40,722 nt of DNA from Kutzneria sp. 744 (lineage in GTDB: Bacteria > Actinomycetota > Actinomycetes > Mycobacteriales > Pseudonocardiaceae), in the NCBI RefSeq assembly GCF_000568255.1, contig NZ_KK037166.1, positions 6,321,360 through 6,362,081 of the forward strand. The letters run 5' to 3'. This document shows positions 1 through 40,722 of this stretch, piece by piece; positions within the stretch are counted from its first letter, which is position 1; every line of letters starts with the position of its first letter. A program made the translations under genes and the position numbers. The notes below the pieces were generated by a model. The model worked only from the letters and a program-made list of their open reading frames with translations, was not told the DNA's origin and made no database searches.

Positions 1-413
1 CCTTCGAGGCTGATGGAGTGCGCGGGCAGCTGCAGCGGAGCCGGCAACGCTTCGGGCGCAGCGGTGACCCAGGTGGGTACGCCCGGTATTCCCGCACCGT
101 CGGTGGCGGGAACCAGGCGGCGGGGTGCGTGGCGCTGTTTGAGCGCGGCCATCAGCAGTTCGTCCAACCCGAGTCCGTGCCGGCGGATCAGGACCACCGC
201 GGCGGTCATGCCGGCGACCGGCACCGCGACGGCGGCGAACACCAGGAACGGCAGCAGAGGGCGGGTGGCCTCGAACAGCAGCCACAGTCCCAACCCGACC
301 AGAGTGACCAGGCTGAGGTGGCGGCCGGTGAGACCGAACGCGATCGTGTCGGGCTTGTCCACATTGGCCGGTACGCGGACGGCCATCGGGATTTCCTCAT
401 CGCGGCGGGACAT
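1..413 (-). CDS. PrgI-family conjugation membrane protein (3' end cut off)
   Basis: The visible 137 residues start MSRRDEEIPMAVRVPANVDK and run off the left edge. Two hydrophobic stretches follow at about residues 31-45 and 52-66 (LVTLVGLGLWLLF and LPFLVFAAVAVPVAGMTA), then a basic soluble part. This small N-terminal two-helix layout is typical of PrgI-family proteins, which lie between the VirB6-like gene and the VirB4-like ATPase gene in actinomycete conjugation clusters. The ATG lies 3 bases past the stop of the upstream VirB6-like gene, so the two are probably translationally coupled. A VirB4/SCO6880-type gene would be expected just beyond the window. The family call is from layout and style, not from a search. 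Confidence 0.65.
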   Translation of the reverse strand, partial: MSRRDEEIPMAVRVPANVDKPDTIAFGLTGRHLSLVTLVGLGLWLLFEATRPLLPFLVFAAVAVPVAGMTAAVVLIRRHGLGLDELLMAALKQRHAPRRLVPATDGAGIPGVPTWVTAAPEALPAPLQLPAHSISLE

Positions 414-416
414 CGC

Positions 417-2237
417 TTACTCCTCCGTGCTGGGCGTGGGCGGGTTGCCACGGCGCCGTCTCCGGCGTCGTGGCCGGGGCGGTTCGTCGGCTGGGGTGGC
501 GGGCTGGACGCGGGCCGTGGGCTGGGATGTGGAGATCCGTGGAGGCTCGGCTGCGATTCGCGGTGGTGGGCTGGAGATGCGCTGCGGGGTGACTGCCGTC
601 GACGCCGTGGGCGTCGTGGGTGGTGTCGGGGTGGACAGTCGCGTCGGTGTCGCCGAGATCCGGGCCGGGGTGGCGGCGGCCGGGTCGGCGACCGCTGGTC
701 GGCGTGCCGGGCGGACGGGTGGCGCCGGCGCGGTCGCCGGTGGGGGTGCGGACATCCGCGGCGGGGTGACGGCGCCCGGGGCCGGTGTCCGCGTCTCGGC
801 AGGAGTGGCGGAGATCCGCGCCGGCGGGGTGCTGGTCCGGACCGATGTGCGACTGACCGGCACCGGGGCGGACGCAGTGACCCCAGGAGTGGCTCCGAGC
901 CGATGAGCCGGCTGCGACACCGGTGTGGTGCTGGCCGAGACCCGCTCGGAGGATGCGGTGGGTGCGGTGTAGGCGCGGATCGCGCGTTCCCGCGCCCGGT
1001 CTCCCTTGGCCTGCACGTGGGCGAGGGCACGATCCAGGCGCTGTTGCGCTCGCGGCGGAGTCACGGCGAGCGGGGCCGGTTCGAGGTCGGGTGGGTCGGC
1101 GGGCATCCGCCACGCGGACTCGGGAATCGGCCCCCACCGCAGCCTGCTGGCCTTGCCGACCGCCGCCCGATGCGCCACCTCCGGCGTGACCGAGCGGCGA
1201 GAACCCGACGCGGCCCGAGCACCGGCCGCGGCGCGGTGGCTGCCGCGGCCAAGACCCAGCATCCCGAGGACCTTGCCCATCACGGCGACCTTGACCAGCG
1301 AGCCGAGCATGGAGCCGCCGCTGGTGCCCCACACCATGCGGAACACCCAGAACGGAATCTTGATCTCGATGTAGATCAGGACCAGGAACACCAGCAGCGC
1401 CATGATCCCGCTGCCCGCCGCGAGCCACCCGCCGCCGCTTTGGGTGGAGTTGGCGGCCTGGAAGAACGCCTTCATCGCCACCACGAGCGTGAGTGCCTGG
1501 GCGGCCTGCATGGCCAGCAGACCGATTACCGCGCGCCACCACCATCGGGCCAGGCCGTCGGTGTAGGGGGTGGCGTGACAGGCCAGCAGTATCGGCGCCG
1601 CGGTGGTGAGCACGGCGGTGGCGATCATGCGGCCGATCCACACCACCAGCAGCACGATGATCAGCACGTCCAGGATCAGTTCCAGCAGCAGCGTGAAGAT
1701 CCCGTCGGTGGCGATATGCGCCAACACGACCGCTTTCAGGGCGGTGATGACGTCCTGGGTGCTGGCCGCACCGTTCACTAGCCCTGCCGACAGGGCGTTG
1801 GCGAACTGGATGCCTTGGCTGACCAGGCTGAGGCTGACGTTCGCGGCGGCAAAGCCGACCACGATGCGCGGCAGGATCTCCTTGAGCGCGAACCGGGACT
1901 GCAGACTCTCGTGGCTCATCACGATGATCCCGCCGGCCAGGATGAACAACACGAACACCGTGTTCGCGATCACCTGCACGCTCGCCCAGGTGCTGGCGAT
2001 CGCGGGCAGCGTGGTCAGGTCCGGGGTGGACAGGATCGAGTTGGCCAACAAGTCCAGAGTGGACTCCAGCCCGGTTCGCACGAGGTCGCGGAACCAGTCG
2101 TTGATGGCCTGGCGGACCTGGCCGCCCAGGTCCCACCACGCCGGATCCGCCCCCGGATCAGCGCCAGGGCTGGTGGTGGTCGGCGCCGTGGTTGCCGGTG
2201 TGGCGGGCGTGGTCGGCACGATCTGGATCGGCGGCAC
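417..2237 (-). CDS. VirB6/TrbL-like conjugation channel protein
   Basis: A 606-residue protein. After a Pro/Thr-rich N-terminus come several long hydrophobic segments between about residues 90 and 330, with stretches such as FVLFILAGGIIVM and LILDVLIIVLLVVWIG. This is the polytopic core of the inner-membrane type IV secretion component. Residues from about 340 to the end form a soluble Pro/Ala/Arg-rich tail carrying a repeated Arg-Ile/Met-Ser motif. The GTG start at 2237 is the only usual start codon before an in-frame stop near 2360. The upstream in-frame reading includes a signal-like VASAQQ sequence, so a non-standard earlier start cannot be excluded. It sits between the PrgI-like gene and the pilin-like gene, as in other actinomycete conjugation clusters. 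Confidence 0.75.
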   Translation of the reverse strand: MPPIQIVPTTPATPATTAPTTTSPGADPGADPAWWDLGGQVRQAINDWFRDLVRTGLESTLDLLANSILSTPDLTTLPAIASTWASVQVIANTVFVLFILAGGIIVMSHESLQSRFALKEILPRIVVGFAAANVSLSLVSQGIQFANALSAGLVNGAASTQDVITALKAVVLAHIATDGIFTLLLELILDVLIIVLLVVWIGRMIATAVLTTAAPILLACHATPYTDGLARWWWRAVIGLLAMQAAQALTLVVAMKAFFQAANSTQSGGGWLAAGSGIMALLVFLVLIYIEIKIPFWVFRMVWGTSGGSMLGSLVKVAVMGKVLGMLGLGRGSHRAAAGARAASGSRRSVTPEVAHRAAVGKASRLRWGPIPESAWRMPADPPDLEPAPLAVTPPRAQQRLDRALAHVQAKGDRARERAIRAYTAPTASSERVSASTTPVSQPAHRLGATPGVTASAPVPVSRTSVRTSTPPARISATPAETRTPAPGAVTPPRMSAPPPATAPAPPVRPARRPAVADPAAATPARISATPTRLSTPTPPTTPTASTAVTPQRISSPPPRIAAEPPRISTSQPTARVQPATPADEPPRPRRRRRRRGNPPTPSTEE

Positions 2238-2665
2238 CGACGGTCCGGCCGGGACCGTGCTGGTCGGGGGCGGGCCGGCACCCCACTGCTGCGCCGAGGC
2301 AACGCTGCGCGGTGCGAAATATGCAGGTCCTCTTGCTCCCCATGCCCCCCAGAGTACCAGTTAGGGTGACTCCGTGTATACTGCGGGTTGCGCCAAAAGA
2401 CCCGTACGCAGGACAGTGCGAGCCACCACTAGACCTCGCGGACGCCAATCGTATAACGAGCACGCGCGATCGTGCATCAGTGCTGCTTTTCCTGTAAAGA
2501 TTTGCAGACGGACTTTCGGACTCAGAAGCTTAGGTAGCATATACGTATGGATCCATGAGTTCTGTGGCAGAACACAACTGTTCACCATGGGCTCTGACTA
2601 ATACACCAGCCGCCCGCAGTCAGGCCATCGATGCCCCTCGCGCCACGAGCCGGTGGGGAACATGG
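2238..2665. other. Intergenic region inside the conjugation cluster
   Basis: About 430 bases with lower GC than the genes on either side. Both strands are open for about 75 codons over the same stretch (2361-2601), but neither reading has a ribosome site or a recognisable protein, so I call no gene. Short perfect palindromes are present near 2540-2556, including ATACGTAT and ATGGATCCAT. Promoter elements for the VirB6-like gene may be here (a TATACA box on the minus strand near 2375), but I found no convincing -35 partner. Confidence 0.4.
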
Positions 2666-3025
2666 TCAGCCCACCACCGTCTGCAGCAGCGCCAGGATCG
2701 CCGGCGCCAGCATCGCCACCCCGTAGCCGATCAGGGCGTTCCGCAGTGACTTCTTCGCCCGCTCGACCTCGCCGGGGTCACCATCGGCGGCCAGGTACCG
2801 CACCGCGCCGATGGTGAGAAACAGGGTGGCCAGCCCGACCAGCAAACCGAGCACGACACCGCGCAGTTTGTCGATGACCCCGCCCAGCGTGGGCGCGTCG
2901 GCGGCCAACGCCGGTGCCGCGTCGCCGACGGCGAGTAGCAGGACGACCCCACAGAAGGTGACGCAGCGTAGTAGACGGTGGGTGGTGCGGCGGCGCGCGG
3001 CAGCGGTGGTGGTGATCTCGGGCAT
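2666..3025 (-). CDS. Small VirB2/TrbC-like pilin or channel subunit
   Basis: A 119-residue protein with the layout of a VirB2-type subunit. A basic N-terminus leads into a signal-like segment (VTFCGVVLLLAVGDAAPALA) with an ALA cleavage-type site near residue 41. Two hydrophobic helices follow (VVLGLLVGLATLFLTIGAVRYL and ALIGYGVAMLAPAILALLQTVV), separated by a short polar loop with Asp-Gly-Asp-Pro-Gly-Glu. An AGGGGG ribosome site precedes the ATG. It lies upstream of the VirB6-like gene on the same strand, separated by a 428-base gap. Similar proteins in actinomycete elements are annotated as pilin or TrbC/VirB2 family. The role in mating-channel formation is inferred from that context. Confidence 0.6.
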   Translation of the reverse strand: MPEITTTAAARRRTTHRLLRCVTFCGVVLLLAVGDAAPALAADAPTLGGVIDKLRGVVLGLLVGLATLFLTIGAVRYLAADGDPGEVERAKKSLRNALIGYGVAMLAPAILALLQTVVG

Positions 3026-3216
3026 GGCCGCGTCCCCCTTTCAACACATGGCGCGCGACAGCGCAGCGGAAACCGGTCATCGTGATGTGCTGGTGCGGGA
3101 CACCCGAGCCAGGCGCGAATGCCACCCAAGAGAGGCGGCTATCGCGTCGGTGTTGTCAGAACACTGGGGTCGGCCGGTGATGTCATCGGACCGTGGCCGT
3201 GGTATCCCGCATCTGT

Positions 3217-4140
3217 CTAAAGCGCGGCCGAGGGCCGAAAGTGACAAAAATCGGTCGAGATTTCGTGGGGGCGGTGCCCGGTCAGGTAGAACACCAACCG
3301 GTATTCGGCTTGGTCCCGCAGATACCGGGCCCGCCGGTAGGTCCAACCCAGCTGACGGGCCACCTCCGTCAAATGCGCACCGTCGACGTGAATGGCCCCG
3401 AGTACCGAGGCTTCCAGGTGGGAGAGCACGCCCTGGGCGACGGCGTCGGCCAGCACTAGGTCCTGGTGCCCGGTCGGTCGCGCCGGGGCCATCGACTCCC
3501 GCACCGGCCGATGCCAGCAGCTGCCTTTCCACTCGGCGGCCCGCAGTTTGGCGCCGGCTCGCCCGGCCGCCCACACCAGGCGTGCGGCCAGCATCCCGGC
3601 GTCCGGGTCGATGGTGGTCAACCGCTTACAGAACCCGTCCAACACCTCGGCGTCCATATCCGCGACGTCCCCGGTGTAGCCGCGGGCCAGCTCGCCGGCG
3701 ACGTTGCGCAGCCCGGGCAGCGCGACCCCGGCCGCGCCCACCACCCACGCCGCCCCGTCGGTCTGCGCCGAGCGCACCAGCCGTACCCAGGCCGCCTCCC
3801 GCGCGGCACGGGTCGTGGCCGCCTCCAGCAGGAGGTCACGCAACTCGTCCAGCGGAATGGACCGGGCGGGCAGGCCATGACCGAGCCGAGCCCCATCGAC
3901 GGCCAGCGGCTCCGGGCCGGTGGTCAGCAGCCGAAACGCGGTCTCCACCGCGCCCAGCACCGAGCTGTGGCCCCACGCGCACGGCGCGACCTCCCGCTCG
4001 TCACCGCCGACGGGGGCATCGGAGTTGTCCACAGCCTGCGCGGCTGCACCCTCCGGCGATTCGGTCTCGACCGGCGCGGAATCGGTGTTGTCCCACACCT
4101 CGCGCTCGGTGTCCCACCGCTGTTCGTTGTATTCAGCCAT
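3217..4140 (-). CDS. Conjugative-element protein with C-terminal HTH
   Basis: I do not recognise the family. The reading frame is open further upstream, but the ATG at 4140 (MAEYNEQR) has a well-placed AAGGAC ribosome site, giving 307 residues. The N-terminal part is acidic and low in complexity. The middle is Ala/Leu-rich and helical, and includes a stretch repeating Ala-Ala-Arg and Arg-Leu. Near the end, the region around HLTEVARQLGWTYRRARYLR reads like a helix-turn-helix of the sigma-70 region 4 type. It is therefore probably a DNA-binding or regulatory protein of the element. It is the first gene of the minus-strand conjugation block and diverges from the methyltransferase genes across an 814-base gap. 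Confidence 0.5.
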   Translation of the reverse strand: MAEYNEQRWDTEREVWDNTDSAPVETESPEGAAAQAVDNSDAPVGGDEREVAPCAWGHSSVLGAVETAFRLLTTGPEPLAVDGARLGHGLPARSIPLDELRDLLLEAATTRAAREAAWVRLVRSAQTDGAAWVVGAAGVALPGLRNVAGELARGYTGDVADMDAEVLDGFCKRLTTIDPDAGMLAARLVWAAGRAGAKLRAAEWKGSCWHRPVRESMAPARPTGHQDLVLADAVAQGVLSHLEASVLGAIHVDGAHLTEVARQLGWTYRRARYLRDQAEYRLVFYLTGHRPHEISTDFCHFRPSAAL

Positions 4141-4954
4141 GACTGGCGTCCTTCCCCATTGCTCGGCCCGTCGCGGCGGTCCGGGTGTGCTGTGGATGCC
4201 AGTCATTGAGACCGAACGGTCTTTCAGTTTTCTCACACTCCGCGTTGTGTAAGGCAGCGTAAGAAAGGTGGAAGGTATCCCCGACGGGTCGTGTGACACT
4301 GCGCGAGTGTGCCGTGAGCTGCGGCGATAGGTGGCTACTCGAGCTGTAAGGGCGGGGGTCGTGCTGATTGAGGAGTCGGTGGAGAAATATTCGCAGGGAT
4401 CTTGCCTGCCTCTTGGCGAGTGCGGTCAGGTGCCTCATGGCTTCGGTGTTGGTGCGCTTTGTGTAAGGTATTCCCCGTTGTGTGTAAGCCGTCGTGGGTC
4501 GACAGTTGGTGGAAAACACTGATCGGCGGTGGAACACCTGGGTTTGGATTCTGTGCGATCTCGTCGACTGGGCGGCGGCGATACGCAGGTCCTGGACAAC
4601 TCGGATCCGCCGGTGCCCTGCGATGCCGGCACCGTCCTGCCCTGGCACACGGAGATCTCCGTCCGATGCCGACGCTCGCGCTGGCGTGATCACCGATACT
4701 GCTGTCCGCTGGCGGCTGGGCGGCTTCTGACTCTGCCCAACCCAGGGCGGCGAGCCCTCTGGGGCCGGTGCGATCACTCTGCAACGATCGTGTCCCGGCC
4801 GGCGCCCCGATTCCCCTCGCCCGCGCCGGTCGGCTGATTCACCGACCGGGTGGGCCAGAGAAATCATCGTGACGAGTTTTGGCACTTTCGGGGTGCCAGC
4901 GCGCTTTAGAAGGGAGTCAGAACACCGAAGAGCCAGCCGGGTGAGGAGAACGCC
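4141..4954. other. Divergent control region of the conjugative element
   Basis: No gene is supported in these 814 bases; the open frames have poor codon use and no ribosome sites. Two clean hairpins are visible. One has arms CGGTGCC/GGCACCG at 4611-4617 and 4628-4634. The other has perfect 8-base arms CCGGTCGG/CCGACCGG at 4826-4833 and 4842-4849 around an 8-base loop, about 105 bases before the methyltransferase-like gene. The word TGTGTAAG recurs near 4246, 4459 and 4483. The region must hold the divergent promoters and is a possible place for a transfer origin, but nothing proves that. Confidence 0.35.
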
Positions 4955-5716
4955 ATGCCCACCGTCCACCCGCCCCTCATCACACCCGTTCCGCCGGAAC
5001 TACCACCGGCCCGGCATCATTCGTTGCGTGCCCCCACGGTTCCGTTGGCGATCTGGCTGTGCGCGCCCACTCCCGCCGAACAAGGCGGCCTGCCACTGCT
5101 GGTCGACGGCGTTTCCCGCTCGCTGATTACACGAATCGTCGAGGAATTCTCCCGCCCCGACGACATCGTGGTCGTGACCGGCGTGGACAGCGGACGGATC
5201 GCCGCGGTCGCGGCCGCCTCCGGCCAGCGCCGCGCCACCACCTGGCCCCGCCCGGCAACCACCCTGGGTGACCGCACCACGAACGGCGACCACCACCTCG
5301 ACGCGCCGGCCCGGACCGCTGGCGGTGCGCTGGCGGCCCCGGTGGCACCCCGCTCAGCGGGACTGGTGCTCGCGGTCGAACTGCCCGTCCCGTGGATCAC
5401 GCCGACCGGCCAGCCCTACCGTGACTGGGCCGGCTTGCTGCGCCCGGGCGGCGTGCTGGCGGTGATCACCGCCAACCCCGCCGGGCCGGGCCGGTTCGCC
5501 AACCACACCGGCATGGTCGTGGCCGCCGCCGAGGACGCCGGCCTGGGCTACCTGCAGCACATCGTCGCCGTGCACGCCCACGTCCACGGCGAACGCCTCC
5601 TGGTCCCCACCAGCACCGACCACACCCAGCCCGAGCCGGGAACCGCCGAGTACGTGCACGTGCCGGCCCACATCGACTTGGTGATCTTCACCAAGGCTGA
5701 GGGAGGTCTGCGGTGA
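4955..5716 (+). CDS. Degenerate methyltransferase-like partner protein
   Basis: A 253-residue protein with a strong GGAG ribosome site before its ATG. It aligns by eye with the true methyltransferase that follows. FSRPDDIVVVTGVDSGRIAA at residues 65-84 matches FTAPGDLVGDPMCGIGTTLV in the neighbour, and LLRPGGVLAVIT at 161-172 matches LLRPGGVVAITT. The DPMCGIGTT cofactor motif and the SPPY catalytic motif are both absent; the corresponding positions read TGVDSG and VELPVP. It is therefore probably a catalytically dead paralogue, perhaps a partner or specificity subunit. Its stop overlaps the next start as GTGA, so the pair is translationally coupled. The function is inferred. Confidence 0.6.
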   Translation: MPTVHPPLITPVPPELPPARHHSLRAPTVPLAIWLCAPTPAEQGGLPLLVDGVSRSLITRIVEEFSRPDDIVVVTGVDSGRIAAVAAASGQRRATTWPRPATTLGDRTTNGDHHLDAPARTAGGALAAPVAPRSAGLVLAVELPVPWITPTGQPYRDWAGLLRPGGVLAVITANPAGPGRFANHTGMVVAAAEDAGLGYLQHIVAVHAHVHGERLLVPTSTDHTQPEPGTAEYVHVPAHIDLVIFTKAEGGLR

Positions 5717-6675
5717 GCCCCCAGCACACCCCGTCCCGCTCCTCCCATGGCCAGCGCGGAAGTGACCTGTTGGGCGAGCTGCCGGTCACGGTGTGGCCGA
5801 CCGCGCAGCAGATCGCCAAGACCCAGCGTGCCGGCCGCTATGTGCCCGATTCGCACGCACACCCGGCGAAGATGATGCCCGCGATCGCCCGGCACGCCAT
5901 CGCCACCTTCACCGCGCCCGGGGACCTGGTCGGTGACCCGATGTGCGGGATCGGCACCACCCTGGTCGAGGCGGTGCACGCCGGCCGCGACGCCGTCGGC
6001 GTCGAGTACGAGCACCGCTGGGTCCGCGTGGCACAAGCCAATCTCGACCTCGCCGGGTCGCTTGGTGCCCCCGGTGCCGGGCGGGTTGTGCACGGTGATG
6101 CCCGCCGCGCCATCGCCGACTTGGGGGAGACCTACGCCGGGCGGGTGGCGCTGGTGTTGACCTCTCCACCGTATGGGCCCAGCGTGCACGGCCACGTCAC
6201 CAGCGACCGCGCTAATGGCGTGCACAAGGTCAACGACGTCTACGGTCACGACCGCGGCAACCTCGCCCACCACCGGATCCCGGCTCTGCTGGAGGGGTTC
6301 ACCGAGATCCTGCGCGGCACGATCCCGCTGCTGCGCCCGGGCGGGGTCGTGGCCATCACCACCCGCCCGTTCCGCCACGACGGGCAACTCATCGACTTCC
6401 CCTCGCTCACCCTGGACGCGGCGGTCGCCGCCGGCTTGGAGCCGGTGCAGCGGTGCGTGGCGCTGCTGGCCGGCATCCGCGACGGACGCCTCGTACCACG
6501 CAGCTCGTTTTTCCAACTGGACTACATCCGCAAACTCCGCGACCGCGGCGTCCCGGCATGGGTGATCGCGCACGAGGACGTGTTGATCCTGAGGCGATCG
6601 CCGAACATCCACGCGACGGCAGGCCCACGGACCACCAAGTCCGAGGCGGCCGCCTCCAGGAGGTGCTCACGATGA
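5713..6675 (+). CDS. DNA methyltransferase (N4-cytosine or N6-adenine type)
   Basis: A 320-residue enzyme. DPMCGIGTT at residues 75-83 is the AdoMet-binding motif I, with GVEYEH after it as motif II. TSPPYG at 150-155 is the catalytic motif IV of amino-methyltransferases. A further LLRPGGVVAITT strand lies in the second half. No nuclease gene is next to it, so it behaves as a solitary methyltransferase of the mobile element. It could protect incoming DNA from host restriction or regulate transfer. The GTG start overlaps the stop of the degenerate paralogue, and its own stop overlaps the ATG of the Xis-like gene (ATGA). All the genes from 4955 to 8429 therefore look like one transcript. The target sequence and base cannot be read from the protein. 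Confidence 0.8.
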   Translation: MSPQHTPSRSSHGQRGSDLLGELPVTVWPTAQQIAKTQRAGRYVPDSHAHPAKMMPAIARHAIATFTAPGDLVGDPMCGIGTTLVEAVHAGRDAVGVEYEHRWVRVAQANLDLAGSLGAPGAGRVVHGDARRAIADLGETYAGRVALVLTSPPYGPSVHGHVTSDRANGVHKVNDVYGHDRGNLAHHRIPALLEGFTEILRGTIPLLRPGGVVAITTRPFRHDGQLIDFPSLTLDAAVAAGLEPVQRCVALLAGIRDGRLVPRSSFFQLDYIRKLRDRGVPAWVIAHEDVLILRRSPNIHATAGPRTTKSEAAASRRCSR

Positions 6676-6971
6676 ACCGTCGCGTGTGGACACCAGACCA
6701 GATCCGAGCCCTCGGCTCAAGCACCGACCTCGTCACCGCCGGACAGATCCTCGGCATGGGCCGCACCAAAAGCCACGAACTGGCCCGCGCCGGCCGCTTC
6801 CCCGTCCCGCTGCTGCGGCACGGCCACCGCTACCGCGTCCCCATCGCCGGCCTGCTCCACATCCTTGGCATCACTGCCAGCCCGGCAACGACCGGATCGG
6901 AGGACTGGCCCTCTCCGGGGAGTCGAGCGTCGATCGACCCGACCACGCCAGCGGATTGTGCCCAGGAGTGA
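6672..6971 (+). CDS. Xis/AlpA-like helix-turn-helix protein
   Basis: A 99-residue protein. The frame is open further upstream, but the ATG at 6672 overlaps the methyltransferase stop and follows GGAGGTGCTCACG, so this start is preferred. Residues 1-60 form a winged-helix or MerR-type DNA-binding fold as in excisionases: a TAGQILGMGRTKSHELARAG helix-turn-helix, then FPVPLLRHGHRYRVPIAGLL, which is the usual recognition helix and wing of SLF/AlpA-type proteins. The last 30 residues are polar and unstructured. It lies 6 bases before the integrase gene, the classic xis-int arrangement, and probably directs excision of the element. Confidence 0.75.
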   Translation: MNRRVWTPDQIRALGSSTDLVTAGQILGMGRTKSHELARAGRFPVPLLRHGHRYRVPIAGLLHILGITASPATTGSEDWPSPGSRASIDPTTPADCAQE

Positions 6972-6977
6972 TCGGCG

Positions 6978-8429
6978 ATGAACGGTACGACCTACAAACG
7001 GTGCGGCTGCCGCGACCCCCACACCGGACGCGCCCTCGGCGCGAAGTGCCCACGGCTGCGGCGCCGCAACGGAGCCTGGAGCTCCGACCACGGCATCTGG
7101 CACGCCCAGATCGAGCTGCCGCCCCGCGCCGACGGGACACGCCGCCCACTCCGCCGGGGTGGCCATGCCACCCAACGCGACGCCGAGAACACCCTCGCCA
7201 CGATCCACACCCTGCTGGCCCTGGCCGACCCGAGCGATCCCACCACGCTCACCACGATCGCGGACGCCATCGACGACGCCCACCGCGCCAAACGCGCCTG
7301 GCCCACCGTCGCCGAGATCCGCCGCCACCTGCACACCGGCATCCCCACCGACCAACTCCCCACCCTGGCCGACTACCTCGACCAATGGATCGCGGGACGC
7401 AAAAGGCTGGCCAAGACCACACGGCGCGCCTACGCCAGCCACATCCGGCTGTACTACAAGCCCCACCTCGGCACCCTGCGCATCGACCGGATCCGCCGCG
7501 CCCACATCGTGTCGATGTTCGACTGGATCGAGGAACGCAACGACACCATCCGCACCGCCCGCGCCTCCACCGACCCCACGGTGCGGGCCACGGTCAAGGG
7601 CCAGCGGATCACCGGGCCGGCCACGATGCACCGCATCCGCGCCACCCTCCGCAAAGCCCTCAACGACGCCATCCGCGAAGGCCTGATCACCACCAACCCA
7701 GCGGTCCTGCTGGAGTTGCCCTCCGGCACGCCACCCAAGCCGGTCATCTGGACCCCTGAACGGGTCAAGCGGTGGCGGCACACCGGGCAGGTCCCGAGCA
7801 GTGTCATGGTGTGGACACCGGAGCTGACCGGCGCGTTCCTCGACCATGCAGTCGGCGACGAGCTGTACGCGCTGTACCACCTGGTGGCCACCCGGGGCCT
7901 GCGCCGGGGCGAGGCGTGCGGGCTGCCCTGGACCAACGTGGACCTGGACAACGCCGCGATCACTGTGGACACCCAGATCGTCCAGGTCGGCTGGGACACC
8001 GAGTTCAGCGACCCCAAATCCGCCGCGTCCAACCGGATCATCCCCTTGGACACCGGCACCGTCGCCGTACTGCGTGCCCATCGCGCGAGGCAACACCAGG
8101 ACCGGCTCGCGGCCGGACGCGACTGGCAGGACACCGGCCTGGTGTTCACCCATGCAGATGGCAGCCCCTGGCATCCAGCCGTTGTCACCGACCGGTTCCA
8201 GGCACTCACCGCCAACGCCGGCCTACCACCGGTCCGGCTGCACGATCTCCGACACGGCGCCGCGACACTTGCCCTGGCCGGTGGGGCGGACATGAAGACC
8301 GTCCAGGAGCTTCTCGGTCACGCCTCCTACACCCTGACGGCCAACACCTACACGAGCGTCCTTCCCGACTACGCCCGTACGGCCGCCGAGAAGGCTGCCA
8401 ACCTCATCCCGCGTGCGGCACCGGCGTGA
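6978..8429 (+). CDS. int: Tyrosine site-specific integrase
   Basis: A 483-residue tyrosine recombinase of the size usual for actinomycete integrative elements. An N-terminal arm-binding region comes first, then a SAM-like core-binding domain (about 125-235) and the catalytic domain. The catalytic residues can all be seen: Arg309 in GLRRGE, a Lys in DPKSAASNR, His422 and Arg425 in HDLRHG, His448 in LGHASY and the nucleophile Tyr458 in NTYTSV. All are present, so the enzyme should be active. It is the last gene of the methyltransferase-xis-int run. I could not find a tRNA remnant directly beyond its 3' end, so the attachment site is not identified there. Confidence 0.93.
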   Translation: MNGTTYKRCGCRDPHTGRALGAKCPRLRRRNGAWSSDHGIWHAQIELPPRADGTRRPLRRGGHATQRDAENTLATIHTLLALADPSDPTTLTTIADAIDDAHRAKRAWPTVAEIRRHLHTGIPTDQLPTLADYLDQWIAGRKRLAKTTRRAYASHIRLYYKPHLGTLRIDRIRRAHIVSMFDWIEERNDTIRTARASTDPTVRATVKGQRITGPATMHRIRATLRKALNDAIREGLITTNPAVLLELPSGTPPKPVIWTPERVKRWRHTGQVPSSVMVWTPELTGAFLDHAVGDELYALYHLVATRGLRRGEACGLPWTNVDLDNAAITVDTQIVQVGWDTEFSDPKSAASNRIIPLDTGTVAVLRAHRARQHQDRLAAGRDWQDTGLVFTHADGSPWHPAVVTDRFQALTANAGLPPVRLHDLRHGAATLALAGGADMKTVQELLGHASYTLTANTYTSVLPDYARTAAEKAANLIPRAAPA

Positions 8430-8488
8430 CCAGAGGCAATCTGAAACCCAAGCGTGGCCACCCGAGCAAGTCGACGCGTTGTCAGGCT

Positions 8489-8517
8489 TGAGGTCCATCA
8501 TGGACAGATGGACCTCA
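8489..8517. repeat. Perfect inverted repeat over the start of the next gene
   Basis: TGAGGTCCAT at 8489-8498 and its exact complement ATGGACCTCA at 8508-8517 flank a 9-base centre. The right arm includes the ATG start of the small membrane protein. The repeat lies 60 bases past the integrase stop. It could be an operator, a translation-blocking RNA hairpin, or part of the recombination site. Confidence 0.6.
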
Positions 8518-9056
8518 CCGCCTTGCCGACCTGGATCGGCGTCACGCTGGGCGCGATCATCACCGCGACGGTCACCTGGCTCGTCTTCGCCGCGACCCGC
8601 CGCAAGGACCACCACCAGCGGCGATGGGAGCGTCAAGTCGAGGTCTACGAACGGGTTCTGCTGGAGGCGGCGGCCTGGACGGCGGACCGCGCCAAGGCGA
8701 TGCACAGCCTACCGGCCGATGGCGGATCCGCGATCGCGGCGCTTGATGAGGTCGAGCGTCGGCGGACCCGGATCAGGCTTCGGATGTTCGGCCACCAGGA
8801 GGTTCGGGACGCGTTCGAGCGCTACGCCGACGCTCATTGGACCTGGGCCGGCATCCACGCCGCACTGAACGAGCTCTACGCGACGCAGCACCAAGTCAAC
8901 ACCGGTGAACTGCCCGCTCACCAGGACATGAGCGAGGAGATCCGTGCCAAGCAGTCCGAGGCCAAGGCAGCCCAGAAACGCGCGGACCAGGCGGAGACCG
9001 AGCTGATCGACACCATCGAGCAGGTGCTCAAGCGGGTGCCCAAGTCGATCCGGTGA
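8508..9056 (+). CDS. Small membrane-anchored protein of unknown function
   Basis: A 182-residue protein, taking the ATG at 8508 because the hydrophobic helix follows directly (WIGVTLGAIITATVTWLVFAA, about residues 8-28). The rest is cytoplasmic, highly charged and helical, ending in a coiled-coil-like stretch rich in Glu, Lys and Ala (AEAKAAQKRADQAETELIDT region). An in-frame start at 8454 also exists, but it would put 18 polar residues before the helix. I recognise no family. Single-helix plus coiled-coil proteins of this size are common unnamed cargo of actinomycete elements. Its position just behind the integrase and over an inverted repeat suggests that it belongs to the mobile element. 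Confidence 0.55.
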   Translation: MDLTALPTWIGVTLGAIITATVTWLVFAATRRKDHHQRRWERQVEVYERVLLEAAAWTADRAKAMHSLPADGGSAIAALDEVERRRTRIRLRMFGHQEVRDAFERYADAHWTWAGIHAALNELYATQHQVNTGELPAHQDMSEEIRAKQSEAKAAQKRADQAETELIDTIEQVLKRVPKSIR

Positions 9057-9347
9057 GACCCGGAATCCTCTGCGCTGGCCGCGCCGGCTCGGCCGCCGAG
9101 CACGAGGTTACTCGGATGTCCTCACAGATCGGACAGGGAAGCGGCGGCGCACGGCGGCCGATGAAGTACTCCCACGCACCCGCCGACCTTGGGGTCCTGC
9201 TATATCGGTCCGACCTGGCCGATGTCGTCGTCGACTCCGCTGGAATGGCACGTGTAGCCATCGCGGCTACTGGAACAGTGTTACCTAGAGCCGCGTGACA
9301 ACGTTGCCTACCAGCAATCCGAGGAATACCAACAGGCAGACCTCTCG
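9057..9347. terminator. Gap with a candidate terminator hairpin (9254-9270)
   Basis: These 291 bases lie between convergent genes. A perfect hairpin GTAGCC/GGCTAC with a 5-base loop sits at 9254-9259 and 9265-9270, and could end the minus-strand Ubl operon whose last stop is 78 bases away. No T-run follows, which is common in actinomycetes. A GTG-started frame of 81 codons overlaps the preceding stop, but it has no ribosome site and no recognisable features. Confidence 0.35.
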
Positions 9348-10964
9348 TCATCGCTGACAGACCAGAATCGGCGGACGGCGGTCGACGAATGAGCTCCTGA
9401 AGAACCACCAAGGCATCCGACGCCCGATCCGCTTGCTTCGAACCGCCACGCCCGGATGTAAGCTTTCTTTCCATCGCCGACCATTCCTCTGCGACTGTCG
9501 TACCTTACTGGCAATTCTGACGGGAAGTCGCTGGCCCGCGCCCAGTCCTAGTCGGCCGTTAGTACCACATTCCGGACAATCATTGTCGGAGCGCGGAATT
9601 TCGCGGATAACTCGACCGGTTGTCTCGGAAGCAGTGGGGTGAAATCTCGTCCAGCGCTCACTGTGAGGCGCCGAGAGGAGTCCGACTGTCGACATGAGGT
9701 AGTCGTCCACGGCATGAGCGGCGGCCACCGCGTTGAGCGTGATGACGCTGGGGGCATGGATGTCGGCGTCGTCAACGTAACGCTGCTGGCGATGCTGCTC
9801 CGGTGTGAGAGCTTCCTCTTGCAGCTTGTCTGGCTTGATCAGCTCGTTGCACCACAGGCAGCTCAGCCCGGGCGTCAAGGGGCGAACCACGCTGAAGACG
9901 TCGGTTACGTTCCCATCCCGATCGAGCTGAACCTTGGCCCCAACCTGAACTGCCGGAATTATGTACTGGTGGACGACCGCATTGACCACCAAGCGCGCCT
10001 GCATCGAGTCGGCGGCCAGGAACAGGTAGTCGCAGTCGATGAGGCTGCGGGCGACATCGTCGTGGGTGACGTCGCCCTCAACGGCGTCGAACCTGATCTG
10101 CGGGTTGGCTTGGCGGGCGACTCGCCGGGCGACCTTGACCTTGGGCGTAGCCAGCTGCTGCCCGATCCGGCGGATGAAAGCCGGTCGTGTAGGGTCAGTC
10201 AGCCAGGGCCGCGCATCGCGTCGCCTGCTCCCGACGACGCGCGGCAGGTTGGACGTCTCGATCAGGTCGGGGTCGATGCTGACGATGTGCCCGACGCCCA
10301 CGCGGGCCAGGTACTCATTGATCAGCGAGCCGGCGCCGCCGACCCCGATGATGCCAACCTTTTGACCAGCAAGGATCGCCTGACCGCGGTCGCCGAAAAG
10401 TCGGCTCTGCCGGTCATAGGTCAGATCTGCTAGCGGCGCCGGCGGAGGAGACGGATGAAGTACACGAGTCGGCTCACCATGCACGACCGCTGACGTGAGC
10501 TCGACCCGGTTGCCCTCCTGGAGCCAGATGTCCCCCGCCAAGGAGTCTCGGGCGAGCACAAGGCCACCGACGGGCTGATGCTCCAGGATGTCGAGCAGCG
10601 CCGGGTAGCCACGCTCATGAGATGCAAGATCGTCACCAGAGAAGGCGACATAGCTCGCACCGCCGTGGCAGTGCACGGCCAGGTAGGCCAGGCCCTCGTG
10701 GTCACAGTCCAGGACGCGATCCCGCACGAAGGTCGCGGCGAGCATGCGGTACCCCCGTCGGCCGGGCACGTAGTCGACGCCGTCGCGGGCGAGGTAGAGA
10801 CGTCGACCCAACAGGCGGGTTCCGCGACCCGTCTCGACCACGCCGGCCCCGATGACGGCACCGTGCTCGTCGCCGTCCCCGGGAAAGAGGTGGCCCGTCA
10901 GCTGCTCCGTCATCGGGGCTGGCAGATGCAGAGTCCACCGGCGAGCTAGCGGGAGCGCAGCCAC
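9348..10964 (-). CDS. JAB protease-E1 (ThiF) fusion of a ubiquitin-like system
   Basis: A 538-residue two-domain protein. Residues about 20-150 are a JAB/JAMM metallopeptidase: Glu33, then His98-x-His100, ten residues and Asp111 fit the E...HxH(x10)D zinc motif. Residues about 185-470 are an E1-like adenylating domain of the ThiF/MoeB/UBA family. It has the nucleotide loop GVGGAG at 207-212, the acidic residue in SIDPDLIETSNLPR, and paired CxxC zinc ligands (Cys369/Cys372 and Cys463/Cys466). It should activate the neighbouring Ubl with ATP and process or remove it. The last 55 or so residues after the second CxxC are basic and look unlike the family. The GTG start has an AAGG ribosome site and overlaps the E2-like gene by 19 bases. 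Confidence 0.85.
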   Translation of the reverse strand: MAALPLARRWTLHLPAPMTEQLTGHLFPGDGDEHGAVIGAGVVETGRGTRLLGRRLYLARDGVDYVPGRRGYRMLAATFVRDRVLDCDHEGLAYLAVHCHGGASYVAFSGDDLASHERGYPALLDILEHQPVGGLVLARDSLAGDIWLQEGNRVELTSAVVHGEPTRVLHPSPPPAPLADLTYDRQSRLFGDRGQAILAGQKVGIIGVGGAGSLINEYLARVGVGHIVSIDPDLIETSNLPRVVGSRRRDARPWLTDPTRPAFIRRIGQQLATPKVKVARRVARQANPQIRFDAVEGDVTHDDVARSLIDCDYLFLAADSMQARLVVNAVVHQYIIPAVQVGAKVQLDRDGNVTDVFSVVRPLTPGLSCLWCNELIKPDKLQEEALTPEQHRQQRYVDDADIHAPSVITLNAVAAAHAVDDYLMSTVGLLSAPHSERWTRFHPTASETTGRVIREIPRSDNDCPECGTNGRLGLGAGQRLPVRIASKVRQSQRNGRRWKESLHPGVAVRSKRIGRRMPWWFFRSSFVDRRPPILVCQR

Positions 10965-11326
10965 GTCAGCACCTTCTGCAACTTGATCAGCGCGGTATCG
11001 GTTACTGGGTTGAGCCGGCGCGATGCCCGAGAGATCTGAACGGCCGAGCGCTCGGCAAACGTCGTCACCGACATTCCCTCCCCCAGAACGGCACCATCGG
11101 TACGGGCGAGGTCACCTCGCACGAAGTGCGGGTACACGTCCGCGTAGGGGTACTGAAAGGTGATACGGAAGCCGATCCAGGTCTCACCCTGCGTATATGG
11201 AGGGCCTGGGTCGACCGGGCTGACGAAGACGACCGCGCCTCCGTCAGCCTCCTCAGTGACCTGAACCTCGGCCTGCGGGAATCCGGCTCGGATCTCCTCG
11301 ATGGCTTGACCAACTTCGGGGGTCAT
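10946..11326 (-). CDS. E2-like protein lacking a cysteine
   Basis: A 126-residue protein between the Ubl gene and the E1 gene. WIGFRITFQYPYADVYPHFVR at about 50-70 reads like the strand and Pro-rich loop of an E2 (UBC) fold, and the size suits bacterial E2-like proteins. There is no cysteine anywhere in the protein, so a classical thioester intermediate is impossible. Either it is a structural partner or it uses another residue; His67 in YPHF is at a suggestive place. Divergent bacterial E2-like families without cysteine are known in such operons. It overlaps the E1 fusion and lies 15 bases after the Ubl gene, so the three are one operon. The fold is judged by eye and by context. Confidence 0.6.
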   Translation of the reverse strand: MTPEVGQAIEEIRAGFPQAEVQVTEEADGGAVVFVSPVDPGPPYTQGETWIGFRITFQYPYADVYPHFVRGDLARTDGAVLGEGMSVTTFAERSAVQISRASRRLNPVTDTALIKLQKVLTWLRSR

Positions 11327-11341
11327 CTGACGGTCACCTGG

Positions 11342-11644
11342 CTACGAGTTGTCGTCATCGGCGACGGCGGTGAACGTGGAGTGCTTGGTCACCGTCACCA
11401 CGTCCGCGTCGCCGATGACCTTGCTCTCGCCGGACGGCAGCTCCTCGGAGAGCACGAAGTCCAGCTCGATCTGGACGCCCTGGGCGATGGCGGCCTGCTT
11501 GATCTCCAAGCCGGTGACCCGTGGCCCCTTGATGTCGACCGGCTTCTTGTTGACGCGGATCTCCACGGTGTGGCGGACGGTCGGGTTCTCGTCCTGTCCC
11601 GCTGGTGCTTCCGAAGGGCTGGGGTAGTGCGTCGCGTCGGGCAT
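11342..11644 (-). CDS. Ubiquitin-like modifier (multiubiquitin-type domain)
   Basis: A 100-residue protein. After a polar N-terminus, residues 25-95 form a beta-grasp pattern: VEIRVNKKPVDIKGPRVTGL, then EIKQAAIAQGV as the helix, IELDFVLSEEL, and VVTVTKHSTFTAVADDDNS at the end. VNKKPV plus a T-G-L-E-I-K helix start are typical of the multiubiquitin family. There is only one domain and no C-terminal Gly-Gly; it ends in DDDNS, so it either needs trimming or is joined by another chemistry. The ATG at 11644 was chosen because the domain starts soon after and GGAAAG lies upstream. The frame is open for 136 more codons with non-protein-like composition. It is the first gene of the E2-E1 operon. Confidence 0.75.
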   Translation of the reverse strand: MPDATHYPSPSEAPAGQDENPTVRHTVEIRVNKKPVDIKGPRVTGLEIKQAAIAQGVQIELDFVLSEELPSGESKVIGDADVVTVTKHSTFTAVADDDNS

Positions 11645-11695
11645 CTCTGGCACTCTTTCCGTGCTGACTGTTCTGACAGGTTCGGTTGGCCCACT

Positions 11696-11727
11696 GGAGA
11701 CCCTTGCCCTGGCCGGCGAGGGTCTCC
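11696..11727 (-). promoter_or_regulatory. Leader hairpin upstream of the Ubl gene
   Basis: GGAGACCCT at 11696-11704 pairs with AGGGTCTCC at 11719-11727 (9 perfect base pairs, 14-base loop with a further GCC/GGC pairing). It lies about 50 bases before the Ubl start, inside the probable leader of that operon. It could be an attenuator or just a stable leader structure; no T-run follows on the minus strand. Confidence 0.4.
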
Positions 11728-11873
11728 GTTGTTTCGAGGGACGTGGTGTCTGCTCGCCGGTTGGCGGACGTCCATCCATCGTCGAGCTTCTGCTGTAAAG
11801 ACCCAGGTCAGCCGCCTTCCCACGCCGCGCTCGGCGATCGGGTGACAGACCTGGCACCGACCATCCTGGCGCG

Positions 11874-11926
11874 GTATATTCTATACCTGGTAGGTGAAGA
11901 GTATCAGATGATGTACCTGGCAGGTA
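11874..11926. promoter_or_regulatory. Paired palindromic operators between the Ubl operon and higBA
   Basis: TACCTG-G-CAGGTA at 11914-11926 is a perfect palindrome with a single central base. A weaker copy, TACCTGGTAGGTG, sits exactly 30 bases upstream at 11884-11896, so the two face the same side of the helix. GTATA-TTC-TATAC at 11874-11886 overlaps the weaker copy. The perfect copy ends 27 bases before the higB ATG. This is the expected place for binding by an XRE antitoxin such as HigA. On the minus strand TAGAAT here could be the -10 box of the Ubl operon (with TGATAC 17 bases upstream), so both operons may share the operator. Confidence 0.55.
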
Positions 11927-11953
11927 AACAGCTCCGCGACGTTGGGGACGGTG

Positions 11954-12289
11954 ATGGAGGTCAGCTTCGCCTCGGGGCAGATGGCCAGGACATGCCGCTC
12001 GCCTGCACAGATGCGGCGCAGGTGGGGCCGTGAACGAGCCAAGAAGGTCCAACTACGGCTCGACCAGATGATGGCGGCATCCACGCTTGCCGAGCTCATG
12101 ACACTGCCTCAGGCTCGATGCCATCAGCTCGGAGCGGACCGGGATGAACAGTTCTCGCTGGATCTTGACGGTCCCTACCGCCTGCTCGTGGCGGTCGACG
12201 ACGACCCAATGCTCCGTCGAGACGATGGCGGCATCGACCTCGAACGAGTGACCCGCCTGCTCGTTCTTGAGATCGATGACACGCATTGA
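11954..12289 (+). CDS. higB: HigB-like toxin (RelE/ParE fold)
   Basis: A 111-residue protein. The ATG at 11954 gives MEVSFASGQMARTCRS, the usual beginning of this toxin family, with GGGGAC before it. RRRWGRERAKKVQLRLDQM forms the two N-terminal helices. MTLPQARCHQLGADRDEQFS, LDLDGPYRLLV and the ending VTRLLVLEIDDTH follow the HigB (killer protein) family order of a histidine-bearing turn, an Arg in the PYRL strand and a final His. Relatives cleave mRNA on the ribosome. Upstream are paired palindromes likely bound by the antitoxin, and the HigA-type gene follows 238 bases later, a wider gap than usual. The toxin-first order is typical of higBA. Confidence 0.8.
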   Translation: MEVSFASGQMARTCRSPAQMRRRWGRERAKKVQLRLDQMMAASTLAELMTLPQARCHQLGADRDEQFSLDLDGPYRLLVAVDDDPMLRRDDGGIDLERVTRLLVLEIDDTH

Positions 12290-12316
12290 CCAGGGCTGAA
12301 CGGTGGAGCGGTCAAG

Positions 12317-12556
12317 ATGGTCAAGACCACCAAGCGCAAGGGGGGACGTTGGACAGGGAAGGAAGAGGAACGAACCGAAGAGCTAGAGCCAGCACATGGG
12401 CGGAACTGCACGGGCCAGGCGCGCTCGTGGCTAGCTTCGCTGGCGGCGGCGGGTCTACCAGTCAAGAGCCGCGCCAGTGCGCGACGCAAGCAACCGCTTC
12501 AACAACCAGAACGAGGAGGTGACATCGATGACGACAGCGCACCCCAGCTCTCGTGA
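12317..12556 (+). CDS. Possible small basic protein between higB and higA
   Basis: A 79-codon frame with an ATG 12 bases after a GGAG sequence. The product is very basic and polar (MVKTTKRKGGRWTGKEEER at the start), with no recognised domain. It overlaps the first bases of the HigA gene in another frame. It fills the unusually wide space between toxin and antitoxin, so it may be real, but composition alone could explain it. Confidence 0.25.
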   Translation: MVKTTKRKGGRWTGKEEERTEELEPAHGRNCTGQARSWLASLAAAGLPVKSRASARRKQPLQQPERGGDIDDDSAPQLS

Positions 12557-13646
12557 GCGCCATCGCTACGAGCCCACCGAGGTCCTGCCGCCAGGCGAGA
12601 CTCTGCGTGAAACCCTCGACGCCCTGGACATGAGCCAGACCCAGCTGGCTGCCCGTACAGGCTTGTCCGCCAAGCATGTTAATCAGATCATCCAGGGGCA
12701 GGCTGTTCTCACGCACGAGACTGCCATTTCTTTGGAGCGTGCTACCGGTGTACCGGCTCGCTTCTGGAACGAACTAGAGTCTCGATATCGCGACCATCTG
12801 TCTCGTGCGCAAGAACGAAAGAATCTAGCTGCGCACGTGACTTGGCTAAAGCGGATGCCGATAGCTGCACTTCGAAAGCTCGGCAAAATCACCGCAGACC
12901 GCAACGACGAACCGCGAGTGCTACAGCAAGCTCTAGATTTTTTTGGCGTGGCCGGCGTCGAGGCATGGGAGGAGGTGTGGGAAAACCCCGCCGCTAAGTA
13001 CCTTAAATCGGCCGCATTCAAAGTTGAAACCGGCGCAATGGCGGCCTGGCTTCGCCTGGGCGAGCTTGAAGCAGCAAAGGTCTCATGTGAGCCCTTTGAT
13101 CGCGTGAGGCTCAAAGCGATTCTGCCCGAACTGCGACAGTTGACCGTTCTAACTCCGACAGAGTTTGAACCGCGTATGAGGCAACTGTGTGCCAGCGCTG
13201 GAGTCGCGGTCGTCTTTGTTAATGAGATTACCGGATGCCGTGCAAGCGGTGCCACACGATGGCTTTCACCAACAAAAGCGGTGGTACAGCTAAGCCTTCG
13301 CGGCAAGCGCAACGACAAGCTTTGGTTCGCATTCTTTCACGAGCTTGCACACGTACTCCTACATGGCAAACGCAGCGTCTTCATTGAGGCGGAGGATATT
13401 GCGAAGCAAGGTACCGGGCCACCACGGGAAGAAGAAGAGGCAAACAATTTTGCCGCAGAACTGCTCGTACCATCCATGTATAATGACGATCTCGCCAAAA
13501 TCAATCACTGGGCCCCCGGTCAAATCCGAGCTTTCGCGGCTCAGTTGGGGGTAGCGCCAGGCATAGTTGCCGGCCGACTGCAGCACGATCGCAAAGAATA
13601 CCGACTCGGAAAGGACCTATTTGAGAAGTACGAGCTAAGCGATTGA
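12528..13646 (+). CDS. higA: HigA-type antitoxin fused to an ImmA/IrrE metallopeptidase
   Basis: A 372-residue protein starting at the ATG at 12528 behind GAGGAGGTGACATCG. The frame is open 17 codons further upstream but has no ribosome site there. Residues 17-80 are a HigA/XRE helix-turn-helix (VLPPGETLRETLDALDMSQT, then QLAARTGLSAKHVNQIIQG). Residues about 210-372 are an ImmA/IrrE zinc peptidase with His271-Glu272-x-x-His275 in FFHELAHVLLHG. A further acidic stretch and NNFAAELLVP follow, the usual third-ligand helix. Stand-alone HigA ends after the HTH, so the fused peptidase could allow regulated self-cleavage. Codon use here is less GC-rich than in the core genome, as expected of acquired DNA. 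Confidence 0.85.
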   Translation: MTTAHPSSRERHRYEPTEVLPPGETLRETLDALDMSQTQLAARTGLSAKHVNQIIQGQAVLTHETAISLERATGVPARFWNELESRYRDHLSRAQERKNLAAHVTWLKRMPIAALRKLGKITADRNDEPRVLQQALDFFGVAGVEAWEEVWENPAAKYLKSAAFKVETGAMAAWLRLGELEAAKVSCEPFDRVRLKAILPELRQLTVLTPTEFEPRMRQLCASAGVAVVFVNEITGCRASGATRWLSPTKAVVQLSLRGKRNDKLWFAFFHELAHVLLHGKRSVFIEAEDIAKQGTGPPREEEEANNFAAELLVPSMYNDDLAKINHWAPGQIRAFAAQLGVAPGIVAGRLQHDRKEYRLGKDLFEKYELSD

Positions 13647-14048
13647 CAAGATTTGCATTTCGTCAGCAGTCCCGGCGGGCCGCTAAACTGGCGGTCGCAG
13701 CGATTCCGGAGTTTGGGCTGAAGTTGCGTCCCGCCGCGGACGCGGCCGACAGATCGTCAGTCATGTCGTTCCTCGCCGGCTGGTGCTGGACACCGAAGCG
13801 CCACCGTATCCCGTCGAGACCTGGTAGCTCTGCCGAGTCTGCCTTGCCGTGACGTGAGGTCGCGGCAGGGTTTCGTCCTCCACCACAACGGTGAGTTCGA
13901 GCGGCCGGGTATCTCCGCGCCGGATGCCGCCAGCGAACCCCGGTTACCCTCACCAGGTGTTGATGACGGGCCTGTCGGCCACGGGTGCCCATATACTTGT
14001 CCGAGGCTCTCACTCCGAGTAGCCGCTGGCGATGGCGGGGAGACATCG
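13647..14048. other. Gap upstream of the RAMA-domain nuclease
   Basis: About 400 bases. Open frames exist on both strands, but none has a ribosome site or protein-like order. A TATACT box at 13992-13997 would suit a promoter for the nuclease gene, but I see no matching -35 at 16-18 bases. The nuclease frame is open 65 codons further upstream through this region, but its start is placed at 14049. Confidence 0.35.
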
Positions 14049-15161
14049 GTGACGCTGTATGACACCCTCAAGCAGTGCGTCGAGTGGCTGGAACGCCATG
14101 GACGTCAGGCGCACCGGATCGGCGAGCAGAACACGAAGGCGAGCCTCATCGAGCCGGTGATCAGCGCTCTTGAATGGGACATCCTCGACCCGGATGAGGT
14201 GCACCGGGAGTATCGGAGGAGGACGACCGACAACCCCGTCGACTATGCCTTGCTGATCATGAGGACGCCACGGTTGTTCATCGAGGCGAAGGGTCTCGGC
14301 GAAAACCTCGATGATCCCCGCTGGGCGAACCAGACGATCAGCTACGCAGCTGTTGCCGGCGTGGAATGGGTCGCCCTTACCGACGGGGCAGAGTGGCGTA
14401 TTTATAACGCCCATGCCCCGGTGCCTGTCGAACAGAAGCTGTTCCGTTCGGTTCGTCTTGTGGAAGATGTCGACGAAGCAGTCGATGTTCTCGCATTGCT
14501 CAGCAAGAACGATATGCGGGACAACCGCATCCAAGACTTGTGGAAAGGATACTTCGTCGATCGGCAAGTGCGTGGTGCGCTTGCCGATTTGTTTGGTGGT
14601 CAAGAGCCTCCGCGCGAGCTTGTTAGTTTGATCGTCAAACAGGTACCGAACCTCAGTCGAGCCGAGGTGAGGGCAAGTCTCATGCGTGCTCGTGCCACCT
14701 TTGACTTTCCTGCAACTGCGCCGCTCGTGACCAGTAACTCGCCTCTCAACGCAGGCCAGGCTGTTCGGTCAGGTCGATCCGGACCGAGTGACTTGACTGG
14801 GTCGCGATCACCCAAGGCCCCCAGCGCACGAACAAAGGTGAGCGCTGCGGAGCGAGCTCTGACCGTTGCCGACCTGATCGATGCGGGACTCCTGTCAACG
14901 CGACGGCCATTGACTGCGGAATGGCGTCGAGAGCAACGCCAAGCTGAACTTCTCTCGGACGGATCACTGCGATTCAACGGGCAGAACTATAAGTCTTTGA
15001 GTTCGGCTGGTGAGGCAGTCAAGATGGATATTGCGGGGCTGGACCTCAAAGAATCCACGCGCGCGACTGATGGCTGGGAATTCTGGACCGCGCCCGACCC
15101 GACTTCTGGAGAACCGGAACGGCTCAAGGAGCTGCGCCGGAGGCTTGCCGATCAGTCCTGA
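14049..15161 (+). CDS. PD-(D/E)xK nuclease with RAMA-like C-terminal domain
   Basis: A 370-residue protein from the GTG at 14049, which follows GGGGAGA. The N-terminal 190 or so residues resemble the HsdR N-terminal/type I nuclease fold. ENTKASLIEPVISALEWDI-style and DNPVDYALLI come first, then LFIEAKGLG, giving Asp65 and Glu79-x-Lys81 as the D...ExK active site. A Ser/Arg-rich linker follows. The C-terminal 90 residues (from about 272: TVADLIDAGLLSTRR, then FNGQNYKSLSSAGEAV and DGWEFWTAPDP) match the RAMA domain, which is thought to sense modified DNA. It stands alone between higA and the type I operon and points toward hsdR. It is probably a modification-dependent or stand-alone defence nuclease. 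Confidence 0.7.
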   Translation: MTLYDTLKQCVEWLERHGRQAHRIGEQNTKASLIEPVISALEWDILDPDEVHREYRRRTTDNPVDYALLIMRTPRLFIEAKGLGENLDDPRWANQTISYAAVAGVEWVALTDGAEWRIYNAHAPVPVEQKLFRSVRLVEDVDEAVDVLALLSKNDMRDNRIQDLWKGYFVDRQVRGALADLFGGQEPPRELVSLIVKQVPNLSRAEVRASLMRARATFDFPATAPLVTSNSPLNAGQAVRSGRSGPSDLTGSRSPKAPSARTKVSAAERALTVADLIDAGLLSTRRPLTAEWRREQRQAELLSDGSLRFNGQNYKSLSSAGEAVKMDIAGLDLKESTRATDGWEFWTAPDPTSGEPERLKELRRRLADQS

Positions 15162-15536
15162 TACCGGACTGCTGTAGGATCTGGCTGTGACGTATTCCTC
15201 GGGTTTGGGACGCCCCACCGCTGAGTAACTCCGTTTCCGCAGGCCACCTGTCGTTCTCGGGCGTCCGCGTTCCTACATGCTGCGGGAACCCGTGTTTGAC
15301 ATACTCGGGCAAGGGCTGAACGAGCAACGAACAGTGACCCCGCTGGCCGGTAGCGTACGGTTTCGGTGTGGTGCCCCCGGCGGGGTTCGTCGCAGAACTG
15401 TGCAGGTACCTGGATCGCATGTCGTAGAATTGCTCACACCCGTCGCTGACCTGCATCTTTACCATAAACTTCGCCGCTGACCTGGTGGTTCGTGGTTGTT
15501 GTTAGTCGCAGTTGGTGGTTGTTCTTCGATGTATGA
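15162..15536. other. Convergent gap; no gene seen
   Basis: Non-coding sequence between the RAMA nuclease and hsdR, which face each other. The words GCTGACCTG(C/G) recur near 15447 and 15476. Low-complexity GGTTGTTG runs near 15486-15522 separate it from the terminator hairpin. I saw no remnant of a known gene. Confidence 0.4.
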
Positions 15537-15570
15537 CGGATTGTAGACGGCCTGGGTCGTCCACAATCCG
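15537..15570. terminator. Bidirectional terminator hairpin
   Basis: CGGATTGTAGACG at 15537-15549 pairs with CGTCCACAATCCG at 15558-15570: 12 of 13 positions pair, with an 8-base loop. It lies 46 bases past the hsdR stop on the minus strand and between two convergent genes, so it could stop both transcripts. Confidence 0.6.
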
Positions 15571-15616
15571 GAAACGGCGGTTGTGACGCAGTGTGACCTC
15601 ATTCGGGCACTGCTGG

Positions 15617-18600
15617 TCAGGCGGCGTCATCTTCGGCGAAGGTTTCGGCTTGCCGCAGCACCAGCTCCACAGCGCGGGCTTCTGCATCCGGGGGATATCC
15701 ATGCCGAGCTAGCAACCGCTTGATCTTGCTACGCAACCGCGCCTGTACCTGCTCACGTACCGACCAGTCCACCGCCCTGTCGGCCCGGACCGCACTTACC
15801 AGATCCCGTGCGATCTCGGCAAGGGCGCCGGTGGTCATCTCCCGCACGGCGGACTCGTTGCTTGCGACCGCGTCGTAGAACGCCAACTCATCCTCGGTTA
15901 GACCGAGATCCTTAGCCCGGCCCCGGTCCGCGGACACCTCCTTGGCTAGATCCACAAGTGCCGCGATGATCTCGGCCGAGGCCAGGGCGCCATTGGTGTA
16001 ACGACGCATGGTCTCCAGCAATTTGTCAGAGAACGTGCGTTGCCGGATTAGATTGTGCGGGTGCACCGCACGGATCTCCCGCTCGATGGCGCGTCGTAGC
16101 GCCTCCAACGCCAGCTGCGGGCGCTTGCTCTCGCGCAGCCGGGCCACGAACGCCTCATCGAGGTGTGACAGGTCTGGCTTCTCCAGCCCGGCGGCTGCGT
16201 AGATATCCACCACCTCGTCCACCGCGACGGCCCCGGCGGTGAGCTGGCGGACCAGGAACTCGACCTCGGCCCGGCCGGAGATGCCCCGCTCGGCGCGTTC
16301 CTCGGCATCCCACTTGGCGAGGTAGATCCGAACCGTCTCGAAGAACGCTATGTCGTCGACGAGGTCCGCCAGCTCGCGTGCTTTGGGGCGCAATGCGAAC
16401 GCGCGCAGCAGGTCATGTGCGGTCTTGGTGAACCGCTGCTGGGCGGTCGGCTGGTTCTCCGGCCGGTCGGGTTCGGGCCGCTTGAGGTAGTTCGCCACGT
16501 CCACGGCCGCATCATGGAAAGCCTTCGGCCGTCCGGAATCCCGCACCCTGCGCCAGTCGATGCCGGCCAGTTGTGCGACCAGCACGCCGTGCAGTTCGCG
16601 TACAAGATCCAGAATTTCGTTCGTATCCCGGCCGATCGGCTTGTGGTCGCGGTCGGCCACCGTGTACTCGGCCAGCGCGCGGGTCAGGTCATCCGCGATA
16701 CCGAGGTAGTCCACCACCAGACCGGACGGCTTCTCGCCGAACCGGCGGTTCACCCTGGCCAGCGCCTGCATCAGCGATGCGCCGCGCATCGGCTTGTCCA
16801 GATAGAGCGTGTGCAGCGGCGGGGCATCGAATCCGGTCAGCCACAACGACTGGACGATCACCAGTTCCAGGTCATTTTTGGCATCGGTGACCCGCTTCTT
16901 GATCGCCTTGAGTTTGGCCGGGGTTCGGACGTGCGTGCCAACCGGCGGCTTCTCGCCAGGTGTGCCCGTGTAGGCGACTTTGATGATCCCCTTGCCGTCG
17001 TCTGCCGACGCCCATTTCGGTCGGAGTTTGATGATCTCGTCATAGAGCAGCGCGCAGATCCGCCGGGTGTAGCCGACGATCATCCCCTTGCCAGCAACTC
17101 CGGTCAGCTTGATCATCTGCTCCCGGCGGGCCTCCCAGTGCTCCACGATGTCCTCGGCCAGTTTCCGCAGCCGCTCCGGGGCACCGACCACGTCCTCGTA
17201 GATCCTGGTTCCCCTGGCGATCTCACGGGCCTCGTCGGAGTCCAGGTCGGCGGTTAGGTCCTCGACCCGTTCGTCGAGATCGGTGACCTTAACGCCTTCG
17301 GGCAGGTGCACCGGGATGTGCCGGTTCTCGTAGAACACCGGCACGGTCGCGCCATCGTCCACCGCACGGGTCAGGTCGTAGATATCGATATAGTCACCGA
17401 ATACGCCTCGAGTGTTCGCCTCGGCGCGGGTGATCGGGGTGCCGGTGAACGCGATGAAACTCGCGTGGGGCAGAGCGTCGTGCAGGGCGCGGGCCAGGCC
17501 ATCGATGAAGTCGTAGTGACTGCGGTGCGCCTCGTCCACCACCACGATCAGGTTGCGGCGCGACGAAAGCACCGGATGCCTACGGCCGGCTTCCTTTTCG
17601 ACTTTGGTGAGGCTGAACTTCTGTAGTGTGGAGAAGATGATGCCGCCGCTGGGCCGATCGAGCTCGGTGTGCAACTCGGCGCGAGTGAGGGCCTGCTTGG
17701 GCCGCTCCGGCAGGAGAGTGCTTGCCGAGAACGTCTCATACAGCTGGCTGTCCAGGTCGATCCGGTCGGTGAGCATCAGCACCGTGGGGTTCGCCAATGC
17801 TGGATGCCGGGCCACCTTCGCGGCATAGAACTCCATCTCCTTGCTCTTGCCCGAGCCCTGGGTATGCCAGACGACACCGGCCCGGCCGTCGGTCGCCACG
17901 GCCTGCACGGTCGCCGCGACCGCCTGGTTGACCGCGTGGAACTGGTGCGCCTTGGCCAGCCGCACAATGTCCACCGCACCGCCGTTGTCCGCGGAGAACG
18001 AGACGAAGTTGGCGATCAGGTCGAGAAAGCGTTCCGGTGCGAACATCCCGTTGATCAGGACCTCAAGTGCGTTGCCCGCGCGGACGTCTACTCGCTTGCC
18101 CTGCTCGTCGACGTTCCACGGCGCCATGTGCTCCCATGGACTGAACGGCGTGCCGGCGCGTGCGGTGATGCCGTCGGAGACGATCGCGACGATCGGCACG
18201 GCGAACCCGGTGACTCCGAACTCGCGGCGGTAGGTCTGTAGTTGCCGATAGGCCGTCTCGCTGTTGTCCTCGGTGTCCGCCCTTTTCAGCTCGAACACGG
18301 CCAAGGGCAGGCCGTTGACGTAGCAGACGATGTCGAATCGGCGAGTGTGCTTGCGATCAGCGAGTCGGACCTGGTTGACGGCCAGGAATTCGTTGGCGTA
18401 CGGGTCGTTGAAGTCGATCGCCCACACCGTGGGATGGCGTTCGGTGCCGGCCTCATCGGTGTACGAGATGCGGATGCCACGGGTGAGCAGGCCGTGCATC
18501 CGATGGTTCTCGTGCAGGGCGTCCTGTGAGCGGCGGTCGAGCAGTTCGGCGAGCGCGGCATCCAGCGCCGATGCCGGAAGGTCCGGATTGATCCTGCGTA

Positions 18601-18757
18601 GAGCGGCCCGCAACCGCCTGGTGAGGACCAGCTCGTCCCAGCCGGGACGTTCCCCCGTGCGCGGGGCGACAGCGGAGCCCTCCAGGTGCTGCCAGGACCA
18701 CTCAGCCAACCCGTCCAGCGCGTGCGCTTCCCAGTCGGCTTCCGACATGCCCGCCAT
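15617..18757 (-). CDS. hsdR: Type I restriction enzyme, motor and nuclease subunit
   Basis: A 1046-residue protein of normal HsdR length. The nuclease domain has Asp142 in RRFDIVCY and Glu156-Leu-Lys158 in FELKRAD, the PD-ExK core. The helicase part has Walker A at about 299-305 (TQGSGKS), DEAH at 408-411 (VVDEAHRSHYD) and TGTP at 438-441, followed by the usual SF2 second lobe (VQSLWLTGFDAPPLHTLYLDK) and a C-terminal helical region. It cuts DNA after ATP-driven translocation when the HsdM-HsdS complex meets unmethylated sites. All key residues are present. It is the last gene of the minus-strand operon, 12 bases after hsdS. Confidence 0.95.
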   Translation of the reverse strand: MAGMSEADWEAHALDGLAEWSWQHLEGSAVAPRTGERPGWDELVLTRRLRAALRRINPDLPASALDAALAELLDRRSQDALHENHRMHGLLTRGIRISYTDEAGTERHPTVWAIDFNDPYANEFLAVNQVRLADRKHTRRFDIVCYVNGLPLAVFELKRADTEDNSETAYRQLQTYRREFGVTGFAVPIVAIVSDGITARAGTPFSPWEHMAPWNVDEQGKRVDVRAGNALEVLINGMFAPERFLDLIANFVSFSADNGGAVDIVRLAKAHQFHAVNQAVAATVQAVATDGRAGVVWHTQGSGKSKEMEFYAAKVARHPALANPTVLMLTDRIDLDSQLYETFSASTLLPERPKQALTRAELHTELDRPSGGIIFSTLQKFSLTKVEKEAGRRHPVLSSRRNLIVVVDEAHRSHYDFIDGLARALHDALPHASFIAFTGTPITRAEANTRGVFGDYIDIYDLTRAVDDGATVPVFYENRHIPVHLPEGVKVTDLDERVEDLTADLDSDEAREIARGTRIYEDVVGAPERLRKLAEDIVEHWEARREQMIKLTGVAGKGMIVGYTRRICALLYDEIIKLRPKWASADDGKGIIKVAYTGTPGEKPPVGTHVRTPAKLKAIKKRVTDAKNDLELVIVQSLWLTGFDAPPLHTLYLDKPMRGASLMQALARVNRRFGEKPSGLVVDYLGIADDLTRALAEYTVADRDHKPIGRDTNEILDLVRELHGVLVAQLAGIDWRRVRDSGRPKAFHDAAVDVANYLKRPEPDRPENQPTAQQRFTKTAHDLLRAFALRPKARELADLVDDIAFFETVRIYLAKWDAEERAERGISGRAEVEFLVRQLTAGAVAVDEVVDIYAAAGLEKPDLSHLDEAFVARLRESKRPQLALEALRRAIEREIRAVHPHNLIRQRTFSDKLLETMRRYTNGALASAEIIAALVDLAKEVSADRGRAKDLGLTEDELAFYDAVASNESAVREMTTGALAEIARDLVSAVRADRAVDWSVREQVQARLRSKIKRLLARHGYPPDAEARAVELVLRQAETFAEDDAA

Positions 18758-18769
18758 CGCCGCCCCCTC

Positions 18770-19942
18770 TCAGACCACCTCGGTTACTTGTCGCTCCGCA
18801 TCCTTGATTCGCAACTCGCCCGACATCAACTTCGGCAGCAGCATGTCCCGAAGTTCGACCAACGCGCGGCTCTCGTCGCCCTTCTTGTCGACAAGCTCAA
18901 GCATTGTTCGGGCCAAGGGAGTAAAATTATGGATAGCTTCTGTGTTGGGAATAGCAACTTCGCAGCGCAAGGCAATGTCCCGACTCAATCCTGGTATTGC
19001 CGAGTCTCCGACCAATCGTCTCAGATTGGCTCCCTTGAGTAGGAAGTAGATGAACTCTATGGGAAGGCCTGTCCGTGTTCGAATGAAGAATGATGTATCG
19101 ATCGGCCAGAAGTCGCACTGAGACCATGAGATCGAACCGGCGTTCGCCCCCTTTCTGCCGATGATTACGCCAGGGCCGTTCACTAGTGGCTTATCATGCC
19201 ACCCGGATATTCCGTTTCCTCCAAAAACCGGCACCGTGCCAATGGTTCGATTCTCCTCTTTGAGGGCCTTTCCGTAGCAAAACTCAACTATTTCGCCAAG
19301 CTGGATGGTCCGTTGCGTATTGGCTATCAAGCGGGAAAAATAAGTATCAAGCAACTGATTTGTGGTCGCGGCGATCCGGTCGTTGACCGCGATCTTGTCA
19401 TCCAGTGCTCCAAGGATGGTGGCCGTAGCACGCTGTTCGTAGATCGAAGGAATTGGTACGCGCAGCGCTTTTATAGTGGCCAGTGGACTGGCGATACCTG
19501 GCACGCCTACCGTCGAGGCGTTCGCGAGCAGTGCTTGTTGCCCCTTGGGGGAAGTGAACCAATAGTAGTAGAACTCGGGCAGTGCAACCTGCGTGTTAAG
19601 GCGGGCTTTTACTTGGCTCGATGAAAGTATATATCGTTCAAATTTCGAATTTCGCGGTATCATCGAAACCTGTCCGATTGTTCCTCGATGTGTAAATACG
19701 AGATCCCCGGGCAGGAGGATGCATGACGAAAGCTCGTCGGCCTTTTGATTGCTAACGTAAACGAACTGTTCGTCAAGGAAGGTTCCGCGCGAAAGATTAA
19801 CACCTCGTACAACTGGCACGCCAGTCTTGGTGTAGTTGTCCTTAGTGATTCTCGAACCGAAGGGACCAATCGAGAAGCTTGCTGGGTCGAGCGAGGCTAG
19901 TGACTGAAATTCCATCACAGGCCAAGCTGGCAACTCAGACAT
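18770..19942 (-). CDS. hsdS: Type I restriction specificity subunit
   Basis: A 390-residue HsdS. The start at 19942 (MSELPAWP) follows GGGGAGG and overlaps the hsdM stop by 8 bases; the frame is open upstream but this start fits the family. There are two target-recognition domains of about 190 residues each, separated by ILGALDDKIAVNDRIAATTN, the conserved helical spacer. A second helix, ARTMLELVDKKGDESRALVE, lies near the C-terminus. Each domain shows the usual VVRGVNL/GDLVFTHRGTIG and VIIGRKGANAGS-type patterns. GC is clearly lower than in hsdM and hsdR, as is common for recombining specificity genes. The recognised sequence cannot be read from it. Confidence 0.93.
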   Translation of the reverse strand: MSELPAWPVMEFQSLASLDPASFSIGPFGSRITKDNYTKTGVPVVRGVNLSRGTFLDEQFVYVSNQKADELSSCILLPGDLVFTHRGTIGQVSMIPRNSKFERYILSSSQVKARLNTQVALPEFYYYWFTSPKGQQALLANASTVGVPGIASPLATIKALRVPIPSIYEQRATATILGALDDKIAVNDRIAATTNQLLDTYFSRLIANTQRTIQLGEIVEFCYGKALKEENRTIGTVPVFGGNGISGWHDKPLVNGPGVIIGRKGANAGSISWSQCDFWPIDTSFFIRTRTGLPIEFIYFLLKGANLRRLVGDSAIPGLSRDIALRCEVAIPNTEAIHNFTPLARTMLELVDKKGDESRALVELRDMLLPKLMSGELRIKDAERQVTEVV

Positions 19943-21542
19943 CGAGCCTCCCCAGCTGAGTGCGGACTTCCTGCTCAAGGCAGGTCGACTCGGCGAACTG
20001 GGCGTAAAGCTGCTCGGTGAGTCGGGCGATCTTGTCGCCAATCGGTTCGTCGTCTTCCGCTACAGCCGCACTGCCGACATAGCGGCCGGGGGTGAGCACG
20101 AAGTCGTTCTGCTTGATCTCGTCCAGATTGGCTGAGTAGCAGAAGCCGGGCTCGTCAGCGTACTCGGCGTCGCGGTCGGTGCCGCGCCAGCGGTGGTAGG
20201 TTCCAGCCACCCTCTCGATGTCGGCAGCCGACAGTTCGCGCTCGGTCCGGTTGACCAACTCACCGAGGCCACGCGCGTCGATGAACAGGACCTCGCCGCG
20301 TCGGTCGGCCAGCCGCTTGGCCCCCTGTGGGGTCTTGTCTCTGGTCAGGAACCACAGGCACGCGGGGATCTGGGTGGACCGGAACAACTGCGGCGGTAGC
20401 GCCACCATGCAGGCCACCAGATCACGCTCCACCATCGTCCGACGGATGTCGCCCTCGCCGGACTGCTTCGACGACATTGACCCATTCGCCAGCACGATCC
20501 CGGCACGCCCCTTGGGGCGCAGCTTGAACGCCATGTGCTGCAACCACGCGAAGTTCGCGTTTCCCTTCGGTGGCACGCCGTAGGTCCAGCGCTGGTCGGC
20601 GGTAAGCCGGTCGCCGCCCCAATCGGAGATGTTGAACGGCGGATTGGCCAGGACCACATCAGCACGTAGGTCCGGGTGCTGGTCGTCGTGGAAGGTGTCA
20701 CCCCACCGGTCGCTCAGGTCGGCGCTGATGCCGTGGATGGCCAGGTTCATCTTGGCCAGCCGCCAGGTGTTCTCGTTCAACTCCTGGCCGTACACCGCGA
20801 TGTCGATGGTTCGCCCGCCGTGACTCTCCACGAACCGCTCGGCCTGCACGAACATGCCGCCGGAGCCACAGCAAGGGTCGTACACGCGCTCGCCCTTGGC
20901 CGGTTCCAGCGTCTCGACGAGCAGCTTCACCACACTCGACGGGGTGAAGTATTCACCGCCCCGCCGGCCCTCGGCGAGGGCGAACTTGCCGAGGAAGTAC
21001 TCGTACACCTCGCCGAGCACATCGCGGGCCTTCTTGGTCCCACCGTCAAGGTCCAATTGTCCGTGGAAGCCGATCCGACCGATCAGGTCGACGAGTTCGC
21101 CCAGCCTGCGCAGGTCGACGTTGCTGCGGTTGAACAGCTTCGGCAGCACGCCGCGCAGTTCGGGGTTCTCCTTCTCCACCGCGTCCATCGCGGTGTCGAT
21201 CAGCTCGCCTACAGACTTGCCACCCGAAGCGGCCTTCGCGCCCTCGGCGATGGCCTCCCAGCGGGCCACCTGCGGAACCCAGAACACCCCATGACCGAGG
21301 TACTCGTCGCGGTCCTCGATCAGCCGGGCCGCCCGCTCGCCGGTAATACCGTCAGCAGCCAGCTCCTCGGTTATCTGCTCGCGCCGTTCGTCGAAGGAGT
21401 CCGAGACGTACTTCAGGAACACCAGGCCGAGCACGAAATGCTTGTAGTCGGCGGCATCCATGCTGCCACGCAGCTTGTCCGCTGCCTTCCACAGGATCTC
21501 CTTCATGTCCGCCGATGTGGTTGGGGCGGATCGTTTAGCCAC
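19935..21542 (-). CDS. hsdM: Type I restriction modification subunit
   Basis: A 535-residue N6-adenine methyltransferase. The N-terminal helical domain (MKEILWKAADKLRGSMDAAD) leads into the catalytic core, with DPCCGSGG at 222-229 as the AdoMet motif and NPPF at 300-303 as the catalytic motif. The C-terminal part is that of an M subunit that binds HsdS. It methylates both strands of the type I site and forms the M2S core to which HsdR binds. It is 10 bases downstream of the fused methylase gene and overlaps hsdS. Confidence 0.95.
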   Translation of the reverse strand: MAKRSAPTTSADMKEILWKAADKLRGSMDAADYKHFVLGLVFLKYVSDSFDERREQITEELAADGITGERAARLIEDRDEYLGHGVFWVPQVARWEAIAEGAKAASGGKSVGELIDTAMDAVEKENPELRGVLPKLFNRSNVDLRRLGELVDLIGRIGFHGQLDLDGGTKKARDVLGEVYEYFLGKFALAEGRRGGEYFTPSSVVKLLVETLEPAKGERVYDPCCGSGGMFVQAERFVESHGGRTIDIAVYGQELNENTWRLAKMNLAIHGISADLSDRWGDTFHDDQHPDLRADVVLANPPFNISDWGGDRLTADQRWTYGVPPKGNANFAWLQHMAFKLRPKGRAGIVLANGSMSSKQSGEGDIRRTMVERDLVACMVALPPQLFRSTQIPACLWFLTRDKTPQGAKRLADRRGEVLFIDARGLGELVNRTERELSAADIERVAGTYHRWRGTDRDAEYADEPGFCYSANLDEIKQNDFVLTPGRYVGSAAVAEDDEPIGDKIARLTEQLYAQFAESTCLEQEVRTQLGRLDV

Positions 21543-21552
21543 CTAGTGCTCC

Positions 21553-23583
21553 TCAGTCCTGCTCGTCCTCGAATTCGCCGACCCTCGTGCGCGGCACGTC
21601 CGGCACTGTCGCGACTGCCAGCACACCATCGGCGATACCCGCCGACAACGCACCGTCCAGTCGTGCCAGTGCGTTCATCTTGACGGCCAGCTCCGACCGG
21701 CGCCGCTCCAGGTCGACGAAGTAGTCATCCAGGGCGAGGACCTCCGCCTCAGTCAGGACGGGTAGCTCCAGCACTCCCAGGTCGACCCGACGAACCAGTG
21801 ATCCGCTTTCCCTGCCGGCGTTGCGCGGGGAGGTCAGCAGCTTGGCGAGCAGCGTCGGTCGCATCGGTGGCGAAGGACGGTCGGGACGTTCTGGTCGTAG
21901 GCGTACAACCTGAGCGGGGGCCAGCACGAGCTGGCCGCCAGTTCGGTCAACGGTGGCCGACAGCCCTCCCTCGGCGAGCACGATGACGTCGCCTGGTTCG
22001 GTTAGTTGCGCGGACTCGTACTTGGCGAGCGCGAGATTGTCGATCCATCGGCTACGCACGGCCAGTCCACCGCGTAGCTCCTCCAGGCCGATCACCGCTG
22101 TGCCGCCGGTACCGAGATCGACGTCGGCGATGTCTTCCCGCGAGATGCGATGACCGCCACGAACCGTCGCGATCGCCGCGAGCGGCACGAGTAGTGCCTG
22201 CTCACGCGCCTGGGCGACGCCAGGCCAGCGCGCCGTCACCTGATCGGGGAACTGGTCCCGGACAAGTTGGACGGAAGCGATTGCACTTGCGACATGGTCG
22301 ACTGACGTTCTTTCTGTCGTCAGGCGGTGCGCGGGGAGCAAGCTGCCGCCGGGCATCGTGAGCCGCATTCTGCGACATACCTCCGGGCGTTCCACGGTGC
22401 GCGCGCGAACCAATCTGGCAGCCGTCGCGGGCCACCCTTCGTCGGCCTCAGCTATCCGATCGGCGTTGCACAACACGACGTCCTCGCTTGCTTCGCCAAG
22501 CGGAGTGAGTTCGAGCACGGCCAATTCAGTGCCGGTGAGGAACGGATGTGCTCGGCGGGGCAGTTGGATCACCGAAGCCAGGATCTTGGCGTCGAGCAGC
22601 CGTTGGCGGGCAGCGGGCTTGCGGGTCAGTGTCCAGGTCGGCACGACAACGTAAGCGCGGCCACCCGGGGCGAGATGCCGCGCCGAGAGCATCACCCAGT
22701 CCAACGGGCCGAAATCCCGCTCCGTCGCCTTCCGGTCGGTGAACTCGCCGGATATGTACGGGGGGTCGAGCACCACCAGATCGACCTGCCTCTCCGGCCA
22801 GCCGGTGGTGCTATCGCTCTGGTTGATTTCCGCGTCGACGCCGTGTGCGAGCAGGCGGTGTCGCAGGATCCGGCACCACGTCGAATGCGACTCCACCGTT
22901 GTCACTTGATCGGCAGTGCGGCCGTCAAGCACTCGCAACAGCAGGCTGCCCACGCCGGCTGCGGGATCACAGACGGTGCGGCCGGTGACATCGCCGACGA
23001 GTGCGGCGATCAGGTCGGCGATGGGCTTTGGAGTCATCGTCGACCGCAGAGCCGAGTCCACCCGGTCGGCCGAGAAAATGAACTCGTCGATCGCCGCTTC
23101 CGGCCCGACCGAGCACGTCAGCTCGTCGACTGTCCTGGCGATGTGGCCGACGAACGCCGAGGGTGTCATCAGGTCGCGGGTGAACAATCCGGCCAGTTCT
23201 GGACGCTCCCGTTCGACCCGCCCGGCGAGCGTGGCGATTGCCTCAGGGGTAGCTGGCAGTGGCGTACCCGCGTGTGCCCGAAGCGACACCAACGCGACCG
23301 AGAGTCGGAGGACGTCATCGCCGCCAATCGCTCCACCGAACCGGACGATGGCGCGCATGCGGAGGCTGTCACGGAAGACCTGGCCATAGGTACGGTCGTC
23401 GTCAATGGGCCGGCGATCCAACCAGAGGGCGATCTCCTCGGCATCGAACAGCGGCGTGGATCCGTTGTCCTTGGCCGGTTTGGGGAAGTCATCGTGCCGC
23501 CTGCGCCAGTTGCTCACGGTTGGACGACGGACCCGTGCCAGCTCGGCGATGTCCGTCATCGTCACCACGGTTCGGTCCGTCAC
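21553..23583 (-). CDS. N6-adenine methylase fused to an HsdS-like region
   Basis: A 676-residue protein. The GTG at 23583 is preferred because AGGAGG at 23592-23597 is 8 bases away; ATG 23589 and GTG 23592 lie too close to it. It begins with a short MerR-like helix-turn-helix (IAELARVRRPTVSNWRRR). The methylase core has DPAAGVGS near 206 and DPPY near 273. The C-terminal 200 residues carry GDVIVLAEGGLSATVDRTG and a closing helix (LDDYFVDLERRRSELAVKM), as in an HsdS-type target-recognition half. It therefore looks like a self-contained M.S methylase, without a nuclease, beside a complete second methylase. Relatives occur with abi and type I genes in actinomycetes, but the job of this subunit is not established. 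Confidence 0.75.
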   Translation of the reverse strand: MTDRTVVTMTDIAELARVRRPTVSNWRRRHDDFPKPAKDNGSTPLFDAEEIALWLDRRPIDDDRTYGQVFRDSLRMRAIVRFGGAIGGDDVLRLSVALVSLRAHAGTPLPATPEAIATLAGRVERERPELAGLFTRDLMTPSAFVGHIARTVDELTCSVGPEAAIDEFIFSADRVDSALRSTMTPKPIADLIAALVGDVTGRTVCDPAAGVGSLLLRVLDGRTADQVTTVESHSTWCRILRHRLLAHGVDAEINQSDSTTGWPERQVDLVVLDPPYISGEFTDRKATERDFGPLDWVMLSARHLAPGGRAYVVVPTWTLTRKPAARQRLLDAKILASVIQLPRRAHPFLTGTELAVLELTPLGEASEDVVLCNADRIAEADEGWPATAARLVRARTVERPEVCRRMRLTMPGGSLLPAHRLTTERTSVDHVASAIASVQLVRDQFPDQVTARWPGVAQAREQALLVPLAAIATVRGGHRISREDIADVDLGTGGTAVIGLEELRGGLAVRSRWIDNLALAKYESAQLTEPGDVIVLAEGGLSATVDRTGGQLVLAPAQVVRLRPERPDRPSPPMRPTLLAKLLTSPRNAGRESGSLVRRVDLGVLELPVLTEAEVLALDDYFVDLERRRSELAVKMNALARLDGALSAGIADGVLAVATVPDVPRTRVGEFEDEQD

Positions 23584-23613
23584 GGTCATCACCTCCTAGC
23601 TACGTCGACCAGG

Positions 23614-24282
23614 TCAGAACTGGGGATCGGCGTCGCCATCGCATACGGCGCGGCGGCGCCGCAACACTTGCTCCACCCGATCATGCCGCCGTACAAACTC
23701 CACGGCCGGCGGCGAGATGCGCCCGATCAAGTCCAGGATCGTCCCGTGGTCGGCCTTGAGGTGGCGCCGGTGGATCGGCTCGGCGTGCGCTATCCGGTTG
23801 CGCAAATACCTCATCGAGTCCAGTTGCTTATGCAGGGGGAGACGTCCGCCCGAGTAGTTCGGGAACGCGTGCCGCAACGCCGGACGCCACAGCGTAGTCT
23901 CGTAGTTGCGGCCTTTGCCGAGCAACGCGACCCAGAACCCGAAGTGCAGCTCGGCGACCATCGCGTCAGGCACGGCCGGTTTGCCGCGCTTCGCCAAGTT
24001 CGCGGCAGCCTCTGCGAGTAGCCCCTTAGCGACGTCATGCAAATCGACCCGACGATCACGCCACCAGTCGGATCGCCCAACCAACGTGACGAGCTGCTCG
24101 TGCAACGCGTTCCGCAGTGCAACTTCAAGGCAGCCCAGCGGGCCGCTGAGCGCGGCCGACACCTCGAGGTTCCATGCGTACAGCCGAAAAGCTTTGGCGA
24201 CGTCCCCGTTGCAATGCTTGAGGTACGGCTCCATCCGCGCTGCTGAGAACGCTGCCAGGAGGTCCTCGAACTCCCCGTCCAT
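23614..24282 (-). CDS. Abi_2/AbiF-like abortive-infection protein
   Basis: A 222-residue protein. EVALRNALHEQL (Arg57-Asn58...His61) and YLRNRIAHAEP (Arg161-Asn162...His166) carry the RN-x-x-x-H signature. The overall order (helices, LHFGFWVALLGKG, LWRPALRHAFPN) matches the Abi_2 family, which belongs to the HEPN-like RNase group. Such proteins are thought to stop phage growth by RNA cleavage. It is the first protein gene of the operon. A structured RNA lies just upstream on the same strand, and its start is 31 bases upstream of the methylase GTG. In related loci an RNA of this kind is found next to the gene. The biochemical activity is inferred. Confidence 0.75.
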   Translation of the reverse strand: MDGEFEDLLAAFSAARMEPYLKHCNGDVAKAFRLYAWNLEVSAALSGPLGCLEVALRNALHEQLVTLVGRSDWWRDRRVDLHDVAKGLLAEAAANLAKRGKPAVPDAMVAELHFGFWVALLGKGRNYETTLWRPALRHAFPNYSGGRLPLHKQLDSMRYLRNRIAHAEPIHRRHLKADHGTILDLIGRISPPAVEFVRRHDRVEQVLRRRRAVCDGDADPQF

Positions 24283-24315
24283 GTAGACCCCCAGCTTCCA
24301 GACGCGATGGTGTAC

Positions 24316-24420
24316 AGTGGCTGCGTAAGCCCCGGTGTCAGCCTCTGCTCAGCATGCTGCCCGGGGCGCCGCTTTTTGGTGCGGCTCAGCGTCAGGGGAC
24401 GAGTCCCGACCTACGCCACT
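24316..24420 (-). ncRNA. Candidate structured RNA upstream of abi
   Basis: On the minus strand these 105 bases can fold into a four-helix junction. The closing helix pairs 24316-24321 with 24415-24420 (AGTGGC/GCCACT) and, past a 3-base bulge, 24325-24327 with 24412-24414. Helix A pairs 24329-24335 with 24361-24367 (GCCCCGG/CCGGGGC), with CAGC/GCTG inside it. Helix B pairs 24368-24372 with 24381-24385 around an 8-base loop that is A-rich in the RNA. Helix C pairs 24396-24399 with 24404-24407, plus GTC/GAC outside. It ends 33 bases before the abi start and begins about 7 bases past a probable transcription start. Rfam-type abiF RNAs sit in front of Abi_2 genes; identity was not tested. Confidence 0.55.
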
Positions 24421-24433
24421 TTGCTCTGTCGCC

Positions 24434-24462
24434 AGAGTATCTGCCGGGGCATCACCCGTCAA
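24434..24462 (-). promoter_or_regulatory. Promoter of the RNA-abi-type I operon
   Basis: On the minus strand TTGACG (24457-24462) and TACTCT (24434-24439) are separated by exactly 17 bases, a good match to the vegetative promoter pattern. Transcription would start near 24427, just outside the closing helix of the candidate RNA. The same transcript could then continue through abi and the four methylase and restriction genes. Confidence 0.6.
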
Positions 24463-24899
24463 GGTATGCTGATAAGGGCACTTCTCAGCAACCGGCTGCA
24501 TAGAGGTATGACGACGTGGTTGGCTGCGGGCGAGGCCGGCTGGAATGTCTAGCCGTAGACTGGGGCCCTGGAGGCTTGGCTCTCACTGTGTTGGCTCGAC
24601 TGTCACACGGTTATCTACAGGGGTGTCGCGACGCTCGGTTCATGCAGTTGTCCTACTTGTGCGCACGCGATGCCGGCGCATCAACGGCGTCCGTCACTGA
24701 CCGTAGTCTTGGTGAGTGTGTCGGGAGGGGCGTAAGTAGACCCGTTTCCGCTGTTCAGTGCGATGATGGTCAAGTTTCTGACTCTTGCGGCGCAAGACGC
24801 GCGGTGGCCCGTCAGCGGAGTGATGGCGGGTCGTGATTTTGCGCCCGGACGGCCTGGTGGAGTGGCCCAATCAGTGTTTCCGCTGGTCAGGCCCCTGTG
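24463..24899. other. Non-coding stretch upstream of the operon promoter
   Basis: No credible gene. A 15-base near-repeat, GTTTCCGCTG(T/G)TCAG, occurs at 24744-24758 and 24876-24890. Frames on both strands are short and lack ribosome sites. The right part probably continues the decayed methylase remnant described next, which fades beyond recognition here. Confidence 0.4.
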
Positions 24900-24912
24900 G
24901 CGGCTCCCGGGA

Positions 24913-25101
24913 TCAGGTGTTCAGGTTGCCCCTTGTCCCGCGCGACGGGTTCGTCCTAGATGGACGACTTGAACGGTTCAGACTCGCCCGCTTTGAGTGT
25001 AGCCGTCCGGGCGCGTAGCACTCGACGAAGTCGTCCAGATTCTGACGACGAAGAGGGTTCTGCTTGAGGGTGAAGTGTTGGTTGGTGCGCAGGTCTAGAC
25101 C
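24913..25101 (-). pseudogene. Remnant of a type I methylase (HsdM-like) C-terminus
   Basis: On the minus strand the reading LDLRTNQHFTLKQNPLRR, continuing NLDDFVECYAPGR, is the C-terminal signature of N6-adenine methylases of type I systems. Shortly after, in another frame and past a stop codon, come SEPFKS and then DEPVARDKGQPEHL, matching the usual ...FKSFTYDELVARDKANLDI ending. The stop and frameshift show decay. At its upstream end it is cut by the insertion sequence at 25102. It is not part of the intact hsdM further left, so an older type I system once stood here. Confidence 0.6.
25092..25101. repeat. Left copy of the 10-base direct repeat flanking the IS
   Basis: GGTCTAGACC occurs here and again at 26606-26615, on the two outer edges of the insertion sequence. 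Being a perfect palindrome, it is also an inverted repeat, so it could belong to the element's ends instead of being a target duplication. A 10-base duplication is within the range known for IS4-type elements. Confidence 0.6.
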
Positions 25102-25153
25102 CAAGGCCGTGAAGTTAAGGGTTGGGCGCGGATGTCCAGCCCGCTGAAAAGGG

Positions 25154-25213
25154 CAACGGAGTTCCTGCTAGAACGGTGTCGACCAAGATCACCAGACAGC
25201 AGAAACTCCGTTG
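25154..25213. repeat. Long inverted repeat over the transposase start
   Basis: CAACGGAGTTCCTGCT at 25154-25169 and AGCAGAAACTCCGTTG at 25198-25213 pair at 15 of 16 positions around a 28-base loop. The right arm contains the TTG start codon. A transcript entering from outside could fold and hide the start, a known way for insertion sequences to limit transposase made from neighbouring promoters. Confidence 0.65.
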
Positions 25214-26572
25214 GACACCCAGTCTTCCATCACCCGCGCGATCACCGTGGCCGGGGGCCGATACGCGCCCGGCCACCTCGGTGAACTCACCCAACACCTC
25301 CCGTTCGAGATGATCGACGAGGCCCTGACCGCCACCCGCACCACCCAACACCGCCTGCGGGACCTGCCCTCCCGGGTGGTGGTCTACCTGCTCCTGGCCG
25401 CCTGCCTGTTCCCCGAGGTCGGATACTCCGGTGTTTGGCGCAAGCTGACCGCCGCCCTGGACGGCCTGCCCACCGCCACCCCCACCGCCAGCGGACTGGC
25501 CACCGCCCGCCAGAGGGTCGGTGCCGCACCCCTGCGGTGGCTGTTCGACCTGCTCCGTGGCCCCGCCACCACCGGCCGAGCTCCCGGAACCCGCTGGCGC
25601 GGACTGCTGGTCTGCGCGATCGACGGCACCACCCTGACCGTGCCCGACAACCCCCGCATGCTCACCCGGTTCACCAAGCAGCGGGGCAACCACGGCGGCG
25701 CCGGCTACCCCCAGATCCGGCTGGTCGCGTTGCTCGCGTGTGGCACCCGCAGCGTGATCGACGCGGTGTTCGGCCCGACCACCATCGGCGAGACCACCTA
25801 CACACCACAGCTGCTGCGCAGCCTGCACGCCGGCATGATCCTGTTGGGCGACCGCAACTTCGGCGCCGCCGGCCTGCTCGCCCAGATCGCCACCACCGGC
25901 GCCGATCTGCTGGTACGCCTGAAAAACGGCCGCACGATGCCGATCCTGACCCGCTACCGAGACGGCTCCTACCTCTCAATCCTGGGCGGCCTGCGAGTGC
26001 GCGTCATCGAGTGCGAGATCACCATCGCCACCACCGCCGGCCGGCACACCGGGATCTACCGGCTGACCACCACCCTGCTCGACCCCCACGACTACCCGGC
26101 GGCCGAGTTGATCCGGCTCTACCACCAGCGATGGGAGATCGAAACCGCTTACCTGGAGCTGAAATCCACCATCCTGGGTGGCCGGGTGCTCCGCGCCCGC
26201 ACCCCGGTCGGCATCGAGCAGGAGATCTACGCCCTGCTCGTCACCTACCACCTGCTCCGCACCGCCATGGCCGACGCGACCAGCACCCGACCGGATACCG
26301 ATCCGGACCGGGCCAGCTTCACCATCGCCTATCAGACCTCCCGCGACCAGGTGATCCAGGCCGCGAACGTCATCGCCGGCACCGTCATCGACCTGGTCGG
26401 CACGATCGGCCGGCACGTCCTGGCCCACCTCATGCCGGTCCGACGGCTCCGGGTCTGCCCCCGCATCGTCAAACGCGCCATCTCCAAACACCAGGCCAGA
26501 GGACCCAATATCGACCGGACCAGCTATAAGGCCACCCTGAGCATCGACATCCTGACACCGGCAGACGCTTGA
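25211..26572 (+). CDS. IS4-family transposase (DDE)
   Basis: A 453-residue transposase. The catalytic triad is visible: Asp138 in CAIDGTTLTVPD, Asp214 in LLGDRNFGAAG and Glu311. The last lies in the IS4 signature Y-x2-R-x3-E-x6-K (Tyr304, Arg307, Glu311, Lys318 in YHQRWEIETAYLELK). An N-terminal DUF4372-like region precedes the core. The frame begins at a TTG just after a TAG stop 40 bases upstream, and no ATG or GTG lies between, so TTG is the only usual start; no clear ribosome site precedes it. No frameshift or stop interrupts it, so the element may still move. Confidence 0.93.
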   Translation: MDTQSSITRAITVAGGRYAPGHLGELTQHLPFEMIDEALTATRTTQHRLRDLPSRVVVYLLLAACLFPEVGYSGVWRKLTAALDGLPTATPTASGLATARQRVGAAPLRWLFDLLRGPATTGRAPGTRWRGLLVCAIDGTTLTVPDNPRMLTRFTKQRGNHGGAGYPQIRLVALLACGTRSVIDAVFGPTTIGETTYTPQLLRSLHAGMILLGDRNFGAAGLLAQIATTGADLLVRLKNGRTMPILTRYRDGSYLSILGGLRVRVIECEITIATTAGRHTGIYRLTTTLLDPHDYPAAELIRLYHQRWEIETAYLELKSTILGGRVLRARTPVGIEQEIYALLVTYHLLRTAMADATSTRPDTDPDRASFTIAYQTSRDQVIQAANVIAGTVIDLVGTIGRHVLAHLMPVRRLRVCPRIVKRAISKHQARGPNIDRTSYKATLSIDILTPADA

Positions 26573-26605
26573 CGATCACCACAACCGCCTAACTACACGG
26601 CCTTG

Positions 26606-26615
26606 GGTCTAGACC
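26606..26615. repeat. Right copy of the 10-base direct repeat flanking the IS
   Basis: This is identical to 25092-25101. Joining the outer flanks through one copy gives a minus-strand frame that runs into the HsdM-like reading, which agrees with a simple insertion into that remnant. Confidence 0.6.
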
Positions 26616-26736
26616 CTGAGCGGCATGCCATACGTGCTGAAGAGGCAGCGCTCGCCGAGCGACTTCGGTGGCGCGCAGGGTGTCACTGTCCGGGCGGTAG
26701 CGGTCCTCCGCAGCAGATCACGCGGCGATCACATGT

Positions 26737-26765
26737 CAAGATCAACTTCGACGTAGGTGATCTTG
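26737..26765 (-). terminator. Probable terminator of tRNA-Lys
   Basis: CAAGATCA at 26737-26744 and TGATCTTG at 26758-26765 form a perfect 8-base-pair hairpin with a 13-base loop, 26 bases past the 3' end of the tRNA on the minus strand. No T-run follows. Confidence 0.5.
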
Positions 26766-26791
26766 GTTGGTGGAAACATGCAGGTCAGTTG

Positions 26792-26864
26792 TGGGCCGCC
26801 TGGGGCTCGAACCCAGAACCTACGGATTAAAAGTCCGCAGCTCTACCAATTGAGCTAACGGCCC
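26792..26864 (-). tRNA. tRNA-Lys (anticodon TTT)
   Basis: A 73-base cloverleaf on the minus strand. The acceptor arm is GGGCCGT/GCGGCCC with one G-T pair. The D arm is GCTC-AATTGGTA-GAGC, the anticodon stem GCGGA/TCCGT with loop CTTTTAA (anticodon at 26829-26831), and the T arm CTGGG-TTCGAGC-CCCAG. No CCA is encoded. Its 3' end faces the defence island, the usual orientation when an element has integrated into a tRNA gene, but I found no second copy of the 3' end in this window. Confidence 0.97.
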
Positions 26865-27045
26865 GTGGGCCACACGATAGCGCCTCCGGCCGGGGCTCGC
26901 CGCCGCATTGGGCTGTCGGGCTGGACACAGTGCGTCACAGGCGGGTGATCAGCGGCGATGGCGAGGGATGCTACGTTGGGTAGTCAATCGATAGCGGAGG
27001 GTGTGTGCGTTGTCCTTCTGGCCCGGGCGGATCATCCTGGACCTG

Positions 27046-27059
27046 CGTGCATATGCACG
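27046..27059. promoter_or_regulatory. 14-base perfect palindrome upstream of the LAL regulator
   Basis: CGTGCATATGCACG is a perfect palindrome about 85 bases before the start of the large LuxR-type regulator. It is a likely operator for a dimeric repressor or for autoregulation. The rest of 26865-27144 holds no gene that I can support. Confidence 0.45.
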
Positions 27060-27144
27060 GTCATGGGCGGCCGGGTATCCAGCCGGCGGGGGAGGGCTCT
27101 TGACTGGCTGAGGGGGAACGGACCGGCGCGGACGGAGGTTGGCG

Positions 27145-29805
27145 GTGGACCACCTCGAGAGGCGCCCGCTGGTGGGGAGGGCGGCGGAGCTGGCGCGGCT
27201 GGAGGAGGTGGCGGCGCAGGCGAAGACGGCGTTCCGGCTGGTGGAAGTGGTGGGGGAGCCGGGCACGGGCAAGACGAGGCTGCTGGGGGAGTTCACGAGC
27301 AAGCGCCTGGTGCTGAAGGGCCGGGCGGTGGAGCAGGAGCGGGAGGCGCCGTTCGCGCCGCTGGTGGATGCCCTGGTGGACCGGGTGGACGCGGGGCTGG
27401 CGAGCAGGCTGAGCGAGGCGGAGACGCAGCTGCTGGCGTCGGCGTTTCCGGTGCTGGAGGGAACGGCGCAGGAGGCGGTGGTGAAGCCCCGCCTGTACCG
27501 GGCGATGAGGTCGCTGCTGAGGGAGCTGGCGCCGGCGACGGTGGTGCTGGACGACGTGCACTGGGCGGACGAGGCGACGATCGAGCTGGTGGACTACCTG
27601 GTGCGCCACCCGCTGCCGGCGCCGATGCTGCTGGTGCTGGCCTACCGGCCGCACCAGGTGTCGTTCCGGCTGTCGAGGGCGCTGGCCGACCAGGCGGTGA
27701 AGATCGAGCTGGGCCCGCTGTCGAAGGCGGACGTGGACCAGCTGCTGGGGCCGACGGTGAGCCCGCACGCGAGGAATCGCCTGTACGAGGAGAGCGGCGG
27801 GAACCCGTTCTACCTGGACACCCTGGCCCGGGAGCTGCCGGAGTCGGCGAGGGCGACGCTGGCGGGGGAGCTGGCGGGCCTGGGCACGACCGAGGCGCTG
27901 GTGGCGAAGGCGGCGGCGGTGGCGGGCGAGAGCTTCGAGCCGTCGGTGATCGCGCACGTGGCTGAGGTGTCGGAACAGGCTGTGCTGCAAGCGTTCGACG
28001 ACCTGGTGGCCCGGGACGTGCTGCGAGAGGTGGAGGGCTCGGGGCGGTTCAGGTTCCGGCACGGAGTACTCCGCCAGGTGGCCTACGACGGGGCGGCGGC
28101 GGGCTGGCGGCACGGGGCCCACACGCGCATCGCGGCGTATCTGGCGAAGGTGGGGGCGCCGGCCACACGGAGGGCGGAACACGTTGTCCGCTCGGCGAAG
28201 TACGGCGACGTGGAGGCGAAGGACACGCTCGTCACGGCGGCGAGGGCGATCGCCACGAACCAGCCGGCGAAGGCGGCCAGCTGGTACGAGGCGGCGAGGC
28301 AGCTGGCGACCGAGGACGACGTGGACATCCGCACGGAGCTGGCCTTCTGTCACGGCGTGAGCGGCCGGATCATGCCGGCGCTGGAGATGTTCGGGGCCGC
28401 GCTGAAGACGATGCCGGAGGACCACGAGAGCCGGGCCCCGGCGGCGGCCTTCGCGGCGCTGCTGGCGCACCTGCGCGGCGAGCACGACTGGGCCCGGCTG
28501 CTGCTGACCTCGGAGCTGAACCGCCAGCCGGAGGCGCCGCCGCTGCGGCTGCAACTGGTGCTGGACGCGGCGATGAAGGGCGAGGCCCGCACGGCGAAGC
28601 CGTTCCTGGACGCGGCGCCGGACGACGACCGCAACCGCTGGACGGTGCCCTTCGCGGCGCTGAACGCGTACGTGAAAACGGTGGAGGGCAACCGTTTCGA
28701 CGCGGTCAAGGCGGTCAACGACGCGGCGCGCATGGTGGACGCCAGTGACGATGACGAGTTCCTGACCTGGCTGCCGGCGATCCACATGCTGTCCTGGGCG
28801 GAGGTGCTGATCGGTCAGCACCGGCTGGCGCTGCGCCACTTCACGAAGGCGGTGGACCTGGCCCGGGACAACGGCCACCTCTACTTCCTGCCGCAGCTGC
28901 TGCACGGCCTGTCCTTCGCCTACGTCGTCGCCGGCCGCACCGCGGACGGCCTCGCCGCGGTGGAGGAGGCGCTGGAGTCGATGCACCCGCAGGCCGGGAT
29001 CCGGGGCGCGCTGCTCGGGGTGTGGTGCCAGCTGCAGAGCTGGCGCGGCCAGCACGCGACGGCGGTCCGCGCCGGCAGGCGGGCGATCGCGGCGATCGGC
29101 GACGCCCATCCGCCGCTGGCCTCGCTGGCCCGCAACCAGCTGCTGCTGGCCCAGGTGCACGCCGGCAACCACGCCAAGGCGGTCGAGGAGATCCGCGAGC
29201 ACCTGCCGAAGATCGACCCGTACACCCGGCTGGCCAGCTGCTGCCTGCTGGCCAAGGCCGACACGGCCCACGCCAAGCACTGGGCCGAGGAGGCCGACCG
29301 CCTGGCCGACGGCCGCCTCGACGTGGACGTCGTCTTCCGCGACATGGCGGCGGCGTACGCCGACAACGACGCCGACAAGGCCCTCAACGCCGCCGCGGCG
29401 GCGGAGCGGATCGGCATGCCGCTGTGGGAGGCCACGGCCCGCCTGCACGCCGGCACATGCCTGGCCCGTGACGGCCGCCGCGACGAGGCGCTCAGAGAAC
29501 TGCAGGCGGCAGCGGCCATGTTCAACGTCTGCGAGGCGTCGGAGCTGCACGCCACGGCGGTGCGGGAACAGCGCAGGCTCGGCGTCCGCGTCCCGCACAC
29601 GGGCGCGCTCGCCAACACCCTGTCGCCCCGGGAACTGGATGTCGCGGAGCTGGTCTGCGCCGGCAGCACCAACCAGCAGATCGCCGAGAAGCTCGTGCTC
29701 AGCGTGCGGACGGTGGAGACGCACCTGACGCACATCTTCGCCAAGCTCGGCGTCACCAACCGGGCTGGCGTGGCCCGGGTGCTGGCCAGCCAGAACGAGG
29801 ATTGA
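27145..29805 (+). CDS. Large LuxR-family (LAL) ATP-binding transcription regulator
   Basis: An 886-residue regulator. The GTG at 27145 was chosen because GGAGG is 6 bases upstream; the TTG at 27139 touches that site. Residues 1-270 are an AAA/STAND ATPase with Walker A GEPGTGKT at 37-44 and Walker B VVLDD at 133-137 in LDDVHWAD. A long TPR-like helical middle follows (about 300-800). The last 65 residues are a LuxR helix-turn-helix (LSPRELDVAELVCAGSTNQQ, then SVRTVETHLTHIFAKLGV). Such proteins are pathway activators that bind ATP and an effector. The hydrolase gene follows 59 bases later, but whether it is a target is unknown. Confidence 0.93.
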   Translation: MDHLERRPLVGRAAELARLEEVAAQAKTAFRLVEVVGEPGTGKTRLLGEFTSKRLVLKGRAVEQEREAPFAPLVDALVDRVDAGLASRLSEAETQLLASAFPVLEGTAQEAVVKPRLYRAMRSLLRELAPATVVLDDVHWADEATIELVDYLVRHPLPAPMLLVLAYRPHQVSFRLSRALADQAVKIELGPLSKADVDQLLGPTVSPHARNRLYEESGGNPFYLDTLARELPESARATLAGELAGLGTTEALVAKAAAVAGESFEPSVIAHVAEVSEQAVLQAFDDLVARDVLREVEGSGRFRFRHGVLRQVAYDGAAAGWRHGAHTRIAAYLAKVGAPATRRAEHVVRSAKYGDVEAKDTLVTAARAIATNQPAKAASWYEAARQLATEDDVDIRTELAFCHGVSGRIMPALEMFGAALKTMPEDHESRAPAAAFAALLAHLRGEHDWARLLLTSELNRQPEAPPLRLQLVLDAAMKGEARTAKPFLDAAPDDDRNRWTVPFAALNAYVKTVEGNRFDAVKAVNDAARMVDASDDDEFLTWLPAIHMLSWAEVLIGQHRLALRHFTKAVDLARDNGHLYFLPQLLHGLSFAYVVAGRTADGLAAVEEALESMHPQAGIRGALLGVWCQLQSWRGQHATAVRAGRRAIAAIGDAHPPLASLARNQLLLAQVHAGNHAKAVEEIREHLPKIDPYTRLASCCLLAKADTAHAKHWAEEADRLADGRLDVDVVFRDMAAAYADNDADKALNAAAAAERIGMPLWEATARLHAGTCLARDGRRDEALRELQAAAAMFNVCEASELHATAVREQRRLGVRVPHTGALANTLSPRELDVAELVCAGSTNQQIAEKLVLSVRTVETHLTHIFAKLGVTNRAGVARVLASQNED

Positions 29806-29864
29806 ACTCCTGGCCTCGCTCAGCGGTATCTACCGGCAGGAACGAGGCGAGAAGGAGGTGGGCG

Positions 29865-30719
29865 GTGCGCAACGCAGATCCCGATCCCGGCTCGCTGGCC
29901 GACGACCCGGGAGCCGTGCTCTGGCTGGGCTCACCGGACCAACCCCGCGTGCTGCTGCTGCACGACATGGCGATGACCGGCTCGACCAGCTGGCTCGGCC
30001 AGCTGCAGCTGGCCGACGACATGTGCCTCGGCATCGTGGACCGCCCCGGCTACGCCATCACCGACCGGGCCTCGAACGCCGGCTGGACGGCGGACGCCCG
30101 CATGCTGCTGGACCTCCTCGACGACAACGGCCCCGCGCATCTGGTCGCGCACGGCTGCTCGGCCGCCGGCGCGCTGCTGGCGGCGCAGCTGGCGCCGACG
30201 CTGGTGTCCTCGATCGTCCTGGTGGAGCCGCCCTTGTTCCAACTGGTCGAAGGGAGCTCGCTGGTCGAGGACCTGGCCGGCAAGTTCGTCGAGTTGTACG
30301 ACCAGGGCTGCCTGTTGGCGGGCGCGGAGTTCCTGCGGGAGTACCAGTTGACGCTGGGATATCTGGAGCCGCCGCCCTGGGACGTGCCGGAGCGCTGCGC
30401 CGAGGCGGCCCGCAAGGAGACGCCGGCCTGCCAGGCCCCGCTGGACCTGGAGGCGATCGCCGCGCTGCAGACGATGATGACGGTGGTGGTCGGCGGCCGG
30501 GAGGGGCCCGAGCACGACCCGGGCGAGCGCACGGTGTTCGGCGGCGCGCTGTGGAAGACGGCGGAAGCGCTGGTGGAGGCGGCGGACGGCTGGCTGGTGC
30601 CGATCGAGCCGGCCGGTCACGTGGTGCAGCGCTGCACGGGCCTGTTCAACGGGGTGCTCCGGCGGCATCTGGACACGTGGTGGAGCACCGAGGACCACAG
30701 CCACGCCGCCGCCGGGTAG
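29865..30719 (+). CDS. Alpha/beta hydrolase-fold protein
   Basis: A 284-residue protein. The GTG at 29865 follows GAAGGAGGTGGGCG; the frame is open 21 codons further but has no ribosome site there. PRVLLLHDMAMTGSTSWLGQL is the oxyanion-loop region after the first strand, and LVAHGCSAAGALLA the nucleophile elbow with Ser99. The elbow reads G-C-S-A-A instead of G-x-S-x-G, an unusual variant. EPAGHVVQR gives a late His252 that suits the triad. It may hydrolyse an ester, amide or lactone; the substrate is unknown. It follows the LAL regulator at short distance and may be under its control. Confidence 0.8.
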   Translation: MRNADPDPGSLADDPGAVLWLGSPDQPRVLLLHDMAMTGSTSWLGQLQLADDMCLGIVDRPGYAITDRASNAGWTADARMLLDLLDDNGPAHLVAHGCSAAGALLAAQLAPTLVSSIVLVEPPLFQLVEGSSLVEDLAGKFVELYDQGCLLAGAEFLREYQLTLGYLEPPPWDVPERCAEAARKETPACQAPLDLEAIAALQTMMTVVVGGREGPEHDPGERTVFGGALWKTAEALVEAADGWLVPIEPAGHVVQRCTGLFNGVLRRHLDTWWSTEDHSHAAAG

Positions 30720-30809
30720 GCGAGGCCAGCTCAACCGAAGATCGGGAATTCGCTAGTCTCCTCGCGTCCGGTCAGTCGTGGCCGGGATCCCTTGCGAGGC
30801 TGGAGATAG

Positions 30810-32498
30810 GTGAACCGGGTCGTCATCGTGTCCGCCAGCGTCGGCGCCGGCCATGACGGCGCGGCGCGGGAACTCGCGCGCCGGTTGGCCGAACACGGCC
30901 ACAGGGTGGACATCCACGACTATCTGGACCTGTTGCCGGGCTCGATGGGACGAGCGTTGGGCGCGGCCTACCTGCGCCAGCTGCTGGCCGTGCCGCGCAG
31001 CTGGGACGTCCTGCTCAAGGTTCTGCAACGGTCACGCCTGTTCGCCAAGCTGATCTGCCTGCTGTTCAGCGTGACCAGCCGGCCGCTACGCCGAGTGGTG
31101 GCCGGGGCCGATCTCGTGGTGTCCACGCATCCCTTGCCCAGCCAGACGTTGAGCCGTTTGCGGTACAAGGGTCGCGTGACCGTTCCGGTCGTGACGTACC
31201 TGACCGACATGTCCGTGCACCGCCTCTGGGTGGCTCCGCACGTGGATCTGCACATCGCGTTGCACGAGGTCGCCGCCGAGCAGGCCCGCCAGCTGGGCGC
31301 CAAGCGCATCGTCGTCACGGGCCCGGCGGTCGGCCCCGCGTTCCGGCCGGCCGCGAGCAACGCGGAACGCCTGCGGGCACGGCAGAAGTTCGGGCTGCCG
31401 GCCGAGGGTCGGCTGGCGCTGGTCGCCGCCGGGTCCTGGGGTGTGGGCGACATTGCCGACACGGCAAGGGAAATCGCCGCGACCGGGGCCGCGACGCCGG
31501 TGGTGCTGTGCGGTCAGAACGAGTCGCTGCGCCGCGAGCTGGCCGACGGCATCGCGCTGGGCTGGATCGACGACATGCCGACGCTGATGCGTGCCTGCGA
31601 CATCGTGGTGCAGAATGCCGGCGGCCTCAGCTCCCTGGAGGCGCTGGCCACCGGGCTGCCGGTGATCACCTACCGCTGCCTGGCCGGCCACGGCCGCACC
31701 AATGCCGCTGCGCTGGACGAAGCCGGCCTGGTGCGCTGGATCCGTGACGAGAACGACCTCGCGCGGGCGCTGACCACCAGGCCGACCGAGGCGGCGTTGT
31801 CGGCGACCTGCCCGAGCGTGGTGCTGGACGCGGAGATGGGCCACCGGGAGCCGGCCCGCCGCCGGCGCCGGCGGCTCGCGCTGGCCGCCGCGTCCACGGT
31901 GGCGGTGCTGTGGCTGGCCACGGTGGGCGTCAGCCTGGCCGTGGCCGGCGGCTTCCAGTCGATCGGGCCGGCCAGCCGCCGCGGCGGCGCGGTCTATGTC
32001 CTGGTCGCCGTGGACAGCACAAAACCGATGTCGAAGCAGACCATTCACAAGCTGGCCGTCGCCCACGGCGCAGCGGCCGTGAGCACGACCGTGCTGCGCA
32101 CCCAGCCGGAAACCGTGCGGGCATTGGCCAAGGCCGGCGTGACGATCGTCAACGCGGCCGACGGAGCCCCTTACGAGACCGGCGTCTTCACCGGCCGCGG
32201 CTCGATCGGGCAGGTGGCCACGGGCATCGCCGCGGTCACCGGGCGGTCGCCGCGGCTGATGGTCAGCAACGGCGAGCTGGACGCCGTCGACCTGGGAATC
32301 GTTGCCATGCACCGGGAACGCATCATCGTGCCGGCCGCGACGGTGCACTGCGGGGCGGCGATGGGGCACGGCATGCGGGGGGTGATCCTGGTCGAGTCGA
32401 CCGGCGACTGCGACCTCGGAGCCACCCTGGACGCGCTGGCCGCCTTGGCACACCGGCATTCGGTGCGGCAGGCGTCGATCGAGGAGCTGTCGGCATGA
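30810..32498 (+). CDS. GT28-like glycosyltransferase with membrane helix and extra C-terminal domain
   Basis: A 562-residue protein, GTG start with GGAG 6 bases before it. Residues 1-345 resemble the MurG/diacylglycerol glucosyltransferase fold: VVIVSASVGAGHDGAAREL at the N-terminus (sugar-acceptor loop) and VQNAGGLSSLEALATGLPVI (nucleotide-sugar loop). A basic patch and a hydrophobic helix follow (about 355-376). About 185 residues of an alpha/beta-looking domain complete it, which I do not recognise and which ends SVRQASIEELSA. The glycosyltransferase part fits glycolipid or cell-wall synthesis. Its stop overlaps the deacetylase start (ATGA), so the two act together. Confidence 0.75.
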   Translation: MNRVVIVSASVGAGHDGAARELARRLAEHGHRVDIHDYLDLLPGSMGRALGAAYLRQLLAVPRSWDVLLKVLQRSRLFAKLICLLFSVTSRPLRRVVAGADLVVSTHPLPSQTLSRLRYKGRVTVPVVTYLTDMSVHRLWVAPHVDLHIALHEVAAEQARQLGAKRIVVTGPAVGPAFRPAASNAERLRARQKFGLPAEGRLALVAAGSWGVGDIADTAREIAATGAATPVVLCGQNESLRRELADGIALGWIDDMPTLMRACDIVVQNAGGLSSLEALATGLPVITYRCLAGHGRTNAAALDEAGLVRWIRDENDLARALTTRPTEAALSATCPSVVLDAEMGHREPARRRRRRLALAAASTVAVLWLATVGVSLAVAGGFQSIGPASRRGGAVYVLVAVDSTKPMSKQTIHKLAVAHGAAAVSTTVLRTQPETVRALAKAGVTIVNAADGAPYETGVFTGRGSIGQVATGIAAVTGRSPRLMVSNGELDAVDLGIVAMHRERIIVPAATVHCGAAMGHGMRGVILVESTGDCDLGATLDALAALAHRHSVRQASIEELSA

Positions 32499-33205
32499 TC
32501 CGTCCCGTGCTGGCCGGCGCGACCGCCGCGCTCCTGGCGCACGCGCTGCCCTCAGCCCTGGCGTCCGCTCCGTTGCGGCAACGGATCGCGCCGCGGCTCA
32601 GCGGTGTCGGTGAGCAGACACGGGTGGCTCTCACCATCGACGACGGCCCGCATCCCGTTGCCACGCCACGGTTTCTTGACGTGTTGGCCCGGCAGAACGT
32701 GCACGCCACGTTTTTCCTGCTCGGCCAGGAGCTGGTGCGCAACCCGACGCTGGGCAAGGAGATCGTCGCCGCCGGGCACGAGATCGCCGTGCACGGGTGG
32801 GAACATCGGATGTTGGTGCTGCGCGGGCCGTTGGGCACCCGCGACGACATCACCCGCGCCTACGAGTACATCGGCGAGGTCACGGGTGTGGTCCCGCGCT
32901 GGTACCGGCCGCCGTACGGGGTGCTGTCCACCACCGCCGCGCTGACCGCCCGCAAACTGGGCCTGACGCCGGTGCTGTGGACGTCCTGGGGCCGGGACTG
33001 GGAGAAAAGCGCCAACCCCGACTCCGTCTACGCCACCGTGGCCAAGAGCCTGCGCGGCGGCGGAACCGTCCTGCTGCACGACTCCGACTGCACTTCCGTG
33101 CCGGGTTCGTGGGCGGCGACCCTGGGCGCGTTGCCGCGCATCCTCGCCGAGTGCGACCATCGGGGCCTGAAGGTCGGGCCGCTGCGGTCACACCAGGTGA
33201 GCTGA
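32495..33205 (+). CDS. Polysaccharide deacetylase (NodB-type)
   Basis: A 236-residue protein of carbohydrate esterase family 4. VALTIDDGPH (Asp49-Asp50) is motif 1, HGWEHRM (His100, His104) the metal-binding motif 2, and RPPYG motif 3, with a late LLHDSD for motif 5. The N-terminus (PVLAGATAALLAHALPSALA) is weakly hydrophobic and may be a signal or membrane anchor. It probably removes acetyl groups from an N-acetylated cell-envelope sugar, made or modified with the overlapping glycosyltransferase. Confidence 0.87.
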   Translation: MIRPVLAGATAALLAHALPSALASAPLRQRIAPRLSGVGEQTRVALTIDDGPHPVATPRFLDVLARQNVHATFFLLGQELVRNPTLGKEIVAAGHEIAVHGWEHRMLVLRGPLGTRDDITRAYEYIGEVTGVVPRWYRPPYGVLSTTAALTARKLGLTPVLWTSWGRDWEKSANPDSVYATVAKSLRGGGTVLLHDSDCTSVPGSWAATLGALPRILAECDHRGLKVGPLRSHQVS

Positions 33206-33235
33206 GGACGCCCGAAACCGGGGGGTCACCGAGCG

Positions 33236-34150
33236 GTGCTGACCGTTGACGCGGCAAGGATCGGCGAGCTGCTGTCGTTCGACGTGCTCGTGCCGACCCT
33301 GCGCACCGCGTTCGCCCACGGGCAGCGGGCCACCGTCGCGCCGCAGCGGCACCGGCACCGGGTGGACAACGAGCTCGACGCCACCATGCTGATCGGCGCC
33401 TCGTGGACGCGCAACTACCTCGGCGTCAGGGTGAGCACCGTCTTTCCGCGCAACGTGGTCGCCGACCTGGAGTCGTACTCCTCGACGTATCTGCTGTCAC
33501 ACGGCCGGACGGGGCATCCGCTGGCTGTGCTGGACGGCGGCGAGCTCACCCGGCGTGCCACGGCCGGTGTCTCCGCCCTCGCGGCCAGTTACCTTGCCCG
33601 GCCGGACACGAAAACGCTGCTGGTGATCGGCGAGGACCGCTACGCCCGGGCCGCCGCGCAGGCGTACCAGGCGGTGTTCGACCTCGAACGACTGCTGGTG
33701 CTGGGCGAGAGTGCCGGTTTCGTCTGCGACGGCGTGATGGTGGCGGCCGTCACAGATCTGGAGGCGGCCCTGGACGCCGCCGACGCAGTGGTCTGCGCCA
33801 CAGTCGCGACCTCGACACCGGTGCTGCCCGGCGCGTGGGTGAAACCCGGCACCTTCGTGCATCTCGCGGGGAGCTTCACGCCGTACACAAGGGAAGGCGA
33901 CGATGCCCTCATCGCCGACGCGTCGGTTTTCCTCGACACATCCACGGCCCTGACCGAATCCGGCGACCTGGCCCAGCCGGCCGCCGCCGGCATCTCGCCC
34001 AAGGTCCGCGGCACCCTGTTCGACCTGTGCTCCGGCGCCGTCGCCGGGCGGCTGGACCAGGGCGAGGTCACGCTGTTCAAGTCGGTCGGCACGGCCATTG
34101 CCGACCTCGCCACGGCGGCGGTGGTTCACACTTCTGTACCCTCGCGGTGA
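33236..34150 (+). CDS. Ornithine cyclodeaminase/mu-crystallin family protein
   Basis: A 304-residue protein of the ODC/mu-crystallin family. A Rossmann-type NAD(P)-binding part is at about 115-235 (KTLLVIGEDRYARAAAQAYQ). The family order is kept before it (GVRVSTVFPRN, ESYSSTYLLSHGRTGHPLAV) and after it (STPVLPGAWVKPGTFVHLAG). The usual GTGxQA loop is replaced by GEDRYA, so cofactor use may differ. Members are cyclodeaminases, imine reductases or ketimine reductases; the substrate here is unknown. The GTG start at 33236 has only a weak ribosome site, 30 bases after the deacetylase stop. Confidence 0.75.
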   Translation: MLTVDAARIGELLSFDVLVPTLRTAFAHGQRATVAPQRHRHRVDNELDATMLIGASWTRNYLGVRVSTVFPRNVVADLESYSSTYLLSHGRTGHPLAVLDGGELTRRATAGVSALAASYLARPDTKTLLVIGEDRYARAAAQAYQAVFDLERLLVLGESAGFVCDGVMVAAVTDLEAALDAADAVVCATVATSTPVLPGAWVKPGTFVHLAGSFTPYTREGDDALIADASVFLDTSTALTESGDLAQPAAAGISPKVRGTLFDLCSGAVAGRLDQGEVTLFKSVGTAIADLATAAVVHTSVPSR

Positions 34151-34176
34151 GAGTCAGTTCACTCCGTCCTCACGAC

Positions 34177-34196
34177 GGGCAGGGGGCGTCCTGCCC
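34177..34196 (+). terminator. Terminator hairpin after the cyclodeaminase-like gene
   Basis: GGGCAGG at 34177-34183 and CCTGCCC at 34190-34196 pair perfectly over a 6-base loop, 27 bases past the stop. It ends the 30810-34150 operon and separates it from the LCP gene. Confidence 0.6.
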
Positions 34197-34284
34197 GACA
34201 TGTAGCCTGGCGCATTGCAACCAGCCTGGTCCGGACGGCGTCTGAACAGCATTCGGGGACCGGAAGAGTTCCGGTGGTGCGGGC

Positions 34285-35826
34285 GTGGGTTCGACGAAGG
34301 GGTGGGTTGGTCGCATGGTGGGCACAGGCGCGCGGATAGCCCTCATCGGCGGCAAGAGCGTGCTGGCCGCGGTGTCGGTGCTCGTGCTGGGCACCACGTA
34401 CTACGGCTGGTCGACGATCTCCAACGCCGAGGCGGGCATCCAGCACGCGGACGTGATCGACACCAAGACCCCGCCGAAGACGCCGGGTCAGGACATGAAC
34501 ATCCTGCTGGTCGGCATGGACAGCCGGACCGACGCGCACGGCGACCCGCTGCCCCAGAACCTGCTCGACTCGCTGCACGCCGGCCCCGACGAGGGCGAGA
34601 TCCAGACGGACACGCTGATCGTCGTGCACGTGCCGGGCGACGGCACCGCCGCGTCGGCGTTCTCCATCCCGCGCGACTCCTACGTCAACATCGTCGGCGA
34701 GCAGGGCAAGGACAAGATCAACGCCGCCTTCGGCTACGGCTACCAGGAGGCCGAGGCCGATCTGCGCAAGCGGGGCGTGACCGACAAGAAGCAGCTCACC
34801 CTCGGCTCGATGGACGGCGGCCGGAAGAAGACGCGGCAGACCGTCGAGCAGCTCACCGGCGTGACCATCGACCACTACGCCGAGGTCAACCTGTTCGGCT
34901 TCGCGCAGATCAGCGACGCCATTGGCGGCGTGCCGGTGTGCCTGCAGAAGGACACCTACGACGACATGACCGGCGCCCGGTTCAAGGCCGGCCAGCAGAC
35001 CGTGCAGGGCGTGGCCGCGCTGCAGTTCGTGCGGCAGCGCCACGGCCTGATCAACGAGCTCGACCGCGAGCACCGCCAGCAGGCGTTCCTGGCCTCGCTG
35101 GCCCACCAGATGCTGTCCACCGGCGTGCTGACCAACCCGAGCCGGCTCAACACCATCATCCAGGCCGTGCAGAACGCCGTCGTCGTCGACTCCGGCTGGC
35201 AGCTGCTGGAGTTCGCCGGCGAGATGCAGGGCCTGTCCGGCGGCAGCATCACCTTCAACACCATGCCGGTGACCAATGTCGACGGCAAGGCCGGCGGGGC
35301 CGACGTCGTGATCGTGACGCCGAGCGACGTGCAGGCCTGGGTGAAGGTCCTGTTCAGCAAGGTCGGCAAGCAGGCGACCAGCACCGCGCCGGCCACGACC
35401 TCGACCACCACCGCGCCCGGCGCCAACGCGTCGATCACCGTCGACGTGAGCAACGCCAGCACCATGGGCGGCCTGGCCGGCCGGGTGTCGACCTTCATGG
35501 TCGGCCAGGGCTACGGCAAGGGCGATGTGCTCACCGCCAACGCGAAGCGGGCGACCTCGCTGGTCGAGTACGCGTCGGGCGACAAGGCCGCCGCGCAGAA
35601 GGTGGCGACCGCGCTCGGCGACCTGCCGATGGCCGTCAGCTCCTCGGTGAGCCCCGGGCACGTGCTGGTGCTGCTGGGCAACGCCTACCACGGGCCGGCT
35701 TCCGGTGCGGCCGAAGGCGTCGCCGGCAGCCCGCAGTTCAAGATGGCGCCGGGCAGCACCGCCACCACGACGGTGACGCCGGACCGGCCGCAGATCGACG
35801 CCAGCGGCGTCACCTGCATCCCTTAA
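34285..35826 (+). CDS. LCP-family cell-wall glycopolymer ligase
   Basis: A 513-residue LytR-CpsA-Psr protein. A single membrane helix lies near the N-terminus (IALIGGKSVLAAVSVLVLGT). The LCP domain follows at about 70-270 with NILLVGMDSRTD, FSIPRDSYV and FVRQRHGL, which hold the conserved Asp and Arg residues. A Thr-rich linker and a LytR_C domain (ITVDVSNASTMGGLAGRVST) complete the protein, which ends GVTCIP. It attaches anionic glycopolymers or arabinogalactan-type chains to peptidoglycan outside the membrane. The start may instead be the ATG at 34315, which keeps the helix; neither has a strong ribosome site. Confidence 0.9.
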   Translation: MGSTKGWVGRMVGTGARIALIGGKSVLAAVSVLVLGTTYYGWSTISNAEAGIQHADVIDTKTPPKTPGQDMNILLVGMDSRTDAHGDPLPQNLLDSLHAGPDEGEIQTDTLIVVHVPGDGTAASAFSIPRDSYVNIVGEQGKDKINAAFGYGYQEAEADLRKRGVTDKKQLTLGSMDGGRKKTRQTVEQLTGVTIDHYAEVNLFGFAQISDAIGGVPVCLQKDTYDDMTGARFKAGQQTVQGVAALQFVRQRHGLINELDREHRQQAFLASLAHQMLSTGVLTNPSRLNTIIQAVQNAVVVDSGWQLLEFAGEMQGLSGGSITFNTMPVTNVDGKAGGADVVIVTPSDVQAWVKVLFSKVGKQATSTAPATTSTTTAPGANASITVDVSNASTMGGLAGRVSTFMVGQGYGKGDVLTANAKRATSLVEYASGDKAAAQKVATALGDLPMAVSSSVSPGHVLVLLGNAYHGPASGAAEGVAGSPQFKMAPGSTATTTVTPDRPQIDASGVTCIP

Positions 35827-35868
35827 TCGGTGGCGCGGCCGCGCTCTCGGCGGTCACTATGACGCTTC

Positions 35869-37089
35869 GTGACCGTTCTCGACCTGCGCCCTTGGCGGAC
35901 CTCGCGCGACTACCGCCTGCTGTGGTCGTCGGGTGCGATCTCGGTGCTGGGCAGCTTCATCACCTACGTCACGGTGCCGTTGCAGATCAAGGAGCTCACC
36001 GGCTCGTACCTGGCGGTCGGAGCCATGGGCCTGGTCGAGCTGGTGCCGATGATCGTGTTCGGGCTGTACGGCGGGGCGCTGGCCGATGCCATGGACCGCA
36101 GCAGGATCGTGCTGCTGTCCGAGGCCGGCCTCGGTGCGGTGTCGTTGGTGCTGCTGGCCAATTCCCTGCTGCCGCACCCGATGCTGTGGTTGATCTACGT
36201 GGTGGTGGCGCTGGCCGCCGCGCTCGACGGACTGCAACGGCCGTCGCTGGACGCCCTGCTGCCCCGCATCGTGCCGCGTGATCAGCTGACGGCCGCGATC
36301 GCGCTCAGCTCGATGAGGTTCAGCGTCGGCGCGATCGTCGGCCCGGCGATCGGCGGGCTGATCGCCGCGACCTTCGGCGTCTCCATCGCGTACGGCTGCG
36401 ACCTGGTGTCCTTCGGTATCGCGCTTGTCCTGCTGGCGCAGCTGAAAGCGGTGCCGCCACTGTCCGATGCGGACAAACCGTCGCTGCGTGGCATCCTGGA
36501 AGGCCTGCGCTACGCGGGAAGCCGGCCCGATCTGCTGGGCACGTATCTCGTGGACCTGGCCGCCATGATCCTGGCCATGCCCAACGCGCTGTTTCCGTTC
36601 CTGGCCGACGAGCTGGGCGCGCAGTGGGCGCTGGGCCTGATGTACGCGGCCACGTCGGTCGGCGCGCTGGCGGTGACCGTGACGAGCGGGTGGACGTCGA
36701 AGGTGCACCGGCACGGCCTGATGGTCGTGCTGGCCGCCGGCGTGTGGGGGTTGGCGATGGCCGGCGCCGGCTGGGCGCAACCGGTCTGGCTCGTTCTGTT
36801 CTGCCTGGTGATCGCCGGTGCGGCCGACTGCGTCAGCGGGCTTTTCCGCAGCACCATGTGGAATCAGACGATCCCCGACCACCTGCGCGGCCGGCTGGCC
36901 GGCATCGAGCTGCTCAGCTACACCGCGGGCCCGCAGCTGTCGCAGATCCGCGCCGGCGGCATGGCCAGCCTGATCGGCGCCCGACCGGCGATCTGGACCG
37001 GCGGCCTGGCCTGCGTGGTGGCCGTGATGGGCTCGGTCGGGCTGCGCGGGTTCATCCGCTACGACGATCGTTTGCGACCCAACGGGTAG
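35869..37089 (+). CDS. Major facilitator transporter (exporter type)
   Basis: A 406-residue MFS protein with about 10-12 hydrophobic helices in two halves. The short N-terminus RPWRTSRDYRLLWSSGAISV enters the first helix, and LYGGALADAMDRSRIVLLSE is the usual loop between helices 2 and 3 (the GxxADxxDR motif). This start pattern is common in the EntS/drug-exporter-like MFS branch. The substrate is unknown. The GTG start at 35869 is 42 bases past the LCP stop. The C-terminus is a short basic tail. I see no partner gene that would define a cargo. Confidence 0.85.
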   Translation: MTVLDLRPWRTSRDYRLLWSSGAISVLGSFITYVTVPLQIKELTGSYLAVGAMGLVELVPMIVFGLYGGALADAMDRSRIVLLSEAGLGAVSLVLLANSLLPHPMLWLIYVVVALAAALDGLQRPSLDALLPRIVPRDQLTAAIALSSMRFSVGAIVGPAIGGLIAATFGVSIAYGCDLVSFGIALVLLAQLKAVPPLSDADKPSLRGILEGLRYAGSRPDLLGTYLVDLAAMILAMPNALFPFLADELGAQWALGLMYAATSVGALAVTVTSGWTSKVHRHGLMVVLAAGVWGLAMAGAGWAQPVWLVLFCLVIAGAADCVSGLFRSTMWNQTIPDHLRGRLAGIELLSYTAGPQLSQIRAGGMASLIGARPAIWTGGLACVVAVMGSVGLRGFIRYDDRLRPNG

Positions 37090-37251
37090 GAAGTCGGCTG
37101 ATTTCCGCTCAACCGACGGCAAACAGGCCATTACGGACAGTCCGATAGGGCGGGTTTCGGTCGAACGGGCAGCACCCGGTCGCGCCGTAGTCGATCGGGG
37201 GTAGACGCGTGGTCAGGCGGCGGCCGAGGATCGGCACGGTCTCAGACGTAG

Positions 37252-40200
37252 ATGTGGGGCCACGTTGACACTCATTATAGAATCGGTCCGGGGTACTGCA
37301 TTTATGTTGTGGTCTCCGCGGCCGCCGACGCACAGGCCACCGCGCAGAACGTCATCGTGGTGATGCGCGACCAGCATCCGGATCTCAAGCCCAAGGTGCA
37401 GTCCGACCAGCGGTCGGCGGCGGTGACCGGCGACCAGAAGCCCGTGGTGCAGGACCTGTCCGCGCACGGCGCCACCGACGTCAAGCAGTTCAGCACGGTC
37501 AGCGCCGTCTCGGCCAAGGTCAAGCCGGCCGAGGCGGATCGCCTGCGCGCCAACCCGAGCGTCGCCGCGGTCGTGCCGGATCTGACGATCAACCGGCCGC
37601 GCACCACCGCGGACTTCAAGCCCAGCCAGCAGATCTGCCCGCCCGACCCCGGAAAGCCCTTGCTGGAGCCGGAAGCCCTTGACCTCACGCACACCACGCA
37701 GGCCCAGAAGACGGTCACCGGCAAGGGCGTGAAGGTCGCGTTCCTGGCCGACGGCATCGACGTGGACAACCCGGAGTTCATCCGGGCCGACGGCAGCCAC
37801 GTCATCACCGACTACCAGGACTTCTCCGGTGACGGCGTGAACGACTCCAGCGGCGGCGGTGAGGCCTTCGGCGACGCCAGTTCCCTTGCGGCGCAGGGCT
37901 CCCGCACCTACGACCTGTCGACCGAGCTGCCGTTCTCCAGCCTGCCCAAGGGCTGCGACATCCGGATCAAGGGCTTCGCGCCGGACGCGGAACTGGTCGG
38001 CATCAAGGTGTTCGGCGAGAACGGCACCTCGACCTCGGCCATCCTGCGCGGCATCGACTACGCCGTGAACCACGACAAGGTGGACATCCTCAGCGAGTCC
38101 TTCGGCGGCAACCCGTTCCCGGACCCGACCACCGACCCGATCACGCTGGCCGACGACGCCGCCGTGGCCGCGGGCGTGACCGTGGTGGCCTCCAGCGGTG
38201 ACTCCGGCATCTCCGGCACCGTCGGCTCGCCGTCCAGCGGCTCGCAGATCATCTCGGTCGGCGGCACCACGGCCGAGCGGCTCAACGCCCAGGCCTACGG
38301 CTTCCCCGGCTGGACCAGCAACAACATCGCCGGTCTCTCCTCCGGCGGCCCCACCTTCAACGGCAAGGTGCCCGACCTCGTCGCCCCCGGCGACGGCGGC
38401 ATGGCCGCGTGCACGGTGGATCCGCGCTGGGACGACTGCACCAGCGCCACCGAGCCCTTCGGCGGCACCAGCCAGTCCGCCCCGTTCGTGGCCGGCTCGG
38501 CCGCGCTGGTGATGCAGGCCTACGAGCGGGCTCACTACGGCGCCAAGCCGTCGCCCGACCTGGTCAAGCGCATCCTGACCGGCACCGCCACCGACCTCAA
38601 CGTGCCTTCCGACCAGCAGGGCGCGGGCCTGGTCGACAGCGACGCCGCGGTCAGGGCCGCGCTCGGGCAGGGCGGTCTCGTGCCGTCGGTGGACCAGATC
38701 GACCTGGCCGGCAAGGCCGGCAGCAGCCAGCACACGTCGATCACGTTGACCAACACCGGCTCCAGGCCGCAGGTCGTCACCGACAGCTCGCGGACGGTCG
38801 GTGGCACCACGTTCAACGACACCCGAAGCATCGCCATCACGGCACCGTCCTCTTCGGACAAGCTGCCGCCGCAGGGCGCCGCGGCCGCCGCGCCGGTCAC
38901 CTTCACCGTCCCGCCGGGAACCCCGTTGCTGGACATGACGATGGTCTGGCCGGGCACCCAGGACTCCGGCCAGCTGTCGGTGATCCTGAGCGACCCGAGA
39001 GGCCGCTTCGTGCAGCAGTCCTACGACTTCGGCTTCTCGGACAACCAGTTCGTCAGCGTGCACGACCCGGTGCCGGGCAAGTGGACCGCCAGCGTGGTGT
39101 GGAGCAACGGCCGTTCGCACCTCCAGGAGCCGCCGCTGACGCCGGGTTCCTTCCGGGGCAACGCCTCCATTCAGTTCGTGGGCAAGAAGTTCACCTCGGC
39201 CGGCATCACCGGCACGCCGGTCAAGGTCGTCCCGGCCGGCGGCTCGGCGACGTTCGACTTCACGGTTCCGTTGCCGGCCAAGGCCGGTGACGTGCCGTCG
39301 TCCATCCAGTTCGACACCGCCGGCCAGCACCTGAGCGTTCCGGTCAACCGTCGCGCCCTGATCCCCGCGAATCCGGGGCAGGACAACAAGTTCGACGTCA
39401 CCGTGATCGGCGGCGTCGGCCGTGACGTCGGCGGCGAGAAGGGCTTCTACCTCGACGTGCCGGGCGGCCACCAGAGCCTGAGCGTCGACCTGGCCGCGCC
39501 GGACCCCGGCACGCCGATGGAGTTCTACCTGGTCAGCCCGGACGGCCAGATCCTGTCCGGCGACGAGAACGCCGCCGAGTCGGTGTGGAACGACGACGGT
39601 TCGAGCAAGGCCACCGGCGGCGGCACGCTGACCGTGAACCAGCCGAAGGCCGGGCGCTGGCAGCTGCTGGTGATCCTGAGCCTTCAGGTCAGCGGCAAGG
39701 AGTTCAGCGAGCAGGTGACCGGCAAGGTTCGGTTCGACACCGCTGTCGCGAAGGCCAGTGGCCTGCCCGCCACGGTCAAGGCCGGCCAGAGCGTGACGGC
39801 GTCGGTCGACGTGACCAACACCGGGTCGACCGGCCAGTGGTTCTTCCTCGACCCGCGGCTGGCCGGTCAGTCCACTGCGGACCTGAAGCCGGTCGCCGGC
39901 GGCTCTGTGGTGGCGCTGCCGGACAACGCCACCGGCTCCAAGCCGCCGACCTGGCTCATCCCGCCGCACACGGCCAAGGTGACCCAGTCGGCGACCGCCT
40001 CGCAGCCGGTGGACCTCGACCTGTTCAACACCAAGGGCGCGCCGGAACGGCTGGCCCTGGCCACCAACCGGCCCGACCACGCCGTCTCGGTCAGCGCGTC
40101 GGCCGACCAGGTGGCGACCGGCAAGTGGGCCTCGGACATCGACGCCGTGGGGCCGTTCCCCAACGGCGCGCCGTCCGGCACCGGCACGATCACGGCCAGC

Positions 40201-40452
40201 ATCGTCACCGCGCCGTTCGACCCGGCCTTCTCGTCGGACACCGGTGACTTCTGGCAGCAGGGGGTCGGCGGTCCCGCCGCCAAGCCGGTGTTCGTGCCGG
40301 CTGGGGCGACCCGCACCATCAAGATCACCATCACGCCGACCGCCGCGGCCGGCGCGAGCGTGCACGGCACCGTGTACGTGGACACCTACAACCCGCTCGT
40401 CGGCGAGGGGGCCGAGCTGATCGGCATCCCGTACGGCTACACCGTCAGCTGA
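37252..40452 (+). CDS. Large subtilase-fold peptidase with sedolisin-like active site
   Basis: A 1066-residue protein. Residues 30-100 resemble an inhibitor-I9-type propeptide (QNVIVVMRDQHP, then VVPDLTINRP). The catalytic domain runs about 155-480: FLADGIDVDNPEF with Asp167, GGEAFGDASS with Glu204-x3-Asp208, SSGDSG with Asp317, and GGTSQSAPFVAG with Ser407. A His in the usual HGTHVAG motif is absent; Glu/Asp/Asp/Ser is the sedolisin (S53) pattern. The C-terminal 550 residues are beta-rich modules, probably for cell-surface or substrate binding. The ATG at 37252 leaves no classical signal peptide; only CIYVVVSAAADA is weakly like one. The gene's 5' end may therefore be altered, or a different start is used. 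Confidence 0.8.
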   Translation: MWGHVDTHYRIGPGYCIYVVVSAAADAQATAQNVIVVMRDQHPDLKPKVQSDQRSAAVTGDQKPVVQDLSAHGATDVKQFSTVSAVSAKVKPAEADRLRANPSVAAVVPDLTINRPRTTADFKPSQQICPPDPGKPLLEPEALDLTHTTQAQKTVTGKGVKVAFLADGIDVDNPEFIRADGSHVITDYQDFSGDGVNDSSGGGEAFGDASSLAAQGSRTYDLSTELPFSSLPKGCDIRIKGFAPDAELVGIKVFGENGTSTSAILRGIDYAVNHDKVDILSESFGGNPFPDPTTDPITLADDAAVAAGVTVVASSGDSGISGTVGSPSSGSQIISVGGTTAERLNAQAYGFPGWTSNNIAGLSSGGPTFNGKVPDLVAPGDGGMAACTVDPRWDDCTSATEPFGGTSQSAPFVAGSAALVMQAYERAHYGAKPSPDLVKRILTGTATDLNVPSDQQGAGLVDSDAAVRAALGQGGLVPSVDQIDLAGKAGSSQHTSITLTNTGSRPQVVTDSSRTVGGTTFNDTRSIAITAPSSSDKLPPQGAAAAAPVTFTVPPGTPLLDMTMVWPGTQDSGQLSVILSDPRGRFVQQSYDFGFSDNQFVSVHDPVPGKWTASVVWSNGRSHLQEPPLTPGSFRGNASIQFVGKKFTSAGITGTPVKVVPAGGSATFDFTVPLPAKAGDVPSSIQFDTAGQHLSVPVNRRALIPANPGQDNKFDVTVIGGVGRDVGGEKGFYLDVPGGHQSLSVDLAAPDPGTPMEFYLVSPDGQILSGDENAAESVWNDDGSSKATGGGTLTVNQPKAGRWQLLVILSLQVSGKEFSEQVTGKVRFDTAVAKASGLPATVKAGQSVTASVDVTNTGSTGQWFFLDPRLAGQSTADLKPVAGGSVVALPDNATGSKPPTWLIPPHTAKVTQSATASQPVDLDLFNTKGAPERLALATNRPDHAVSVSASADQVATGKWASDIDAVGPFPNGAPSGTGTITASIVTAPFDPAFSSDTGDFWQQGVGGPAAKPVFVPAGATRTIKITITPTAAAGASVHGTVYVDTYNPLVGEGAELIGIPYGYTVS

Positions 40453-40461
40453 TGGGGTGAA

Positions 40462-40498
40462 GTCGCCGCCGCACCGGCCGAACCGGTGCGGCGGCGAC
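40462..40498 (+). terminator. Strong terminator hairpin after the peptidase
   Basis: GTCGCCGCCGCACCGG at 40462-40477 pairs perfectly with CCGGTGCGGCGGCGAC at 40483-40498 (16 base pairs, 5-base loop), 9 bases past the stop. There is no T-run, which is usual for high-GC actinomycetes. Confidence 0.8.
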
Positions 40499-40513
40499 CC
40501 TAAACTCCGGCCC

Positions 40514-40722
40514 GTGCTCAACGGCGTCGCCCTGGTGGCCCTCCTGTCCGCGGCGACCCTCGCCCCCGTCCCGGCTCCCCAGACCTGCCGGGATGTGGCC
40601 GTGCCCGTGACGATGCCGGTGGCCGGCCGGCAGACCGTCGCCGGCTCCCTGTGCTGGGCCGGGGACAAGCCCTCGGCGACGGTGCAGATCCTGTTGGCCG
40701 GGGCCACGTACAACCGCTCGTA
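40514..40722 (+). CDS. Secreted protein, probably alpha/beta hydrolase (3' end cut off)
   Basis: Only the first 69 residues are visible. GTG at 40514 gives MLNGVALVALLSAATLAPVP as a signal peptide, then QTCRDVAVPVTMPVAGRQTV and SLCWAGDKPSATVQILLAG. A TYNRSY sequence follows, as seen at the start of the alpha/beta fold in secreted actinomycete hydrolases. The first cysteine pair may form a disulfide. It is separated from the peptidase by a strong terminator. The hydrolase call rests on this short stretch only. Confidence 0.5.
   Translation, partial: MLNGVALVALLSAATLAPVPAPQTCRDVAVPVTMPVAGRQTVAGSLCWAGDKPSATVQILLAGATYNRS

Follow-up and report, generated by a model that had tools for sequence, protein, structure and literature searches.

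A conserved hairpin RNA divergent from an Abi-like HEPN gene in Kutzneria sp. 744, a probable RNA antitoxin

Is the structured sequence directly in front of the abi gene of Kutzneria sp. 744 part of the abi mRNA, or is it an RNA gene in its own right, and what might it do to the protein encoded beside it? The DNA analysed here (the window) is a 40,722-nt stretch of this strain (NZ_KK037166.1, 6,321,360-6,362,081), and all coordinates count from its first letter. The RNA in the window is a small, strongly conserved hairpin RNA, and it lies on the strand opposite to the one first proposed.

The abi protein and its neighbours

23614-24282, minus strand: abi, 222-aa HEPN protein, probable toxin (PADLOC, sub-threshold Abi_2 match, predicted structure)
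23785-23802, minus strand: HEPN motif RNRIAH (RxxxxH type), residues 161-166 (invariance in the alignment)
21553-23592, minus strand: DNA methyltransferase, the next gene, about 20 nt after abi
15617-21542, minus strand: type I restriction genes hsdM, hsdS and hsdR (gene annotation)

The window protein matches Pfam Abi_2 at 20.2 bits, under the gathering cut-off of 25.6, and 18 of 36 aligned proteins match this family with an E-value of 0.001 or better. The PADLOC PD-T4-5 profile matches residues 7-181 of the protein (E-value: 7.1e-10) and, at 0.001 or better, all 36 aligned homologues. Residues R161, N162, R163 and H166 of the HEPN motif are invariant across the 36 aligned sequences. The structure model (pLDDT 94.6) has an AbiF-like fold, and the nearest solved structure is 8vz6 (14% identity); a Foldseek search with the model returned no PDB match at an E-value of 0.001 or better. 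A sequence-profile search of the PDB placed 8vz6 below artificial repeat proteins (E-value: 0.77), and this match was set aside. With its predicted fold and invariant HEPN motif, abi probably belongs to the AbiD/F-PD-T4-5 group of HEPN ribonuclease toxins.

Because they share a strand and are separated by short gaps, abi likely leads an operon with the methyltransferase, hsdM, hsdS and hsdR. In 37 of 150 loci (the window's own included) abi is followed by a methyltransferase homologue in the same orientation, and the gap (by alignment) is 11-115 nt in 36 of these and 690 nt in L124, which suggests that the combination of abi and a restriction island is recurrent. The preliminary description had placed the structured RNA at the head of a transcript shared with the type I system; the gene order agrees with such a transcript, with the methyltransferase and then the type I genes following abi on its strand, but the RNA is very unlikely to be its leader. 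The abi unit has an IS4-family transposase gene (25211-26572) and a tRNA gene (26792-26864) directly upstream, an arrangement like that of an insertion hot spot.

A conserved hairpin in front of abi homologues

At an E-value of 1e-10, 78 of 397 genomes from the order, the window's own included, carry homologues of the 222-aa protein. From 100 places listed, 70 were taken as a first locus set (the window's own, L001, and 69 others) and 30 weaker or partial ones were left out. When the stretches in front of abi were compared by eye, one hairpin was common to close and distant homologues. In the window it is the third of the hairpins first described, and no other. Read on the strand antisense to abi, the shared layout is TANNNT, 6-7 nt, G(U/A)A, a GC-rich stem, a closing stem and a pyrimidine-rich tail, and the inner sequence of the hairpin is typically GCCUCUG ... 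GCAYGC. A hairpin finder picked this hairpin in 48 of the 70 loci, and 22 of the 70 were left out on inspection by eye ahead of the first alignments. The claim that a structured RNA is part of the Abi unit is thus borne out by a conserved RNA in front of abi homologues. Its parts in the window are as follows.

24313-24318, plus strand: promoter of the RNA, -10 element TACAGT, separated from the core by 6 nt; start predicted at G24325
24325-24367, plus strand: conserved RNA core, 43 nt (covariation; model R1 62.8 bits, model R2 56.4 bits, scores that are not independent, the window being a training row of both)
Start of 24325-24367, plus strand: GUAA leader
24329-24335 with 24361-24367, plus strand: P1, seven pairs
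24339-24342 with 24356-24359, plus strand: P2
24346-24348 with 24352-24354, plus strand: P3
Within the core, plus strand: CUC(U) internal loop, asymmetric and conserved
24368-24379, plus strand: probable 3' tail with a U tract (TTTTT at 24373-24377), from TTT counts against the other strand

Model R1 was built from 14 close sequences. Of 74 sources searched with it, 37 were chosen for a match on the expected strand (E-values up to 0.035); their matches gave alignment A5 (31 rows) and from that model R2. The window and 42 of 67 first-set loci match R2 at an E-value of 0.001 or better, a count that leaves out L001 (identical to the window) and the duplicates L034 and L068. With filters off, seven more loci match at E-values up to 0.024, opposite abi (L026, L028, L029, L035, L042, L054 and L064), which makes 49 of 67. 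The first-set loci are the training pool of R2 and detection in them is not independent; R2 can, however, match either strand, so that orientation is not built in. All 42 matches are opposite abi, 27-81 nt from its estimated start.

A second (named) set was obtained by a protein-alignment scan of named genomes. In the best 80 of its 562 confirmed loci, R2 gives 67 matches in 66 loci at an E-value of 0.01 or better; all 67 are opposite abi, and 66 lie 30-99 nt before its estimated start. The additional match belongs to a Frankia locus (L155) and lies 1293 nt from the estimated start; this locus carries two copies of the RNA (130-175 and 1356-1417), on the same strand and about 1.2 kb apart. The two sets overlap (L138 is the place of L010, and L116 that of L031). 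Matches occur in Streptomyces, Amycolatopsis, Frankia, Sedimenticola, a Methylomonas MAG, the cyanobacterium Nodosilinea and Alphaproteobacteria such as Rhodothalassium and Parvularcula. The RNA is opposite abi in the window and in all 109 R2 matches of the two sets (42 and 67). Weak R2 matches to the opposite strand of the same hairpin do occur (e.g. L009, E-value: 0.0082), and alignment A6 leaves them out by E-value.

The fold is supported by changes on both sides of pairs. In A6, with 38 distinct rows, pairing holds in 94.3% of cells; both sides are changed in 9 pairs (5.4 in shuffles) and in 51 cells (13.4 in shuffles), a signal that is abolished by sliding the partner; in A8 (65 rows) 92.7% of cells pair, with 9 pairs and 54 cells changed on both sides. 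Both alignments were fitted to the model structure, so that these counts lean towards it, and the cells represent related sequences rather than events. One inner pair is poorly supported (unpaired in 16 of 31 and 34 of 48 cells). The centroid of an unconstrained plus-strand fold of 24325-24379 is the same structure (z -1.9), which for a single sequence alone is not striking.

A scan that started from the RNA, with R2 on 150 genomes of the order, gave 15 matches in 10 genomes, 13 of which have an abi homologue encoded opposite the RNA, on its 5' side; 10 of the 15 are the window itself or were already in the training pool. Of the five new matches, three lie beside a broken abi gene (L077, L079 and L088, the last also found by the protein search) and two beside none; the -10 element of L077 has lost its TA start. 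An RNA kept beside a broken toxin gene would be compatible with an antitoxin, three cases being no proof. The two matches without an abi gene alongside (L083 and L086) are possible orphan RNAs. A phylum-wide R2 scan matched 2 of 296 genomes, the window's own included; it scored 22 candidates in the genomes listed and says little on absence.

Strand and promoter of the RNA

The RNA is assigned to the plus strand because a TANNNT promoter element, the U-rich tail and the wobble pairs favour it. TANNNT lies 6-7 nt before the core in all 38 distinct first-set matches (5-9 nt allowed; shuffled expectation 1.8) and before the core in 54 of 65 distinct named-set matches (expectation 3.8); most of the 11 matches that lack it are proteobacterial and have hexamers such as CATATT. 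The corresponding position on the abi strand carries it in 1 of 38 and 0 of 65. By eye, several Alphaproteobacteria also have a TTGACA-like -35 sequence ahead of the RNA. TTT occurs within 15 nt after the core in 30 of 38 first-set matches on the RNA strand versus 2 of 38 on the other strand, and in 50 versus 1 of 65 in the named set. The wobble cells number 14 G-U versus 2 A-C in the first set, with neither kind in P1. In the named set the count over all pairs is less clear (36 G-U versus 22 A-C), whereas P1 itself has 24 G-U and 0 A-C cells; the A-C cells all lie inward of P1, 9 of them in the pair adjoining it.

These observations bear on whether the dyad might be only a DNA operator or a terminator, with no functional RNA. 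The inverted repeat with its U-rich tail is terminator-like, and DNA dyads covary too. Such an element is nevertheless extremely unlikely here, given the -10 element at fixed spacing (38 of 38 and 54 of 65), the G-U excess in the named-set P1 (neither kind of cell occurs in P1 of the first set) and the conservation of an asymmetric internal loop.

The preliminary description had instead proposed a four-helix leader on the minus strand, for which two further features have to be considered.

24434-24462, minus strand: proposed promoter TTGACG-17-TACTCT (8/12 match, shuffle p 0.096)
24368-24416, strand not applicable: 49-nt stretch with two further hairpins of that proposal (by eye and by distance)

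The promoter sequence is present as described, from 24462 to 24434, but its status as a promoter is doubtful: when the 221 nt upstream of the RNA are shuffled by mononucleotide, 9.6% of the shuffles contain an equally good site, and a sigma-70 scan of 23500-25200 listed neither this site nor any other. It is at most a candidate promoter of the abi mRNA, and a transcript from it would cross the RNA gene in antisense. The 105-nt segment (24420-24316) does fold well on the minus strand (-52.7 kcal/mol, z -3.3), the plus-strand fold of the same segment being weaker in z (-50.8 kcal/mol, z -2.0). Of its parts, however, only the third hairpin is conserved, and it is this hairpin that covaries. For the closing helix, described with nine pairs, the window gives at most six contiguous Watson-Crick pairs between the two stretches. 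Six or more are found in 7 of 102 distinct relatives (10.6 expected by shuffling), among them 2 of the 13 closest, and seven or more in 3 of 102 (1.95 expected). This helix would pair the promoter of the RNA with sequence beyond the RNA. As for the two further hairpins, the tail-like sequence CACTTTGCTCTGTC lies 49 nt after the core in the window and directly after the core in relatives, and by eye no such 49-nt spacer is seen in close relatives.

A minus-strand leader of the abi mRNA, acting by attenuation in cis or as a leader-derived antitoxin like RCd22, is therefore very unlikely. Besides the stability of the minus-strand fold and the promoter-like pair upstream, it could draw on the Rfam abiF RNA of three other loci (L071-L073), which lies on the strand of the following Abi-like gene, and on some abi relatives that seem to carry a same-strand RNA. 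Against these stand the near absence of TANNNT from the matching place on the abi strand, a U-rich tail and P1 wobble pairs that favour the other strand, and a closing helix that is not conserved. The evidence points instead to a one-hairpin RNA, divergent from abi and with its own -10 element.

Promoter-like pairs on the abi strand beyond the RNA are somewhat enriched. Pairs scoring 8 or more accompany 20 of 110 matches (10.5 expected) and those scoring 9 or more accompany 7 (2.2 expected), at varying distances; the 110 matches are both sets together, with the window and duplicates kept. If these pairs are real, the abi leader would be antisense to the RNA. The enrichment, together with the divergent position of the RNA some 50 nt from the start of the toxin gene, would suit an RNA that is mainly antisense to the abi mRNA leader (type I-like) and not a protein-binding antitoxin. 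We consider this unlikely, as antisense action alone needs no conserved fold or CUCU loop, the two-sided pair changes across phyla point to a folded RNA and the nearest solved relative (8vz6) is an RNA-bound complex.

Loci with other layouts

Among the best 80 of 562 named-set loci, 14 have no R2 match. By eye, five of these carry a variant of the divergent RNA (L113, L118, L160, L167 and L168), two perhaps do (L154 and L162), one is ambiguous (L156) and six have a same-strand look (L143, L146, L148, L161, L166 and L169). As some R2-negative loci look same-strand, the divergent layout is dominant but not universal.

A scan for a promoter plus a stem covered 145 of 149 relative loci, all but two duplicates, a split copy and one locus without a usable start. 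It called 97 opposite, 8 same, 3 both and 37 none, versus 7, 6, 0 and 132 on shuffles; it misses the RNA in many loci where R2 detects it. As a count, the eight same-strand calls are not above chance (6 in shuffles). Five of them (L143, L148, L161, L166 and L169) are probably real, to judge from a consistent shared sequence. These loci, with L146 by eye, belong to other actinobacteria and carry a same-strand hairpin with its own TANNNT and a different inner sequence. Such hairpins at other actinobacterial abi homologues suggest that the RNA gene has changed orientation.

Of 12 plasmid relatives, two match R2 (L176 and L181), both opposite abi. Four others (L172, L177, L179 and L182) carry more distant PD-T4-5-like genes and give no R2 match. 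By eye, promoter-like and RNA-like sequence and a terminator hairpin are seen on the opposite strand; L179 has TTGACA-17-TATATT on the strand opposite its PD-T4-5-like gene, and L182, a Phocaeicola plasmid, has GCCTCT within a possible stem on the antisense strand. In two E. coli plasmids (L173 and L174), PD-T4-5-like genes start about 70 nt after a ColE1-type RNAI match.

Proposed model

The RNA is conserved in place, strand, promoter element, fold and U-rich tail. We consider it likely that the locus is a two-part toxin-antitoxin-like unit, composed of a HEPN ribonuclease toxin (abi) and a divergent plus-strand RNA antitoxin, a pairing proposed by analogy with RCd22-AbiF and PD-T4-5. The short RNA would be made from its own plus-strand promoter, starting near 24325 and running away from abi. 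Much as RCd22 is described to act on AbiF in C. difficile, it would bind the toxin, which is probably a dimer, and block the active site, and it most likely keeps the toxin switched off. Were the RNA lost or displaced, for example on phage infection, the toxin would cut cellular RNA and growth would stop. Should the abi transcript start upstream of the RNA gene, the two transcripts would overlap in antisense, which could add a further layer of repression.

A broader and much more tentative extension is that, among PD-T4-5/AbiD-like toxins of Actinomycetota, Proteobacteria and at least one cyanobacterium, the divergent RNA is both a protein-binding antitoxin and antisense to the toxin mRNA leader (a type I/III hybrid), and that its gene changed strand in evolution; we think this rather improbable.

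Many single-gene Abi annotations may be one half of a two-part system whose RNA goes unseen on the opposite strand. A model of the window's RNA would annotate the missing partners and give PD-T4-5-like genes a testable one. PMC12737573 and PMC12165695 propose that Cas13 arose from HEPN toxins with RNA partners, and the model would also supply a second gene layout in which to study that origin.

Comparison with known systems

In the whole window, Rfam at the gathering threshold gives a tRNA match alone and does not name the RNA, and permissive Rfam searches over 20 loci, 18 mostly proteobacterial loci and 12 plasmid stretches do not name it either; the matches in the plasmid stretches are other elements such as RNAI. 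The abiF family, which the preliminary description had singled out for a search, does not match here: RF03085 (gathering cut-off 37 bits) gives no match up to an E-value of 10 in 24200-24600, nor in genome G000 (150 of 3493 candidates scored). It matches 3 of 61 genomes of the order and 2 of 296 of the phylum, one of the latter above the cut-off. At an E-value of 10 in eight chosen genomes, its three weak matches lie at places other than those of abi homologues. Conversely, R2 detects nothing in the three loci with abiF matches. The best permissive Rfam match in 24200-24600, on the plus strand to DUF3800-III (RF02962; 21.8 bits, E-value: 0.016), is far under the cut-off of 43.8; that family was found in 0 of 41 genomes of the phylum but also in 0 of 14 controls, so that its absence there says little.

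The window's RNA resembles abiF RNA in being short and structured and in lying just ahead of an Abi_2/HEPN gene. By eye the two share an outer stem, a short inner stem and a GCCUCU ... AUGC core, although their models do not cross-detect; common descent would rest on this short core compared by eye. In the description of PMC12373285, RCd22 of C. difficile is transcribed together with abiF and terminates ahead of the gene, and the toxin is made by read-through of the terminator of the RNA; RCd22 is reported to neutralise AbiF by binding it directly, both in cis and in trans, an activity that requires its stems. The window's RNA differs in being divergent, with one hairpin and another stem sequence that RF03085 does not detect, and terminator read-through of this kind cannot make the toxin in such a layout. 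The likeness to the PbAbiF-ncRNA complex (PDB 8vz6) concerns the protein, at 14% identity. A 2025 study in Cell on AbiF and Cas13 gave at least two AbiF-related RNA models (PMC12804078), and the window's RNA may already be among them. Among the matches listed in full-text literature searches, none had a title or abstract opening on a divergent abiF-like RNA.

PMC9519451 describes PD-T4-5 as a toxin-antitoxin-like abortive defence system, distantly related to AbiF/D. The 36 aligned homologues of the window protein all match the PADLOC profile of PD-T4-5, whereas the best-matching E. coli plasmid proteins (L173 and L174, of 10 scanned) are longer, at 304 aa, and R2 finds no RNA of the window's family beside these two.

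With type III toxin-antitoxin systems such as ToxIN the locus would share the principle of an RNA antitoxin and a ribonuclease toxin. The ToxIN toxin has the ToxN fold and not the HEPN fold, and the RNA of type III systems is typically co-directional, in front of the toxin gene. The core in the window is without tandem repeats, and its RNA gene is divergent, lying opposite abi here as in all 109 R2 matches.
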